Source: Cyanobacteria bacterium MAG CAR3_bin_5
GTDB lineage: Bacteria > Cyanobacteriota > Cyanobacteriia > PCC-6307 > Cyanobiaceae
Direction of reading: 5' to 3'
Assembly (NCBI GenBank): GCA_026709085.1
Contig: JAPOTR010000012.1
Location: forward strand, 62,001-126,000
DNA: 64,000 nucleotides
Shown here: positions 1 to 64,000 of the stretch, in pieces
How positions within the stretch are numbered: position 1 is the stretch's first letter
Layout of the letters: each line of letters begins with the position of its first letter
Program-made: the position numbers and the translations under genes
The notes under the pieces: model-generated
Database searches by the model: none
What the model was told of the DNA's origin: nothing
What the model saw: the letters and a program-made list of their open reading frames with translations, nothing else

Positions 1-1
1 G

Positions 2-1273
2 GGGATCACCTGCGGCCATGACACGTCCGTGCAAGTGGACCGTGGCGAGCCCAAGCAACTGAAGGCCCGCCAGAGCACAAGCGCCATGGTGCGTGTCTGG
101 AATGGACAGGGGCTAGTGGGCATCACCAGCACCAACGATCTCTCCCCGTCAGGATTGACGGTGGCCTTGGAGGGCGCCAGACAAGCCAGTGCTTTCGGTG
201 ATGCCCAGAGCCCGCCCCGCCTGTCTCCCCAGGCGCGGGATCCCCTCACACCCCTCCACCAGTCCCGGCATCCGGCCCTTCCCATTCAGGTGCTTCTGGA
301 ACGGCTCCTGGCCGCCGAGCGACAGGTGCTGAATTGCCATCAGGCCATTTCCACTTTGCCCTACAACGGCCTGGCCCAGGCTCAGCGGGAGCGGCTGTAC
401 ATCAATAGTGCTGGCGCGTTGCGCCACCAGAAGGCCACCAGCGCCAGTCTGTGGCTCTACCCCCGGGCGGAGGAGGCAGGCCGTAAGCCCCGTAGTGCCG
501 GAGCGGTGCGATTGGCGCCAGGTGTGGATGCTCTGGATCTGGAGGGATGCATCGCCGAGGCCACGGAGCGCACCATCAGCCACCTGGACTATGCTCCCAT
601 CGACACCGGTGTCTACACGGTCTGTTTCAGTCCTGAAGCGTTTCTGGATCTGCTGTGGGCTTTTGGCAGCATGGTGAACGCCCAGGCGGTGCTGGATGGC
701 ATCAGCCTCTCCCGACGCAGCAGCCTGGGCACCCAGGTGGCCAGCCCCCTGCTCACGGTGGTCGATGATGCCCGTCATCGGCGTCACGTGGCCGCACCGG
801 AGTTTGACGGCGAAGGCACCCCGACCCGGCGGTTGCCCCTGATTGAAGGGGGGTATCTTCGTAATTTCCTCCACAGTGAAGGCACAGCCAGGGCCTTCGC
901 TGACGGCTCAGTGGCCACCGGCCATGCCAACCTGGGGGCCAAGGTCACCCTGAGTCCCCAGTGGCTGGATGTGGAGGGCTGGCGGGGTGATTTATCCCTT
1001 AGCCACCAGAGCAGCAGTGGCGTGGTGCTCATTGACTCCCTCTCCGCGCTTCATGCGGGCGTCAAGGCCAGTCAAGGATCCTTTTCTCTGCCGTTTGACG
1101 GTTGGCTGCTCTCCGGAGGGGAACGACGTTCCATCGAGGCGGCAACCGTGGCTGGAGACGTGCGCTCCACCCTCCAAAACATCGTGGCCTGTGAAGGCGA
1201 GCCCCAATGCACCCCCGGCGGCCGCTCCCCCCACATCTGGGTGGAGGGGCTCACCATCACTGGCGAAGCCTGA
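2..1273 (+). CDS. pmbA: TldD/PmbA family metallopeptidase, PmbA-like, 5' truncated by window edge
   Basis: The frame is open from the first bases of the window, so the true start lies upstream. The first GTG in frame is at 29, but coding-like residues precede it. The visible protein of about 420 residues ends with features of the TldD/PmbA family: an F-D-x-E-G-x-P-T-R-R stretch followed by LIEGGYLRNFLHSEGTARAF near residues 255-290, and a C-terminal region rich in Gly and hydrophobic strands. PmbA/TldE partners TldD in a cytosolic peptidase complex that matures modified peptides and degrades unfolded ones. PmbA itself lacks the zinc-binding HExxxH helix, and none is seen here. It ends 11 bp before fmt and probably shares its transcript. 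Confidence 0.85.
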   Translation, partial: GITCGHDTSVQVDRGEPKQLKARQSTSAMVRVWNGQGLVGITSTNDLSPSGLTVALEGARQASAFGDAQSPPRLSPQARDPLTPLHQSRHPALPIQVLLERLLAAERQVLNCHQAISTLPYNGLAQAQRERLYINSAGALRHQKATSASLWLYPRAEEAGRKPRSAGAVRLAPGVDALDLEGCIAEATERTISHLDYAPIDTGVYTVCFSPEAFLDLLWAFGSMVNAQAVLDGISLSRRSSLGTQVASPLLTVVDDARHRRHVAAPEFDGEGTPTRRLPLIEGGYLRNFLHSEGTARAFADGSVATGHANLGAKVTLSPQWLDVEGWRGDLSLSHQSSSGVVLIDSLSALHAGVKASQGSFSLPFDGWLLSGGERRSIEAATVAGDVRSTLQNIVACEGEPQCTPGGRSPHIWVEGLTITGEA

Positions 1274-1284
1274 GGGCTTGCCCC

Positions 1285-2298
1285 ATGCGCATTCTCTTCT
1301 GGGGCACCCCCACCTATGCCGTCCCCTGCCTTGATGCCCTTGTTGCGGCGGGCCATGGGTTGGCGGGGGTGATCAGCCAGCCGGATTGCCGCCGCGGTCG
1401 CGGCGGCCAGTTTCAGCCTTCCCCCGTGAAATGCCGGGCCATGGAACTGGGGTTGCCTGTGTGGACCTCCCCGTCCATCCGCCAGGATATCCCTCTGCAA
1501 CAACAATTGGCAGCACTGGCGGCTGACGTGTTTGTGGTGGTGGCTTTCGGGCAGATCCTGCCGCCGGAGATTCTGGCCCAGCCCAGGCTGGGGTGCTGGA
1601 ACGGCCACGGCTCCCTTCTGCCCCGCTGGCGCGGTGCGGCGCCGATTCAGCGGGCCTTGCTGGCCGGAGACCGGTTGACCGGCGTCAGCATCATGGCCAT
1701 GGAAGAGGGATTGGACACGGGGCCGGTACTGCTCAAGCGCAGTCTGCCCATCGGCCTCTGCGACAATGCCGCCACCATGGCCCGGCGCCTCGGCCAGCTC
1801 ACCGCCGACTTGATGGTGGAGGCCATGACCTTGCTGGCTGCCGGTCCTGTCCCGACCCGGCCCCAGCCGGCCACGGGCGTCACCATGGCCGCCAAGCTGA
1901 GGAAGGAGGAACTCTGGCTGTCCTGGCATGAGCCTGCCCTGCAACTCCATCGCCGGGTGATGGGCCTCTATCCCCGGGCCGTGACCCACTGGCAAGGGCA
2001 GCGACTCAATGTGCTGACCACAGTGCCGTTGCTGCCGAAGCGGGCCGAGGAGTTGCGGGCCATCGGCGGCGCCCCGATGCGGGCCCTGTCGCAAACACCA
2101 TGGCCTGCAGGCCAGCCGGGGCAGGTGTTGGCTGTTGTTCCCGGCCAGGGATTGGTGGTGGCCACGGGAGAGGGCCACCTGCTCCTGCAAGAAGCCCAAC
2201 CGGCCGGCAAAACACCCTGTCGGGGCACACGCCTTCACCAAGTGCTCAAGGCTGAAGCCGGTCAGCGTCTGGGCCAGGTTCAGGATCCATCAACCTAG
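1285..2298 (+). CDS. fmt: Methionyl-tRNA formyltransferase
   Basis: This cytosolic enzyme formylates the methionine on initiator tRNA using 10-formyltetrahydrofolate. The protein starts MRILFWGTP, the Rossmann-like first strand of the formyltransferase fold. It carries the catalytic N-x-H (N-G-H before SLLPRWRGAAPI) and the conserved Asp in EEGLDTGPVL. Length is 337 residues, normal for the family. A longer in-frame reading from 1207 exists, but the ATG at 1285 matches the family N-terminus and follows the pmbA stop by 11 bp, so it was chosen. The C-terminal third fits the OB-like tRNA-binding domain. The stop TAG is at 2296-2298. Confidence 0.96.
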   Translation: MRILFWGTPTYAVPCLDALVAAGHGLAGVISQPDCRRGRGGQFQPSPVKCRAMELGLPVWTSPSIRQDIPLQQQLAALAADVFVVVAFGQILPPEILAQPRLGCWNGHGSLLPRWRGAAPIQRALLAGDRLTGVSIMAMEEGLDTGPVLLKRSLPIGLCDNAATMARRLGQLTADLMVEAMTLLAAGPVPTRPQPATGVTMAAKLRKEELWLSWHEPALQLHRRVMGLYPRAVTHWQGQRLNVLTTVPLLPKRAEELRAIGGAPMRALSQTPWPAGQPGQVLAVVPGQGLVVATGEGHLLLQEAQPAGKTPCRGTRLHQVLKAEAGQRLGQVQDPST

Positions 2299-2315
2299 GG
2301 AGAGTGGACTTTCCT

Positions 2316-2576
2316 TCACCGTCCCTTCAACCTTGGGGTGACCACCATCACCCCCACAAGCAGGGGAAGATGCAGACCAATGAGCACGTTACGGGCCAAC
2401 TCCGGCTGGTCGGCTTCATGGATCACGGTGCTGATGATTCCCACGTAGGCCGCGGTGAAGACAGCCAACCCCATGAAGGAGAAGCGGTGATGGGTGGCGA
2501 AGCGCAAAGTGCGCAGGGTGAGCAGGGAGACGATAACCGCAAAGGGCGCCAGAAGGGCGATGAGTGCCAGTTCCAT
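2316..2576 (-). CDS. Small membrane protein of unknown function
   Basis: A protein of 86 residues convergent with fmt, with stops only 17 bp apart. It begins MELALIALLAPFAVIVSLL, a clear first transmembrane helix, and has a second hydrophobic segment around residues 35-50 and a third near the C-terminus (LIGLHLPLLVGVMVV). An alternative ATG four codons upstream (2588) would add only M-E-A-S. I recognise the style of short cyanobacterial hypothetical membrane proteins but no named family. It is divergently arranged with pgm across about 190 bp that probably holds both promoters. Function is unknown. Confidence 0.65.
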   Translation of the reverse strand: MELALIALLAPFAVIVSLLTLRTLRFATHHRFSFMGLAVFTAAYVGIISTVIHEADQPELARNVLIGLHLPLLVGVMVVTPRLKGR

Positions 2577-2766
2577 TGACGCCTCCAATAATTCTATGCA
2601 GAGAACTTAATAGATTCTTCCAGGCCATGGGGCCGCATTCCTCGTCTTTGCAGGGGTTCGTTACGGAGGCGACACCCTTTCCTTGTTGATTGCCCCTTCT
2701 CTCACCCGTGTGATCCCCCCCGAGGACTGTCCATGGCTACCTTGGGCCGCGCAGCAGGCTTTGCCC

Positions 2767-4425
2767 ATGACCGCTAGCGTCATCACCCCTCAGGTGCGTC
2801 ACATCTCCCTGGCTACTCCCTTCCAGGACCAGAAGCCCGGCACATCCGGTCTGCGCCGACCCACTCCCGTCTTTCAGCAGCCCCACTACCTGGAAAGCTT
2901 CCTTGAGGCTGTCCTGCAGACCTTGCCAGGGGTGCAGGGGGGGACGCTGGTGGTGGGGGGAGACGGTCGCTACGGCAACCGCCAGGCCATTGACGTGATC
3001 CTGCGCATGGCCTGCGCCCATGGAGTGGGCCGGGTCATTGCCACCACGGACGGTATCCTCTCCACCCCGGCCGCCTCCCACCTCATCCGCACCAGCCCCG
3101 GCTGTGTTGGCGGCATCATCCTCTCCGCCAGCCACAATCCCGGCGGACCGGAGGAAGATTTCGGGGTCAAGGTCAACGGCGCCAACGGTGGCCCGGCGCC
3201 GGAGAAGCTGAGCAACGCCATCCACCTGGCCACACTGGCCCTGCAGGGCTACGCCATTGTGGAGGCGGAGACCATTCCCCTGGATCGGCCTGGCCGCCAT
3301 CAATTGGGGACCATGGCCGTGGAGGTGGTGGACGGGGTGGAGGACTTCGTGGCGCTGATGCAGAAGCTATTTGACTTTGATCAACTGCGGGATTTTCTCG
3401 GCAGCGGGTTCCCCGTCACCTTTGACGCCCTCCATGCGGTGACGGGACCCTATGCCCGGCGGATTTTTGAAGACCTGCTGGGACTGCCCGCCGGCACGGT
3501 GCGCCATGGCCTGCCCCTGGAGGACTTCGGTGGGGGCCACCCTGATCCCAACCTCACCTATGCCAAACCCCTGGCGGATGCGTTGTTGCAGGGGGATGAG
3601 TTCTCGTTTGGAGCCGCCTGTGACGGGGATGGGGACCGCAACATGATTCTGGGTCGCAGGTGCTTTGTGAACCCCAGCGACAGCCTGGCGGTGCTCACTG
3701 CCCATGCCACCCGGGTGAAGGGCTATCGGCAAGGCCTGGCTGGCGTGGCCCGCTCCATGCCCACCAGCGCCGCGGTGGACGTGGTGGCCGAGCAATTGGC
3801 CATCCCCTGCTATGAAACCCCCACGGGTTGGAAGTTTTTCGGGACGTTGCTGGATGCGGGCAGGATCACTGTCTGTGGCGAGGAGAGCTTCGGCGCCGGC
3901 TCGGACCACGTGCGGGAGAAGGACGGTCTCTGGGCGGTGCTGTTCTGGCTGTCCATCCTGGCGGCGGAGCGGTGCTCGGTGGCCAGCCTGATGGAACGCC
4001 ACTGGGCCGTCTACGGGCGCCACTACTACTCCCGCCATGACTACGAGGGGGTGGAGCAGACGGCAGCGGCGGAGTTGTATGGGGCGCTGCGGGACCGGTT
4101 GCCCAAGCTGGCGGGCCAGCCCTTGGCGGGGGACAGGATTGACCAGGCGGACGAGTTTTGCTACACGGATCCGGTGGACGGCGCCACCAGCAGCGGGCAG
4201 GGGTTAAGGATTTTGCTGGAGAGTGGCAGCCGCATGATCTTCCGCCTCTCGGGCACCGGCACCCGTGGGGCCACCCTGCGGCTCTATCTGGAGCGTCACG
4301 AGCCCAGCAGCGGGGCACTGAACCTGGACCCCCAGACGGCCCTGGCGCCGCTGATCCGAGGGGCCGACCAGTTGGCGGGCATCCGTGAACGCACGGGCAT
4401 GACCGCACCCACCGTGATTACTTGA
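2767..4425 (+). CDS. pgm: Phosphoglucomutase (alpha-D-glucose-1-phosphate specific)
   Basis: The enzyme interconverts glucose 1-phosphate and glucose 6-phosphate, linking glycogen and cell-wall sugar synthesis to central metabolism. All four active-site signatures are readable: the phosphoserine loop ILSASHNPGG, the metal loop DGDGDRNMILG, the sugar loop CGEESFGAGSDHVREKDGLW, and the phosphate loop RLSGTGTRGA. The start at ATG 2767 (MTASVITPQ) gives 552 residues, the usual size; in-frame codons extend to 2683 but read as non-family sequence. The last 627 bp (3797-4423) are repeated almost perfectly at 11214-11840, and the two copies part exactly at the stop codon (TGA here, TAA in the other copy). 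Confidence 0.95.
   Translation: MTASVITPQVRHISLATPFQDQKPGTSGLRRPTPVFQQPHYLESFLEAVLQTLPGVQGGTLVVGGDGRYGNRQAIDVILRMACAHGVGRVIATTDGILSTPAASHLIRTSPGCVGGIILSASHNPGGPEEDFGVKVNGANGGPAPEKLSNAIHLATLALQGYAIVEAETIPLDRPGRHQLGTMAVEVVDGVEDFVALMQKLFDFDQLRDFLGSGFPVTFDALHAVTGPYARRIFEDLLGLPAGTVRHGLPLEDFGGGHPDPNLTYAKPLADALLQGDEFSFGAACDGDGDRNMILGRRCFVNPSDSLAVLTAHATRVKGYRQGLAGVARSMPTSAAVDVVAEQLAIPCYETPTGWKFFGTLLDAGRITVCGEESFGAGSDHVREKDGLWAVLFWLSILAAERCSVASLMERHWAVYGRHYYSRHDYEGVEQTAAAELYGALRDRLPKLAGQPLAGDRIDQADEFCYTDPVDGATSSGQGLRILLESGSRMIFRLSGTGTRGATLRLYLERHEPSSGALNLDPQTALAPLIRGADQLAGIRERTGMTAPTVIT
3797..4423 (+). repeat. 627-bp direct repeat, copy A (3' end of intact pgm)
   Basis: This segment of pgm is repeated in the same orientation at 11214-11840. 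By eye the only differences lie in one Thr/Ala codon near the left end (ACG here, GCC there) and the neighbouring base. Identity begins at TGGCCATCCCCTGC and stops inside the termination codon. The two copies are 7,417 bp apart and flank the accessory genes between them. Confidence 0.93.
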
Positions 4426-4492
4426 CGGTGCGGGCGGGGGCAACTCGATATGGCAAAGATTGGCGAGGGAGTGGAATCGCCATTGAGTGCAG

Positions 4493-4521
4493 TTGCGGTC
4501 TGCTTCCAGCGGTGGTAAAAT
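4493..4521 (+). promoter_or_regulatory. Possible sigma-70 promoter for the lipoprotein gene
   Basis: TTGCGG and TAAAAT are separated by exactly 17 bp, about 55 bp upstream of the ATG at 4577. The -10 matches the consensus at five of six positions; the -35 is weak. Confidence 0.35.
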
Positions 4522-4579
4522 TGTGGAAGCTTTTCTCAAGCATTTTGACCCATTCATCCCTGCGACGGTTCGTTACATG

Positions 4580-4596
4580 CCCCCCCCCAAAAAAAA
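4580..4596 (+). repeat. C9A8 homopolymer tract immediately after a candidate start codon
   Basis: Nine C residues (4580-4588) followed by eight A residues (4589-4596) come directly after ATG 4577. With 17 bases the ATG is out of frame with the lipoprotein; with 18 (one more C or A) it reads straight through to the lipobox. Between the in-frame TGA at 4546 and the internal ATG at 4672 there is no ATG, GTG or TTG in the lipoprotein frame. The sequence directly shows the tract and the frames; a switching role is inference. Confidence 0.75.
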
Positions 4597-4671
4597 TTCG
4601 AGCACGTATACGATGCCCGAAGCCGCCTGATCCCATCGGCCTATCGCGGCCTTCTGGGATTACCCCTTCTT

Positions 4672-6708
4672 ATGCTGTTGGCCTCTTGTGGCGGCGGGGG
4701 CGGGGGAAGCTCCAATAACGAGGAACTGGCGGAAAGGGCTAGGCAGGAAGTCAATGTCTATAGGGCCATTGCCCAAGCTAGACCAAGGCCGGGCACGGCT
4801 AGCGTGAGCCAATCTTCAAGAACACAAAACGGCATCACTTTAGATAGTGTATCTAGCACACTAAACTCTAACGGATTAACTGTGAGAAACGATAATGACT
4901 GGAGTATATTTTTAGAGAATACATATTCTGCATCATCTAATATAAGTCATCTTCGATTATGTGATACTACTTTATCTATTTTAGATGATGATCCCATGGT
5001 AGTAGTTGACTGTCCCTATAATCACATAGACCGTATATTCGCCACAGATGATACAGCCAATTACGTTACCCAAGATAATAAATATGTGTCTATATCAGGA
5101 GGTATAACAGATAACAATATTGTTTTAGGTAGTTTTCAAATAGCTGATAAGCCTTCTTCATTATTATCAGTCAATGATAACATAGGTCTTTTTGTATCAG
5201 GGAATGATCCATTTAGTCAAAATAAAATAACATCTTTAAGTGGCTTAGTACAATACAATGGGATTGCAATCCTTAGTTTTTTGCCTAATAAAAATACAAC
5301 AATTGATCATTATCGTGAAATTCGTGAAATGTATGGCAATCTTGTTTTAAGAGTTAACTTTGGCAATTCTAACGAATTAGGCAAAATAAACGGTACTATT
5401 AGCGACTTCAGAGTGGGTTTAGAAGTTCTCATTAGCGACAGAAATTATGCTACTATTATTGATTATGACAATAATAACCTAAATAATAATCTAAGTGGAA
5501 TTCTTTATTTAGAACAAGCTAATGTAGGGGACAGCCACAGTGGATTCCATGAGGGCAATATCTCAGGTACACTTGATGGGGCGCAGTACAATGGAAAATG
5601 GGGCGGTCAGTTTTATGGTAATGGCACCAGCAACGGCTTGCCGGAAACCGTAGCAGGGACTATGGCAGCAGAATCAAATACGAATCTAATCGTATCTTCA
5701 TGGGCTGCTGACTTTCACCGGATCGTACGCAGCACCTTGAATCAAGGTCCAGGCTACCTTACCCCCGGTCAATCCCAAGCCAGCCCCATTGACCCCCAGG
5801 AATTGGCCAGCAGCTTCATGGCCCCAGGCCCGGCCTTGGGGGATGCTTTGGGTAACTCCATCGGTGAGCAGCAGGTGACAGGCTTTAGCAGTGTGCCGGG
5901 GATAACCTTCAATCTGAACGGGGATTCCTTTGTGGGGATAACGCCGGGGGCCAGCCTTGCCGCCTCCCTGAATTCCTTCATGGCTCCTTCTGATTGGACA
6001 ATCCCTGACCAGTGGCAATTCTCCCTGAATCCCCTTCACACTCTTTCCAAGCACGGCGCTTCCCTGGAACAGGGCAAGAGCCTGTTCCATCTTGCTAGCC
6101 CCCAGGGGTGGGCTGCCTCCTTCCATACTCAGGGAGTAGAAGTTGCCTACAACCCCTCTGAAGGTCCTTTCACCTTCACTGCCGGGGCCGTCCATGAACC
6201 GGATTCCCTCTTGGGAACCCAGGCCAGAGGTATCTTTGGCAGTCTTGCCGCTGATACCTTCTATATGGGTAGCCGTTGGCAAACCGACATGGGGCAATGG
6301 TCCCTGGCCGCCAGTGGAGAAGTTGGCCTTGTTGCCCCCACCGTGACGGGAAGCAACGTCATTGACGGCATTGATACCCTCACCACCAACACCTTTGCCC
6401 TTGAAGTCGCCAGGGAGTTTAACAACGGTAACACTCTGCGATTCTCCCTTAGCCAGCCCCTACGGGTGGCCGCTGGTTCCATGGCCTACACCTTTGCCAA
6501 TGGTTCCCAAGATGGTCTGGTGACGGGGGAAAGCCATTCAGCATCCCTCACCCCCAGCGGCCGCCAACTGGACTTCACCAACGCCTTGGACGTTCCCCTG
6601 GGGGAAGGTGAGCTTTCCTTGGGTCTCACCATGAGCACCCAACCAGGACACAGAAAGGGGGCCGATCCGGAGGTGGCCATCTTCACCGGGTATGAAGCCC
6701 GTTGGTAG
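4672..6708 (+). CDS. Surface lipoprotein: TbpB-like barrel fused to subtilase-type autotransporter-like C-terminus
   Basis: The protein has a lipobox (L-A-S-C) followed by a glycine linker, so it should be lipidated and exported. ATG 4672 lies inside the hydrophobic core of the signal peptide; the real start is probably ATG 4577, which is in frame only if the C9A8 tract has one extra base. Residues about 40-335 are strand-rich and end in a G-K-W-G-G-Q-F-Y-G-N...P-E-T-V-A-G-T-M motif, typical of TbpB-like lipoprotein barrels. From about residue 350 the sequence (ALGDALGNS, SLTPSGRQLDF, QPGHRKGADPE) resembles the C-terminal region that follows S8 protease domains in some exported proteins, but no protease domain is present. 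The first half is visibly AT-rich and the second half GC-rich, suggesting a mosaic. Ligand and role are unknown. Confidence 0.7.
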   Translation: MLLASCGGGGGGSSNNEELAERARQEVNVYRAIAQARPRPGTASVSQSSRTQNGITLDSVSSTLNSNGLTVRNDNDWSIFLENTYSASSNISHLRLCDTTLSILDDDPMVVVDCPYNHIDRIFATDDTANYVTQDNKYVSISGGITDNNIVLGSFQIADKPSSLLSVNDNIGLFVSGNDPFSQNKITSLSGLVQYNGIAILSFLPNKNTTIDHYREIREMYGNLVLRVNFGNSNELGKINGTISDFRVGLEVLISDRNYATIIDYDNNNLNNNLSGILYLEQANVGDSHSGFHEGNISGTLDGAQYNGKWGGQFYGNGTSNGLPETVAGTMAAESNTNLIVSSWAADFHRIVRSTLNQGPGYLTPGQSQASPIDPQELASSFMAPGPALGDALGNSIGEQQVTGFSSVPGITFNLNGDSFVGITPGASLAASLNSFMAPSDWTIPDQWQFSLNPLHTLSKHGASLEQGKSLFHLASPQGWAASFHTQGVEVAYNPSEGPFTFTAGAVHEPDSLLGTQARGIFGSLAADTFYMGSRWQTDMGQWSLAASGEVGLVAPTVTGSNVIDGIDTLTTNTFALEVAREFNNGNTLRFSLSQPLRVAAGSMAYTFANGSQDGLVTGESHSASLTPSGRQLDFTNALDVPLGEGELSLGLTMSTQPGHRKGADPEVAIFTGYEARW

Positions 6709-7083
6709 GGCTTAGCCTAGCCAATCGCACGTCTCTGCTGTGGGTTCTTGCAGAGCGCCCTGAACGAGCAGTAGACTGCTTCTGATCCAATCACCCATCC
6801 CACTCGGTGACCTTCCTTCTTCACCAGGCAACAGGTTGTCCCCGCTTTCATCAAGCCCCGGATTCCGCCAGGAATCCGGGCTGGAGCACAAAGCACACGC
6901 AGGCAGAATCGATTCGGCGCCAGCAAGCCTCTGCGCGGCTGGGGGATGCCAACGGTTGGCCACGGAGCGATGCTTTCCAGGGCAACACCGGGTTGCGGGA
7001 GCGGAAGCAAGCGCTGCAAGGTGCATGGCAGATCACTGAAGACGACATTCGAATTTTCTTGTTTCAAGGAAAAGCCCAGTATG
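6709..7083. other. Intergenic region with a short hairpin
   Basis: No convincing gene was seen. A 10-bp stem with a 4-base loop (CCCGGATTCC-gcca-GGAATCCGGG, 6857-6880) could end transcription of the lipoprotein gene, although no T-run follows. The remainder is short frames without protein-like composition. Confidence 0.5.
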
Positions 7084-7099
7084 AGGAGGTTTGCCAGTG

Positions 7100-8377
7100 A
7101 TGAGAAAGAAACGCGTACTAGTATTAATGGGAGCAGGCGCATCCGTTGGTTTCGGCGCACCTTCCACTGCATGCCTCACAAGGTCTATAGAGAAAAGAAT
7201 TCTTGCAGATAACTTGGCAAAAGAATTCAAAGCCGATTGTGCCTGGTTGAAAATAAAGAATACCCTTACTAGCTATTACAAAGAAGGATCGAGTGAGTGT
7301 AGCTGTCAAGATCTTGTCAACTTCGAGCATATTTATCATTGCGCTCATGAGCTGATTTCCACATTTGGATTGACTCTTCCAGATGCTGTAGGGTATGGCC
7401 CAGACGATCTAGGGTATCCCCGAGGACCAGTTGCTGTAGAACATCGTCCAGTTCTGGCACCGTTCATAGAACGTCGTATTAACACAACTAAACAGTCCTT
7501 GCAAGTACTGATTAGACGTATAGTTTATTCCATTCAAGAAAAAATATCAACTGCTTGTAGAAATCCGAAAGAAAATCTTGATTTTCTAAGAAGATTTATC
7601 GGGAAACTGCAAGAGAATTACATTACCTGTATCTATACCACAAACTATGATGATTTTATTTTGCAAGCCAGTCCAGATCTTTACACTGGTTTTAGCATCA
7701 ATCACAACCCTAGTTCAAGAAGATTTGACCGACAAGACTTCTGGATGCACTTTGATCGAAATTCTATCTTCTATCTTCACGGCTCAGTACATATCAACTT
7801 TGGGGAAGGATCTGCATCGGATCCTGATCTTCGTCCTTTTGTTTGGTATGACAGCCTTGACGAGGCATTGCTGCATAGAAGCAGTTCATTAGATATGAGA
7901 AATATGGATGGTGGCAGCACTATCCGCACACCGATTATCACCGGTCTGGACAAGCTCTCGCCTCTTCAGCAGATGCCGTTCTCATATTATCATTCATGCT
8001 TGAGCCGTGATGCGATGGCGGCTGATATAATTTACGTCATTGGCTATGGGCTTAATGACCTGCACATTAACACGTGGCTGAAAGAAGCACGGTGGCGTAA
8101 TCCCAAGCCTCCACTACTGTTCATTGGTCAATGGGAAAATTCTTTCGAGGATGTTCTTAGGAAGTCTACTTGGTCTTTCTCGTCTTCAGAAAAATCTAAA
8201 GAGCCGAAAATGATACACAATTTATATATGCTAAGTTTTGAAAAAGACAATTATTTACAGCATAATGACTGGCATTTCGTCAGAACAGAATATAATTATG
8301 CCATATGGAATAAGAATTTTCTAGAATTTCTTAACGCACCTGATCAGTTGGAAAGCATTCTTGAAAAATTGATGTGA
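7100..8377 (+). CDS. SIR2-domain protein, candidate NAD+-consuming defence effector
   Basis: The protein (425 residues) opens with VLVLMGAGASVGFGAPS, the nucleotide-binding loop of SIR2 proteins. It continues with CIYTTNYDDFI, FYLHGSVH and IIYVIGYGLNDLHINTWL, the order seen in the SIR2_2 class used by anti-phage systems to destroy NAD+. The ATG at 7100 has a strong GAGGAGG site at 7084-7090; a TTG three codons upstream is less likely. It is followed after 152 bp by an AAA ATPase and a DUF4276 gene, which may belong to the same system or be independent. The gene is AT-rich compared with the core genes, consistent with transfer. SIR2 NADase activity in defence is established for relatives; here it is inferred. 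Confidence 0.82.
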   Translation: MRKKRVLVLMGAGASVGFGAPSTACLTRSIEKRILADNLAKEFKADCAWLKIKNTLTSYYKEGSSECSCQDLVNFEHIYHCAHELISTFGLTLPDAVGYGPDDLGYPRGPVAVEHRPVLAPFIERRINTTKQSLQVLIRRIVYSIQEKISTACRNPKENLDFLRRFIGKLQENYITCIYTTNYDDFILQASPDLYTGFSINHNPSSRRFDRQDFWMHFDRNSIFYLHGSVHINFGEGSASDPDLRPFVWYDSLDEALLHRSSSLDMRNMDGGSTIRTPIITGLDKLSPLQQMPFSYYHSCLSRDAMAADIIYVIGYGLNDLHINTWLKEARWRNPKPPLLFIGQWENSFEDVLRKSTWSFSSSEKSKEPKMIHNLYMLSFEKDNYLQHNDWHFVRTEYNYAIWNKNFLEFLNAPDQLESILEKLM

Positions 8378-8529
8378 GGAGCAAACCCAGTTTCTGCGCA
8401 AATCCCCTGCCCTGTAGTCAGATACAATGATCCACCGCAACAGGAGCCAAATTGGGCAACGACAAAGCGGGAGCACCACCTTAGACCAAGTCTATGCTAC
8501 GATAGTGCTTCACGAGTAGGAGGCAGCTA

Positions 8530-9648
8530 GTGACGATCCGCAACACGCTTGACGCAGTGACTGTCAGAGGCTTCAAGACCATCAAGGCGCTGGAAGCCTT
8601 TGACATGACGCCGAGCCGCTTGACAGCCTTGATTGGCGCCAACGGGGCCGGAAAATCCAATTTCATTTCGTTTTTCCGCATGTTGAGCTGGGCGCTCTCC
8701 GGCCCGGACAAGCTGCCGCTCCATGTTGGCCAGCAAGGTGGAGCCAGCGCCCTCCTCCACGACGGACAGGAGACGACGCAAGACATTGAGGCGGAACTCT
8801 CCATGTCCAACGAGTTGGGTAGGAACGACTATGCATTCAGGCTGTTCTACGCTGCCAACGACACTCTGGTTTTCGCGGAGGAAAAATACCGCTTTCTTCG
8901 TAGCGGCCACTCGAATCTGGGTTGCTGGGTGGAAACCGGAGCCGGTCATACTTCACCAAAGCTACTGACACAGGCCACCAGCGATCAGACGGCCCGCGTC
9001 ATCCACGGCATCTTGAACAAATTCATCGTCTATCAGTTCCATAACACGTCCTACACGGCGCGTATGCGCAGCAAGTGGAACGTCGACGACTCTCGATGGC
9101 TCAAGGAGGACGCCGCCAACATCGCTCCCGTCCTCCTGCGCTTGAAGACAGACGAGCCGTTGTACTATCAGCGAATTGTGGCAGCCCTGCGGCTTCTGCT
9201 TCCGTTCTTTGAGGATTTCGAACTCGAACCAAGCCATAACAGGGTCCTCTTGTGCTGGCGAGAGCGCAACTCCGACCGGGTGTTCAGTGTTGCCCAGGCT
9301 TCCGACGGTATGCTTCGTGCCATTGCATTGGTCACGCTGCTCCTGCAACCGCACGAGGACTTGCCCGACGTGCTCATTCTCGATGAACCTGAACTGGGTC
9401 TCCATCCTTACGCAATCAACGTGATCGGAGACCTGATTCGATCTGTCGCCCAGACCGTACAAGTCATCGTCGCCACACAGTCCACGCTATTGATTGATTG
9501 CTTTGAGCCGCACGAAATTGTGGTGGTGGAGCGTGATGGTCGGGCGTCTTCCTTCAAGCGTCTCGAAGAGGAGCCGTTGACTGAATGGCTCAAGGAATAC
9601 TCCATCTCCGAGCTATGGGAAAAGAACGTCGTGGGAGGAAGGCCTTGA
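8530..9648 (+). CDS. AAA family ATPase (AAA_21/OLD-like)
   Basis: An SMC/OLD-type ATPase of 372 residues. It has Walker A GANGAGKSN near residue 37, an ABC-like signature region QASDGMLRA, Walker B VLILDEPELGLHP with the catalytic Glu, and a downstream switch region VIVATQSTLLIDCF. The start is GTG 8530, preceded by AGGAGG at about 8518-8523. Its stop (TGA 9646-9648) overlaps the TTG start of the next gene, so the two are translationally coupled. ATPase plus TOPRIM-like DUF4276 pairs are widespread in defence islands and resemble split OLD nucleases. The target is unknown. Confidence 0.85.
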   Translation: MTIRNTLDAVTVRGFKTIKALEAFDMTPSRLTALIGANGAGKSNFISFFRMLSWALSGPDKLPLHVGQQGGASALLHDGQETTQDIEAELSMSNELGRNDYAFRLFYAANDTLVFAEEKYRFLRSGHSNLGCWVETGAGHTSPKLLTQATSDQTARVIHGILNKFIVYQFHNTSYTARMRSKWNVDDSRWLKEDAANIAPVLLRLKTDEPLYYQRIVAALRLLLPFFEDFELEPSHNRVLLCWRERNSDRVFSVAQASDGMLRAIALVTLLLQPHEDLPDVLILDEPELGLHPYAINVIGDLIRSVAQTVQVIVATQSTLLIDCFEPHEIVVVERDGRASSFKRLEEEPLTEWLKEYSISELWEKNVVGGRP

Positions 9649-10337
9649 ACAACATCCGCCTGAACTTCATTGTGGAAGGACAAACCGAGGAGACGTTTGT
9701 CAACAGACAATTGAAGCCGCATCTGGCGCAGAGATTGATCTCTGTCTATGTGCGATGTGTTCAAACAAGTCGAAAGCGAAACATCAAGCATCGTGGTGGT
9801 GTCCCAAGCTATGCACAGGCACGCGGCGATATCAGCCGGTGGATGCGCGAGCAACCGCAACCCAAACACCGCAACGTTCGTTTCACGACCATGTTTGACC
9901 TGTTTCGCCTCCCAGAGGATTTCCCTGGTTACAGGGCAGCGGCGCACGAGCCTGACCCGGGCCGCCGGGCGGTCGCCTTGGAGAACGCCATGCTGGAGGA
10001 CATTGGGGACGAGAGGCTTGTGCCCTACATCCAAGTTCACGAATTTGAGGCACTGGTGCTTGCTGACCCCCAAGAGTTGTCGAGCCTGTACCCCGAGTCC
10101 GCTGCCGGTGTGCGTCAACTTGTAACAATAGCAGGCGATTACAGATCCCCTGAGGAGATCAACGGTGATCCAACAACAGCCCCATCCAAAAGGATTCTGC
10201 AAAAGATCCCCAACTACAGAAAAAGCGCCTCCGGGCCAACCATCACGGGTCGGATTGGCTTGCCCACGCTACGGGACAAATGTCCTCACTTCGGCAAGTG
10301 GGTGGACAGGCTTGAGGCACTGGGATCGTCCGCGTAG
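9645..10337 (+). CDS. DUF4276 family TOPRIM-like protein, partner of the upstream ATPase
   Basis: The protein starts at TTG 9645 (reads L-N-N-I-R-L-N-F), with GGGAGG about 7 bases upstream and its start overlapping the ATPase stop. The N-terminal FIVEGQTEETFV carries the acidic Glu of the TOPRIM-like fold. A second conserved block, VHEFEALVLAD, lies near the middle. Length is 230 residues, normal for DUF4276. An in-frame reading from 9585 would overlap the ATPase heavily and lacks family similarity. By analogy with OLD-family enzymes it is probably the nuclease-like or metal-binding subunit, but catalytic activity is not established from sequence alone. Confidence 0.83.
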   Translation: MNNIRLNFIVEGQTEETFVNRQLKPHLAQRLISVYVRCVQTSRKRNIKHRGGVPSYAQARGDISRWMREQPQPKHRNVRFTTMFDLFRLPEDFPGYRAAAHEPDPGRRAVALENAMLEDIGDERLVPYIQVHEFEALVLADPQELSSLYPESAAGVRQLVTIAGDYRSPEEINGDPTTAPSKRILQKIPNYRKSASGPTITGRIGLPTLRDKCPHFGKWVDRLEALGSSA

Positions 10338-10927
10338 GGTAACGGAGACGGCCGGTACGGGAACCGTCGTGCCATAGACGTGATCCTCGTATGGCCTGCG
10401 CCCATGGTGTGGGCCGGGTCGTTGTCGCCACGGACGGCATCCTCATCCCTCCTGGCAACGGCGGGTGGTGCGGGCGTTGCTGCGGGTGGTGCAGGGACTC
10501 CACAGCCAGACGGCTGTCCAGCTTCTCCTGGTGATGGCATTAGTGGAATCAAACTTTGACCCCAACCAGGATCGCTGGTGGGGCCTGGACCTGAACCCGG
10601 AAACCAGGGGGGTGGAGCGCAGTGGCACTGACAACTAACTACTACCCACGTTAGGAGAAAATTCTTGGCATTCTTAGATTTCTTCATTATCATTAAAGGT
10701 CCTTACTGTCCTTATTTAGAAAGTGCTAGGGAATCTTGAGGAGGATTGGGCCTCCTTCCGTCCCAGTCCCGTTCTTTTGAAAAGCCTTGCTATGACAAGG
10801 GAGTCAAGGCCTTATGTGGGCTGTCTCAGAACTATTTAGCGCTCTGATCCCGCAGCCGTTAGTTCGGAAATCCGTACCAATAGCTATGGCGACGGCCTCA
10901 ATGTGTCGTAGGAGGAAGACCTTGGGA
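10338..10927. other. Gene-free stretch with relics
   Basis: It contains a pgm fragment at its left end. After that comes a stretch (about 10460-10640) that can be read as a protein scrap containing LLVMALVESNFDPNQDRWWG but has no start or intact frame. The right part (10640-10927) is mixed-composition sequence in which no gene was seen. Confidence 0.55.
10342..10445 (+). pseudogene. Fragment of a second, diverged pgm
   Basis: The DNA aligns with positions 2957-3060 of the intact pgm, with scattered third-position changes and a one-base deletion (GCGCATGG there, CGTATGG here) that breaks the frame. The readable peptide G-D-G-R-Y-G-N-R-R-A-I-D-V-I-L matches the pgm N-terminal domain. It is clearly more diverged than the 627-bp repeat, so it comes from a different or older copy. 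Confidence 0.75.
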
Positions 10928-11213
10928 TCACGCTTCATAGATCAACTGCCTGCTGGCCTGAATCTCGGCCCACACATAGGGATTGTGGATGGCGCCCGCC
11001 ATCACCAAGTCCACCGGTTGATCCAGGATACTGGCGAGTTGCTGTTCCAGGTTGAAATAGGCATCCACCAAAGCCGTGGGCTCCAGAGACTGGAACTCCA
11101 CCAGCAAGTCCAGATCACTGCGGCCCGTCTGGAAATCATCCCGCACGGCCGAGCCGAACAGGTGCATGTGTTTTACATGGCGCCGCCGGCAGGCCAGAAC
11201 GACGGCATGGCGC
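10928..11213 (-). pseudogene. N-terminally truncated MNT-type nucleotidyltransferase
   Basis: On the minus strand about 95 codons encode the core of a minimal nucleotidyltransferase: a G-S-A-V-R-D-D-F segment followed by S-D-L-D-L-L-V-E-F, the GSxxR/DxD signature of MNT antitoxins that modify HEPN toxins. The C-terminus is intact (stop at 10928-10930), but the N-terminus is cut exactly where the pgm repeat copy B begins at 11214. Beyond that point the frame runs antisense through pgm. No HEPN partner is visible nearby. It is read as a relic broken when the repeat arrived. Confidence 0.75.
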
Positions 11214-11842
11214 TGGCCATCCCCTGCTATGAAACCCCCGCCGGTTGGAAGTTTTTCGGGACGTTGCTGGATGCGGGCAGGATCACTGTCTGTGGCGAGG
11301 AGAGCTTCGGCGCCGGCTCGGACCACGTGCGGGAGAAGGACGGTCTCTGGGCGGTGCTGTTCTGGCTGTCCATCCTGGCGGCGGAGCGGTGCTCGGTGGC
11401 CAGCCTGATGGAACGCCACTGGGCCGTCTACGGGCGCCACTACTACTCCCGCCATGACTACGAGGGGGTGGAGCAGACGGCAGCGGCGGAGTTGTATGGG
11501 GCGCTGCGGGACCGGTTGCCCAAGCTGGCGGGCCAGCCCTTGGCGGGGGACAGGATTGACCAGGCGGACGAGTTTTGCTACACGGATCCGGTGGACGGCG
11601 CCACCAGCAGCGGGCAGGGGTTAAGGATTTTGCTGGAGAGTGGCAGCCGCATGATCTTCCGCCTCTCGGGCACCGGCACCCGTGGGGCCACCCTGCGGCT
11701 CTATCTGGAGCGTCACGAGCCCAGCAGCGGGGCACTGAACCTGGACCCCCAGACGGCCCTGGCGCCGCTGATCCGAGGGGCCGACCAGTTGGCGGGCATC
11801 CGTGAACGCACGGGCATGACCGCACCCACCGTGATTACTTAA
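11214..11842 (+). pseudogene. pgm 3' fragment, direct repeat copy B
   Basis: This duplicates the last 209 codons of pgm, from L-A-I-P-C-Y-E-T-P to the terminal T-V-I-T, and terminates with TAA instead of TGA. It contains the sugar and phosphate loops but not the phosphoserine or metal loops, so it cannot be an active mutase. A continuous frame upstream to 10814 runs through unrelated DNA antisense to the nucleotidyltransferase relic and is not a real N-terminus. The near-perfect identity to copy A implies a recent event or ongoing gene conversion. It lies next to tRNA-Pro, the likely original right neighbour of pgm. Confidence 0.9.
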
Positions 11843-11874
11843 GGACAGAGGACATTGGTGGGAAACGGACAGAA

Positions 11875-11948
11875 TCGGGGCGACAGGATTTGAACCTGCG
11901 ACATCTTGCTCCCAAAGCAAGCGCGCTACCAAACTGCGCTACGCCCCG
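11875..11948 (-). tRNA. tRNA-Pro (TGG anticodon)
   Basis: On the minus strand the acceptor CGGGGCG pairs with CGCCCCG followed by discriminator A. The anticodon stem CTTGC/GCAAG encloses the loop TTTGGGA, giving TGG. The T arm contains GGTTCAAATCC. No CCA is encoded. It lies between the pgm repeat copy B and mnmA. Confidence 0.95.
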
Positions 11949-11971
11949 ATACATCCGTCACGACTGCCACC

Positions 11972-13192
11972 CTAGTCCATTTCCCGCTGGATGAGTCCAC
12001 CCCCCAGCAGCACGTCTTCCCCATAGAACACTGCCGCCTGGCCAGGGGTGATGGAAAACTGCGGTGTCTCGAACACCAGCCTGGCCTGGGTGGCGCCGTC
12101 GGGAATCAACCGGGCGGTGACGGGTTCGCTACGGTAGCGCACCTGCGCCTGCACCTCCATGGGCGCTGTCGCTGGCGGGATGGATACCCAGTTGATGGCG
12201 GCCACGGTGCAATCCGTTCGCATGGCTTCACTGCGGGTCGCCACCACCACGTGGTTCATGGCCCCATCCAGCCGCACCACGTGGAGAGGCTCGTGCCACG
12301 CCACCCCCAGACCCCGGCGCTGGCCAATGGTGAAGTGTTGCACGCCGTTGTGGGATCCCACCGCCGTACCGTCCCGCAGCACGATCTTGCCGGGTCGGGG
12401 CGGTAGGTGGGTCTCCAGAAAAGCCGCCATGGAGCCGTGGTGCTCCACCAGGCAGAGATCCTGGCTTTCCGGCTTGGCGGCGGTGCGCAGACCATGGCGT
12501 TGAGCCTCGGCCCGGGTTTCCGCCTTCCGCAACTCCCCCAGGGGAAACACCAGATGCTCCAACTGCTCCTGGGGGAGGTCGTAGAGGAAATAGCTTTGAT
12601 CCTTCTGGCGGTCCCGCCCCCGCAGCAGTTCCATGCGGCCACTGTCAGGGTGACGGCGCAGGCGGGCATAGTGACCGGTGGCAAGCCGGGAGACGCCCAT
12701 CTCCCGCTCCGCCCAATCCAGCAGCAAGGCCATCTTCACGTGGCGGTTGCAGCGGGAGCAGGGGAGGGGGGTGACGCCCTGGCCGTACCCTGCCACCAGG
12801 CCGTCCACCACCTCCTGTTGAAAGGTCTGGCGAGCATCCACGATGTGATGGGGGGCCCCCAATTGTTCACAGACTCCGGCCGCATCCACCAACCCGTCGG
12901 AACAGCAGGCCCCGCGCCCCTTCATCAGCCAGAGGGTGACGCCGGTGACGGACCACTGGGCCTCCTGCAGCAAGGCGACGGCGAGGGAACTGTCTACGCC
13001 GCCGGACAGCCCCACGGCAATACGGTGTTCTCCCGGCCATTGCCGCAGCAACTCCAGGGTGCGACGGCCCCCTTCGGTGCTGGCAGGGTTTGTGGTGGAT
13101 GGGGGTGGAGGCGTGAACCCCATGGTCCTGGTCATGGCTGGGGCAGGGGAAACTCGTTCCATGATGGTCTGATTCTGGACGACACAGTGCAT
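11972..13192 (-). CDS. mnmA: tRNA 2-thiouridine(34) synthase MnmA
   Basis: MnmA thiolates U34 of Lys, Glu and Gln tRNAs using sulfur relayed from a cysteine desulfurase. The PP-loop SGGVDSSLAV (ATP binding) is near residue 63, the first catalytic Cys is in C-S-R-C-N, and the second is in ESQDLCLV. The conserved TGHYAR and KDQSYFLY blocks and the C-terminal GQAAVFY are also present. From ATG 13192 the protein has 406 residues, with a proline-rich N-terminal extension. ATG codons at 13162 and 13135 would remove it and avoid the 2-bp overlap with the divergent nnr gene, so the start is uncertain. Confidence 0.93.
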   Translation of the reverse strand: MHCVVQNQTIMERVSPAPAMTRTMGFTPPPPSTTNPASTEGGRRTLELLRQWPGEHRIAVGLSGGVDSSLAVALLQEAQWSVTGVTLWLMKGRGACCSDGLVDAAGVCEQLGAPHHIVDARQTFQQEVVDGLVAGYGQGVTPLPCSRCNRHVKMALLLDWAEREMGVSRLATGHYARLRRHPDSGRMELLRGRDRQKDQSYFLYDLPQEQLEHLVFPLGELRKAETRAEAQRHGLRTAAKPESQDLCLVEHHGSMAAFLETHLPPRPGKIVLRDGTAVGSHNGVQHFTIGQRRGLGVAWHEPLHVVRLDGAMNHVVVATRSEAMRTDCTVAAINWVSIPPATAPMEVQAQVRYRSEPVTARLIPDGATQARLVFETPQFSITPGQAAVFYGEDVLLGGGLIQREMD

Positions 13193-14771
13193 GGATCACG
13201 GGCCAGCCCACCAATGGCCTGCCGCTGATGCCGAGCATCTGTTGGTGTACCCCCGGCAGATGCAGGCCGTTGAGCAGGCAATGTTCACTGCGGGAATGCC
13301 CCGGGCCGCCCTGATGGAAAAGGCGGCCCTGGCCGTCAGCCGCCGGGTGCTGGCTTTGCTGAGCGCCTCTGATGAGGGCTGGCGCCGTCGGAGCGTGGTG
13401 GTCCTGATGGGGCCTGGCCACAACGGCGGGGATGGGGCCGTCCTGGCCCGGGAACTGTATATGGCGGGTCGGGACGTGGCGGTCTGGAGCCCGTTTTCCC
13501 GCCACAAGCCCCTCACTGCCGCCCACCTGCAATACCTGGAGAAGCTGGGCGTGCCCCGCCTGCAGCAGCCCCCCACGCCGGGCCGTGGCCAGCTTTGGAT
13601 TGACGCCCTGTTTGGCCTCGGGCAGTCCCGACCGTTGCCGGCCCCACTGGCCGCCCTGGCCCAGGCGGCCCGATCAGCGGGGCAGTGGGTCTGGGCCATG
13701 GATGTGCCCAGCGGCCTGGATGATCGCCATGGCCGGCCGCTGGGGGCTTGTTTCCACAGCCAGCGCACCTTTTGTCTGGGTCTTTACAAGCGGGGCCTGT
13801 TCCAGGCCGATGCCTTGGACGCGGTGGGGCAACTGGAGCGGATCGGCTTTGGTGTGCCCGGTTGGGCCCTGGACCTGATTCAGGAGCAGGGACCCCTGCC
13901 GTGCGGTGTGACTGCTGCGGATCGCGCTACAGCGCCATGGCCTGCGCCGTCCGCAGCAGCGGACAAATACGGCCGGGGCCGGGTGTTGTTGCTGGCGGGC
14001 AGTCAACGCTACCCGGGCGCCGCTGTGCTGGCCACGGCCGGAGCTGACGCCAGTGGAGTTGGCGCCATTGCCATCGCCATGGCCCCGGCCGTGGCCCACC
14101 GGGTGAGTGACGGCTATCCCCACGTGCTGAACGCAGGAGTGGATTTGTCCCCACCCCTGGAGCCTGGGCCACTGGTGTGGCGTCAACTCCCTGACCTGGG
14201 CCGGTATGATGCCGTTCTACTGGGACCGGGCATGGATTCCGCCCCCTTTGCAGCCCATTCCTGGGAGCCCCTGCAGAGATTTGCCGGACTGCTGGTGCTG
14301 GATGCCGACGGGCTCAATCGGTTGGCCACCATACCGGAAGGTGAAGCGGCGGCATGGTTGCGTGGGCGCCATGGACCCACCTGGATCACCCCCCACGTCC
14401 GGGAATTTGATCGCCTCTTCCCCGCCTGCACCCATGGGGACCATCCGGAACGGGCTGCTGCCGCCGCACGGACTGCCGGGGTTACGGTGTTGCTCAAAGG
14501 TCCCCGCACGGCCGTTGCTGCGCCGAATGGCCGCTGTTGGCAGTTGCTGGAGGGGGTTCCCACCGCCGCCCGGGCCGGACTGGGGGACGTTCTGGCGGGC
14601 TTTGCCACCGGCCGGGGAGCCATGGCCGTTGCCGCAGGAGATCTCGATCATGGCCAGTTGGTGAGCGCCGCCCTTGATCATCTCCATGCTGCCCGGCAAC
14701 TGGTGCGGGACGGTTGGAAACACCCGTCTCCCCCGATGGTGGCCGAGCGCCTTCGCCAGCCTGACAAATAA
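13191..14771 (+). CDS. nnr: Bifunctional NAD(P)H-hydrate epimerase / ADP-dependent dehydratase
   Basis: This repairs hydrated NAD(P)H. The N-terminal half (to about residue 215) is the YjeF_N epimerase, with the MEKAALAVSRRVL helix, GPGHNGGDGAVLAREL and the MDVPSGLDDRHG loop. The C-terminal half is the ribokinase-like dehydratase, with GRVLLLAGSQRYPGAAVLA, the GPGMDS motif, VLDADGLN, and the catalytic GLGDVLAG near the end. Total length is 526 residues, as for E. coli nnr (yjeF). The ATG at 13191 overlaps the divergent mnmA start by 2 bp; a GTG at about 13239 in the first helix is an alternative. Confidence 0.93.
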   Translation: MDHGPAHQWPAADAEHLLVYPRQMQAVEQAMFTAGMPRAALMEKAALAVSRRVLALLSASDEGWRRRSVVVLMGPGHNGGDGAVLARELYMAGRDVAVWSPFSRHKPLTAAHLQYLEKLGVPRLQQPPTPGRGQLWIDALFGLGQSRPLPAPLAALAQAARSAGQWVWAMDVPSGLDDRHGRPLGACFHSQRTFCLGLYKRGLFQADALDAVGQLERIGFGVPGWALDLIQEQGPLPCGVTAADRATAPWPAPSAAADKYGRGRVLLLAGSQRYPGAAVLATAGADASGVGAIAIAMAPAVAHRVSDGYPHVLNAGVDLSPPLEPGPLVWRQLPDLGRYDAVLLGPGMDSAPFAAHSWEPLQRFAGLLVLDADGLNRLATIPEGEAAAWLRGRHGPTWITPHVREFDRLFPACTHGDHPERAAAAARTAGVTVLLKGPRTAVAAPNGRCWQLLEGVPTAARAGLGDVLAGFATGRGAMAVAAGDLDHGQLVSAALDHLHAARQLVRDGWKHPSPPMVAERLRQPDK

Positions 14772-14872
14772 AGAATGTGTGTGTTTCCACGCATCAATCT
14801 AAAGCATTAGTGAAAGCGCGGTGGAAATTGTGGTTAATCAAGGAAGGTTCTTGTCAGCAGTTCTGTGTGTCC

Positions 14873-15823
14873 ATGGTGTCCTCCATAGAAGTCTCCGCCT
14901 CAACAGAGAATCGGTCCAAACGACAGACTGGTTCCGGTTCCGACCCCATCAGTTGGTATCTGTCTTCCATTGGACGTATCCCTCTGCTGAGCCCATCCGA
15001 AGAGATTGAGCTGGGCAATCGGGTGCAGAAGATGGTGGTGTTGCAGACACTCGGCCAGGGGCGGGAGTTGAGCCGCCAGGAGCAGCGGTATCTCCGCATT
15101 GGCCAACGGGCCAAGCAGCGGATGATGAAAGCCAATTTGCGCTTGGTGGTGAGCATCGCCAAGAAATACCAGGGCAAGGGCATGGATCTTCTGGATCTGA
15201 TCCAGGAGGGTTCCCTGGGGCTGGAGCGAGCCGTGGAGAAATTCGATCCCACTCGCGGCTACAAGTTTTCCACCTATGCCTTCTGGTGGATTCGCCAGAG
15301 CATGACCCGCTCCATCGCCTGTCAGTCCCGCACCATTCGTTTGCCCCTCTACCTGGGGGAACGACTCTCGGCCATCAGCAAGGTCACCACGGACCTGGCG
15401 CAGAAGCAGGGGTCCATGCCCAGCCGGTCCGAGGTGGCCCTTGCGCTCAAAATACCGGTGGAGGATCTGGACAGCCTCATGCGCCAGGCCCTCACCACCT
15501 CCAGCCTGGATACCCCCGTGGGCAGTGAGGAGGACCGGAGCCTGCTGACGGAACTGGTGGCTGATCTCACCACGGCCCAACCCCTGGAACTGGTGGAGCA
15601 ACGTCTCCACTACGAGGAATTGGGCCGTTGCCTGGAAACCCTGAGTGACCAGGAGCGCACAGTGCTCAAGTTGCGCTTTGGCCTGGATGGGGAACGGCGG
15701 TACACCTTGGCCGATACCGGCCGCAGGCTGAAGGTCTCCCGTGAGCGTGTGCGGCAGGTGGAACTCAAAGCTCTGCGCAAACTGCGCTGCCTTACCCGCG
15801 GCAAGATTCCGGCAAAGGCCTGA
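14873..15823 (+). CDS. RNA polymerase sigma factor, group 2 (RpoD-like)
   Basis: A sigma-70 family protein of about 316 residues. Region 1.2/2 opens with DPISWYLSSIGRIPLLSPSEE. Region 2 contains ANLRLVVSIAKKYQG and DLIQEGSLGLERAVEKFDP with YAFWWIRQ. Region 3 follows, and region 4 ends with VLKLRFGLDG and the recognition helix RERVRQVELKALRKLR. The length and absence of a long region 1.1 match the cyanobacterial group-2 (SigB-E type) factors used in stress and nutrient responses rather than the primary factor. ATG 14873 is preferred; upstream in-frame residues to 14777 are not family-like. It follows nnr by about 100 bp. Confidence 0.92.
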   Translation: MVSSIEVSASTENRSKRQTGSGSDPISWYLSSIGRIPLLSPSEEIELGNRVQKMVVLQTLGQGRELSRQEQRYLRIGQRAKQRMMKANLRLVVSIAKKYQGKGMDLLDLIQEGSLGLERAVEKFDPTRGYKFSTYAFWWIRQSMTRSIACQSRTIRLPLYLGERLSAISKVTTDLAQKQGSMPSRSEVALALKIPVEDLDSLMRQALTTSSLDTPVGSEEDRSLLTELVADLTTAQPLELVEQRLHYEELGRCLETLSDQERTVLKLRFGLDGERRYTLADTGRRLKVSRERVRQVELKALRKLRCLTRGKIPAKA

Positions 15824-15930
15824 AGGTCGGCGACGATGCCTGCCCGGCTCCATTGAGGACGGGCCCACTGGATCCCTGGGGACACCCCTTCCTCTGGCTA
15901 TAGTGGCGTCTCTCGTGACACCCGTTCACC

Positions 15931-16887
15931 ATGCGGTTCCCGGAAGGCTTGGATCTGAGAGCCTACGGTCAGCAACTTTTGGCTGGGCGTGAGGCAAAAG
16001 GATGGACGCAAAAGCAGCTATCTGAAAAATTATTCCTGCCCGTCCACTTCATCCGCGCCTTGGAAGCTGGCGAGAATGGCATGCTTCCGGAGATTCCCTA
16101 TGTGATGAGCATGTACCGCAAGGCGGCAGTGGCGGTAGATCTTGACCCCGAGCCCATGATCCAGGCCTGCAAGACCTTTCTGGGGGGAGAAGGAGAGCCG
16201 CCAACCCATCAACCTCAACCCCGGGCCGGGAAAGCCGTCCAGGTGGCCAGCCCTTCCTACAGTAGGCCCCAGAAGCAACACAGGCAGCCGAGCACAAGGG
16301 AGGCGACGGCAACTCCGCAACGAAAAGCACGGGCCGGTCAAGGCAAGGATAAAGGCGACTGGTTGATTGTTCTGGTGGGCTGTGGCCTGGGTTTGGCGCT
16401 TGTTGGTGTGGTGGTGGTGCTGAACAGTGAACTGTGGCCCGCCATTCGCTCGTTGATTCCTGCGGATCCCGAACGGGAAACAGCAGCGGAGAAACAAGAT
16501 CAAGCCCCGGAAGTCCTGGCGCCGCCCCGGCTGACCACTGACACACTCGACGGTCAACCGGGTCCTCTGGACGAACAACTTGAGGAACCTGGGTTGGGCA
16601 CTGTGCGGTTCATCTTTACGGCGAATGCCGGTGATGGCCGCTCCAGTTGGATTCGTATCGAAAACACCCGTGGCGTGCTCCTGTTCGAGAGCACGCCAGA
16701 TCCCGATACCAGTGTGGACTTGCCCATCGTCAATGGTGTGCGTGTTCGTTCGGGACGGCCCGAACTGGTGCGCTGGCAACAACCAGGCCAACCTCCCCAA
16801 CCCCTACCTCCGGCGGCCGATTGGATTGAACTGATTCCGAGTCCCGCTGCCGGCCAGGTGGCCCCTGGCTCTCCAGAAGCGCCCTAG
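15931..16887 (+). CDS. RodZ-like helix-turn-helix membrane protein
   Basis: Residues about 8-75 form a helix-turn-helix (REAKGWTQKQLSEKLFLPVHFIRALEAG) of the HTH_25 type found at the N-terminus of RodZ. A basic, Pro/Gln-rich linker follows. A single transmembrane helix (WLIVLVGCGLGLALVGVVVVL) sits near residues 143-163. The C-terminal outside domain, with WIRIENTRGVLLFES, resembles the DUF4115/RodZ C-terminal domain. RodZ couples MreB to the envelope and shapes rod cells; this protein may do the same or may be a related envelope regulator. Length is 318 residues. It has its own short upstream gap after the sigma factor gene. Confidence 0.75.
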   Translation: MRFPEGLDLRAYGQQLLAGREAKGWTQKQLSEKLFLPVHFIRALEAGENGMLPEIPYVMSMYRKAAVAVDLDPEPMIQACKTFLGGEGEPPTHQPQPRAGKAVQVASPSYSRPQKQHRQPSTREATATPQRKARAGQGKDKGDWLIVLVGCGLGLALVGVVVVLNSELWPAIRSLIPADPERETAAEKQDQAPEVLAPPRLTTDTLDGQPGPLDEQLEEPGLGTVRFIFTANAGDGRSSWIRIENTRGVLLFESTPDPDTSVDLPIVNGVRVRSGRPELVRWQQPGQPPQPLPPAADWIELIPSPAAGQVAPGSPEAP

Positions 16888-17033
16888 CCCCAGGACTCAA
16901 GCATGACTTCTGGTCCAGAAACAAGGGGCGGGGTCCTTTAGATTTCGCTTCCCCAGGAATGACGGCACAACTGAAAAGGACAGGGCAGGACTGGAAGGAG
17001 CTTCCCAGGAGTTCCCCATGGAGTGTGAGCCTT

Positions 17034-17056
17034 GACCTCTTCTCAGAGAAGAGGTC
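17034..17056. terminator. Perfect hairpin downstream of the rodZ-like gene
   Basis: GACCTCTTCT-cag-AGAAGAGGTC forms a 10-bp stem with a 3-base loop. No strong T-run follows, so terminator function is only possible. It lies just outside the left end of the IS982 element. Confidence 0.35.
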
Positions 17057-17102
17057 ATCCACAACTTTGATAATCTATAGTAACCCCCAATTCTGGATAA
17101 GG

Positions 17103-17993
17103 TCAGGAGGAGCATGGGATGGTCTCCACAGAGTCAAGGGTGACGATTTTGCCCATGTTGACCTTGGGTTGCGCCAGGGTGTAAGCCGCTAGACAAGAGA
17201 TAATATGGACGAGAGCATTAATAGGGGAAGGGTGCCGTGTATGTTCCAAGCCCATGTGCGACTTGAGTTTATCAAAGAGAGTTTCAATGATGAATCGTTT
17301 GCGCAGTAACAGCTTGTCCAGCATGGGCATCAGATAGTTCTTCATATTGCGGCGAACACCAGTGACCAGGTGGTGGCCGCGCTGCCAAAGGCGCAGCAGC
17401 AGGGACTTGGACAGATAGCCTTTATCAGCAAAGACCTTCCCTTGCAGAGCAGCACTCATGGCCTCAAGCGGTTGGCGATCATCGGTGCCGCCATCCGGAA
17501 TCTTGAACGCCACGATCTGGCCCTTGTGGTTGATGAGCACATGCAGCTTGAAGCCCAAGAACCAACCCATAGTGCTACGACCACCCTTGGCCAGCCCTCG
17601 AAAACCCGGTTACGGTTGATGCGCCCATGATGGCACACTGCCAGCTTGGCGCTGTCGGCAAAGTAGATGCCGGTCTCCTGGCCACGGAAGTCATGCAGCA
17701 GCAGGTAAGACGGCAGCAGCAGGTGGGCAGCAGGCTCACAAATCGACCGTAGCTAGGCAGCTCACCAAAGCAGTCCCGGTACTGGTGTCTGATGCCATAA
17801 AGCCAGAAGTGCTTGAAGTCTTTGTAGGCCGAGATGTGGAACAGCACCATGATGAAGAGCATCTCACCGAGGCAGAGCTTGCCTCGTCTCCTACGCTGGC
17901 CACTGGAGGGGAGCAACTGGTGATGCTCCCCTCCAGTGGCCAGCTTGGAAAGTCATCGAGACAGCAGAACAAGGCAACGGTAGAATCCGTCAT
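17103..17993 (-). pseudogene. IS982-family transposase, frameshifted
   Basis: Read through three frames, the minus strand gives a full-length IS982 transposase. MTDSTVALFCCLDDF starts at 17993. GEMLFIMVLFHISAYKDFKHF and GELPSYGRFVSLLP follow in a second frame, then ETGIYFADSAKLAVCHHGRINRN. From about 17570, MGWFLGFKLHVLINHKGQ leads into FADKGYLSK and [16 protein letters not shown] in another. The DDE residues are visible as D in FADSAK, D in ADKGY and E in IIETLFDK. At least three single-base deletions and an inserted palindrome separate the frames. Total span is 297 codons, the family length, so the gene has decayed without large loss. Confidence 0.85.
17895..17944. repeat. 20-bp perfect inverted repeat inside the transposase relic
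   Basis: GCTGGCCACTGGAGGGGAGC is followed after 10 bases by its exact complement. It falls in the transposase N-terminal region where no corresponding residues are expected, so it looks like an inserted palindrome. Confidence 0.6.
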
Positions 17994-18219
17994 GAGGGGG
18001 CCTTCCGTTTGTGTGCTACAGGTGGATACTGCATCAGGTCATGCCTGATTTGGGAACCTCCCCCTCACCCCACTGCACAGTCTGGACAGCCTGAACCACA
18101 GGCGGCAGCAGGCTTCCCGTGCCCCCTCCTCCCTGTTCCCATCAGGCTTCCCAAAACCACAAGCCAGGCCAAGAAGGTCTCCCCTGTCCTCCTCTTATCC
18201 AGAATGGGGGTTATAGTAG

Positions 18220-18319
18220 CTCCCTCCAGTTCTGGATAAGAATCTCCCCTGGTCTTGAAAGATCAGAGGAGGAAGCCGCAACTTCCTGGTTTCCTTATTC
18301 AGAACTCGGTTATAGTACC
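18220..18319. repeat. Small inverted-repeat element resembling the IS982 ends
   Basis: About 100 bp directly beside the IS right end begin with CCAGTTCTGGATAAG and finish with CTTATTCAGAACTCGGTTATAG. These are approximate complements of each other and resemble the IS982 termini. There is no coding capacity. It may be a MITE or the scar of a second, internally deleted copy. Confidence 0.5.
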
Positions 18320-18936
18320 ATTGGTGAATAGTATATTCAATTAATGGATCAAGCGATATTTAGAGTATCTTATTGTTCTCGTATGAGACTCGATGTAAGT
18401 CTAAGAATAAGACCTATATGACACGAACAAGAAGCATTAAGACCGTCGTTGAAGGTGGGGCGCTTGTGCTTCATCAACGTCCCAACCCATCAGCCTTTCC
18501 AGGCTGGAGGATTCTGTTCCCCAGGTCCAGCGGCTGTCCAATTGATTTTGATCTTCTCTCAAAAAGCCGGTGAAGACTGGCAAGTCCGAATTGGCAACAC
18601 TGTGTGAACCACAGTGTTGCATAGCCTGAATCCGATTTTGAGTGAGAACGTCATTCTCAGGAGGCTTCAGAGCCCGGCTTCCACCCAATTGAACCCACGG
18701 GGAGCCTGATAGAGAGGGGCGTGAGAGCGGAGCACTCCCTCAAGAGGGGAAGGGGCGGTGGCTCACCCTTCCCCTCTCCCCCACTCCTCTCATCACCTTT
18801 CCTCGTTATTCCTGCGGAAGCGGGAATCCATCGATCAAGCCACCATCAAATAGTTCCAATCCCCTGGCGTGGAAGAAAGACCGGCTACTTGGGGAGCCCG
18901 GGGGTATTGCAGTTGAACTCCCTGTGCTGGTTTTGC
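18320..18936. other. Gene-free region downstream of nadC
   Basis: No credible gene was seen. An 11-bp perfect hairpin GCAACACTGTG-tgaac-CACAGTGTTGC lies at 18594-18620. A sequence TTCCTGCGGAAGCGGGAATCC near 18809 resembles dispersed short repeats of other bacterial genomes. Short frames on either strand have no recognisable content. Confidence 0.5.
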
Positions 18937-19797
18937 TCAAGCTTTGCAGAAGCGCATGGTGAGATCCAGCCAGGAGGAGCGGGTCACAGGAGCACTGGTG
19001 GAGATAAGGTCAATGTCACAGGCAGCGTAGGCACTCAATTGTTCCGGTCGGACGCCGGACACTTCCAGCACCAGGGCCTTCCCCCGCTGCCTGGCCAGGT
19101 GACGCAGCTTGGGGGTTAATCTTTCCACTGCCTCCGGGGTAAACTCATCCAGCAGAACCCCCTCAGCGCCAGCGCCCACAGCCGCCTGGGCCTCGGCATC
19201 GCTTTCCGCTTCCACAATCACCGACACCGGCCATGGCGCTTGCGCCCGCACCCGCTCCAGCGCGGGGACAATGCCACCGCACCAGGCCAGGTGGTTTTCC
19301 TTCAGCATCACCGCATCATCCAACCCCATCCTGTGGTTCAGACCACCCCCACAACGGACGGCGTATTTCTCCAGCAGACGAAGGCCGGGTGTGGTTTTGC
19401 GTGTGTCCACCAGGTGGATGCCGCTGCCTGTCAGTTGCCCCACCAAGTGGGCTGTGGCGGTAGCCACACCCGATAGACGCATGGCCAGGTTCAGGGCCAC
19501 CCGTTCACCCGCCAGCAGGGCTGCGGCGGGACCATGGAGGCGCAGGAGTTCCGTGCCCGGAACTACGTCGTTTCCGTCCGCCACCAGCACCTGCACCCGC
19601 ACCGCCGGGTTCAGCAGTTGGAACAGCCGGGCAGCCAGTGGACCACCACAGAAGCAGCCCGGCGCTTTGGCAAGCCAGACGGCGGAGCCTTGAACACCCG
19701 CCACAGCAGGGGCGCTGAGGTCACCCCGTCCCAGATCCTCCTGCAGCCAGCGCTCTAGGTTATGGCAAAGTTCCGGGGTCCAAGGCAGGGCAGTCAT
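18937..19797 (-). CDS. nadC: Nicotinate-nucleotide pyrophosphorylase (carboxylating)
   Basis: The enzyme converts quinolinate and PRPP to nicotinate mononucleotide in de novo NAD synthesis. Recognisable blocks are EDLGRGDLSAPA at the N-terminus, GERVALNLAMRLSGVAT, DTRKTTPGLRLLEKYAVRCGGG (phosphoribosyl/quinolinate site), HRMGLDDAVMLKENH, and VEAESDAEAQAAVGAGAEGVLLDEF. The start at ATG 19797 gives 286 residues, the normal length. It overlaps by 2 bp the ATG of the divergent restriction enzyme gene. Longer in-frame readings to 19935 are not family-like. Confidence 0.95.
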   Translation of the reverse strand: MTALPWTPELCHNLERWLQEDLGRGDLSAPAVAGVQGSAVWLAKAPGCFCGGPLAARLFQLLNPAVRVQVLVADGNDVVPGTELLRLHGPAAALLAGERVALNLAMRLSGVATATAHLVGQLTGSGIHLVDTRKTTPGLRLLEKYAVRCGGGLNHRMGLDDAVMLKENHLAWCGGIVPALERVRAQAPWPVSVIVEAESDAEAQAAVGAGAEGVLLDEFTPEAVERLTPKLRHLARQRGKALVLEVSGVRPEQLSAYAACDIDLISTSAPVTRSSWLDLTMRFCKA

Positions 19798-22700
19798 GGG
19801 GGAAAACAGTGGCGCTGGAGCCATGGTGACCCATACCCATGGGTTGCCCCACGGCGCCCCTGATCCACCGTGGGGCAAGACAGGGGGAGGGCGTCTGTTC
19901 AGCCGCAGCTTTCTGAGTGGAGAACTGAAGCACACCCAGCCGTGGCAAACCCTGGACCATCAGCAACTGGCGTCCGTCAAGGCAAAGTTGGCGTCCATTG
20001 TCTCCGGCGGCGGCCTCGAGTCCAGGGGGGCAGGCGCCGACAGTGGCGCCTTGATCCGGCCCGTGCTCCGCTGTCTGGGATGGGAGGAAGGGCAAGGTCT
20101 TGTGGTGTTCAAGACGACGGCATGGCACGCCGATCCGGACCAGGGCCATGACCGCCAGCCGGCGCCAGCGGCCGCCATGGTGGCTGAACTGCGCCAAGGG
20201 GGACGGCCCCGCTGGGGCATCCTTACCAACGGCAACTGCTGGCGATTGTACGACGGCCAGGCCCGCTCCGTTGCCCAGGGATTTCTGGAGGTGCAACTGC
20301 TCCGGGCGCTCAAACAGCCCCAGCTCCTGGAGCGGTTTGTGGTGTTTTTCCGCCCCCAGGCCCTGGGGCCGCGCCAGGGCGGTCCATGCTGGCTACAGAC
20401 CGCCTTGACCGCCCATGGGCGCCATCAGGAGCGCATTGCCACGGCATTCCAGCAGCAGGCCTGCCATCAGGTGTTCCCGACTCTGGCAACGGCTGTGGCC
20501 CGGGCTGCGCCCACAGTGTCGGCAGCCGTGGTGCAGGAGGCCAGCCTGGTGCTGCTCTATCGCCTGCTGTTCCTTCTCTACGGGGAAAGCCGCGGTCTGC
20601 CGGGCTCCGGCACAGGGGGCAATTGCAGCAGCCTCCATGGCCTGGTCAACAGAGTGGCGGAGACCTGGCCCGGGGGACCGATGGCGTCCCGGGAACAGCA
20701 CAACCACTGGACAACCATTGCCGCCCTCTTCCGGGACATGGCCCGCCGTCAACCTCACCTGGGTCGACCGGGACAGGGCATCTTCTCTGCCGAGCGGGCG
20801 CCTCTGCTGGCGGCCGTATCGTGCAGTGACGAGACGGTGGCCAGTGTGTTGATGGGGCTGTGCTTTACCCGTCAAGGCAAGCCCATTGATTATGCCGACC
20901 TGGCAATCGAGCAGCTTGGCGCGTTATATGAGCAACTCATGGCCTACAGGCTGAAGCGTGACGGGGACCGGATCACCGTGGCGGCCAACCGGTTATCCCG
21001 CAAAGCCGCAAGCTGCTATTACACCCCGAGGGCTCTGGTAGATCTCGTTCTTCGGGAAACCATTGCCCCGTTGGTGCAAGGTCTCTCTTTCCGGCAACTG
21101 CTCAACTTGAAAATCTGTGACCCCGCCATGGGCACGGGCAACTTTCTCCTTGGCCTTCTGGATTATCTCGGCGACGCCGTGCTTGCCGCCAGTGCATCGA
21201 GCCACCCTTCACCCGTTGATAACGGTCAAACGGTGCGCAGTCTGGTGCTACAGCACTGTATCTACGGTGTGGACAAAGACCCTATGGCTGTGGATCTGGC
21301 GCGGATGGCGTTGATGCTCCATGGCGATTCGCCGGACCCGGGACACCTGGATCATCACCTGCACTGGGGCAACAGTCTGTTTGGCTGCTGGATCAGGGAT
21401 GCAGTGGAGACAATTCGCCATGCAGAGGGATGCGCAACGCTACAGACATTGCTGCAGTCCCGACGCAGTCCCGCTGCCGCCATCGCCGCAACGGACCCCA
21501 CAACGTTGCCAAACGCCACCAGCCACGACCATTGGCACGCCCTGGGCAAAGCCAACGGGCCGCTGGCGGCCCTGTTGTCCGCCGTCCATGCAGGGCATTG
21601 GTTGGAACCGACGCCAGCCCAGGACCGGTGCCTTGTTCATGACCTGTGGGGTGGTCGCTGGGGCAATCCCGTTCACGTGGTGACAGGTGTTGTCCCGGTC
21701 ACTGATCCGCGACTGGTCCGGATCCTGGACCGGATGAACGCCGTTATCATCGAAGAGCGGTTTTTTCACTGGCAATTGGCATGTCCCGGCCTTTGGCCGG
21801 CAGGGGACGGCGAGGATCACAGCGGTGGTTTTGATGCCGTGATCGGCAATCCGCCCTGGGACAGGGTGAAACTTCAACAGGTGGAATGGTTTGCACAAAA
21901 CTGTCCTGATGTGGCCTGGGCGCCCCATGCGGCGGCGCGGCGGCAGCGCATTGCCCAACTACAACATCTCCAGGCGCCCCAGGCTGTGGCCTATGCCCAT
22001 GCGGCGGCCCATGCAGCAGCAACGGCCCGGGTGGCCAAATCCTGTGGAGACTATCCCCTGCTGTCCGGGGGTGATCTCAATCTCTACGCCCTCTTTGTGG
22101 AGCGAGCCATGGCGTTGGTGAAGCCCCATGGACTGGTGGGCATGGTGACCCCGTCCAGCTTGGTCTCCGGGAAGACGGGGGCAGGGTTTTTCCGCCGTGT
22201 TGTCCAGGAAGGGCGCCTGAAGGTCTTGTACGACTTCGAGAACAGAAAGACCTTCTTCCCTGATGTTCACGGATCCTTGCGGTTTTGTGTCTTTGTTGCC
22301 CGGAAGAACCCAGGGGCCAGTTCCTCCCCCGTGGTCGCTGCGGCCCGCTGTGCCTTCCGTCTGGGCAGCATTGCCGAGTTGAAGGACCCGGAGCGGCGGT
22401 TTCTTCTGGGTGCGGACGACTTTGCCCGGGTCAATCCCAACACCCGGACGGCGCCTTTGTTCCGGAGCCGGCGGGATGCCGGGATCACCACAGGGATTTA
22501 TCGGCGGCTCCCGGTGCTGGTCAACCGATCAGGGGGCAGGGTTTGCCGCCCATGGCCCGTGACCTACAGGAGGATGTTTGACATGAGCGCCGACTCCCAT
22601 CTCTTCCGCAGCACCCCTGAAGGCGGGGACTGGCTGCCCCTCTATGAGGGGAAAATGATGCAGGCATTCGACCATCGCGCTGCTGATGTGGTGGTCAGCA

Positions 22701-23458
22701 AGAGCAACGTGTTTCGTCCTGCCCGGCAACGTCTGTTGCAGAACTCTGAAAAAGCCAGTCCCGAGCGGCGCCCCCGCTGGCGCCATTACGTCAAGGTGGA
22801 CGCCAGACGTTGGTTTTGGCCCGATTCATGGGTGGTTGCCTTCAAGGACGTCACAGCAACAACAAACATGAGAACCATGGTTGCCGCGATTTTGCCCCGG
22901 GCTGCCGTCAGCCACAAACTTCCCCTGTTGTTATTCAACAGTAACATCAGCAGGCGAGCCTCCTGGGCCTGTTTCATTCTTGCCAATCTGAATTCCATCG
23001 TTTTTGATTTCGTCGTTCGCCAGAAGCTTTACGGAACCAGTTTGACTCTCCACGTCCTCGAACAACTCCCTGTTGTGCCTCCGGATGGCTTCCATATCCG
23101 CATCGGTTCCACCACCGCCGCCAAAATTATCAGGGCTGCCGTGCTGGAACTCACCTACACAGCCTGGGACCTTGCGGCCTTTGCCCGTGATCTGGGCCAT
23201 GGGGGGCCGCCCTTTGCCTGGAATCCTCAGCGCCGTCTCCATCTGCGTGCAAGACTTGACGCCCTGTTTTTCCTCCTCTATGGCATCACCGACGAGGAAG
23301 AGATTCATTACATTTACTCAACATTCCCCGTCATGCAAAGACAGGAGTTGGCTCTTTATGGTGACCACCGCTCTGTGAAGGTGTGCCTCAAGGTGCTGAG
23401 AACATTTCAGAGGCTGGGTCATGGACCACTGGCGCCAGCGCCTGACCTGAGCAACTGA
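19796..23458 (+). CDS. Single-chain restriction-modification enzyme (type IIG / Eco57I-like adenine methyltransferase)
   Basis: A protein of up to 1,220 residues combining a nuclease-type N-terminus with an N6-adenine methyltransferase. Near residues 80-170, A-L-I-R-P-V-L-R-C-L-G-W and R-W-G-I-L-T-N-G-N-C-W-R-L-Y are typical of the N-terminal regions of such enzymes. The SAM motif DPAMGTGNFLLG is near residue 442 and the catalytic NPPW near 685. C-terminal segments (GVGMVTPSSL-like, YEGKMMQAFDHR, a target-recognition-like region near 1000-1100) complete the layout. Start is uncertain: ATG 19796 or 19823, or a site further downstream. No separate specificity or endonuclease gene is adjacent, consistent with a stand-alone enzyme. 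The recognition site cannot be read from sequence. Confidence 0.8.
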   Translation: MGENSGAGAMVTHTHGLPHGAPDPPWGKTGGGRLFSRSFLSGELKHTQPWQTLDHQQLASVKAKLASIVSGGGLESRGAGADSGALIRPVLRCLGWEEGQGLVVFKTTAWHADPDQGHDRQPAPAAAMVAELRQGGRPRWGILTNGNCWRLYDGQARSVAQGFLEVQLLRALKQPQLLERFVVFFRPQALGPRQGGPCWLQTALTAHGRHQERIATAFQQQACHQVFPTLATAVARAAPTVSAAVVQEASLVLLYRLLFLLYGESRGLPGSGTGGNCSSLHGLVNRVAETWPGGPMASREQHNHWTTIAALFRDMARRQPHLGRPGQGIFSAERAPLLAAVSCSDETVASVLMGLCFTRQGKPIDYADLAIEQLGALYEQLMAYRLKRDGDRITVAANRLSRKAASCYYTPRALVDLVLRETIAPLVQGLSFRQLLNLKICDPAMGTGNFLLGLLDYLGDAVLAASASSHPSPVDNGQTVRSLVLQHCIYGVDKDPMAVDLARMALMLHGDSPDPGHLDHHLHWGNSLFGCWIRDAVETIRHAEGCATLQTLLQSRRSPAAAIAATDPTTLPNATSHDHWHALGKANGPLAALLSAVHAGHWLEPTPAQDRCLVHDLWGGRWGNPVHVVTGVVPVTDPRLVRILDRMNAVIIEERFFHWQLACPGLWPAGDGEDHSGGFDAVIGNPPWDRVKLQQVEWFAQNCPDVAWAPHAAARRQRIAQLQHLQAPQAVAYAHAAAHAAATARVAKSCGDYPLLSGGDLNLYALFVERAMALVKPHGLVGMVTPSSLVSGKTGAGFFRRVVQEGRLKVLYDFENRKTFFPDVHGSLRFCVFVARKNPGASSSPVVAAARCAFRLGSIAELKDPERRFLLGADDFARVNPNTRTAPLFRSRRDAGITTGIYRRLPVLVNRSGGRVCRPWPVTYRRMFDMSADSHLFRSTPEGGDWLPLYEGKMMQAFDHRAADVVVSKSNVFRPARQRLLQNSEKASPERRPRWRHYVKVDARRWFWPDSWVVAFKDVTATTNMRTMVAAILPRAAVSHKLPLLLFNSNISRRASWACFILANLNSIVFDFVVRQKLYGTSLTLHVLEQLPVVPPDGFHIRIGSTTAAKIIRAAVLELTYTAWDLAAFARDLGHGGPPFAWNPQRRLHLRARLDALFFLLYGITDEEEIHYIYSTFPVMQRQELALYGDHRSVKVCLKVLRTFQRLGHGPLAPAPDLSN

Positions 23459-23558
23459 ATGGGTTGTCCGGCCGAGCGGATGAGGGCGCAGTCGCAATGG
23501 AGAGAGTCCTGTCAGGGATGCGCCCAAGGGGAAAATGTGGCAAAAGGGGGCTGAAAAC

Positions 23559-24161
23559 ATGAATATGGCCCGAAAAACGGATCTGCGGCCGGCGGTTATG
23601 GAAGATCGACCGTACCTCTATCAGTCCATGGCGTGTTCGGATGCGACGCCGGAAATGATGGGGTTGCCGCGCTTCCCCGACCATCCTGTGCCGGATTATC
23701 CCACCTTCTACGAGGATTTTGATGACGCGGCCTTTGCCAATGAGAGCGGCTCTCGCCCGTTCATCATCACCGCCGCCGGTTGTGACATCGGCGCTGCCTG
23801 CTACACCATACGCGGCCGGTTTGCCGAGCTCGATATCTGGATTGCCCCACGGAAGGATTGGGGCCAGGGTCATGGCATCCGCGCTCTTGAGCAACTCATC
23901 GCCTTACTGGACGCGACGGGCCTGATCGATGGTGCAATCATGCGGCCCTCGGCCCGCAACGCACGCTCCATTGCCGCCTATTGCAAGGCCGGCTTTGCCC
24001 TCTTCGAGGATCAGGTACACCAACTCCCGGCCCGGTGTCTGGACGGTGGCGAGGATTACACCGATGCTGTGGTCATGGTCCGCCTGATCCAACAGGGTGG
24101 GGATAGCATCAATTCCGCGCATGACGATGAATTCCCCGTTCATGGGCTCTCATGCTGCTAG
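23559..24161 (+). CDS. GNAT-family acetyltransferase
   Basis: The protein has 200 residues. The N-terminal T-D-L-R-P-A-V-M-E-D-R-P strand starts the fold, and the acetyl-CoA segment W-G-Q-G-H-G-I-R-A-L-E-Q-L sits near residue 107. N-A-R-S-I-A-A-Y-C-K-A-G-F, the classic GNAT motif B helix, follows. The ATG at 23559 is preceded by AAAAGGGGG; an upstream ATG at 23535 lacks support. The substrate is unknown. It stands alone between the restriction enzyme gene and tRNA-Val. Confidence 0.75.
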   Translation: MNMARKTDLRPAVMEDRPYLYQSMACSDATPEMMGLPRFPDHPVPDYPTFYEDFDDAAFANESGSRPFIITAAGCDIGAACYTIRGRFAELDIWIAPRKDWGQGHGIRALEQLIALLDATGLIDGAIMRPSARNARSIAAYCKAGFALFEDQVHQLPARCLDGGEDYTDAVVMVRLIQQGGDSINSAHDDEFPVHGLSCC

Positions 24162-24240
24162 AATTCGCCATTCATGCTCCGGCTTGACTCTTCATCTTCT
24201 CTTTGGGATGGAACCCCAAAGCACTGGATGATGCATCATC

Positions 24241-24312
<72 letters not shown>

Positions 24313-24449
24313 TCTGTATCTTTGTGTAGAGGGGGCCATGGGGACAGTGGTGTGGGCCACCGGGAAAGATTCCTTTTTCTCGCGTTTCGCACTGGCGCCA
24401 CAGCATGCTAGATTGAAAAACGTCCAGGAATCCTCTTTTGGTCCGAACG

Positions 24450-24815
24450 ATGCTGACAAAAACAGAGCTTCTCAAAAAAGTCCACGAGCTTGCTGATGCC
24501 GGCAAGTCCGATGTGGTCCGCGCCTGCGGCTACGTGTCCACCACCAAGGATGGGCGTGAGCGCCTTAATTTCACGGCTTTCTACGAAGCGGTTCTTGATG
24601 CCAAGGGTGTGGAGATCGGGCGCGGCGGTGGTGCGAAGAGTGGGCGCAAACTCAGCTTTCTGGCCAAGATCCAGGGCAACGGCAATTTGCTCATTGGCAA
24701 GGCCTACACCAAGAAACTTGGTCTGAACCCCGGTGACGAGTTTGAGATCAAGCTGGGCCGGAAACACATCCGTCTTGTTCCCCTGGGCGCCGAGGACGAC
24801 GGCGGGGAGGAGTGA
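24450..24815 (+). CDS. Cyanobacterial AbrB-like transcription regulator (cyAbrB)
   Basis: A protein of 121 residues starting MLTKTELLKKVHELAD, with RACGYVSTTKDGRERLNFTAF in the N-terminal half and a C-terminal swapped-hairpin-like DNA-binding segment, L-L-I-G-K-A-Y-T-K-K-L-G-L-N-P-G-D-E-F-E-I. This two-part layout is specific to cyanobacterial cyAbrB proteins, which regulate carbon and nitrogen metabolism and stress genes. ATG 24450 is preferred over an in-frame TTG at 24438. A second copy lies 94 bp downstream, fused to valyl-tRNA synthetase. The two share most of their motif residues. Confidence 0.9.
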   Translation: MLTKTELLKKVHELADAGKSDVVRACGYVSTTKDGRERLNFTAFYEAVLDAKGVEIGRGGGAKSGRKLSFLAKIQGNGNLLIGKAYTKKLGLNPGDEFEIKLGRKHIRLVPLGAEDDGGEE

Positions 24816-24909
24816 GGGTTCGCCACTTGAGACAATTCCCGCCACCCCCACACCCGTCCCGGATGGTGGAAAAGCCTTGTTGAACGATGACGCCAACCCC
24901 TTCGCCTGA

Positions 24910-27900
24910 ATGATGCTCCAGCACACAGAGCTTCTCAACAAGGTCCATGAGCTTGCTGGCGCCAGCAAAACAGAAGTCATCCGCGCCTGTGGCTACGTCA
25001 CCACCACAAAGAGCGGCCGTTCACGGCTCAACGTCACCGCCTTTTACGAGGCCCTGCTCCAGGCCAAAGGCGTGCGGATTGGCGGTAACCCCAAAGGGGG
25101 CCGCCGCCTCGATTTTGCCGGCAGGATTCAGGGCAACGGGAACCTGGTGATTGGCAAGGCCTATACCAGGCAACTGGGGTTGGCGCCCGGTGATCGTCTG
25201 GCCATCCGGATCAGGGACGGCCAGGTAATGCTCACCGTGATGGACCAGGACAGGCCCGGAGTGGATGAGCGCTCAACGCCCAACTCCCCGCCCATGGCGG
25301 CAATGGGGCAATACGACCCGAAGCCCGTGGAATCCCGCTGGCAGTCGGCCTGGGAGCGCTGTGATGCATTTCACCCGGATCCCCGGGCCCCAGGCCGGCC
25401 CTATGGGGTGGTGATTCCACCCCCCAACGTGACGGGCAGTCTACACATGGGCCATGCCTTTGAAGCGGCCCTGATTGACACCATGGTGCGGTTCAAGCGG
25501 TTGCAGGGGTACAACACCCTCTGCCTGCCGGGAACGGATCACGCCTCCATTGCGGTGCAGACCCTCCTGGAGAAACAACTGGCCCAGGAAGGGACCAGCA
25601 AGGACCGGCTTGGCCGTGAAGCGTTCCTGAAGCGGGCCTGGGCCTGGAAGCAGGAGAGTGGCGGAACCATCGTGACCCAGTTGCGTCGTTTGGGCTTTTC
25701 CGTAGATTGGCAACGGGAGCGCTTCACCCTGGACCCTGGCCTCAGCCGGGCGGTGCAGGAGTCCTTTCTGAGATTGCATGACAAGGGTCTGATTTATCGC
25801 GGGGAATACCTGGTGAACTGGTGCCCCGCCTCCGGCTCGGCCGTGAGCGATCTGGAGGTGGAGATGAAAGAAGTGGACGGTCGTCTCTGGTATTTCCGCT
25901 ATCCCCTCACCGATGGATCCGGTCACCTGGAGGTGGCCACCACCCGGCCCGAGACCATGCTGGGGGACGTGGCAGTGGCGGTGAACCCCGGCGACCAGCG
26001 CTATGCCCCACTGGTGGGGCGTACCCTCACTCTGCCCCTGGTGGGTCGCCGGATTCCGGTTGTTGCCGATGAGCACGTGGACCCCCAATTCGGCACCGGC
26101 TGCGTAAAGGTGACCCCCGCCCATGACCCCAACGACTTTGCCATGGGGCGGCGCCATGGCCTCCCCATGGTGACGGTCATGGACAAGAACGGGCGCATGA
26201 ATGAAGCGGCCGGCCCGTTCCACGGCCTGGACCGCTTCGAGGCGAGACAGGCGGTTGTGGCCGCTCTGGCCGCTGCACAGGCTTTGGTGAAAGTAGAGGA
26301 TTACCGCCACAGCGTTCCCTATTCCGACCGGGGCAAGGTTCCGGTGGAGCCCCTGCTCTCCACCCAGTGGTTTGTCCGGACCAAGCCCCTGGCGGAGGCT
26401 TGCCTGCAAGCCCTGGACCGGGAACACCTCCGCTTTGTTCCCCGGCGTTGGGCCAAGGTGTACCGGAACTGGCTTACGGATATCCGCGACTGGTGCATCA
26501 GCCGCCAGTTGTGGTGGGGGCATCGCATTCCCGCCTGGTTTGTGGTGAGTGAAACCGACAACCAACTGCGCAGTGATACGCCCTACGTGGTGGCCCGCAA
26601 CGAAGCGGAAGCCCATGAAGAGGCGCAGCAACGTTATGGCCCGGAGGCAACAATTCAGCAGGATGAAGACGTTCTCGATACCTGGTTTTCCAGTGCGCTG
26701 TGGCCCTTCTCCACCATGGGCTGGCCGGATGAGGAGAATGCCGATCTGCAGCGTTGGTATCCCAATAGCACCCTGTTCACCGGGTTCGACATCATCTTTT
26801 TCTGGGTGGCCCGCATGACGATGATGGCTTCGGCCTGCACCGGCGCCATGCCCTTCGCCGACGTGTACATCCATGGCCTGGTGCGGGACGAGCAGAACCG
26901 CAAGATGAGCAAATCCGCAGGCAACGGGATTGACCCCCTGGTGCTCTGTGAGCGCTATGGGGCGGACGCCCTCCGCTTTTCCCTGGTGCGGGGCGTGGCG
27001 GGAGCGGGGCAGGACATTCGCCTGGATTTTGATCCTGCCACCCAGGCCTCCAACATTGTCGAGGTGTCCCGGAACTTTGCCAACAAGTTGTGGAATGCCA
27101 CCCGCTTCGCCCTACTCAATCTGGATGGGGCCACCCCCGCATCCCTTGGTCCGCCGGATCCCGACAAACTCCTGATTGCGGATCGCTGGATCCTCTCCCG
27201 CCTGGCGCGCACCAGCCGGACCATGGCGGAGAAGCTGGACAACTACGGCTTGGGGGAATCGGCCAGGATCCTCTATGAATTTGCCTGGAACGACGTGTGC
27301 GACTGGACCATTGAACTGCTCAAGCGGCGCCTCAACGGCAGCAATCCGGAAGATCGCCACACGGCCCAGCAGGTCCTGGCATTGGTGATTGAGCAACTGC
27401 TGGTGCTGGTCCAGCCTTTCATGCCCCACATCAGCGAGGAACTCTGGCATCGGCTGACCGGCGCCCATCCTGACACCTTCCTGGCCCTGCAGCAGTGGCC
27501 CCGATTGGATCAGGCCCATCTGGACGATCAGCTTGAACAGCAGTTTGCGGCCCTCATTGACGCCATTCGCGTGGTGCGCAACCTGCGGACAGTGGCGGGC
27601 TTGAAACCCTCCCAGACGGCCGCGGACGTGCTTCTTGTGAGCGATAACGAAACATTGTGCCAACTGCTAGGGGAGGCCAAAGCGGACATTGCCAGCCTCG
27701 GCAAGGTCGGGACGGTGAACATCAGCAGCACCGCCGTCACCCTGCCCCGCTGTTTGAGCGCCGTCAGTGGTGACCTGCAGATTCTGCTGCCGGTCGGTGG
27801 TCTTGTGGACGTGGAGGCCCTGCGGGGCCGCCTGCAGAAAGATCTCGGCAAGGCGGAGAAGGAGATCGCCGTCCTTTCCCAGCGCCTGCGCAATCCCGGC

Positions 27901-28008
27901 TTTCTGGGTCAGGCGCCCCAGGAGGTGGTGAGCAGGATGCGTTCTAATCTGAGCGAGGCCCGGCAGCAGTACCAATTGGCCCAAGGGCGTCTAACCTCCT
28001 TGGGCTGA
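24910..28008 (+). CDS. valS: cyAbrB domain fused in frame to valyl-tRNA synthetase
   Basis: One uninterrupted frame of 1,032 codons. Residues 1-112 are a second cyAbrB ([48 protein letters not shown]). After a linker of about 15 residues comes a complete class I valyl-tRNA synthetase, with HMGH (HIGH box) near residue 179, the editing domain, [15 protein letters not shown], and KMSKS near 665. The C-terminal anticodon-binding and coiled-coil arm ([15 protein letters not shown]) is present. There is no stop between the two parts. An internal ATG at 25294 ([16 protein letters not shown]) would give a normal 904-residue ValS, so both fused and separate products are possible. ValS charges tRNA-Val, one gene for which lies just upstream. 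Confidence 0.92.
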
Positions 28009-28072
28009 GGGAGGGCGTTCCCGCCCCAGCCCGCACAGGGTTAACCGGGCCCAGTTCCCCGCCACCAATCCC

Positions 28073-28690
28073 ATGCAATCCCTGATCGAAACCATTGAAA
28101 CCTTCCTCAGGGATCTGGGCCCGGTGGGCTGGATCGTGTTTATCGCCCTGTATGCCCTGGCGGTCACCTTCTATGTGCCGGGCTCGGTGCTGACCCTGCT
28201 GGGTGGCGCCTTGTTCGGGCCGCGGCTGGGGGTGCTGGGGGTGCTGGCTGGCGCCTTTCTCGGTATGGCCGGGAACTGGTTTCTCACGCGCCAGTGGCTG
28301 CGTCCCTGGGCCCAGAGGAAACTGGAGCAGAACCCACGGCTGCAACGGGTAGAGCAGGCGTTGAGCCGGGACGAGGGTTGGAAGCTGGTGGCGCTTCTGC
28401 GGCTGTCGCCACTGTTTCCTTTTGTTCTGATCAACCTGGTGTGCGCCCTCACCAGCAACCTGCGCTTCCTGCCCTACATGGCGGCATCAGCCGCCATCCT
28501 GCCGGGCACCGTTCTCTACATCTACATTGGCGACACGGTCCGCCAGGGGTTGACGTTGGATGGCGGCCTGGAGCAGGGTCAATTTCTCCTTCGCATCCTT
28601 GGCGTGGCAGCCACCTTTGCCGTGGTGTGGGTGGTGGGGCGCACAGCCAGCAGGGTGCTGAAGAAGCAGTTGAGTGAAACCGACACCTGA
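28073..28690 (+). CDS. TVP38/TMEM64 (DedA-superfamily) membrane protein
   Basis: A multi-pass membrane protein of 205 residues. The hydrophobic start (WIVFIALYALAVTFYVPGSVLTLLGGALFG) and the VALLRLSPLFPFVLINLVCALTS segment are the hallmark of the TVP38/VTT family, implicated in membrane lipid scrambling or transport in related proteins. It follows valS by 64 bp on the same strand. Its stop abuts the stop of a convergent small gene. Confidence 0.88.
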   Translation: MQSLIETIETFLRDLGPVGWIVFIALYALAVTFYVPGSVLTLLGGALFGPRLGVLGVLAGAFLGMAGNWFLTRQWLRPWAQRKLEQNPRLQRVEQALSRDEGWKLVALLRLSPLFPFVLINLVCALTSNLRFLPYMAASAAILPGTVLYIYIGDTVRQGLTLDGGLEQGQFLLRILGVAATFAVVWVVGRTASRVLKKQLSETDT

Positions 28691-28885
28691 TCAGGCTGCC
28701 CGGAACAAGTTGCGAATGCTGCGGCTGACGGGGGACAGGACCACGTCCCGCAGGACGGCAATGGCCACAAACCAGTACAGACGCAGGCGGGCCATGGGAC
28801 CACGCTGCTGAGCCCGCTGAGCCAAGTGGGCGTACTTGGCGCGACCACAGTCCGTTTTGATCCAGCGTTCAATGCCTTGGTCCAT
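28691..28885 (-). CDS. Small hypothetical protein
   Basis: A 64-residue protein beginning MDQGIERWIKTDCGRAKYAH, with a hydrophobic segment LYWFVAIAVLRDVVL and a basic C-terminus. Composition is protein-like, and it fills the gap between the convergent TVP38-like gene and the exonuclease gene. No family is recognised; it could be a peripheral or single-pass membrane protein. Confidence 0.5.
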   Translation of the reverse strand: MDQGIERWIKTDCGRAKYAHLAQRAQQRGPMARLRLYWFVAIAVLRDVVLSPVSRSIRNLFRAA

Positions 28886-28927
28886 GACCTGACGGGGAAA
28901 ACGGCTTTCAGTCTGGCGCAGTTTCTG

Positions 28928-33076
<4,149 letters not shown>

Positions 33077-33167
33077 GGATCAAGCAGCGGCAGCGAAAAG
33101 CAATTGTGCCTGATGCTCGGCCCCTCCGGGGGCTAGTCTTAGGATGAGGGCCTGGAGCATCAGGGAC

Positions 33168-33710
33168 ATGGGCGTTGCGTTTCTGCCGCCATTGTTCCAC
33201 CGTTACAATCAGGCGTTCTTCGCCCGGACCATTCCCCACGACCAACTGCGCTTCAGTTGGAGCCGCCGCATGAGCCGTGCCGCGGGGTCCTACCGGCGCC
33301 GGGGCAGCCTTGCCCGGATCACTCTCTCGTTGCCGGTGCTGTCACCGTTGCCCGCGTCAGCCACCCACAGCACCCTGGTCCACGAGATGATCCACGCATG
33401 GGTGGATCTGGTGCTGCACCGGCGGGAGGGCCATGGACCCTGTTTCTGCGGCAAGATGGAGGAAATCAACGGCCGGAAAACAGGGCTGACCGTCGGCATT
33501 CGCCACCATTTCCCCGTCCCTGCCCGCCCGGCCTCCTGGCAGGCCCGTTGTGGCTGTTGCGGAGCTGTCACCCCCTATAAGCGGCGCGTCACAGGGCTGG
33601 CCTGCCGCACTTGTTGCCGGCGCTTCAACGGAGGACGGTGGGACCAACGCTTCCTTTTGCGGTTTGAACGACATCCCGCAAACGCCCAGGATCAAGGGAG
33701 TTGGGGCTAG
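33168..33710 (+). CDS. SprT-like zinc-binding protein
   Basis: The protein has 180 residues. The zinc metallopeptidase motif HEMIHAW (HExxH) sits near residue 79, followed by G-H-G-P-C-F with the third ligand region. Two CxxC pairs (C-G-C-C and C-R-T-C-C) near the C-terminus form a zinc ribbon. This matches the SprT family (SprT/Spartan-like), whose eukaryotic members cleave DNA-protein crosslinks. ATG 33168 is favoured over an in-frame upstream start at 33144. Bacterial function is inferred from the family. Confidence 0.85.
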   Translation: MGVAFLPPLFHRYNQAFFARTIPHDQLRFSWSRRMSRAAGSYRRRGSLARITLSLPVLSPLPASATHSTLVHEMIHAWVDLVLHRREGHGPCFCGKMEEINGRKTGLTVGIRHHFPVPARPASWQARCGCCGAVTPYKRRVTGLACRTCCRRFNGGRWDQRFLLRFERHPANAQDQGSWG

Positions 33711-33720
33711 GCTGACAACC

Positions 33721-34266
33721 ATGACAACGCAGGATCCCTACCGTCGCCGCCCTGGTCATGCCCTGGTGAGTCTGGTGGAGGCCGGCCGTGATCTTGTCCA
33801 TGGCGCTGCCGGCGCCAGACCGGGATCACGGCGCCGCAGGAATCTGGGGGGCATCGGCCAGGTGAGCCGTTGGGTTGGCGACGGCATCAATTGGCTCCTG
33901 GATGATGATGGCAATGCGGTGACCCGGGAGGCGCCTTGGACAGAGCCCCAATCCCCCATTGACGGGCGCAGGAACGGGGGCAGACCCGAGCGGATGACCG
34001 GTGATGCATCCGGCGGGGAGCCGTCCTGGTCCGGCCAGGGGAACGATGGGGGGGCACGGCGCCGTCCCCTTCAGGTGATCCCCCACCCTGCTCCCCCTCT
34101 GCTCCGGCAAGCGGATTCTTCCCCAGGGCAGTGGCAAGAGCCCCCATCATCCTCCGAACCTGATCAACCATTCGGCAACCGGGATCAACCGGGATCACGC
34201 CACCGCGAGGGTGGCGGTGGTCGGTCACGCCCCCGTCCCCGCTCCAGCCGCCGCATCAAGCCATGA
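33721..34266 (+). CDS. Hypothetical low-complexity basic protein
   Basis: A protein of 181 residues from ATG 33721 (MTTQDPYRRRPGHALVSLVE). The N-terminal 70 residues look structured (ARDLVHGAAG, VSRWVGDGINWLLDDDGN). The rest is rich in Gly, Arg, Pro and Ser and probably disordered. Its stop overlaps the start of the DUF1269 gene by 4 bp (ATGA), supporting it as a real gene. No family is recognised. Confidence 0.55.
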   Translation: MTTQDPYRRRPGHALVSLVEAGRDLVHGAAGARPGSRRRRNLGGIGQVSRWVGDGINWLLDDDGNAVTREAPWTEPQSPIDGRRNGGRPERMTGDASGGEPSWSGQGNDGGARRRPLQVIPHPAPPLLRQADSSPGQWQEPPSSSEPDQPFGNRDQPGSRHREGGGGRSRPRPRSSRRIKP

Positions 34267-34817
34267 GTCACCTGGTTGTGGTGGGGTTCCCCACGGTGGA
34301 GGAAGCCGAAGACGTGCGTAAAGAACTGGCAGGTCTCCAGCAACAGCACCTGATCTCCCTGGAGGATGCCGTTGTGGTGGAGAGAGACAAGCAGGGCCAT
34401 GTTCACCTGCGTCAAGCCGTGAACCTCACAACCGCCGGCACCATCAGCGGCGGGTTCTGGGGATCGCTGCTTGGGTTGCTCATGCTCGATCCTCTCCTGG
34501 GGGCCGCGGTGGGGGCGGGGATTGGCGCGGCATCAGGGGCCCTGGCGGATATGGGCATTAACGACGACTTCATGCGGGAACTGGGACGCACCCTGCCTGA
34601 AGACAGCGCTGCCCTTTGCCTCTTGGTGCGCACGGTCACTGTGGACCGTGTTCTGGAAAAGCTGCAGAGCCATGCCGGCCACACCAGGCTTCTGCACACG
34701 AGCCTCAGCCACACGGGCGAGAAAAAGCTTCGCAAGGCCCTGGAGTGGAGCAAACATCTCGAAGAGACACAGACAAAGCCGGAAGATTCAGCGGCCCACG
34801 AGCACCATGATCCGTAG
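34263..34817 (+). CDS. DUF1269 family protein
   Basis: The protein has 184 residues. It begins with a ferredoxin-like strand-helix (HLVVVGFPTVEEAEDVRKEL). A glycine-rich hydrophobic hairpin follows (GGFWGSLLGLLMLDPLLGAAVGAGIGAASGAL), then a second alpha/beta part (CLLVRTVTVDRVLEKLQ). This is the DUF1269 layout, of unknown role, possibly membrane or stress related. It overlaps its upstream neighbour by 4 bp. Confidence 0.85.
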   Translation: MSHLVVVGFPTVEEAEDVRKELAGLQQQHLISLEDAVVVERDKQGHVHLRQAVNLTTAGTISGGFWGSLLGLLMLDPLLGAAVGAGIGAASGALADMGINDDFMRELGRTLPEDSAALCLLVRTVTVDRVLEKLQSHAGHTRLLHTSLSHTGEKKLRKALEWSKHLEETQTKPEDSAAHEHHDP

Positions 34818-35736
34818 TGTGCTGATCCGGTCCATGGGCTCCACCACCAACATCACCGTTGCCAATCCCAGCAAGACTGCCGAGATGGCAGCAGGCATAC
34901 GGGCGCTTCATCGGCGCCGCGCCAAACAACCGTTGTTTGACGATCCCCATGCCCTGGCCATGTGCGGAGCTTTCTGGCGTCGCGTGGTCTCCAGCGACTG
35001 CCTTTCCGCCCTGGTGGTGGATACCCTGTTGGCAACCGCTTCGGGCATCATGCCGCTGGTCTATACCCGTGCCCGTTTTGGTGAAGATCTTCTGGAGGCA
35101 TCCATCAAGGATGGTCTGGATCAATACGTGATCGTGGGGGCGGGATATGACACGTTTTCCGCAAGACGTCCCGATCTGATGGAGAAACTGACCCTCTATG
35201 AACTGGATCAGGCGGCAACCCAGAAGTCGAAGCGGGAGCGCATGAAAGCAGCGGGAATCAACGAGCATGAGAACGTGCGTTACATGGCCTCGGATCTGAA
35301 TCGGGAGAAACTCAATGAAGCCCTGGCGCGGGTGGATTTCGATACAACACGTCCTGCTCTGTTCTCCTGGTTTGGCGTTACCTATTACCTGGAGATGGAT
35401 TCCATCAAGGAAACATTGACCAGTATTTCTTCCCACATGGCGCCTGGTTCAGCCATCATGTTTGATTATCTTGCCGATCCCAGGCTGACGCCTTGCGGAT
35501 TCATTAGAATGCAGGAGGACAGCGCCAACTTTGTTGCCAGGCGTGGAGAACCATGGCTTTCCAGTTTTGCGCCAGACGACCTGCCTGCATTTCTAGGTGG
35601 GCTGGGCTATGAAACCGTCCATCATCTCAAGCCGGAAGAAGTTGGACCCCGTTATTTCTCGAAAACAGACGATATTACCTATCCTGCTTTCATGGGTCTT
35701 TACCATGGGGTTGTGGGCAGGACAGAGAACCGTTAA
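34807..35736 (+). CDS. SAM-dependent methyltransferase of the leucine carboxyl methyltransferase type
   Basis: The protein has 309 residues from ATG 34807; ATG 34834 is an alternative that avoids an 11-bp overlap with the DUF1269 gene. Near residue 105, Y-V-I-V-G-A-G-Y-D-T-F-S is the SAM-binding GAGxDT motif, and Y-E-L-D-Q-A is the acidic end of strand 2. F-S-W-F-G-V-T-Y-Y-L is the conserved motif of the TIGR00027/LCM family. Such proteins are often O-methyltransferases of secondary metabolism; the substrate is unknown. Confidence 0.82.
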   Translation: MIRSVLIRSMGSTTNITVANPSKTAEMAAGIRALHRRRAKQPLFDDPHALAMCGAFWRRVVSSDCLSALVVDTLLATASGIMPLVYTRARFGEDLLEASIKDGLDQYVIVGAGYDTFSARRPDLMEKLTLYELDQAATQKSKRERMKAAGINEHENVRYMASDLNREKLNEALARVDFDTTRPALFSWFGVTYYLEMDSIKETLTSISSHMAPGSAIMFDYLADPRLTPCGFIRMQEDSANFVARRGEPWLSSFAPDDLPAFLGGLGYETVHHLKPEEVGPRYFSKTDDITYPAFMGLYHGVVGRTENR

Positions 35737-35739
35737 ACA

Positions 35740-38703
35740 TCAGGCATGAGCCAACTGAGCCAACAGGGGCTTCAGATAGCGGCCTGTATGGCTGTCAGGA
35801 TGCTCAGCAACCTGCTCGGGCGTTCCACAGACCACCTGCTCACCGCCACGATCTCCCCCTTCCGGCCCCAAATCAATCAGCCAGTCAGCACAGCGGATCA
35901 CGTCCAGATTGTGTTCAATAACGACAATGGAGTTGCCCTTCCCCACCAGTCGTTGTAGGATATTCATCAGCGTATGAACATCGTAGAAACTGAGGCCGGT
36001 GGTGGGCTCGTCAATGAGGTACAAGGTTTTACCCGTGGCCCGCTTGGAAAGTTCCGTCGCCAACTTCATGCGCTGAGCTTCTCCGCCGGAAAGCGTGGGG
36101 GCGGATTGTCCCAACCGCATATAACCCAAGCCAACATCCACCAGGCTCTGCAACCGCTGCGCCGCTGGCGGGATGGCTGAGAACACGTCCTTGGCTTCTT
36201 CAATTGTCATTTCCAGCACATCAGAAATCGAATGGCCTTTATAACGAACTTGTAACGTTTCCCGATCATATCTTTTTCCTTTGCACACATCACATTGCAC
36301 ATAGACATCAGGGAGGAAATTCATGGAAATCACGTTCACACCCTGTCCTCCACAGGCTTCACAACGTCCTCCCTTGACGTTAAAGCTGAACTGCCCTGCC
36401 CGATAGCCTCGGGCTTTCGCTTCAACAGTTGCGGCAAAACACTGGCGAATCGCGTCAAAGGCCCCCACATACGTAGCCGGGTTCGAGCGGGGCGTGCGGC
36501 CAATGGGGGACTGATCAATGACAATCACCTTGTCCAGAGCTTCAACCCCCTGGAGTGCTCCCAAACCATCGGGAAACGGTGTCCGATGGCCCAATTTGTT
36601 CTCCAGGGCAGGCTGAAGCAACTCGTTCACCAAGGTGCTTTTGCCGCTGCCACTCACGCCGGTAACGCACACCAGCCGTCCCAGGGGAATGGTAACATTC
36701 AGGTTTTTCAAGTTGTTGCGGTGACAGTTGACCATCTGGAGACAGCGCCGGTTGCGGTGGCGACGTTGCTCTGGCGTGGGGAGATGACAACGCCTGGATA
36801 GATAGGCCCCGGTTAGGGAATCCTGACTGGACAGCACGTTACCAAGGGAGCCGGAGGCAATAATTTCCCCCCCGTGGACACCAGCGCCAGGACCAATGTC
36901 CACCAGATGATCTGCGGATCGGATGGTATCTTCGTCATGCTCCACGACAATGAGGGTATTGCCCAGATTCCGTAACCGGAAGAGGGTTTGCAACAGACGA
37001 CGATTGTCTCTCTGATGTAATCCAATGCTGGGTTCATCCAGCACATAGAGTACACCGGTTAAACCGGAACCAATCTGGGTGGCCAGACGAATCCGCTGCG
37101 CTTCGCCACCCGAAAGGGTGACGGCGGCGCGGTCCAAGCTCAAATACTCCAACCCCACGTCCAGAAGAAAGCGGAGGCGAGCCTGAATCTCCACCAACAC
37201 CGGCTGGGCAATCTGCAACTGGCGGGGCGTCAGCAACGGGGGCTGCTCTTCCTCCCCACCACCCAAGCGCTCAAGACTGGCCAGGCACCGATCAATGGTC
37301 ATGCTGGTGAGATCGTGAATTCCGTAGGGACCCACCAGCACGGACAAAGCTTCTGGTCGCAGCCGCCGCCCGGAACAGCTTTTACAGACAACGTCTTCCC
37401 GATAGTATTCCAGTTTCTGACGTACGGTTTCCGAGCCTGTCTCCTGATACTGGCGCTCCAACATGGCAAGCACACCATGAAACTTCATCCTGTAGCCTTG
37501 ACCAGATCGATACCGGCTATCTCCATGAACAGTAATCAAGTCCTCCACACCATAGAGAATAGCCTGCTGTTGCGCGGAATCAAGCTGAGACCAAGGGGTT
37601 TGCAAGTCAAAGCCCAGTTCCTTCCCAAGGCTATAAAGAAGCGAATATGAGTAATGATCATCCCGGTGACCCCATGGTTCAATCGCTGCATAGATGGGCT
37701 GGTTGGGATCAGGAATCACCCGTTCTACAGTAAAGCAGCGGCGATGGCCGATGCCATGACAATCCGGACAGGCGCCATAGGGGGAATTGAAAGAAAACAA
37801 ACGTGGGGAAAGCTCTTCCATCACCGCCCCATGCACCGGACAGGCAAAGTGTTCGGAGAATATCCACTCCTGCTCGATGCCGGGAGGCAACTCCTCCCCT
37901 TGGCGTAACACCACGTTCACCACTGCCAGACCATCCCCCCGCTGCAGGCACGTGCGCAGAGAGTCGTTGAGGCGCTCGTGAAGCGTGGGGCGGGCAACAA
38001 GCCGATCCACTACCACCTCAATGGTGTGATGGTGATTTTTCTCAAGCACAATGTTGTCGTTCAGTTCCCTCACCTGACCGTTGATTCGCACCCGGGCAAA
38101 TCCCTCCGCCACCAAGCTGGCCAGCAGACGAGCATGGGCGCCCTGCTGGCCCCGCACTACGGGGGCCAGCAATTGAAAACGAATCCCTTCCGGCAACTGC
38201 AGAATGGCGCCCACCATCTCGTCAATGGCCTGGGGCCTGATGGGGCGACCGCAGTGGGGGCAATGGGGCTGTCCGGCCCGACCAAAGAGGAGGCGCAGGT
38301 GATCGTAAATCTCCGTCACCGTGCCCACCGTGGAGCGGGGATTATGGCTGGTGGACTTCTGATCAATGGAAATAGCGGGAGAGAGTCCCTCGATGGCGTC
38401 CACGTCGGGCTTATCAAGCTGGCCCAGAAACTGGCGTGCATAGGTGGACAGGCTCTCCACATAGCGCCGCTGTCCCTCGGCAAAGACGGTGTCAAAGGCG
38501 AGGGACGACTTTCCGCTGCCGCTGACGCCGGTGAACACCACCAGCCGATTGCGGGGAATTGTGAGGCTGACGTTGCGAAGATTATGCTGGCGAGCGCCAC
38601 GAATACGGATCACGTTATCTGGGGACGGCTCCTGGGAAATCTCCGTAGACGCCATAGGGTCCCGCAGATCAAGGGGTTCCCTGGTTGGCCGCTCAATGGG
38701 CAT
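35740..38703 (-). CDS. uvrA: Excinuclease ABC subunit A
   Basis: UvrA is the damage-recognising ATPase of nucleotide excision repair. The 987-residue protein has two ABC modules, each with Walker A (GVSGSGKSSLAFD and GVSGSGKSTLVNE) and signature (TLSGGEAQRIRLA and TLSGGEAQRMKLA). It also has zinc-finger CxxC pairs (CPHCGRP, CEACGGQG...CDVCKG) and the UvrB-binding N-terminal region. Length is slightly above the usual 940 residues because of a short N-terminal extension; ATG 38652 (MASTEISQ) could be the true start. It is preceded on the same strand by pyrF, tyrS and a DUF1825 gene. Confidence 0.96.
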   Translation of the reverse strand: MPIERPTREPLDLRDPMASTEISQEPSPDNVIRIRGARQHNLRNVSLTIPRNRLVVFTGVSGSGKSSLAFDTVFAEGQRRYVESLSTYARQFLGQLDKPDVDAIEGLSPAISIDQKSTSHNPRSTVGTVTEIYDHLRLLFGRAGQPHCPHCGRPIRPQAIDEMVGAILQLPEGIRFQLLAPVVRGQQGAHARLLASLVAEGFARVRINGQVRELNDNIVLEKNHHHTIEVVVDRLVARPTLHERLNDSLRTCLQRGDGLAVVNVVLRQGEELPPGIEQEWIFSEHFACPVHGAVMEELSPRLFSFNSPYGACPDCHGIGHRRCFTVERVIPDPNQPIYAAIEPWGHRDDHYSYSLLYSLGKELGFDLQTPWSQLDSAQQQAILYGVEDLITVHGDSRYRSGQGYRMKFHGVLAMLERQYQETGSETVRQKLEYYREDVVCKSCSGRRLRPEALSVLVGPYGIHDLTSMTIDRCLASLERLGGGEEEQPPLLTPRQLQIAQPVLVEIQARLRFLLDVGLEYLSLDRAAVTLSGGEAQRIRLATQIGSGLTGVLYVLDEPSIGLHQRDNRRLLQTLFRLRNLGNTLIVVEHDEDTIRSADHLVDIGPGAGVHGGEIIASGSLGNVLSSQDSLTGAYLSRRCHLPTPEQRRHRNRRCLQMVNCHRNNLKNLNVTIPLGRLVCVTGVSGSGKSTLVNELLQPALENKLGHRTPFPDGLGALQGVEALDKVIVIDQSPIGRTPRSNPATYVGAFDAIRQCFAATVEAKARGYRAGQFSFNVKGGRCEACGGQGVNVISMNFLPDVYVQCDVCKGKRYDRETLQVRYKGHSISDVLEMTIEEAKDVFSAIPPAAQRLQSLVDVGLGYMRLGQSAPTLSGGEAQRMKLATELSKRATGKTLYLIDEPTTGLSFYDVHTLMNILQRLVGKGNSIVVIEHNLDVIRCADWLIDLGPEGGDRGGEQVVCGTPEQVAEHPDSHTGRYLKPLLAQLAHA

Positions 38704-38770
38704 TCACGGGAGGTTGAGAAGCCACCGGATTCTACCGTTTCCGCCCCACGGAGATGGGAACGGAGGGTTG

Positions 38771-39553
38771 TCAATGGACAGGTCCACAGCCATGGGGAGC
38801 CGCGGCAATCTGCCGGCGGAGTTGGGCAAATGCCAGGCCGGGATCCACGGCCCGGGTGACGGGCCGCCCCACCACCAGCCACGTGGCGCCGCCGGCCATG
38901 GCCTCGGCGGGTGTCATGGTTCGGGCCTGGTCGTCTGCCTGGACGGGGCGGTGGCGGATGCCGGGGGTGACCAGAGCCATGGCGGGTTGCTGGCGGTGGA
39001 GCCGGGGGGCATCCCGGGGGGCGCAAACGCAGCCGCCCAGACCGGCCCGGGCCGCCAGTTGGGCCAGGTGCTCCACATGGGCCGACAGGGAATCTGCAAC
39101 CGCCAGTTGCTGACGGAAGGGCTGGGGATGCCAACTGGTGAGAACCGTGACCGCCAGCAGCAGGGGTGGGGGCAGGCCGGCCTCGGCGGCAGCCTCGGCG
39201 GCGGCCTGCCGGGCCATGGCCATGGCCGCCGTGCCTGCACTGGCATGGACCGTGAGCAGCCCGGCCCCCAGCCCGGCAGCCCGGCGGCAGGCTCCAGCCA
39301 TGGTGGCGGGAATGTCGTGCAACTTGAGATCCAGAAACACCCGCAGGCCACGACTACGCAGTTGGGTCACAATGCCAGGCCCTTCGCTGATGAACAGTTC
39401 CAGGCCCACCTTGACCCAGCACAATCCGGGAATCCCCGCCGCCAGCGCCATGGCCCCATCCCCGTCACAGCCATCCAGGGCTACAATGAGCCTCTCCTCG
39501 GGCGAGGCGGGCAAGAGGGCCTGAAGGTCGGCTGTGTTGCCCATGGCGACCAT
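38771..39553 (-). CDS. pyrF: Orotidine 5'-phosphate decarboxylase
   Basis: This catalyses the last step of UMP synthesis. The active-site signature FLDLKLHDIPATM contains the catalytic Asp-Lys-x-x-Asp set. LIVALDGCDGD at the N-terminus and V-T-P-G-I-R-H-R with V-V-G-R-P-V-T at the phosphate site complete the barrel. Length is about 258 residues. The ATG overlaps the tyrS stop by one base (TGATG), implying translational coupling; a second ATG three codons on is possible. Confidence 0.95.
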   Translation of the reverse strand: MVAMGNTADLQALLPASPEERLIVALDGCDGDGAMALAAGIPGLCWVKVGLELFISEGPGIVTQLRSRGLRVFLDLKLHDIPATMAGACRRAAGLGAGLLTVHASAGTAAMAMARQAAAEAAAEAGLPPPLLLAVTVLTSWHPQPFRQQLAVADSLSAHVEHLAQLAARAGLGGCVCAPRDAPRLHRQQPAMALVTPGIRHRPVQADDQARTMTPAEAMAGGATWLVVGRPVTRAVDPGLAFAQLRRQIAAAPHGCGPVH

Positions 39554-40788
39554 CAGGCAACCAGACGGCAGAAGGTCTTTTTCCCAAGCTGGAGCACCTT
39601 CCCTTCCAGGGTCTCCCTGGCGAAAGCCGCTTTGGGATCCGTGATTTTCTCCCCGTCAAGGCGAAGCCCCCCCCCCTGGATGCGGCGGCGGGCTTCGCTG
39701 GCGCTGGTGACCCCTGCCCTGGTTTTGAAGACCCCATGCAGCAATTGATAGGCCGGAATGGGGGTTGACCAGTCCCAGATGGACGCCAGGCGGATTTCCG
39801 GCACCTGGGCCGCCGAGGTGCTGCTGGATCGGGGTGTCAGCACCAGGGCGGCAGCAGCGGCCTGGGCCTGCTGGGCAGCTTCCCTGCCATGGAGAGAGGC
39901 GGTAACCTCCAGGGCCATGGCTTTTTGCCGCTGGCGGGGATCCCGGGGCAGGGCCGCCGGATCCAGATCCGTCAACAGGGTGACGTAGTCGTCCACCACG
40001 GCATCCGCCACCTTCTCCAGCTTGGAATAGGTGGTGAGGGGATCCTCCCGGAGGCCGATGGTGTTGCCCAGGCTCTTGCTCATCTTTTGCACCCCGTCGG
40101 CGCCCGTGAGAATGGGCATCAACAGCCCGAACTGGGGCGGCTGGCCAAAACAACGTTGCAGATCCCGCCCCATGGCCACGTTGAATTTCTGATCCGTCCC
40201 CCCCAGTTCCACGTCCGCCCTCACCATCACGGAATCGTAGCCCTGCAGGAGGGGATAGAGGAACTCGTGGAGGGCGATGGGGGTCCCCTGTCCGTAGCGG
40301 TTGGCGAAGTCCTCCTTGGCCAGCATCTGCCCTACGGTGGCCGTGCCCAGCAACCGGATTACCTGGCCAAGATCCAGCTTGGCCAGCCATGTGCTGTTGC
40401 GCTGAATCTCCAGACGTCCCGGCGTCGCGAAATCCAGAATCGGACCCAACTGCTCCAGGTAGGTGCGGGCGTTCTCCTCCACCTCCCGGGGGTCAAGCCG
40501 GGGCCGGGTGGCTGATTTGCCGGTGGGGTCCCCGATCCGGGCGGTAAAATCCCCGATGATCACGACCGCCGTGTGGCCGGCATCTTGAAAAGCCCGCAGC
40601 TTGCGGTAGAGGATGGTGTGCCCCAGGTGAATGGAGTTGGCGGTGGGATCAATGCCCAGCTTCACCCGCAGGGGGCGATCAGCCTGCTGGGCGGCCGCCA
40701 GCCGGGCCGAGAGGCTCTGGTTCCGTTGATCGGCAGCATGGGGGAACAGGTCCGCCAGACCCCGTTCCAACCAACCGGGAAGTGTCAT
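39553..40788 (-). CDS. tyrS: Tyrosyl-tRNA synthetase
   Basis: A class I synthetase of 411 residues. It has the HIGH-type motif S-I-H-L-G-H near residue 54, [10 protein letters not shown], the tyrosine-binding Q-G-Y-D-S-V and G-G-T-D-Q-K-F-N blocks, and K-M-S-K-S near 240. It ends with an S4 RNA-binding segment ([10 protein letters not shown]). The long connective spacing places it with the TyrZ-like subgroup. It is coupled to pyrF downstream. Confidence 0.96.
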
Positions 40789-40827
40789 CCAGTGCAGTGT
40801 GGCCAGGCTGGATGGTAGGTTGTCGCG

Positions 40828-41145
40828 TCAGCCAATGGCCTGGCGGCGCATCTGCTCCAGGGTGCGCTTCATCTGATCAAACATTTGATCCATGGTGATG
40901 CCCAGTGGTCCCAGTTGGGTTTTCAGTTGCTCCACCGTCATCCGGGCCTGGAAGTCGTCGGAGAGCTCAAAACGCTTCATGAAGATGCGGTAACGCTCCA
41001 TGAGCGCCTCCATCTGGGCAATGAAAAGCCTTTTGCCTTCCCGGTCAAACTTGCCGTAGTCACTGCCAAGGCGCATGAGTTGCTGGTAGTCCTCAAAGAG
41101 GCGCTTCGACTCCTGCTGAACGATTTCCGACTCGAAGAAGCTCAT
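40828..41145 (-). CDS. DUF1825 family protein
   Basis: An all-helical cytosolic protein of 105 residues starting MSFFESEIVQQESKRLFEDYQ, with YGKFDREGKRLFIAQMEALMERYRIFMKRF. This is the DUF1825 family, restricted to cyanobacteria and plastids as far as I recall, of unknown function. ATG 41145 matches the family start; in-frame codons upstream to 41370 read through a region transcribed the other way. It lies 40 bp upstream of tyrS. Confidence 0.9.
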   Translation of the reverse strand: MSFFESEIVQQESKRLFEDYQQLMRLGSDYGKFDREGKRLFIAQMEALMERYRIFMKRFELSDDFQARMTVEQLKTQLGPLGITMDQMFDQMKRTLEQMRRQAIG

Positions 41146-41262
41146 GGCCTGGCTGTGTGTAGGAACCCTGACGTCTTCAATTGTCACCATGAACACCCGC
41201 CTTGGGGCTTGCCGTTGTTGGCGTGTTTGCCACACTTGGGCGTCCTTGACGATGCGCAGTTG

Positions 41263-41976
41263 ATGGCCAAGAGGCACTGGCTTGATCCTGTTGCCCGCAG
41301 CCTCCTTCGGGCTACGGGTCACTTGCCGCGGAATCCTGTGGCTGTCCCGGCGCCCGGGCCGGACGGCCATGGGGATGCGGTGGAGTTGGAATTGTTATCC
41401 CTGAAACTTCACCAAAATCCATGGTTGCCCTTGCCGGACGGGGCCAGCGTACAACGGGCGGCCCGGTTGGGCGTCCAGTTGGACGTGAATCGGGCCCCCG
41501 CATCCCAATGGCGCCGGCTGCCGGGCATGCGGTGGCAGTGGATTGACCAGCTTCTGCAACTCCAGCGTCAGGAGATCCACGTCCACACCCTGGCGGAACT
41601 GGAGCAACGGCTGGGGGTGTCGTCAACCTTGCTGAAGCTCTGGCAGCCCGTTCTGGCGTTCCGCCCCCGGGGGGACCGCCCGGCTCTGCCCCCACTGGTT
41701 GACGTGAACGGCGCCAGCGGACAGAAGTTGTCCGACCTGCCCGGCTTGGACAGGGGCCAAGTGGCCTCCCTGCTGCGGGAACGTCAGCGGGGGCCGTTTT
41801 CCAGCGTGGCGGACCTGCAAGACCGTTTGCGGCTTCCGGATTCGGTGATGGCGGTCCTGGCGGGGCAACTCCACTGTGGCCGCGGCCCGGTCCCGCCGGA
41901 TCTCCCCAAGCCGCACCTCCCCAGGGAGGCATTCCACCTGAACCCATCCGTTTCTCCCTTCTCGGCCAGGATGTGA
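41263..41976 (+). CDS. Helix-hairpin-helix DNA-binding protein (ComEA-like)
   Basis: About 237 residues from ATG 41263 (MAKRHWLDPVARSLLRATG). Two related modules follow: L-D-V-N-R-A-P-A-S-Q-W-R-R-L-P-G-M near residue 75 and V-D-V-N-G-A-S-G-Q-K-L-S-D-L-P-G-L near 145. Each is followed by a helix pair. These are ComEA/T2SK-type helix-hairpin-helix units that bind DNA. No signal peptide is obvious. The stop overlaps the GTG of the next gene. It may aid DNA uptake or repair; comEC lies 5 kb away. The start is inferred. Confidence 0.65.
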   Translation: MAKRHWLDPVARSLLRATGHLPRNPVAVPAPGPDGHGDAVELELLSLKLHQNPWLPLPDGASVQRAARLGVQLDVNRAPASQWRRLPGMRWQWIDQLLQLQRQEIHVHTLAELEQRLGVSSTLLKLWQPVLAFRPRGDRPALPPLVDVNGASGQKLSDLPGLDRGQVASLLRERQRGPFSSVADLQDRLRLPDSVMAVLAGQLHCGRGPVPPDLPKPHLPREAFHLNPSVSPFSARM

Positions 41977-42545
41977 CCCAGCCAGCCCTGTTCCCCCCGG
42001 GAGACGACAGGCGCCTCAGCGGTGATCCCCTCCACCTGCGCCGGGATCAACTCCAGCACTGGCAGGCTGCCGTGGCCAGCCATCAGCAGACCGCCCGCCG
42101 TGGGGGAAGCGGCTGCCAGGGGGAGTTGTTTGCCGCTGCCCAAGCCTCCCTGCCCTGTGGCATTGATCCCTTCCTGCTGCTGCCCCAGCCGTTGAACTTC
42201 TGGCGCTGGCCCGTGGCGTCCAACGAAGGGGCTGCCCATTATTTCGTCATTGACGCCGCCGACCACCTGCCCCACCCCCTTCTGCTATATGTGGGGGAAA
42301 CCGGTCAGGCGGCCCAGCGCTGGAAGGGTAGCCATGACTGCAAGGCCTATCTGGCCAGCTATCTGCAAGCGCTGCAGACGGTGAAGCTTGCCGCAGCCGT
42401 TTCGGTGCGGTTCTGGTGTGACGCCCCGCTACAACGGACAGCGCGCCGAGCCCAGGAGGCCCGGCTTATCCACCACTGGCGGCCCCCGTTCAATCGGCAA
42501 ACCCAGGGGCGCTGGCGCACGCCGTTCACCGCCCTGGCGGATTAG
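41973..42545 (+). CDS. GIY-YIG nuclease-superfamily protein
   Basis: The protein has 190 residues, starting at GTG 41973, which overlaps the preceding stop (GTGA). The core L-L-Y-V-G-E-T-G-Q replaces the classical GIY-YIG pair with an L-Y-V-G form. R-W-K-G-S-H-D-C-K-A-Y-L-A follows, then A-R-L-I-H-H-W-R-P-P-F-N, the Glu/Asn end of the domain. The N-terminal 80 residues are divergent. It is probably a nuclease or nuclease-derived protein coupled to the upstream helix-hairpin-helix gene. Confidence 0.7.
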   Translation: MTQPALFPPGDDRRLSGDPLHLRRDQLQHWQAAVASHQQTARRGGSGCQGELFAAAQASLPCGIDPFLLLPQPLNFWRWPVASNEGAAHYFVIDAADHLPHPLLLYVGETGQAAQRWKGSHDCKAYLASYLQALQTVKLAAAVSVRFWCDAPLQRTARRAQEARLIHHWRPPFNRQTQGRWRTPFTALAD

Positions 42546-42604
42546 GCGGGGCTGTTGCCGCCTGCTTGCTAAACTGGATCAGCAACCTGCTCAAGCTGGA
42601 TGTC

Positions 42605-44113
42605 ATGATGGAGTTGCGTCTTATCCCTGCGGATGCTCCTCTGCCGGGGGAGGCAACCCTGGCGGTTGGTCTCTTCAGTGACGGGTTGGAGGCCGGCTTG
42701 ACGGAACTGAACGCCCGCCTGGGGATCTCCCTGGCCAACCCGGTCAGCCAGCGGAAGTTCACCGCCCATACGGGGGAGGCGCTGGTTCTCCATCCCCTGG
42801 GGGGACCCCCCCAAACTCTGCTGTTGCTGGGCTTGGGGGAGCGGTCCGGCCACACCTTGGAAGGGTTGCAGAAAGCTGCGGCCCGGGGGGCCCGGGTTGC
42901 CCAGGATCAAGCCGCCAAGACCCTGGTGCTGGACCTTCCCCCGGCGGCCCTGGATCCCACTGCGGCGCTGCAGAAGCAGGCCATGGCGGTGCGGTTGGCG
43001 GTGTTTCGGGATTTGCGGTTCAAGGGGAAGAGCAGGAACGGGGACAAGAAGGACGCTCCCTCCACCCTGGAGGATGTGCGGATCATCTGCCCCGGCGCCC
43101 GGGCCGCGGTCCTGGAGCGGGCTGAGGCCATCTGCACCGGGGTGGAGTTGGCCAGGGAACTGGTGGCGGCGCCCCCCAACGTGGTCACCCCGTTGTCGTT
43201 GGCCGCCACCGCCCGGAAGCTGGCGGAGGACCACGGCCTGGGCCTGAGGATCCTGGAGCGGGAGGACTGCGAGCGGCTGGGAATGGGATCCTATCTGGGG
43301 GTGGCCAAAGCCTCGGCCTTGCCCCCCAGGTTTCTGCACCTCATCTACCGCTCGGAGGAGCCCATCGAGCGGCGTCTGGCGCTGGTGGGGAAGGGGCTCA
43401 CCTTTGATTCAGGGGGCTACAACCTGAAAGTGGGGGCCGCGCAGATTGAAATGATGAAATACGACATGGGCGGTTGCGCAGCGGTGCTGGGCGCGGCCCG
43501 GGCCATTGGCCAGTTGCGGCCCAGGGGGGTGGAGGTGCATTTTATCAGCGCAACCTGTGAAAACATGGTGAGTGGGGACGGCCTTCACCCCGGCGACATT
43601 ATTACGGCCAGCAACGGCGTCACCATCGAGGTGAACAACACCGACGCGGAGGGACGTCTGACCCTGGCGGATGCCCTGGTCTACACCTGTAACCTGAAAC
43701 CGGACGCGGTGGTGGATCTGGCCACCCTCACGGGCGCCTGTCTGATTTCCCTGGGGGACGAGCTTGCCGGCCTGTGGAGCCCCGATGATGATCTGGCGGC
43801 GGACCTGTTGAAGGCTGCCCGGAGTTCCGGTGAAGGGCTCTGGCGGATGCCGCTGCCGGCATCCTATCTGGAGCGCATGAAGAGTCCCTTTGCGGATCTG
43901 AAGAACACCGGCCCCCGGGCCGGCGGGGCCATCACCGCCGCCCTGTTTCTCAAGGAATTCGTGAGCGGGGACGTTGCCTGGGCCCACATGGACATTGCCG
44001 GAACCGTCTGGTCCGACAAGGGCCAGGGGGACAATCCCGCCGGCGCCACCGGCTACGGGGTGCGCACCCTGGTGGAATGGGTCTCAAGCCATGCCGCCAA
44101 CCCTCCCACGTGA
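42605..44113 (+). CDS. pepA: Leucyl aminopeptidase (M17 family)
   Basis: The protein has 502 residues from ATG 42605 (42608 is also possible). Metal and catalytic motifs of M17 peptidases are present: G-K-G-L-T-F-D-S-G-G-Y with Lys and Asp ligands, M-K-Y-D-M-G-G, and the signature N-T-D-A-E-G-R-L. The N-terminal macro-like domain is complete. The enzyme removes N-terminal residues from peptides and, in other bacteria, also binds DNA. Transcription probably stops at the strong hairpin at 44232-44290. Confidence 0.95.
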   Translation: MMELRLIPADAPLPGEATLAVGLFSDGLEAGLTELNARLGISLANPVSQRKFTAHTGEALVLHPLGGPPQTLLLLGLGERSGHTLEGLQKAAARGARVAQDQAAKTLVLDLPPAALDPTAALQKQAMAVRLAVFRDLRFKGKSRNGDKKDAPSTLEDVRIICPGARAAVLERAEAICTGVELARELVAAPPNVVTPLSLAATARKLAEDHGLGLRILEREDCERLGMGSYLGVAKASALPPRFLHLIYRSEEPIERRLALVGKGLTFDSGGYNLKVGAAQIEMMKYDMGGCAAVLGAARAIGQLRPRGVEVHFISATCENMVSGDGLHPGDIITASNGVTIEVNNTDAEGRLTLADALVYTCNLKPDAVVDLATLTGACLISLGDELAGLWSPDDDLAADLLKAARSSGEGLWRMPLPASYLERMKSPFADLKNTGPRAGGAITAALFLKEFVSGDVAWAHMDIAGTVWSDKGQGDNPAGATGYGVRTLVEWVSSHAANPPT

Positions 44114-44231
44114 AACCTGGCGGCGCGTTAGCGGGGGGTAACGTCTTCCCGTAGATCGTCAATCCGCTTGTTTTGCAGGTTGACGATCAGCTCCACCCCG
44201 ATCAGGGTCACGGCTGGCTGGGGCAACAGCG

Positions 44232-44290
44232 TCAGCCTAACCACCCCACAGGGCCATGGGGAGGAGCGGCCTGTGGGGTGGTTAGGCTGA
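44232..44290. terminator. Bidirectional terminator, 21-bp perfect stem
   Basis: TCAGCCTAACCACCCCACAGG pairs perfectly with its complement after a 17-base loop. It lies between the convergent pepA and the secreted-protein gene, only 2 bp from the stop of the latter. No long T-run is present, but position and stem strength fit termination in both directions. Confidence 0.7.
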
Positions 44291-44292
44291 GC

Positions 44293-44859
44293 CTAGAAGC
44301 AACCGTCCACGGAAATGGTGTAGCGGAGTCCCGCGGCATCAAGTCGAGCACTGGAGCCCACTTTCACGTTCACCTCTGTCACCAGCTTGCCCTGGGGCGG
44401 ATAGAAAGGTCCCAGACGGCGGTATTCGCCGGGATCCAGCAGGAGCTTGTCGCCAAAAACCTTCAAGCTGGAGCGGTCGCTGAATTTCAGGTAGGAGACC
44501 ACAGGAAAGAGATCCTGCTCCACTCCCATGACAACCTGCTGCTGTTCCCCATCCTCCCCCGGCTCGGGTTCGTGGACCTCCTCACTCTGAAAATCCACCC
44601 AATAGGAGTGGTACACGTTGGTGACCGTGAAGTCCGTATTGAAATTGGTGCGGCCGAAGACGACCGTCAGCGGGTTATTGAGTTGGATCACCTTGCTGAC
44701 GCTGGTTTCCCCCCCCAGTGCCTTGAGCGCCTCACATGTGCCCGTGTCGGTTTGGGCCTGGGCCGGCAGAGGTGTGCTCCAGGCCAGCACGGCAACCAGG
44801 CATGGGGCAAGGCGCCTGGCTTGTTGGCGAAGCAAGGACCAACCAACAGGTGGCGTCAT
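44293..44859 (-). CDS. Secreted hypothetical protein
   Basis: From ATG 44859 the protein (188 residues) has a signal peptide: basic LLRQQARRLA, hydrophobic PCLVAVLAWS and a P-A-Q-A-Q cleavage site. The mature part contains a Cys near each end (G-T-C-E-A-L and D-G-C-F) that may form a disulfide, and strand-rich sequence (NTDFTVTNVYHSYWVDF). An upstream in-frame ATG (45012) would spoil the signal. No family is recognised. It is convergent with pepA across a strong hairpin. Confidence 0.7.
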   Translation of the reverse strand: MTPPVGWSLLRQQARRLAPCLVAVLAWSTPLPAQAQTDTGTCEALKALGGETSVSKVIQLNNPLTVVFGRTNFNTDFTVTNVYHSYWVDFQSEEVHEPEPGEDGEQQQVVMGVEQDLFPVVSYLKFSDRSSLKVFGDKLLLDPGEYRRLGPFYPPQGKLVTEVNVKVGSSARLDAAGLRYTISVDGCF

Positions 44860-45334
44860 GGTGATGGCAGAGACGGGAGCCCTAGACAAGCACCCGGGCA
44901 AGGTTTTGTCCAGGGCCGCGGCCGGATCAACCGGCCGGGGAAGACATCTTGAGCAAAGCCCGGCTGAATATGCCTGCCCCTTATCACCTAAACAAATAAT
45001 AAACATGACCAATGAGTGTATAGTAGGAATCTGATGCCGCTCTCCTCCCCTCCCTGGCGGTGGGTATGGACATCGGTCCGTCGTCGCCTGGCATGACCCG
45101 CAGCAGGGCAGCAGGGCTGCCTACAGGGTCGCTCCCTGGCGACTCACGGGGAGGGAGCGTTCCGGCAGCAGGGCATGGCCCGCTCCGTCACCCGCCAACC
45201 CAATCCAACCAAGCGGGAACCCTCCCTACATCACACCATATCAGTGCAGCAGGGGGCAGACCGCCCTGCTCCAACCCGTTGCCCTGGAACAGAGCAGGGG
45301 GCTGGCGCCACCGGCAACGGGCGCCACCGCCCCC
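44860..45334. other. Gene-poor region
   Basis: Short frames exist on both strands, but none has protein-like composition or a supported start. The sequence contains small GC-rich tandem-like motifs (GGCAGCAGGGC). No RNA gene was recognised. Confidence 0.5.
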
Positions 45335-45568
45335 TTACCCGGAATTGGGGTTCTTCTTCCAGGAAGCAACCTGCTTGAGATCGTTGGCTTGCAGGTAGAC
45401 CCTGGTGATGGTGAGTTCCGGGAAGCGCCGCTCAGCGTCCTTCAAGGTTCCTCCAACGCTTAACCCTTCCATGAGCAAGGTGCCCGGCCCCCCCTGTGGG
45501 TCAATGTAATCAATATGAAAAGAGCGGCGCGGGTTGCTTGTCAGGGGCTGGTGGGGGTACATGGCCAT
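45335..45568 (-). CDS. Small hypothetical protein
   Basis: About 78 residues from ATG 45568, or the next ATG at 45562, beginning M-A-M-Y-P-H-Q-P-L-T-S-N-P-R-R. The central H-I-D-Y-I-D-P-Q-G and D-A-E-R-R-F-P-E-L-T-I-T-R-V-Y suggest a small alpha/beta domain. It resembles short hypothetical proteins of marine picocyanobacteria, with no known role. Surrounding DNA is gene-poor. Confidence 0.5.
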   Translation of the reverse strand: MAMYPHQPLTSNPRRSFHIDYIDPQGGPGTLLMEGLSVGGTLKDAERRFPELTITRVYLQANDLKQVASWKKNPNSG

Positions 45569-46692
45569 CACACGACACATCGGAGCCAGGATCCCATGCC
45601 TCAACCGTCAAATCCCCTCTTTTCTCCCTTCGGATCATAAAACTTGACCTGATGCTCCGGGCCGTTGGCTCCCATTGCGGTCTAAGCCCGACTCCAGGCA
45701 CACTCCGCCATGGCAACATGGATGTCTGTGGGTAAGATATTGGGCCGCATAGGAGCATTGACCAGTAACATCAGCATATTTGTCTGTGCCACCCAGCAGA
45801 TCCATGCGGCCTGTTCCCTCGCTGTTGGCCTCGCCTAGGCCCCCTGTTCCCTGGTTGAGACGAGAAACAGCGTATCTTCCCCATCCTCCTGCGTCTCGGT
45901 CAGTGTGCAATGCAAGGTCGCTCTTAAACTAAGACCGTCAGTGGACTCCTCTGAGAACGCCAAACAGGATCGGAGAAAATTCCGGCCTTCTGGAAAAACA
46001 GCGCCCCGGCCACTGGAAACGATGGTGGCTCCACCTTCCAGATTCCCGCCGTAAAGATTGGGACTTGCTTACGATGGCGCCCAAACTTCACGTCATGGGG
46101 CACACCGATCCCGTAGCACTCACACCCTGCAGGACTGTGAACGCAGCAAATTGGCGCATCCCGGCGCGGCGCTGACCACCGTCTTTGGGTTGGCTGGCTT
46201 CCTGTGGGTTGAGATGCGGAGCATAAGGGCGAAGTTTAATGCGGAGATACAAGACCTGAGGGCGGAGTTCAAGGCGGATATCCAGGCCAGCGAAGGCGGA
46301 TAGAACAAGCGGATTGATGAACTCAAGGATGACATGAAGGAGATCAAGGCAGACATCAAAGCCCTGTTGCTGGCCCGGGGTGCGCAGCCGTCGGCAGCGG
46401 CCAAGGCCTGAGCCTGAGATGGTGCAGCACCAGCCAGGCTTTGGCCCACCGGTAGGGCCTGGCGGGGTGCGCCGTTGTGGCCCACGGATGAGAGCAATCG
46501 GGTTGGTTTATCGCGAAGGTGATGGAAGAGATGAAGATCCCATCCCGGCGACCATCAAGCTGAGGATCGTTTTGCTAAAAAACACTGGAAAATCTCAAAG
46601 CAGGTCCACATGGGATTTTGACTTCCCTGTCACAGCAAAAGGTTTTCAAAAGCTAGGGCTGGAGCAGAGGGGTCTTTCCAGTCTTTCCTCAA
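45569..46692. other. Gene-poor region with one relic
   Basis: Apart from a coiled-coil pseudogene at about 46178-46411, no credible gene was seen on either strand. Composition falls from GC-rich to AT-rich towards the right end. Confidence 0.5.
46178..46411 (+). pseudogene. Coiled-coil protein relic with in-frame stop
   Basis: The frame reads F-G-L-A-G-F-L-W-V-E-M-R-S-I-R-A-K-F-N, then a heptad-like charged coil. It is interrupted by TAG at 46301-46303 and continues in the same frame N-K-R-I-D-E-L-K-D-D-M-K-E-I-K-A-D-I to TGA 46411. A short membrane segment followed by a coiled coil is common in small hypothetical proteins. The stop implies loss of function. Confidence 0.55.
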
Positions 46693-47022
46693 CTATAAAC
46701 ACACCTCCTTAATAGCATTATCAGCATCTTCTAGGGAGATTGCAAATACTTGGCTTCCGTATTTTAATGATAATCTAATAACAAATTCAATATGCTCACT
46801 TAATAGTTTTACTGTTTTAGCACGTTCTCTTCTCGTTATTCTCTTCCAAGCTCTATCAGATGCCTTCCTTCCAGCAGAACCATTGCAAATCAAAGCACTA
46901 CCATCTTCGTAGAGTTGACCTGATATTATCACTTCCTTGCCATCGATTTCTGTGTCAAATCTATGCTTAAACCAATCTTTTCTCTCAAACTCTACAACAT
47001 CATAATCATCGCCACGAAACAC
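46693..47022 (-). CDS. AT-rich hypothetical protein
   Basis: A protein of 109 residues starting MFRGDDYDVVEFERKDWFKH, with G-K-E-V-I-I-S-G-Q-L-Y-E-D-G-S-A-L-I-C-N-G near the centre and a helical C-terminal half rich in Arg and Lys. It is acidic at the ends, with no signal or membrane segment. Its AT-rich codons stand out from the neighbouring GC-rich genes, suggesting recent gain. No partner gene or family is recognised; a solitary immunity or antitoxin-like protein is one guess. Confidence 0.5.
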   Translation of the reverse strand: MFRGDDYDVVEFERKDWFKHRFDTEIDGKEVIISGQLYEDGSALICNGSAGRKASDRAWKRITRRERAKTVKLLSEHIEFVIRLSLKYGSQVFAISLEDADNAIKEVCL

Positions 47023-47278
47023 ATGGATCTCAGTGTCTCATCCACCTTCATCATTCCTACTGGGCGTGTCTTCTGAATAGGCGGTTTTGTCGCCATCATT
47101 CGAGGTCTCAACGACCTATTGAGCCAAAGCTGCTTGAGAGAACAGCAATAAGCCTACTACAGCAAGCAGGCAAGTAGGGCTTTGGGGCGCGCTAGCCCTC
47201 CGGTTCTGCTGCCGCTTGCCCGCGTCCATCGTCCGATGGTGAGGGAACCATGGGCCGTGGTAGCTTTGGGAGGATCCC

Positions 47279-48973
47279 ATGCTCTGGCTGGGTTGTGGGG
47301 CGGTGCTCACGGGATTGGTGTTGGGGGGCTTGGAGCAGTTCCTCTGGTCTCTGCCCGTGGGGGTGGGGTTGCTGCTGCTGACAACCCGTCTTGGGGGTGG
47401 GCAGAGTTGGGGGATGCGGTGCCTACCTTGTGTGCTGGTGGTGGCCTTTGCGGGCTATGGGCAGTGGCGGGCGGAGTTGGCCCTGGCCGGTTCCACCTTT
47501 ACGGCTGCCGACGAGCAGCAGGCCGTGGCGGTGGTGGCCCAGGTGCGCAGCCACTTGGTGCAGGCCTACAGCGAAGCGTTCTCTTCCCCGTCCGGTCCCC
47601 TGCTGGCCGCTCTGGTGATGGGTCAGAAGATGGCCCAGGTGCCGGACATCATCCGGGAAGACTTTCGCCGGGCCGGGCTCTCCCATGCCCTGGCGGCGTC
47701 AGGATTCCACCTCTCCGTGTTGCTCAGCAGCGTGCTGCTCATGGCCGGACAGCGGCGCCTGCTGCGGTTGGGGCTGGGGGCCCTGGTGATCCTGGGCTTT
47801 ATCGCCTTGGCCGGCCCCCAGCCCTCGGTGGTGCGGGCAGCGCTCATGGCCGGACTGGGGCTTCTGCTCCTCAGTTTGAAGACCCGCCAACGGCCGGTGG
47901 GGGTGCTGTTGGCAGCGGTGATCGCCATGCTGCTGATTGCGCCGGTGTGGGTGCAATCCCTGGGCTTTCAGTTCAGTGTGGTGGCCACCATGGGGCTGGT
48001 GGTCTCGGCCGGTCCCATGGGGGCGGGGTTGGGCCGCTGGTTGCCCCAGCGATTGGCCATGGCCATGGCGGTCCCTCTGGCGGCCACCTGTTGGACCATC
48101 CCCCTCCAGCTTCTTCATTTCGGGAAGCTGCCCCTCTACGGCATCCCTGTCAATCTGCTGCTCACCCCCGTCCTGGCGCCCCTCACCCTGACGGCCATGG
48201 TGATGGCGCCCGTATTGCTGCTGCCGCCGGTGTTGACGGGCTGGCTGCTGGCGGTGGTGCAGCCGGTGGTGGTGCTGGTGGTGCGGTGTTTCCTGTGGAT
48301 GGTCCACGGCGCCGCCAGTTTGCCCATGGCGGAGGCGCCCCTGGGGCAACCCGTGCCCGGGGCGGCTGTTCTGCTGGTGGCGGCCTGCCTCTGGTGGCTG
48401 GCGCCCCGGCCCACTGGCGCAGCAGGCTGTCCCTGGCGGCGGCCCTGGCTGGCGCCCGTGTTGCTGCTGCTGGCTTTGGCCTTGCAGTTGCAGATGCGCT
48501 TTGCCGACGAGATCCGCCAACTGGGTTGGTCCCAGCGGCGGGGCGCCGCCACGGAACGCCACAGGACGCCGGCCCCCTTCCTGGTGGCCCGCCATGGGGG
48601 CCGCGCCGCCTTGATTTCCTCCACAGCGCGGCTGCCCTTTTGCCGCCGTGCCCGCAAGGAACTCCACCGCCTGGGCCTGGACGGCTTTGACTGGATTCTG
48701 GTCACCTACCGCATGAGTGAAGAGCAAGAGCGTTGTTGGGGGTCCCTCAGCCAGCAGTTGGTGCGGGGCCATGACGGGCGCTTGGCGCCCGGAACGCGTC
48801 TGGAGAGTCCCGGGTTGGCGTTGGTTCCCCTCAGCCATGAAGCCCATGCCTACGGAGTGACGGCCGGCAGCCGCCGCACCCGGGTGCTGATCGGCCCCGC
48901 TGCGCAACGGTGGGCCGGCAGTGACGGCGCCGCCCTGCTGGATGCCTGGCCGCCGCTGCCCCCGGTCCCTTAA
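47279..48973 (+). CDS. comEC: ComEC/Rec2-like DNA-uptake channel protein
   Basis: A polytopic membrane protein of 564 residues. The hallmark F-R-R-A-G-L-S-H-A-L-A-A-S-G-F-H-L-S-V-L is near residue 128. A run of hydrophobic helices forms the competence domain, with G-P-Q-P-S-V-V-R-A-A-L-M-A and W-V-Q-S-L-G-F-Q-F-S. It would translocate single-stranded DNA across the inner membrane. The C-terminal part has A-L-I-S-S-T-A-R-L-P-F but no H-x-H-x-D-H metal site, so the metallo-beta-lactamase-like domain of longer ComEC proteins is absent or reduced. ATG 47279 gives a hydrophobic start (MLWLGCGAVLTGLVLGG). Confidence 0.85.
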   Translation: MLWLGCGAVLTGLVLGGLEQFLWSLPVGVGLLLLTTRLGGGQSWGMRCLPCVLVVAFAGYGQWRAELALAGSTFTAADEQQAVAVVAQVRSHLVQAYSEAFSSPSGPLLAALVMGQKMAQVPDIIREDFRRAGLSHALAASGFHLSVLLSSVLLMAGQRRLLRLGLGALVILGFIALAGPQPSVVRAALMAGLGLLLLSLKTRQRPVGVLLAAVIAMLLIAPVWVQSLGFQFSVVATMGLVVSAGPMGAGLGRWLPQRLAMAMAVPLAATCWTIPLQLLHFGKLPLYGIPVNLLLTPVLAPLTLTAMVMAPVLLLPPVLTGWLLAVVQPVVVLVVRCFLWMVHGAASLPMAEAPLGQPVPGAAVLLVAACLWWLAPRPTGAAGCPWRRPWLAPVLLLLALALQLQMRFADEIRQLGWSQRRGAATERHRTPAPFLVARHGGRAALISSTARLPFCRRARKELHRLGLDGFDWILVTYRMSEEQERCWGSLSQQLVRGHDGRLAPGTRLESPGLALVPLSHEAHAYGVTAGSRRTRVLIGPAAQRWAGSDGAALLDAWPPLPPVP

Positions 48974-48989
48974 GCTGGTTGCATCCCTT

Positions 48990-49076
48990 GGAGAGGTGGC
49001 AGAGTCCGGTTGATTGCGCACGACTCGAAATCGTGTAGGGCCAAAACCCTCGTGGGTTCGAATCCCACCCTCTCCG
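48990..49076 (+). tRNA. tRNA-Ser (CGA anticodon)
   Basis: Acceptor GGAGAGG pairs with CCTCTCC followed by discriminator G. The anticodon stem CACGA/TCGTG encloses CTCGAAA, giving CGA. The long variable arm typical of serine tRNAs and GGTTCGAATCC in the T arm are present. A defence island begins 15 bp downstream. Confidence 0.95.
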
Positions 49077-49091
49077 TTCCCGGCACGTCTT

Positions 49092-52000
49092 TCACGTTGA
49101 ATCCGTCAGTTCTTCCCCCATGGCCTCCGCTTGGCGGAGCACGGTTTTGATGGCGGATTCCTGGCGGTCGGGTGGGTATTTGTAGCGTTTGAGCATTGCC
49201 TTGATCCTGATGCGGAGTTTCGCTCTCACGTTCTCTTTGGACTGCCAGTCAATGGTGACGTTTCTCCTGAGCATCTCCGCCAGTTCCCTGGCCATCGTTG
49301 CCAGGACGTCTTCCGCCATCAATTCCTGTGCGGACCTGTTGTCCGCCAGGGCGTCGTAGAAGGATTGCTCGGCAGGGGTCAGACCAAGGGCAGCGCCACG
49401 CTCCCATGCGTCACGGAACGTCTTCGCCATGGCGATCAATTCTTCAATCACCTGTGCCGCCTCAACGGCGCGGTTGATGTATTTGTTCAGGGAAGCCGCC
49501 AGCATCTCACTGAATCGTTTTTGCTGGACCACGTTGGTCTTGAACCTGGTTCTGATTTCATCCTTCAGAAGACGTTGAAGCAGTTCCACCGCCAGGTTTT
49601 TCTGAGGGATCCTGCTCACCTCCGCCAGAAACCGGTCGGACAGGATGCCAATGTCCGGAGTCGTCAGACCCGCAACCTTGAAAACATCCGTGATCCCTTC
49701 CGCCGCCAGTGATTCGGACAGCAACCGGCGCAGGGCGAAGTCAGGGTCCTTCCTGGCGCCGGGTTGCGCCGCCCCATGGCTTTTGATCAGCAATGCCCGG
49801 ACTGCCTGGAGGAATGCCACCGCCTCGGTGTGCGCCATCCCTTCATCCATCGCGCCACAGAGGGCAAATGCCTTGGTGAGCTTCAGCACCGTGTCACCGA
49901 ACCGCCGCTTGCCGTCGGGGAGGCCCAGGACGTGATCCAGGCAGGCGGGAATGAGGGCAAGCGCCGTGCCCGGTTCCTTGAAGCCGCTCCAATCGACGGG
50001 GTGGAGCAGATCCTTGGCAATCTGGAGTTGCTCCTTGAGGATCCGGAGCGCTTCGCCGGTATCAAGCGTCGGCTTGCCCCTTCCCCTTGCTGCCGTGTAG
50101 GTGGCCAGCGCCTCCTTCAGTTGCGGGGCAATGCCGATGTAGTCCACCACCAGACCACCCGGTTTGTCTTTGAAGACCCTGTTGACCCTGGCGATTGCCT
50201 GAGCAAGGTTGGCCCCCTTCATGGGTTTGTCCACATACATGGTGGCCATGCAGGCAGCGTCAAAACCCGTCAACCACATGTCCCGAACCAGCACCATCTT
50301 GAGGGGATCGGCAGGATTCCTGAACCGCCTCTCCAGATCCTTCTTCTGCTGATTGGTGGTGTGGTGGAACTGGAGACGCCTGGCCTCCGATGCCGATGTC
50401 GTCATCACCGCCTTGACGGCCCCCTTCCTGTGGTCCGGGTCGTGCCAATCAGGGCGTAGGCGAATGATGGCGTCATAGAGGCGAACACAGATATCCCGAC
50501 TCATCACCACAACCATGGCTTTTCCCGGCTGGATTCTGGAACGCCGTTCGTAGTGCTCCACCAAGTCCTTTGCCACCTGCTTGAGGCGCGGTTCAGCACC
50601 GACCAGCGCCGCAAGCGCCGCCCAGCGACTCTTCGCCCGCTCAGCCGTGGGGACGTGGTCTTCACCGTCGAAGATTTCGTCCACCTTCTCGTCTATTGAA
50701 GGGAGTGCATCCTTCTTGAGGGCCAACTTCGCCAGACGGGACTCGTAATAGATGGGAACTGTCGCCCCGTCGTCCACCGCCTGTTGAATGTCGTAGACGG
50801 AGACGTAGGTCCCGAAGACTGCCTGGGTGTCGCGGTCGTTCCGGGAGACGGGTGTTCCCGTGAAGGCAAGGAAGGTGGCCTCCGGCAGGGCATCCCGTAA
50901 GGCCCTCGCCAACCCGTATCTGATCTCCCCCGTTCCGGCATCGAGGCGCCCCTGGAAACCGTATTGGCTGCGGTGTGCTTCATCACAGATCACCACGATG
51001 TTGTGGCGGAGGCTCAGGGTGGGGAAGCGACCCTCGTCCGGGTTGGGGGCGAACTTCTGGATCGTGGTGAAGATGATGCCGCCACAAGGGCGGTTGGCGA
51101 GCAGATCCCGTAGCGCCTGCCTGGAGTCCGCTTGCCGTGGGGTCTCCCCCAGCAGATGACCCACACCGGCAAAGACCCCGAACAACTGCCCATCCAACGC
51201 CTGACGGTCGGTCACCATCACCAGGGTTGGGTTCTCCAGACGGGGATCCGTGAGCAATTTCCCCGCCAGACAAGCCATCTCGATGCTCTTGCCAGCACCC
51301 TGGGTGTGCCAGACCACACCACCCTTCCTGTCGCCGTCGGGTTTGCTGGCCGCCACCACCCTATCCACTGCCGCCCGCACGGCATGGAATTGGTGGTAGG
51401 CAGCGATCTTCTTGGTCACCTGCCCCTGGTCTTCTTCAAAGAGGCAGAAGGAGCGGATGAACTCCAGCAAGCGCCCCTGGTGGAAGAGACCGCGGATGAC
51501 GGTTTCCAGTTCACGATGCCTGCCCAGCGGGTCCAGATCCTGCTCCCCTGCGATCAGCCGCCACGGCTGGAACCGTTCCCGCAAGGCGCTCAGCGCCCCC
51601 ACCCGTGCCTGGGCGCCGTCGCTGATCACCAGCAGAACATTGGCTGTGAACAGGTGGGGGATGTCGGTCTTGCAGGTCTGAAGCTGGTTGAACGCCGCCC
51701 AGATATCCGCCTTCTCGTCAGCGGGATTCTTCAGTTCCATCACCCCTATGGGCAGACCGTTGATGTAGACCACCACGTCAGGGCGGCGGCGGCGTCTGTT
51801 GCCTTGAACCGTCAACTGGTTCACCACCAACCAGTCGTTGGCGGCAGGGTCGTCAAACCCCATCACCTTGAGGCGGATGCCCATCTCCCGGTTGCCGTCC
51901 ATGAACGTGATGGGCAGTCCCTGGGTGATCCAACGGTGGAACCGACAGTTGGCCGCCAGCAGTCCCGGCACGTCGGGACTGGCCAGTCGGGTCACTGCCG

Positions 52001-52205
52001 ATTCGATCACCGCTGCCGGGACCTGGGGATTCAGGCGCGTCAGCGCCGAACGGAGACGCCCTGTGAGCACCACTTGGCGGCAGTTCTCACGCTCCGGGGT
52101 GGCGCCGTCAGGCGCGAGTTGCGGGCCATGGACAAACCTGTATCCCATCTCCTGAAACCAGGCCAGGGCTTGCTGTTCCAGGTGGTTTTCCGAGATGAGT
52201 GCCAT
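49092..52205 (-). CDS. hsdR: Type I restriction enzyme R subunit
   Basis: HsdR is the translocase/nuclease subunit of type I systems. The N-terminal nuclease motif appears as R-P-D-V-V-V-Y-I-N-G-L-P-I-G-V-M-E-L-K (PD-ExK). The SF2 helicase core has H-T-Q-G-A-G-K-S near residue 298, C-D-E-A-H-R-S-Q-Y-G and F-T-G-T-P, with the later R-D-M-W-L-T-G-F-D-A and Q-A-I-A-R-V-N-R motifs. Length is 1,037 residues, full size. The C-terminal helical domain is complete. No hsdM or hsdS is found anywhere in the window; the upstream genes are an ATPase/TOPRIM pair. The gene ends 15 bp from tRNA-Ser. Confidence 0.93.
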   Translation of the reverse strand: MALISENHLEQQALAWFQEMGYRFVHGPQLAPDGATPERENCRQVVLTGRLRSALTRLNPQVPAAVIESAVTRLASPDVPGLLAANCRFHRWITQGLPITFMDGNREMGIRLKVMGFDDPAANDWLVVNQLTVQGNRRRRRPDVVVYINGLPIGVMELKNPADEKADIWAAFNQLQTCKTDIPHLFTANVLLVISDGAQARVGALSALRERFQPWRLIAGEQDLDPLGRHRELETVIRGLFHQGRLLEFIRSFCLFEEDQGQVTKKIAAYHQFHAVRAAVDRVVAASKPDGDRKGGVVWHTQGAGKSIEMACLAGKLLTDPRLENPTLVMVTDRQALDGQLFGVFAGVGHLLGETPRQADSRQALRDLLANRPCGGIIFTTIQKFAPNPDEGRFPTLSLRHNIVVICDEAHRSQYGFQGRLDAGTGEIRYGLARALRDALPEATFLAFTGTPVSRNDRDTQAVFGTYVSVYDIQQAVDDGATVPIYYESRLAKLALKKDALPSIDEKVDEIFDGEDHVPTAERAKSRWAALAALVGAEPRLKQVAKDLVEHYERRSRIQPGKAMVVVMSRDICVRLYDAIIRLRPDWHDPDHRKGAVKAVMTTSASEARRLQFHHTTNQQKKDLERRFRNPADPLKMVLVRDMWLTGFDAACMATMYVDKPMKGANLAQAIARVNRVFKDKPGGLVVDYIGIAPQLKEALATYTAARGRGKPTLDTGEALRILKEQLQIAKDLLHPVDWSGFKEPGTALALIPACLDHVLGLPDGKRRFGDTVLKLTKAFALCGAMDEGMAHTEAVAFLQAVRALLIKSHGAAQPGARKDPDFALRRLLSESLAAEGITDVFKVAGLTTPDIGILSDRFLAEVSRIPQKNLAVELLQRLLKDEIRTRFKTNVVQQKRFSEMLAASLNKYINRAVEAAQVIEELIAMAKTFRDAWERGAALGLTPAEQSFYDALADNRSAQELMAEDVLATMARELAEMLRRNVTIDWQSKENVRAKLRIRIKAMLKRYKYPPDRQESAIKTVLRQAEAMGEELTDST

Positions 52206-52268
52206 CAGGCGCCGGCCTCCTCCGGCAGTGTATCGGTATGGAGGTGGGGGGATCGTTGGGCATGATGG

Positions 52269-52947
52269 TCAGTTCACGGCGGCAGCCACGGCTTGGAGAA
52301 ACGTGCGGGCTGGCTCCAGTGCCTCGTGATCCAGGTTCCAGTACCCTTCCCGGGCGGCAACGCCGACGGAAGGATACGGATCGGTTTGGTTGCCAGAAAA
52401 GCTCGCACACGGGCTTTTCTGGATTGCGTACGTCCGAGTCCGGGCACTGTTCCACACATTTGAAGAAAGCATCGATGCAGCAGTTCTCAGGCGCATCGGC
52501 AAAGGTCTCGCACAATAAAGTCTCCAACATGCCAGGCCTGCCTTGACCCGGCAGAATCAGAATATCAACAGCAGGTTGTCCATCCCATGAACGCTGCTCC
52601 AGTGCGTGCTCTAGGCTTGCTGTCACACTCTGAAACGCTCCCGTTGCGTTTGTCTCGGCATCCCGGATGATTCCGATGCTCTTTACATCAGCAAATCCCG
52701 ATGCACCAGGAAGGCCAACCAGAAACCCGCGGAGTTGGTTCACGCCCCCAAAGTTCATGATCTGTAACTGCTGAGATAATCCAAGGTGTTTGCACAGGAT
52801 CTCGAAAAATCTGAGCGGATCTTTGCCTTCGACAAGAAGCAATGCCTCTTTGGTGATGGGCTCCGGCTTTGGATCCGGCTTTGGAGAAGATTGTCTGACC
52901 ATAGACTGAGCCTCTGGGGTTGTCGGCTGATGTTTAAGATAGTCCAT
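52269..52947 (-). pseudogene. DUF3226/TOPRIM-like protein, frameshifted near its C-terminus
   Basis: The first 185 or so codons read as a DUF3226-type protein: K-E-A-L-L-L-V-E-G-K-D-P-L-R-F-F (TOPRIM Glu), K-S-I-G-I-I-R-D-A-E-T-N-A, and V-D-I-L-I-L-P-G. After D-V-R-N-P-E-K the meaningful sequence moves to a second frame (A-R-V-R-A-F-L-A-T-K-P) and then a third (D-P-Y-P-S-V-G-V-A-A-R-E-G-Y-W), ending at 52269. Two missing bases near 52385-52410 explain this. Otherwise the frame runs into hsdR DNA. The gene starts 3 bp after the upstream ATPase stop and is its likely partner. Sequencing error is the alternative explanation. Confidence 0.78.
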
Positions 52948-52950
52948 CGA

Positions 52951-54048
52951 TCAGCGAACCTCGAATCCATGGTGAATGGCAGCCGCCAGTCCTTCCGCCT
53001 CCAAGGTAACACAGCGTTTCTTCCCCTCCCTATCTTCCTCAATGCGGTGGAACATCAACTTTTCACCCAGCGCCCTATGAGCCGCCTCCATGCACTCGAA
53101 GCTATGGGTTGTTGCAAACACCTGGACCTGGGCACGTTCTGCTGCATCGGCAATGGCGCTCCACACTTTCTCCAAGACGGAATAGTGGATTCCGTTTTCT
53201 ATCTCGTCCACCATAACAATACCACCAACTGCAGAAGATATGGCCAGAATGATTCTGGCCATTCGAGTCATTCCTTCTCCCATTATGGAAAGTGGCACCA
53301 ACTCTGAAAGGCCAATATCACCCCAGATCATAGGATATCCTGCGACAGAATTTTCTTCTATGGCTTGTAAACGTGGTTCCATGATCTTTAGCGCATTGAC
53401 CAGAAAAGATCCTTGCTTGCGTCTCCGTAGATCTCCTAAACGGGTGGCATCTTCACGTGGATTGTAACCTCGTGTAGAGAGAAACATTGCAAGAAAAGGA
53501 TTATGACTAGACGGTGCTATTACCTGCATGCCGTCATTGGCCATATGAATATATCCTTCATTGATGACTTTGTCTGAATCTGAACTGTATAAGAGATGTA
53601 AGCTATCAGACCACACACTTTCTTGGCTTGTTACAAACATGCTTGGTGGAATTTCTACAAGCTCTTTTGGAGAGTTATCAAGACTGGTGCCTTGAAGCGG
53701 TAACGCAACAGTGTTTTTCCGTTCAACTTTAATTATCAATTTCATGGTTTTGTGTAATTTACTTTGACTATTTATTTCAATAGATTGATTTGAATTAAAG
53801 TGATAGAATAATGGTTTTAAGAGTGTCTCTCTCACGGCTACAGGTGTAACCAGTTCGCCAAAACCACGAAATGCATTCACCCTCAAGACGAGCTCTGGAT
53901 TACCAATACCACACAATAAGAACAAAGCCTCAAAGACACTGGTCTTCCCAGAATTATTCATCCCTGCTAAAAGATTAACGCGCCCCAGTTTCTCTATCTT
54001 GAGATGCTCAAAAAGACGGAAGTTACGGATTTCCAGGTTTTCAAACAT
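52951..54048 (-). CDS. AAA family ATPase (OLD-like), partner of the DUF3226 gene
   Basis: The protein has 365 residues. F-E-N-L-E-I-R-N-F-R-L-F starts the ABC fold, Walker A is A-G-M-N-N-S-G-K-T-S near residue 28, Walker B I-V-M-V-D-E-I-E-N-G-I-H, and the H-switch is F-A-T-T-H-S-F-E-C. Start choice: ATG 54048 is preceded by GAGGAG with good spacing, whereas ATG 54054 lies directly against it. The middle third is AT-rich compared with both ends. It overlaps no gene but is spaced by only 3 bp from its TOPRIM-like partner. Together they resemble a split OLD-type defence nuclease; the trigger is unknown. Confidence 0.83.
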   Translation of the reverse strand: MFENLEIRNFRLFEHLKIEKLGRVNLLAGMNNSGKTSVFEALFLLCGIGNPELVLRVNAFRGFGELVTPVAVRETLLKPLFYHFNSNQSIEINSQSKLHKTMKLIIKVERKNTVALPLQGTSLDNSPKELVEIPPSMFVTSQESVWSDSLHLLYSSDSDKVINEGYIHMANDGMQVIAPSSHNPFLAMFLSTRGYNPREDATRLGDLRRRKQGSFLVNALKIMEPRLQAIEENSVAGYPMIWGDIGLSELVPLSIMGEGMTRMARIILAISSAVGGIVMVDEIENGIHYSVLEKVWSAIADAAERAQVQVFATTHSFECMEAAHRALGEKLMFHRIEEDREGKKRCVTLEAEGLAAAIHHGFEVR

Positions 54049-54174
54049 GGTCATCTCCTCAATGGGCTGAAGTTGAATCCTAGCAAAGCGTGCCCAGCTT
54101 GGCAAGGTGCGGGCTGGTGGTGTTCCATCGGCAGCGTCCTGGATCCCACCTGAAGAGCATCTGCCCACCTTTCA

Positions 54175-54233
54175 CCACTCACCCTTGGCAACGGGACAGC
54201 AGGGTTTGCTGTCCCGTTGCCAAGGGTGAGTGG
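54175..54233. terminator. 27-bp perfect inverted repeat between two ATPase/TOPRIM operons
   Basis: CCACTCACCCTTGGCAACGG and the next seven bases pair perfectly with the complementary arm across a 5-base loop (GGGTT). It sits in the 335-bp gap between the DUF4276 gene, whose transcript would end here, and the next ATPase start. No T-run follows; it may be a terminator or a palindromic repeat element. Nothing else was seen in this gap. Confidence 0.6.
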
Positions 54234-54383
54234 CTTGTCCGCCCCGGCGCTCAGCAGCGCAAGACAAGAAGCTCTGCCCTGGCTCCATCCAGAAACGGCG
54301 GCATCCGTGGTCATGGGGTCGGTTTGGTCGTTTCGGGCAGGTGAATTCTAGCAGAAGAGTGGAAGGACAGGTATCTCTGCTCC

Positions 54384-55001
54384 CTAGGCCAGCGCCTCGG
54401 TGACGGCCTGCCAAAACACCTGGAAGCTGGGGGAGCGATTTTCTGCTGGTTCCATGTGCTGGCCCATGGCGGTGGCCGTCTGCACCTTGGGTAATCCTTG
54501 CTTGCAATACCCTGCCTGCTTCAATACGCGCTCGAATGCCTCCCATGTGCCACCCTGAATAGCATCTGGCTTGCGGTAACGCTTACCCTTGGGAATTGTC
54601 TTCGATACCCTCGGAAAAGCCCTGCACACCGCTTGCCAATCCCCAAAATACCATGCTTCCAACTCTTCAATGGCGATCCGCGTCGCAACTTGCCACTGGG
54701 GACTGCCAGCAGCCTGTTTTGACTGAAGTTCTGCGTGGGTACAGGCTTCCTCAAGTCTGGACTTGAGTTGATCGCATTCGTCTTTATCCATATCCACAAC
54801 TACTACAATGCGATGATCTTGTGGTAAAAATGAGGCATATCCCTTGAGTCGATTCTCAAGCTTACGGAGCAGCGCCTGTTTCCCTTGATGTGCATGGATT
54901 TGAAATGTACAGCCTGCGGGCAAGCATCGCCTGAGTAAAGGCGTAAGGAACGCCTCCATGGAGCGTTCTTCAACCAGAAATTCAATGTGGGAAGTACCCA
55001 T
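54384..55001 (-). CDS. DUF4276 family TOPRIM-like protein
   Basis: The protein has 205 residues. H-I-E-F-L-V-E-E-R-S-M-E-A-F holds the N-terminal acidic residue, H-R-I-V-V-V-V-D-M-D-K-D-E-C-D carries the D-x-D of a TOPRIM-like fold, and I-E-E-L-E-A-W-Y-F-G-D is the conserved third block. ATG 55001 is favoured: it has GGGAGGAG upstream at good spacing and lies one base after the ATPase stop. An upstream ATG (55019) overlaps the ATPase. It pairs with the upstream ATPase as in the 8.5-10.3 kb pair but is only distantly similar to that copy. Confidence 0.85.
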   Translation of the reverse strand: MGTSHIEFLVEERSMEAFLTPLLRRCLPAGCTFQIHAHQGKQALLRKLENRLKGYASFLPQDHRIVVVVDMDKDECDQLKSRLEEACTHAELQSKQAAGSPQWQVATRIAIEELEAWYFGDWQAVCRAFPRVSKTIPKGKRYRKPDAIQGGTWEAFERVLKQAGYCKQGLPKVQTATAMGQHMEPAENRSPSFQVFWQAVTEALA

Positions 55002-55002
55002 A

Positions 55003-56241
55003 TCAGGATCTCCTCCCATATTCCATGGGCATTCCTGCCCGGGTCAGTGGATCTCCCAAGCCAAAATGCCCTTCCATCCAAAGATCACCCAGTTGAGCGC
55101 CGGCCTCCATAAACTTCTGAACTCTTTCGTTTTGCCCCAGAGCACGACATTGGGTGTAGCCCTTCTCGTCACGCCACAGCACCCGCACCTCCTGGGGCTG
55201 TAGTGCGTTGAGGAAGAAGGGCGAGTGGGTGGTGACGAGGATCTGTGTTGCCCCAGCCGCCTCCCGGCACTCCTCCGCCAGCCCATGGAGCAGGCGGGGG
55301 TGAAGGAAGTTTTCCGGCTCTTCGATGCCGATAAAGGGCGGTGGAGCCGGATCGTTCAGCAACACCAGATAGGACAACATCTTGAGGGTGCCATCCGAAG
55401 CAAAGCGGGCCATCACCGGCTTTGAGAAAGGGGCATCCTTGATTTGCAGCAACAGCCTCCCGTCCGGCATGGGATCCGCTGTGACCTGCTCAATTTTCGG
55501 CACTCGCTCCCGGAGCCGCTGGAAAATCGACTCCAAACCATTGGGGTGCTCCTCCGAGAGATATTGAATCACGTTGGCGAGATTATCTCCCGTCTTGCTC
55601 AGTTGCTCCTGTGGTCCGGCTTCCGGTTGGCCCCTGGCATCTTCGGCTGAAAGGTAGGACACATGCCAGCCCATGATGAAATTCCGCAGCGCCACAATAC
55701 GGGGATTCTCAGCCAGTTGGCCCAGAGTATTGACCGCAAGGGCATCTGGTGCGCTCAAGGGCACATCGATGCGAATGTCCTGATCGTCAGGCAACTCGCC
55801 CGAGATCACTTTGCCGATTCCTTTGGTGTAATCGAGAAACTTGAATGATCTTCCCTGTCTACCCCGTCTCCATTTGAGTGACTCGGACACAACAATAGGC
55901 CTGTTTCCAACCTCATCGACTTGAAGATGATAAGTAATCCGGGGCTTACCCGGCTGCTCTCTATAGGTGATTTCAATCAGAATAGGATCATCCGTCCCAC
56001 GAGATTTCAGTTCCCGCGCCCTGCCGCGTTTTTCCCAGGCCCGACGCAGGCCGGTCTCAAAGCACTCCGCGAGGAAGGCAAAGACGTCAAACACCGTGGA
56101 CTTGCCGCTGCCGTTGGGACCCAGCAGCACCGTTAGCGGTGTCAGGTTTTTAAGCTCAATATCCCGCAGAGCACGGAAATTCTGCACCTTGAGGCGCTCG
56201 ATTCGCGGCGGACCTGGACACCTCCCTGTTGTCTGCCCCAT
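55003..56241 (-). CDS. AAA family ATPase (AAA_21), partner of DUF4276
   Basis: The protein has 412 residues. It starts [12 protein letters not shown] after a short N-terminal tail. Walker A is [11 protein letters not shown] near residue 40, Walker B is [13 protein letters not shown], and [11 protein letters not shown] follows as the switch. ATG 56241 has AAAGGAGA 8 bases upstream. The stop is one base from the DUF4276 start. It is the third ATPase of this kind in the window and GC-rich like the chromosome, unlike the AT-rich middle of the neighbouring ATPase. Confidence 0.88.
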
Positions 56242-56340
56242 GGGACTGTCTCCTTTGCGGAAAAGCGCACGCCCTGGACATGCACTTCACCATGAAACCA
56301 CAGTGGCGGACCTGGATGGTGGCTGGAGAAACAATGAGCA

Positions 56341-57345
56341 TCAGGGCATCTCCACCAGCAAATTGACGATCAGGCCAGTCATCAGGTCCTTATCTGCCGG
56401 TGCGCTTTCCGCCAGCAGCAGGGTGAGGGCTGTCAAGGTGCGGGGATCAGGCCGGTGCGGCACGTCCTCCTGTTGCAGGTAGAGGAGGAACAGGAGGGCG
56501 CCGATGCGTTTGTTTCCGTCGGTGAAAGGGTGGTCCTTGACGATGAAATAGAGCAGGTTCGCCGCCTTCTCTTCACGGCTGCGGTACAGGGGCTCGCCGA
56601 ACATGGTCTGTTCGATATTGCCGAGAATGCCCGCCAGCGCCTCCCCACGCCGATTGCCGAAGAACCGCGTGGCCTGTCCCTTCATGGCAAGGTCCTGTCG
56701 GAAGGCGTCAATGGCGGCGATGACCTGATCAAGAGCCAGGGCGCTGGCAGCCGGTTTGGTGCTGGACGGCGCCTTCAGCCGGCCCTCGTCGTATGCCGCC
56801 AGCAGCCGCCAAGTGTGGGCATAGTCGGCGATGAGGTCCAGAACCGCCTGCCCTGTGTCGTCCACCAGCGCCTGGTTCCTGATGGTCCGGGCCAACAGGT
56901 TGACCGTGGCCTGCGCCTCGACCAAGCCCCGCTCCGCCAACCGCCGCTCGTTCAGGGTGAAGCCCCGCACCAGGTGTTCCCGCAGGGTGCGGGTGGCCCA
57001 CTGGCGGAAGTACACGCCGCGCTTTGAATTGACCCGGTAGCCAACCGAGATGATGGCATCCAGGTTGTAGTGCTTGAGAGAACGCCGCACCCGGCGCTGG
57101 CCTTCGGATTGAACTACTAAGAAATCCTTAGTAGTTGCCCCCTCATCCAGTTCGTCCTGCGCAAATACGTTGCGAAGGTGCATCAGCACGTTCTCCGATG
57201 AGGTGGCAAACACAGTCGCCATCTGCCGTTGCGTCAGCCAGACGGTTTCCTGCTCCAAGCGCACGTCTACACGCACGGCGCCGTCCGGCGTGTCGTAGAC
57301 GACCACCTGGCCGCCGGGGGATGGGGTTGGGGGCTGGTTGCTCAT
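56341..57345 (-). CDS. RhuM-family protein with Fic/Doc domain
   Basis: The protein has 334 residues from ATG 57345 (MSNQPPTPSPGG). The N-terminal two-thirds is the RhuM/virulence-associated domain: W-L-T-Q-R-Q-M-A-T-V-F, L-K-H-Y-N-L-D-A-I-I-S-V-G-Y-R-V-N-S and F-R-Q-W-A-T-R-T-L. The C-terminal third is a Fic/Doc domain with H-P-F-T-D-G-N-K-R-I-G, the Doc-type form of the AMPylation/phosphorylation motif, with the catalytic His. Such genes often sit among type I restriction genes or in phage-defence islands. The role is unknown; toxin or regulator are both possible. Confidence 0.85.
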   Translation of the reverse strand: MSNQPPTPSPGGQVVVYDTPDGAVRVDVRLEQETVWLTQRQMATVFATSSENVLMHLRNVFAQDELDEGATTKDFLVVQSEGQRRVRRSLKHYNLDAIISVGYRVNSKRGVYFRQWATRTLREHLVRGFTLNERRLAERGLVEAQATVNLLARTIRNQALVDDTGQAVLDLIADYAHTWRLLAAYDEGRLKAPSSTKPAASALALDQVIAAIDAFRQDLAMKGQATRFFGNRRGEALAGILGNIEQTMFGEPLYRSREEKAANLLYFIVKDHPFTDGNKRIGALLFLLYLQQEDVPHRPDPRTLTALTLLLAESAPADKDLMTGLIVNLLVEMP

Positions 57346-57631
57346 GCTGGGGGAGCGCTCATGGGATGGCTTCTCCTGCCGTCTCCCTGTGGGTGAGGCA
57401 GGGTTGCCTGGGATGAGTTTGCCCACAGTGTGCTGCGAGAGGCGGGAAGGATGGGGGGTGGTAAATCCTTACAGTCAAATCATCAACTGTAGGTTGATAA
57501 GGCCGGGGTCATGGGCTGGGTAGGCAAAAGGGAACTCTGGGGAAGTAGGAGATCACGAGTCTGGGGGCAGCAGTGCATCGTTAGCCAGACGAGGGCCACC
57601 AATTCTCAGAGTTTGCATGGGCATTGACCCA

Positions 57632-60600
57632 TCAATTGCCCTCAATGATGGACCACACCCGGTAATAACTGTCACCCCGCTTGCCGAGGGCATCCCGCCA
57701 GATCCCAGCGGTTGAGGCTCTAAGTTTTCCACGAGTGTCATTGAGTGATTCGCCTGAAGTTACACCGAGAGTAGTGGCAAGTGGCGCCGCTGCAGTTCTG
57801 GGCACCCCCAGCAGCCGCAGGGCCACTGCTTCATCTGAATTGACGCCGTAGTAGACCCAGGCGGGTAAGTTGCGGAGAGTTCGTTGCTCGTCCGCTGACA
57901 TTGACTCCAGTTCCTTTTCTTTCACTGTGAGCGATTGTAAAGCAGCCAGACCCCACGATGCTGTTTGCGTGATGTGGCCAAAAACATCACGGCAGCACTG
58001 TGTCATGGCGTTCACATTATCGGAATCCTTATTTTTCTTGAAGTATTCCTTTGCCATCTCCGGCAGTGAACGACCTTGCACCCAATCGGCAATGATCCGT
58101 GCGAGGACGTCTCCGCCCTTCCGCCCGCCCTCAGCAAAGTCTTTAAGCTGTTGGCGGAGTTCAGGAACTTCAAGAAGAACACCCACCATGCGTTGAAGAT
58201 TTGCCCGGCGCGATGTGAACAATTCTGGTGACCAGACTTCACCTGTTATCTGCGCCTCGCCAAGACGACGGAGAGTGTTAGATACAGACTCCCACGAGAA
58301 TCCCGTTGTATCAACCAGCTTCAGCGGCTTTCCCTTGATTTTCTCGGCATAACGATAGACTCCATCCACGAGAGTATTGGCCAGTTCTCTGTGGCTCTTG
58401 CGAAGCTCTTGAAAGCCAAGAGTACCCCGGAGGACTTGCTCAACTTCAGCGGCAAACCGCTCGTGGTCTCCGATCTGCCGATAAGTGTGGGCAAGGTACT
58501 GGAGAAACGACGACCACCCTGGCTTCCAAGACAGGGACTCTAGCTGAAGAAGTTCACCTGCCTCCTTCAACTCTAAAACAAGATCAATAAGTGTGGAATT
58601 GAGTGCGCCAACTGATTTGCTAATGAACTGCTTGAGCTTCGTTGACTTTGCTTGATTGTTACCCGCCAACACGATAATTCCGAGATCACCTTGGTCAACA
58701 CGACCGGCCCGCCCGGCGATGTTCCAAAAATCCTCGGGTGGCATGTCCTGACCGTAGGGATATTGATGGCTCGCAAACACGACGCCTGCAACGGGAAAAT
58801 TGACGCCCTGGGCGATGGTGGTGGTGGCCACGAGAACCTTGAGCATCCCTTGCTCGGTCAGCCATTCGACCAACGTGCGCGTGTCTTCCGAAAGACCGGC
58901 GTGGTGAACCCCGATGCCGTAATCAAGGAGGGTAACCAGTGGAAAATCCTTGCCCATCTCGTCTTCGAGAAAACACCGGATATGGGCCAGGTCTCCGCTT
59001 GACGTGTCGGCGCGGTTTTCTTCCACCTGCAACGCCTTGGCAACACCCCAACTGTTGCCTGGCTTGTCCACCAGCACAATCACCGTGCCCCGCTGCCGAA
59101 GAACCTGGGCAGTGGCGGCCGCCAGCTTTCCCGGTGAACCCGACACGTCGCACCGACGCAGGTTGAGGAGCCGACCGTCTTGAAACTTCACCTCATCGGG
59201 AATGCGGAGCGTATCGCGGTTTGTGTGTTGCGTCACCAGTTGAATGGAAAAATCACCGCGCTTGACGCCTTTTACAGGCTCGGCAACGGCGATCACGCGA
59301 TCATTTGGGCTCCAGTCGATAGCCAGCTCAACGGTCTTGTTGCTGTCGGGCGAGAGCCATTGGGCGATCTCGGCAGCGTTGGGGATGAAGGGGGTGAGCA
59401 GCAGGAATTGGGCGAACCGGCATTCCCGGTTCATGGTGGCGAGGAGCAACTCCAGCTTGAGCCCCCGCGCCGCTGCTGCAAGGTTGTGGGCCTCATCCAC
59501 AACAACCAGCGTTAGCGGACGGCCAATTTTTGCCTCCCAGTCACCGCGAAGCATCAGGTCCAGCTTCTCTGGCGTTGTCACCAGAACGCGGAACTGCCGG
59601 TTCTTATCCTCGTCCGTGAGCATATTGGCTTCAATCCCGTCAACCTCCAGCGCCGGGCTCACCTTCTCCACCACCACGTCAAGTAGTGCAAAATCACGAC
59701 GGAGCCGCACCGCAAGCTGATTCACCAGCGCCCGTGTGGGGGCCAGGTACGCCACCCAGCCACGCTCATGGTCAAACTGGTTGAGCGCCTGCAGGATGCG
59801 GAACTCTGCAATCAACGTTTTCCCGCTGGAGGTGGGAAGACTCACCACAACCGCCCGGTGGCCGGAGCCCAGTAACCCCTCCTCCCGTAGGGTGCGCCGC
59901 TGTGGGGGGAGCATCTCCAACATTGGCTGCGCTCGCTCTCTGGTAACAACGGACTGAACAAACTTTGTGACGCGGGAGTTGACCGCACGGGTCACGGTCC
60001 AGATGCTGTTGTCAATCAGTGTGTGGGCCGTGCGCGCCAGCAGCCGCGCCCGCATCTCATGCTCTATCAACTGCCCCTTCGCAGCGGCGGCAACGGCCCG
60101 GTCAAACTGGGCTTCAATTTGTTGACGCACGTCAAAACGGCCATCAACGGCCCCCTGGGTAAGGTAGGCGCCAAGGATCTCGGCAGCCTTCGCCAAGTGA
60201 TACTGGGACATCAACTCCCAGGCTGGACGCACGTCCTTGTTCCGTTCCGCCTCGGCAAGGAAGGCTGCCTCGCCGTCCTGCTGCCGGGCGCGAAGGCGAG
60301 CCACTGCGCTCTGCACCCCGTCCAGGTCATCCCAGCCCTGTTTTCGCAACAAGCGCAGCCAAACGTCCTGAATGGTGTGCTCAACCTGCAATCCCCAGTT
60401 CTCGACGGATGCCGGTGCAGGAAGCTGGACGTGGGTAAGGATACGACGAACATCAGCGCCACGGTCACCCAGAACCCCAAGGCACGCCACCCGCAAGACT
60501 TCCGCCACTCCCCCATGACAAGGAGGGGTAGGAAGCAGTGTCCGCGCCAGTTGGAAAGCCTGGGCTGCTGCTTCCCTTAATTCGTCCCCACCGTCGTCAT

Positions 60601-60781
60601 CCAGAAGCATGGCAACGCGAAGCTCAAGCGCACTAACCACAAACCGCAGGTCATCATCAGCCAAGCCTGACTCCACGGGAACACCAAGCGCCGAGCCAAG
60701 GCGGCGGCGGGTGGCCTCCTCGTATGCAGCCTGCAGCCGCTCGGCGCCAATGGACGCGCTGATCCAGGAGTCAGTTGGCAT
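57632..60781 (-). CDS. Large Ski2-type DEAD/DEAH helicase (Hachiman HamB-like)
   Basis: The protein has 1,049 residues from ATG 60781, which overlaps the upstream nuclease-like gene by 11 bp. The helicase core has L-P-T-S-S-G-K-T (motif I), A-P-T-R-A-L-V-N-Q-L, V-V-D-E-A-H-N (motif II), G-V-H-H-A-G-L-S, V-L-V-A-T-T-T-I-A-Q-G-V-N-F-P and N-I-A-G-R-A-G-R (motif VI), as in Ski2-like enzymes. About 280 residues of unassigned helical sequence precede the core, and a helical C-terminal part follows. Pairing with a nuclease-like gene recalls Hachiman (HamA nuclease + HamB helicase). That system name is inference. Confidence 0.8.
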   Translation of the reverse strand: MPTDSWISASIGAERLQAAYEEATRRRLGSALGVPVESGLADDDLRFVVSALELRVAMLLDDDGGDELREAAAQAFQLARTLLPTPPCHGGVAEVLRVACLGVLGDRGADVRRILTHVQLPAPASVENWGLQVEHTIQDVWLRLLRKQGWDDLDGVQSAVARLRARQQDGEAAFLAEAERNKDVRPAWELMSQYHLAKAAEILGAYLTQGAVDGRFDVRQQIEAQFDRAVAAAAKGQLIEHEMRARLLARTAHTLIDNSIWTVTRAVNSRVTKFVQSVVTRERAQPMLEMLPPQRRTLREEGLLGSGHRAVVVSLPTSSGKTLIAEFRILQALNQFDHERGWVAYLAPTRALVNQLAVRLRRDFALLDVVVEKVSPALEVDGIEANMLTDEDKNRQFRVLVTTPEKLDLMLRGDWEAKIGRPLTLVVVDEAHNLAAAARGLKLELLLATMNRECRFAQFLLLTPFIPNAAEIAQWLSPDSNKTVELAIDWSPNDRVIAVAEPVKGVKRGDFSIQLVTQHTNRDTLRIPDEVKFQDGRLLNLRRCDVSGSPGKLAAATAQVLRQRGTVIVLVDKPGNSWGVAKALQVEENRADTSSGDLAHIRCFLEDEMGKDFPLVTLLDYGIGVHHAGLSEDTRTLVEWLTEQGMLKVLVATTTIAQGVNFPVAGVVFASHQYPYGQDMPPEDFWNIAGRAGRVDQGDLGIIVLAGNNQAKSTKLKQFISKSVGALNSTLIDLVLELKEAGELLQLESLSWKPGWSSFLQYLAHTYRQIGDHERFAAEVEQVLRGTLGFQELRKSHRELANTLVDGVYRYAEKIKGKPLKLVDTTGFSWESVSNTLRRLGEAQITGEVWSPELFTSRRANLQRMVGVLLEVPELRQQLKDFAEGGRKGGDVLARIIADWVQGRSLPEMAKEYFKKNKDSDNVNAMTQCCRDVFGHITQTASWGLAALQSLTVKEKELESMSADEQRTLRNLPAWVYYGVNSDEAVALRLLGVPRTAAAPLATTLGVTSGESLNDTRGKLRASTAGIWRDALGKRGDSYYRVWSIIEGN

Positions 60782-61571
60782 GGCTTCTCTCCCGCAAGAG
60801 CGCTGGCCACTGGGCAATGGGGACCGGCAAGTACCAGGCAAACAGTTCGACCCGGGTTGGCGCAGGCAACGTCAAGGCAAGCGCCTTGCCCCGCCCTTGC
60901 AGGTCCGCCTCATTGGGCTGGGTGTCCCGGATGAGCACGCCGACAATGACCAGCTTTTTGCCCTGTGACTCCAGGAAGCGCCTTACCGCCTCCTCATACA
61001 TGCTGCGGTGGGGCTCACGGGAACAACGGGTGTGCAGCCATTGCAGCAGTGTCCGCTGGATATCGGGGTGCTTGGCGCTTCTTTCAATCTGCCACCTCAT
61101 GCCGCTGCCACCAGACATGACGTTGGGCGGAGCCTTTGCCTCGGAGGAGGTTTTTACTTCCCCGAAGGTGAGCCAGAGGGTGCCATCCAGCCTGCAGAAC
61201 CCCACCAGATCGGCTCCCGGCAGGCTCGCCCGTGGGGTGCGGCGATCCCGCACCGTATTCCATGGCCAGTGCATTTCATAGCCGGAGTCTTCCCGCAGCA
61301 CACATTCCGCTAACGCCTCCCCGATTTCCCAGCCCTTGGGGTCCGGGACAGCACGCAGGAGACGCTCCACTTGCGCGGTGGCCATGTCCGTGGTGGCCAG
61401 CCCCCGCAGGTCCGCCGCAAAGCCTGATTCCTCGTCCGTCACCCGCCGCCCAACCACGTCACGCAGGAACGCCGCAAAGCGTTTGCGGTCGTCCACAGCC
61501 TTGCCACACCAGGAAGCGCTGCCATGGGTGCCCGTGTAGCACTGCCTTGATGGGAGGGTGGTGGCTGGCAT
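60771..61571 (-). CDS. PD-(D/E)XK-like protein (HamA/DUF1837-like), partner of the helicase
   Basis: The protein has 266 residues. The central part reads as a restriction-endonuclease-like fold: E-I-G-E-A-L-A-E-C-V-L-R-E-D-S-G-Y, then P-G-A-D-L-V-G-F (Asp), then L-T-F-G-E-V-K-T-S (E-x-K). This order matches the nuclease effector HamA of Hachiman systems, though I could not confirm family membership. The N-terminal 40 residues are Cys/His-containing and the start is uncertain. Its stop overlaps the helicase ATG, showing translational coupling. Confidence 0.7.
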   Translation of the reverse strand: MPATTLPSRQCYTGTHGSASWCGKAVDDRKRFAAFLRDVVGRRVTDEESGFAADLRGLATTDMATAQVERLLRAVPDPKGWEIGEALAECVLREDSGYEMHWPWNTVRDRRTPRASLPGADLVGFCRLDGTLWLTFGEVKTSSEAKAPPNVMSGGSGMRWQIERSAKHPDIQRTLLQWLHTRCSREPHRSMYEEAVRRFLESQGKKLVIVGVLIRDTQPNEADLQGRGKALALTLPAPTRVELFAWYLPVPIAQWPALLRERSHAN

Positions 61572-61674
61572 CAGGTGGTCTTTTGCATCGGTTGGTTGGT
61601 GGTTTCTATGGCCAGTGTGGGTGGCTGGTGGAGGATGCCAAGAGAGTACCAGCCGCTGGAAGATAACAAATGCG

Positions 61675-62178
61675 TCATAGCAGTGATGTCCGATCCAGAA
61701 TAAGCCTTACTTTTTCCTGTCGCAGCATCTTGTAGGGATTCATACAACGCAACCTCAAACCTTCGCAGACGTTTGGAATCTTGATGCTTTTGTTATTTCT
61801 GGAATAAACTTCATGGGTAACGACAATGTAGTCATGGACCAGCGCGTAAGCGATCAGATAGTAGTCAGCTCCTCTAAAGAATTTTCGCAATGCTTCATTT
61901 TTGTATCCTTTACTGGTGGCCCAGCGGCTTACGACTTGCAATTTCTCCATCATCACATCATCTTCTTCCAGGAAGAAATCATTACCACGTTCTCTGACCC
62001 AGGCAACCAAAGGCTTATCCTTCCTGATCTCTTCAGCAACCTTTCCAATGCTTGCCACCAAACCTGACTGATTTTTCTCAATCAGCCAATCCCAAAAACC
62101 GGGACAAACGTCAAAGCCATACTCACGGTTACTGGCTTATATAAAAACGTTTGTATCAAGAAGGTATTTTGTCATCAT
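61675..62178 (-). pseudogene. DUF4411 PIN-like toxin with premature stop
   Basis: From ATG 62178, which overlaps the stop of the upstream ImmA/IrrE gene (ATGA), the frame reads M-M-T-K-Y-L-L-D-T-N-V-F-I and then TAA at 62137-62139. It continues in the same frame A-S-N-R-E-Y-G-F-D-V-C-P-G-F-W-D-W-L-I and on to the normal end at 61675. L-L-D-T-N-V-F-I is the first acidic motif of PIN-like DUF4411 proteins, where relatives have a Gln; CAA to TAA is a single change. Downstream codons from GTG 62061 are intact, so the toxin was lost by one point mutation, or the stop is a sequencing error. Confidence 0.8.
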
Positions 62179-63347
62179 GCCACCTCCAGTTCCTGTGCAA
62201 GATGGTTGAGTGTCTCAGCCCCAGACACGCCCAGCATTTGAAAGGCATCACGATAGAGTGTCTGTCCCTCTAGTGTGCTGACGATAAGAGCTTCTGCAAA
62301 TTTACGCCCCACCCGGGAAAGCGTAGTATAATGGAAATTACCGCCGCTCTTTTTAGGTTCTGTTAAGGCATTCAAGCGCATTAGTTCCCTTCCCCAAGCA
62401 GTTTCAAAGTGCTTACGGTCAAGGTAGGCTGCATCAAGCAAGCGTCGCAGAAGAACAAGTTTACTAACTTTGAAAGTCTTCTCTAGCCTGCTCAGTGTTT
62501 CTGAAAGCTCTTCATGGTGCGCCAAGTTCTCTCGTATTCTCTCTTGCAGATCAGCCATAGGTACCAGAAGCTCTGCAGCAACCTTGTTGCACCAAATCTC
62601 CTCTCTGCGTTGTGCTGAAGTCTCAGATTTTGATTCAGGATTCACGTTTGATAAAGCCGAAGTCCCCAGCCAAAGATGAGCAAGTTCGTGGGCAAGCGTG
62701 AACATTTGTCCTGTCTTTGAGTCTGTACGGTTGATGAAGATAAGAGGAGCCAGAGAATCAGCAAGAGCAAAACCGCGAAACTCGTTGACATCAAGGACAC
62801 GACGGGTATTGCTTGCCACAATACCACTACCCATCACCAGCACCCCAGCATCTTCTGCCTGATTTGTAAGCAGCCGTAATAATGTATCCGTGTCTGAACA
62901 TGTCTTGCTGGTGGAGGGATTAAAGCCCAGTGTTTCTCTCATTGCCTTTGCAACCTTCCCAGGCTCCACGGAAACATGGACGCTGCCAATGAAGTCAAGT
63001 TCTGGTTCCTGTGTGGCCAAGGCAAAATCCCGATACCAGCTTTGCCGCTCCTGACAAGCATAGATCGTCTCCAACAAGTCAGGACTGGGGTCCGCCACTG
63101 GCTGGCCAGCAACAGTGCGGAAATCCGGGATGGGAATCTCTTCTTGCGGGAACTCATCCAGGAAAAAGTAGCCAATCGGAACATGAACCCTACGGGCGAA
63201 ATCCTCCAACTGCTTCAGTGTAGGCTTCATTTCTCCAGTCTCCCACTGGGGAAGCTTCTTGAACTTTTTCACCAGGTCGTCCCGGTCCAAACCGACATGC
63301 TGACGAGCCCAGCTTACCATCCGTGGATTGACTGGAGCGCGAATCAT
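62175..63347 (-). CDS. XRE-family helix-turn-helix protein with ImmA/IrrE metallopeptidase domain
   Basis: The protein has 390 residues. The N-terminal part V-S-W-A-R-Q-H-V-G-L-D-R-D-D-L-V-K-K-F plus E-M-K-P-T-L-K-Q-L-E-D-F-A forms a variant helix-turn-helix. Mid-protein F-T-L-A-H-E-L-A-H-L-W-L-G is the HExxH zinc motif of ImmA/IrrE peptidases, with E-I-W-C-N-K-V-A-A-E-L-L-V-P supplying the further Glu. The C-terminal helical region is complete. The gene overlaps the DUF4411 toxin gene by 4 bp; XRE-COG2856 plus DUF4411 is a recognised toxin-antitoxin-like pairing. It is likely the antitoxin/regulator. Confidence 0.88.
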   Translation of the reverse strand: MIRAPVNPRMVSWARQHVGLDRDDLVKKFKKLPQWETGEMKPTLKQLEDFARRVHVPIGYFFLDEFPQEEIPIPDFRTVAGQPVADPSPDLLETIYACQERQSWYRDFALATQEPELDFIGSVHVSVEPGKVAKAMRETLGFNPSTSKTCSDTDTLLRLLTNQAEDAGVLVMGSGIVASNTRRVLDVNEFRGFALADSLAPLIFINRTDSKTGQMFTLAHELAHLWLGTSALSNVNPESKSETSAQRREEIWCNKVAAELLVPMADLQERIRENLAHHEELSETLSRLEKTFKVSKLVLLRRLLDAAYLDRKHFETAWGRELMRLNALTEPKKSGGNFHYTTLSRVGRKFAEALIVSTLEGQTLYRDAFQMLGVSGAETLNHLAQELEVA

Positions 63348-63550
63348 GGGGTTGCCTCCTCAAGCAGTGCCCTGGTACGGGGAGTGGAGGTCTTGCCACT
63401 GGCAACCCTGGGAAGATGCTGGCCAGGGGCTTGCATCAGCATTCCCATCAAGGCAGAACCCATCCCATTGCCCAAGGGACGGCCATCAAACCCGGTACGA
63501 AGGCGGGAGTGGGGTTCCTGATTCCAGTTGGGAGCAGTGGCGGTGGCCAT
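63344..63550 (-). CDS. Small ORF overlapping the ImmA/IrrE gene start
   Basis: A 68-residue frame beginning MATATAPNWNQEPHSRLRTGF. Its stop TGA overlaps the ATG of the XRE-ImmA/IrrE gene (ATGA), which is how operon genes in this window are usually joined. The sequence is Gly, Met and Pro rich and unlike any family I know. It may be a leader or small regulator, or chance. Confidence 0.3.
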   Translation of the reverse strand: MATATAPNWNQEPHSRLRTGFDGRPLGNGMGSALMGMLMQAPGQHLPRVASGKTSTPRTRALLEEATP

Positions 63551-63774
63551 GGGCTGGGGTTTGTGGGTAGATGGATGCTAGCAGAGGGTAATGATCTGTT
63601 CCAGCAGCGTCTCCGCAAAATTGAACTCTAGAATAACCTGGTAGCAGAACATCTTATCAAGTGTCTTTAGATTCTTGGCCATATATCCAGGCTTATAGTT
63701 GCTCGTCAGTGAGGGCATATGGGCGAGAGTATAGTGACGAAGATGTAATAATGTCATCAAAATCACCTTCTTAA

Positions 63775-64000
63775 CTATTTTCTCTGACCTATTCTTCTTA
63801 ACCACTCAGATTCGTCAACTGCCACTCGACTCAGTTTTTCAGCAAATTTTTGAGCAATTCGTTGCGCATACTCGGCTTTGAGTTCACCTCTCCATTTATA
63901 TCGCTGTGTCTTGTTACTGCTCTTAAACTCGAAATGACTGTTTGATTCTGGTCTTTCCGCAATTATCGCATTGCTTCTTGAATCTGGCTTGAACTTTCGA
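63775..64000 (-). CDS. C-terminal part of an unidentified protein, cut by window edge
   Basis: The minus strand is open from the window edge to TAG at 63775-63777, giving about 74 codons: ...N-A-I-I-A-E-R-P-E-S-N-S-H-F-E-F-K-S-S-N..., then a charged helix E-Y-A-Q-R-I-A-Q-K-F-A-E-K-L-S-R ending G-Q-R-K. Composition is protein-like and no start lies inside the window. The family cannot be named from this portion. Its neighbour towards lower coordinates is a gene-free AT-rich stretch. Confidence 0.55.
   Translation of the reverse strand, partial: RKFKPDSRSNAIIAERPESNSHFEFKSSNKTQRYKWRGELKAEYAQRIAQKFAEKLSRVAVDESEWLRRIGQRK

Follow-up and report, generated by a model that had tools for sequence, protein, structure and literature searches.

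Among bacteria, it is the pathogens and commensals of animals for which contingency loci are best known. In Neisseria meningitidis the autotransporters NalP and MspA are switched by poly-C tracts of 6 to 15 C in the coding sequence, and NalP is ON only at 7, 10 or 13 C (PMC3723659). NalP is a lipoprotein of the cell surface and has a beta-barrel transport domain (PMC7857515). The Campylobacter proteins CapA, CapC and CapD combine a conserved C-terminal barrel with divergent passengers and have poly-G in the coding sequence or upstream of it (PMC7168839); in capA a poly-T tract adjoins the poly-G, and in C. jejuni variable loci with poly-G/C tracts of 8-11 bases have been studied (PMC4965091). 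Cyanobacteria are absent from the text of both a tract survey of 99 prokaryotes (PMC2831843) and a 2025 review (PMC11868660), and our literature search, with most subscription papers outside its reach, found no cyanobacterial contingency case.

Here we analyse a candidate for such a locus in a 64,000-nucleotide stretch of DNA (the window) that forms part of one contig (C19) of a 2.37 Mb draft genome in 67 contigs. The genus mates found through relatives of the lipoprotein described below are sponge symbionts of the 'Candidatus Synechococcus spongiarum' type, including strain SH4, and other genus-mate matches are sponge-metagenome Synechococcus or Prochlorococcaceae bins. We consider it probable that the locus works by slipped-strand contingency and belongs to a set of such loci in a sponge-symbiont cyanobacterium of the 'Ca. 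Synechococcus spongiarum' group. It resembles the NalP and MspA loci in having poly-C in coding sequence, but differs from NalP in that the encoded protein has no Pfam subtilase and in that the tract is a C9A8 compound placed straight after the ATG. A closer likeness to NalP is seen in the paralogue L004/L043, with its lipobox, S8 subtilase passenger and C14 and G12 tracts. With the Cap autotransporters the window protein family shares a constant C-terminal domain and variable passengers, yet the two belong to different phyla and differ in tract position and base. We treat the resemblance to NalP/MspA and to capA/capC/capD as one in the apparent way of working and claim no family membership.

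The start region and its reading frames

Recomputing the window sequence gave the order that the sequence-only reading had reported: on the forward strand, a presumed start codon ATG (4577-4579) is followed by nine C (4580-4588) and eight A (4589-4596). Read from this ATG as sequenced, the frame encodes MPPPKKNSSTYTMPEAA and closes at TGA 4628-4630. The lipoprotein frame opens at 4549, just past TGA 4546, and runs to its stop at 6706. By reading, it contains the signal peptide, lipobox and cysteine of a lipoprotein, with a hydrophobic core and the lipobox L-A-S-C at 4639-4689 (...GLLGLPLLMLLAS-C, Cys at 4687-4689). The further claim that no ATG, GTG or TTG occurs in this frame between TGA 4546 and the ATG at 4672 proved correct; 5' of the lipobox cysteine that ATG is the only such codon, it lies within the hydrophobic stretch, and the ORF counted from it (4672-6708) has 678 codons.

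Tract length would decide expression here through the reading frame, and the ON frame alone links the lipobox to a start codon. In computed tract variants with C alone varied, C10 yields a 710-codon ORF from ATG 4577 and C7 one of 709 codons; with A alone varied, the full ORF from this ATG is obtained at A9 or A6 only. One extra base thus brings the signal peptide and lipobox into frame, as originally proposed, and the loss of two does likewise. Since C9A8 puts the signal peptide and everything downstream in the wrong frame, the sequenced genome represents the OFF state. In the mechanism that we favor, translation would start at ATG 4577 and slipped-strand mispairing at replication would add one C or A, or remove two bases, restoring the frame; the opposite change in length would turn the lipoprotein off again. 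We infer slippage itself, its reversibility, surface exposure of the product and a role in encounters with host, grazers or phages.

The tract might instead be effectively untranslated, with the lipoprotein starting at ATT 4552, CTG 4627, CTG 4654 or ATG 4672. The first three are rare-start candidates that do stand in the lipoprotein frame, and several tract-less homologues begin no more than 30 codons from the lipobox. Rare starts are, however, uncommon, ATG 4672 would leave nearly no signal peptide (MLLASC), and unrelated genes too have poly-C after an ATG or GTG, so that we find this explanation decidedly unlikely.

Upstream of ATG 4577, the consensus promoter scan reported no promoter at its threshold. 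A weak promoter-like pair, TTGCGG-17-TAAAAT (4493-4521, plus strand), can be read directly; its -10 element is good and its -35 element poor, and TAAAAT lies about 56 bases 5' of the ATG. An imperfect inverted repeat adjoins the tract (4597-4621) and, followed by T8, is terminator-like on the minus strand; it is possibly a chance occurrence, 0.4 being expected in the region.

The encoded protein and its neighborhood

The divergent passenger region (4690-5748) is partly AT-rich, with 29-38% GC at 4801-5600 against 55-60% in the rest of the gene, as if this part had been exchanged from elsewhere. It is followed by a conserved C-terminal domain (5749-6705) that is common to the subtilase-bearing paralogues and ends in a W. 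Over its last 300 residues the protein shares 39-50% identity with paralogues and relatives, among whose passengers are subtilases; paralogue L043, for example, has an S8 subtilase passenger (PF00082, 1.9e-32). Searches of the window protein against Pfam and NCBIfam returned no family; neither a Pfam autotransporter domain nor a NalP-like S8 passenger was found, and a profile search of solved structures gave no sequence relation to the NalP barrel. AlphaFold2 predicts about 12 strands for the C-terminal domain (pLDDT 65-85), and the best Foldseek matches among solved structures, all with E > 0.001, are barrels of the outer membrane, the BrkA autotransporter domain among them. On these models the domain is likely to be an outer-membrane barrel, and a classical (type Va) autotransporter is a plausible description of the protein. 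The gene product would then be a lipoprotein of the outer membrane whose passenger varies and whose C-terminal domain is conserved and probably a beta-barrel.

Relatives of the C-terminal domain are also found in bins of Gammaproteobacteria, Binatia and Defluviicoccus, which suggests that this surface-protein domain has spread between phyla. C/G runs of at least 8 are absent from four of these relatives in other phyla (L125, L126, L130 and L133), and L132 has only a G8.

The 3' 627 bases of pgm (3797-4423) are repeated 7.4 kb downstream at 11214-11840 (99.7% identity), where the repeat adjoins a tRNA-Pro gene (11874-11949, minus strand). Between the two repeats lie the lipoprotein gene and SIR2-like/ATPase-like genes, an arrangement as in an inserted island. 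We considered the second pgm fragment as a possible second copy of the tract and rejected it, since the repeat stops at the pgm stop codon, 5' of the tract.

Tract and frame state in paralogues and relatives

Out-of-frame tracts recur at comparable positions. L104, from another species (G002), reads ATG-CCA-C11, is out of frame with no in-frame start and would be ON at C7, C10 or C13. The glycosyltransferase L064 reads GTG-C13 and is likewise out of frame, with ON states at C11 and C14; in the comparison of glycosyltransferase orthologs the G001 contig stops about 28 bases short of the conserved motif. Out-of-frame poly-G directly 3' of the lipobox is present in the paralogues L002 (G10) and L004 (G12) and in L106 (G15) of another species, and the porin tract is out of frame if the porin's ATG is used. 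The tracts of the TonB receptor, FkbM, L063 and L040 are in frame as sequenced, and the TonB receptor has G12 here and G9 in another species (L141), both in frame. Such a mixture of ON and OFF states among tract genes is the pattern expected of contingency loci.

These comparisons bear on whether a fixed tract could be recoded. RNA polymerase might add an A on A8, or the ribosome might shift by -1 on the C-A tract (C CCC CCC, A AAA AAT), either giving a constant fraction of intact product from unchanged DNA. The required shift (-1 for the ribosome, or one more nucleotide in the RNA) matches the direction that such tracts permit, and correction of frame at oligo-A is known in chloroplasts (PMC8254509). 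The relatives, however, need other corrections (-1 in L104, +1 in L064), and their tracts lack an A run or are positioned elsewhere. Slippage on A8 would not need the C9 half, and the fold of the tract region is ordinary rather than unusually stable (z -0.92), on which ground a programmed-frameshift structure at the tract was rejected. We regard recoding as unlikely, and slipped-strand switching remains our preferred reading.

Most homologues of the window protein lack a long tract. The sequence-only reading had asked whether homologues have a tract of 18 bases or an intact start: none has an 18-base tract, in L090, L091, L093, L094 and L096 the start is intact and a tract is absent, and others have a different tract. 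The ORFs of two relatives (L090 and G009:C150) are broken, which would fit a fixed OFF allele in a gene on its way to loss, disabled by an ordinary frameshift in a chance tract, as would the lack of enrichment of C9 runs in the genome (see below). Against this, the 678-codon ORF is in every other respect intact; the break is located exactly in the tract, as it is in L002, L004, L104 and L106. Codon-position differences from the relatives, at about.29-.37/.25-.32/.47-.55 for positions 1/2/3, indicate that the lipoprotein frame is under constraint. A fixed OFF allele appears to us highly improbable.

Long runs across the genome

C/G runs of at least 9 number 55 in the genome, compared with 77 expected from a geometric distribution extrapolated from the window's own run lengths or 131 from a first-order Markov model. 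A C9 run is thus by itself ordinary in this genome, and we rejected C9 as significant alone. Runs of at least 12 number 20, where 2.3-4.7 are expected; this is the maximum among 271 genomes of the family, the next having 11 and 162 having none. What is unusual in the genome is this excess of C/G runs of at least 12, and what is unusual at the locus is a C9A8 compound that follows the start codon at once, leaves the signal peptide out of frame and recurs in relatives.

Half of the 20 long runs sit in copies of a single leader, GAACAAAG-TACTA-TG-Cn-GCAGG..., whose eleventh copy has C11. Where the contig continues, the gene 3' of the leader encodes a large secreted protein with fn3, Calx-beta and choice-of-anchor R domains; six of the 11 copies reach a contig end before a gene is visible, and several contigs stop inside or just past the secreted-protein gene. 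The 100-base upstream flanks of three copies with C11, C12 and C13 are 97-98% identical, implying faster change in the length of the tract than in the sequence around it. Downstream of the leader tract, the secreted-protein family has perfect eight-base arrays of CGGCTCAG, GCGCTCCT, CTTCTGAT or CGCAGGAG in 5-11 copies. Near the 5' ends of paralogous genes for large secreted proteins, perfect eight-base tandem arrays of 4.8-11.4 copies are present at L063:1213-1269, L042:3192-3248, L037:2706-2748, L045:2702-2744, L054:1-55, L082:1-55, L079:3319-3409, L053:3336-3387 and L087:658-695. As eight is no multiple of three, the gain or loss of one array unit shifts the frame.

The remaining ten runs lie in or upstream of genes for envelope proteins, glycan enzymes and DNA methylases, functional classes that were assigned post hoc. 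They comprise an SLH/OprB iron-uptake porin (C12 and C17), the S8 subtilase lipoprotein (C14 and G12), a TonB receptor (G12), a GT2 glycosyltransferase (C13), an FkbM methyltransferase (C12), a Type ISP restriction-modification enzyme (C13) and a DUF1156 DNA methylase (C12), together with a mid-gene G15 in a membrane protein whose sequence resembles that of a glycan transferase, with only a weak WsfD match. The tracts of the two methylase genes, Type ISP and DUF1156, may lie in leader and not in coding sequence. A separate C11 in a leader (L051, about 3053-3063, minus strand) lies about 45 bases 5' of a gene that reads like a phycoerythrin beta chain, a light-harvesting gene that it could tune.

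Housekeeping runs, assembly and mismatch repair

Homopolymer length is commonly miscalled and the genome is a draft in 67 contigs, which raises the possibility of an assembly or sequencing error. As a control we considered housekeeping and metabolic genes with C9-C10 within or between Pfam domains, among them recA, dnaX, thrS, homoserine dehydrogenase and tsaE. All 13 are in frame, which makes an assembly error at C9 unlikely. The first 126 bases of contigs C17 and C60, which lie inside repeats, are the same, a feature typical of short-read graph assembly. We find an error at the locus barely credible. The same control shows that C9-C10 is tolerated in housekeeping genes, even recA; the slippage rate need not be high, and C9A8 may slip slowly. 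The window itself contains a C10 run (39667-39676) in the 3' part of the tyrosyl-tRNA synthetase gene on the minus strand, where the frame is open.

An acetate kinase gene (L074:2217-3511) is out of frame at C11 (2992-3002); a shortened neighboring copy (L073) has the same C11. With this metabolic gene broken at its tract and some tract genes ON, a broken tract need not in every case be a surface switch.

MutL (PF01119) was found in none of the 10 genus genomes and in none of 121 sampled genomes of the family, while MutS is present in all 10 genus genomes. Loss of mutL is described in several Prochlorococcus (PMC5101192), and MutL is present in Synechococcus elongatus. Because the absence is family-wide in the sampled genomes, it does not account for the surplus of long tracts in this genome, and we rejected MutL loss as the specific cause; its absence is a permissive background.

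Discussion

The case for phase variation rests on context, namely recurrence in paralogues and relatives, enrichment of runs of at least 12 and the housekeeping control, and not on C9 alone. The sequence-only reading had proposed candidate phase variation at this locus, and that proposal gains support from the tract-dependent ORF, from its recurrence (L104, L064, L002, L004 and L106), from the concentration of tracts at envelope and methylase genes and from the 13 of 13 in-frame control. Its remark that such tracts are unusual for cyanobacteria fits the scan of 271 family genomes and the literature found, within a search that lacked key organism papers.

We regard phase variation at this locus as a well-grounded candidate, and the reading has widened from one locus to a genome-wide tract set. 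The locus would belong to a set made up of C/G runs at surface-protein, envelope-glycan and DNA-methylase genes and of the eight-base repeats of the secreted-protein family. In Campylobacter, Neisseria and Haemophilus the contingency loci likewise form a tract set in surface-protein, envelope-glycan and restriction/methylase genes. Unlike those organisms, the present one is a photosynthetic sponge symbiont with additional perfect eight-base arrays, and its candidate switching is read from sequence. The position of tracts in or before many cell-envelope genes suggests on/off surface switching as in host-adapted pathogens. We are evenly divided on a broader proposal, that a genome-wide and independently evolved contingency set of poly-C/G tracts and eight-base arrays switches porin, receptor, subtilase-lipoprotein, glycan and DNA-methylase genes, so that a clonal symbiont population would be mixed in the surface types that face sponge cells and phages.

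Gene calls on single consensus assemblies would miss or truncate tract genes of this kind. If our reading is correct, a photosynthetic organism in symbiosis with an early-branching animal would share the contingency strategy, and the genes described here would be concrete candidates for variation of the symbiont surface towards sponge cells and phages.
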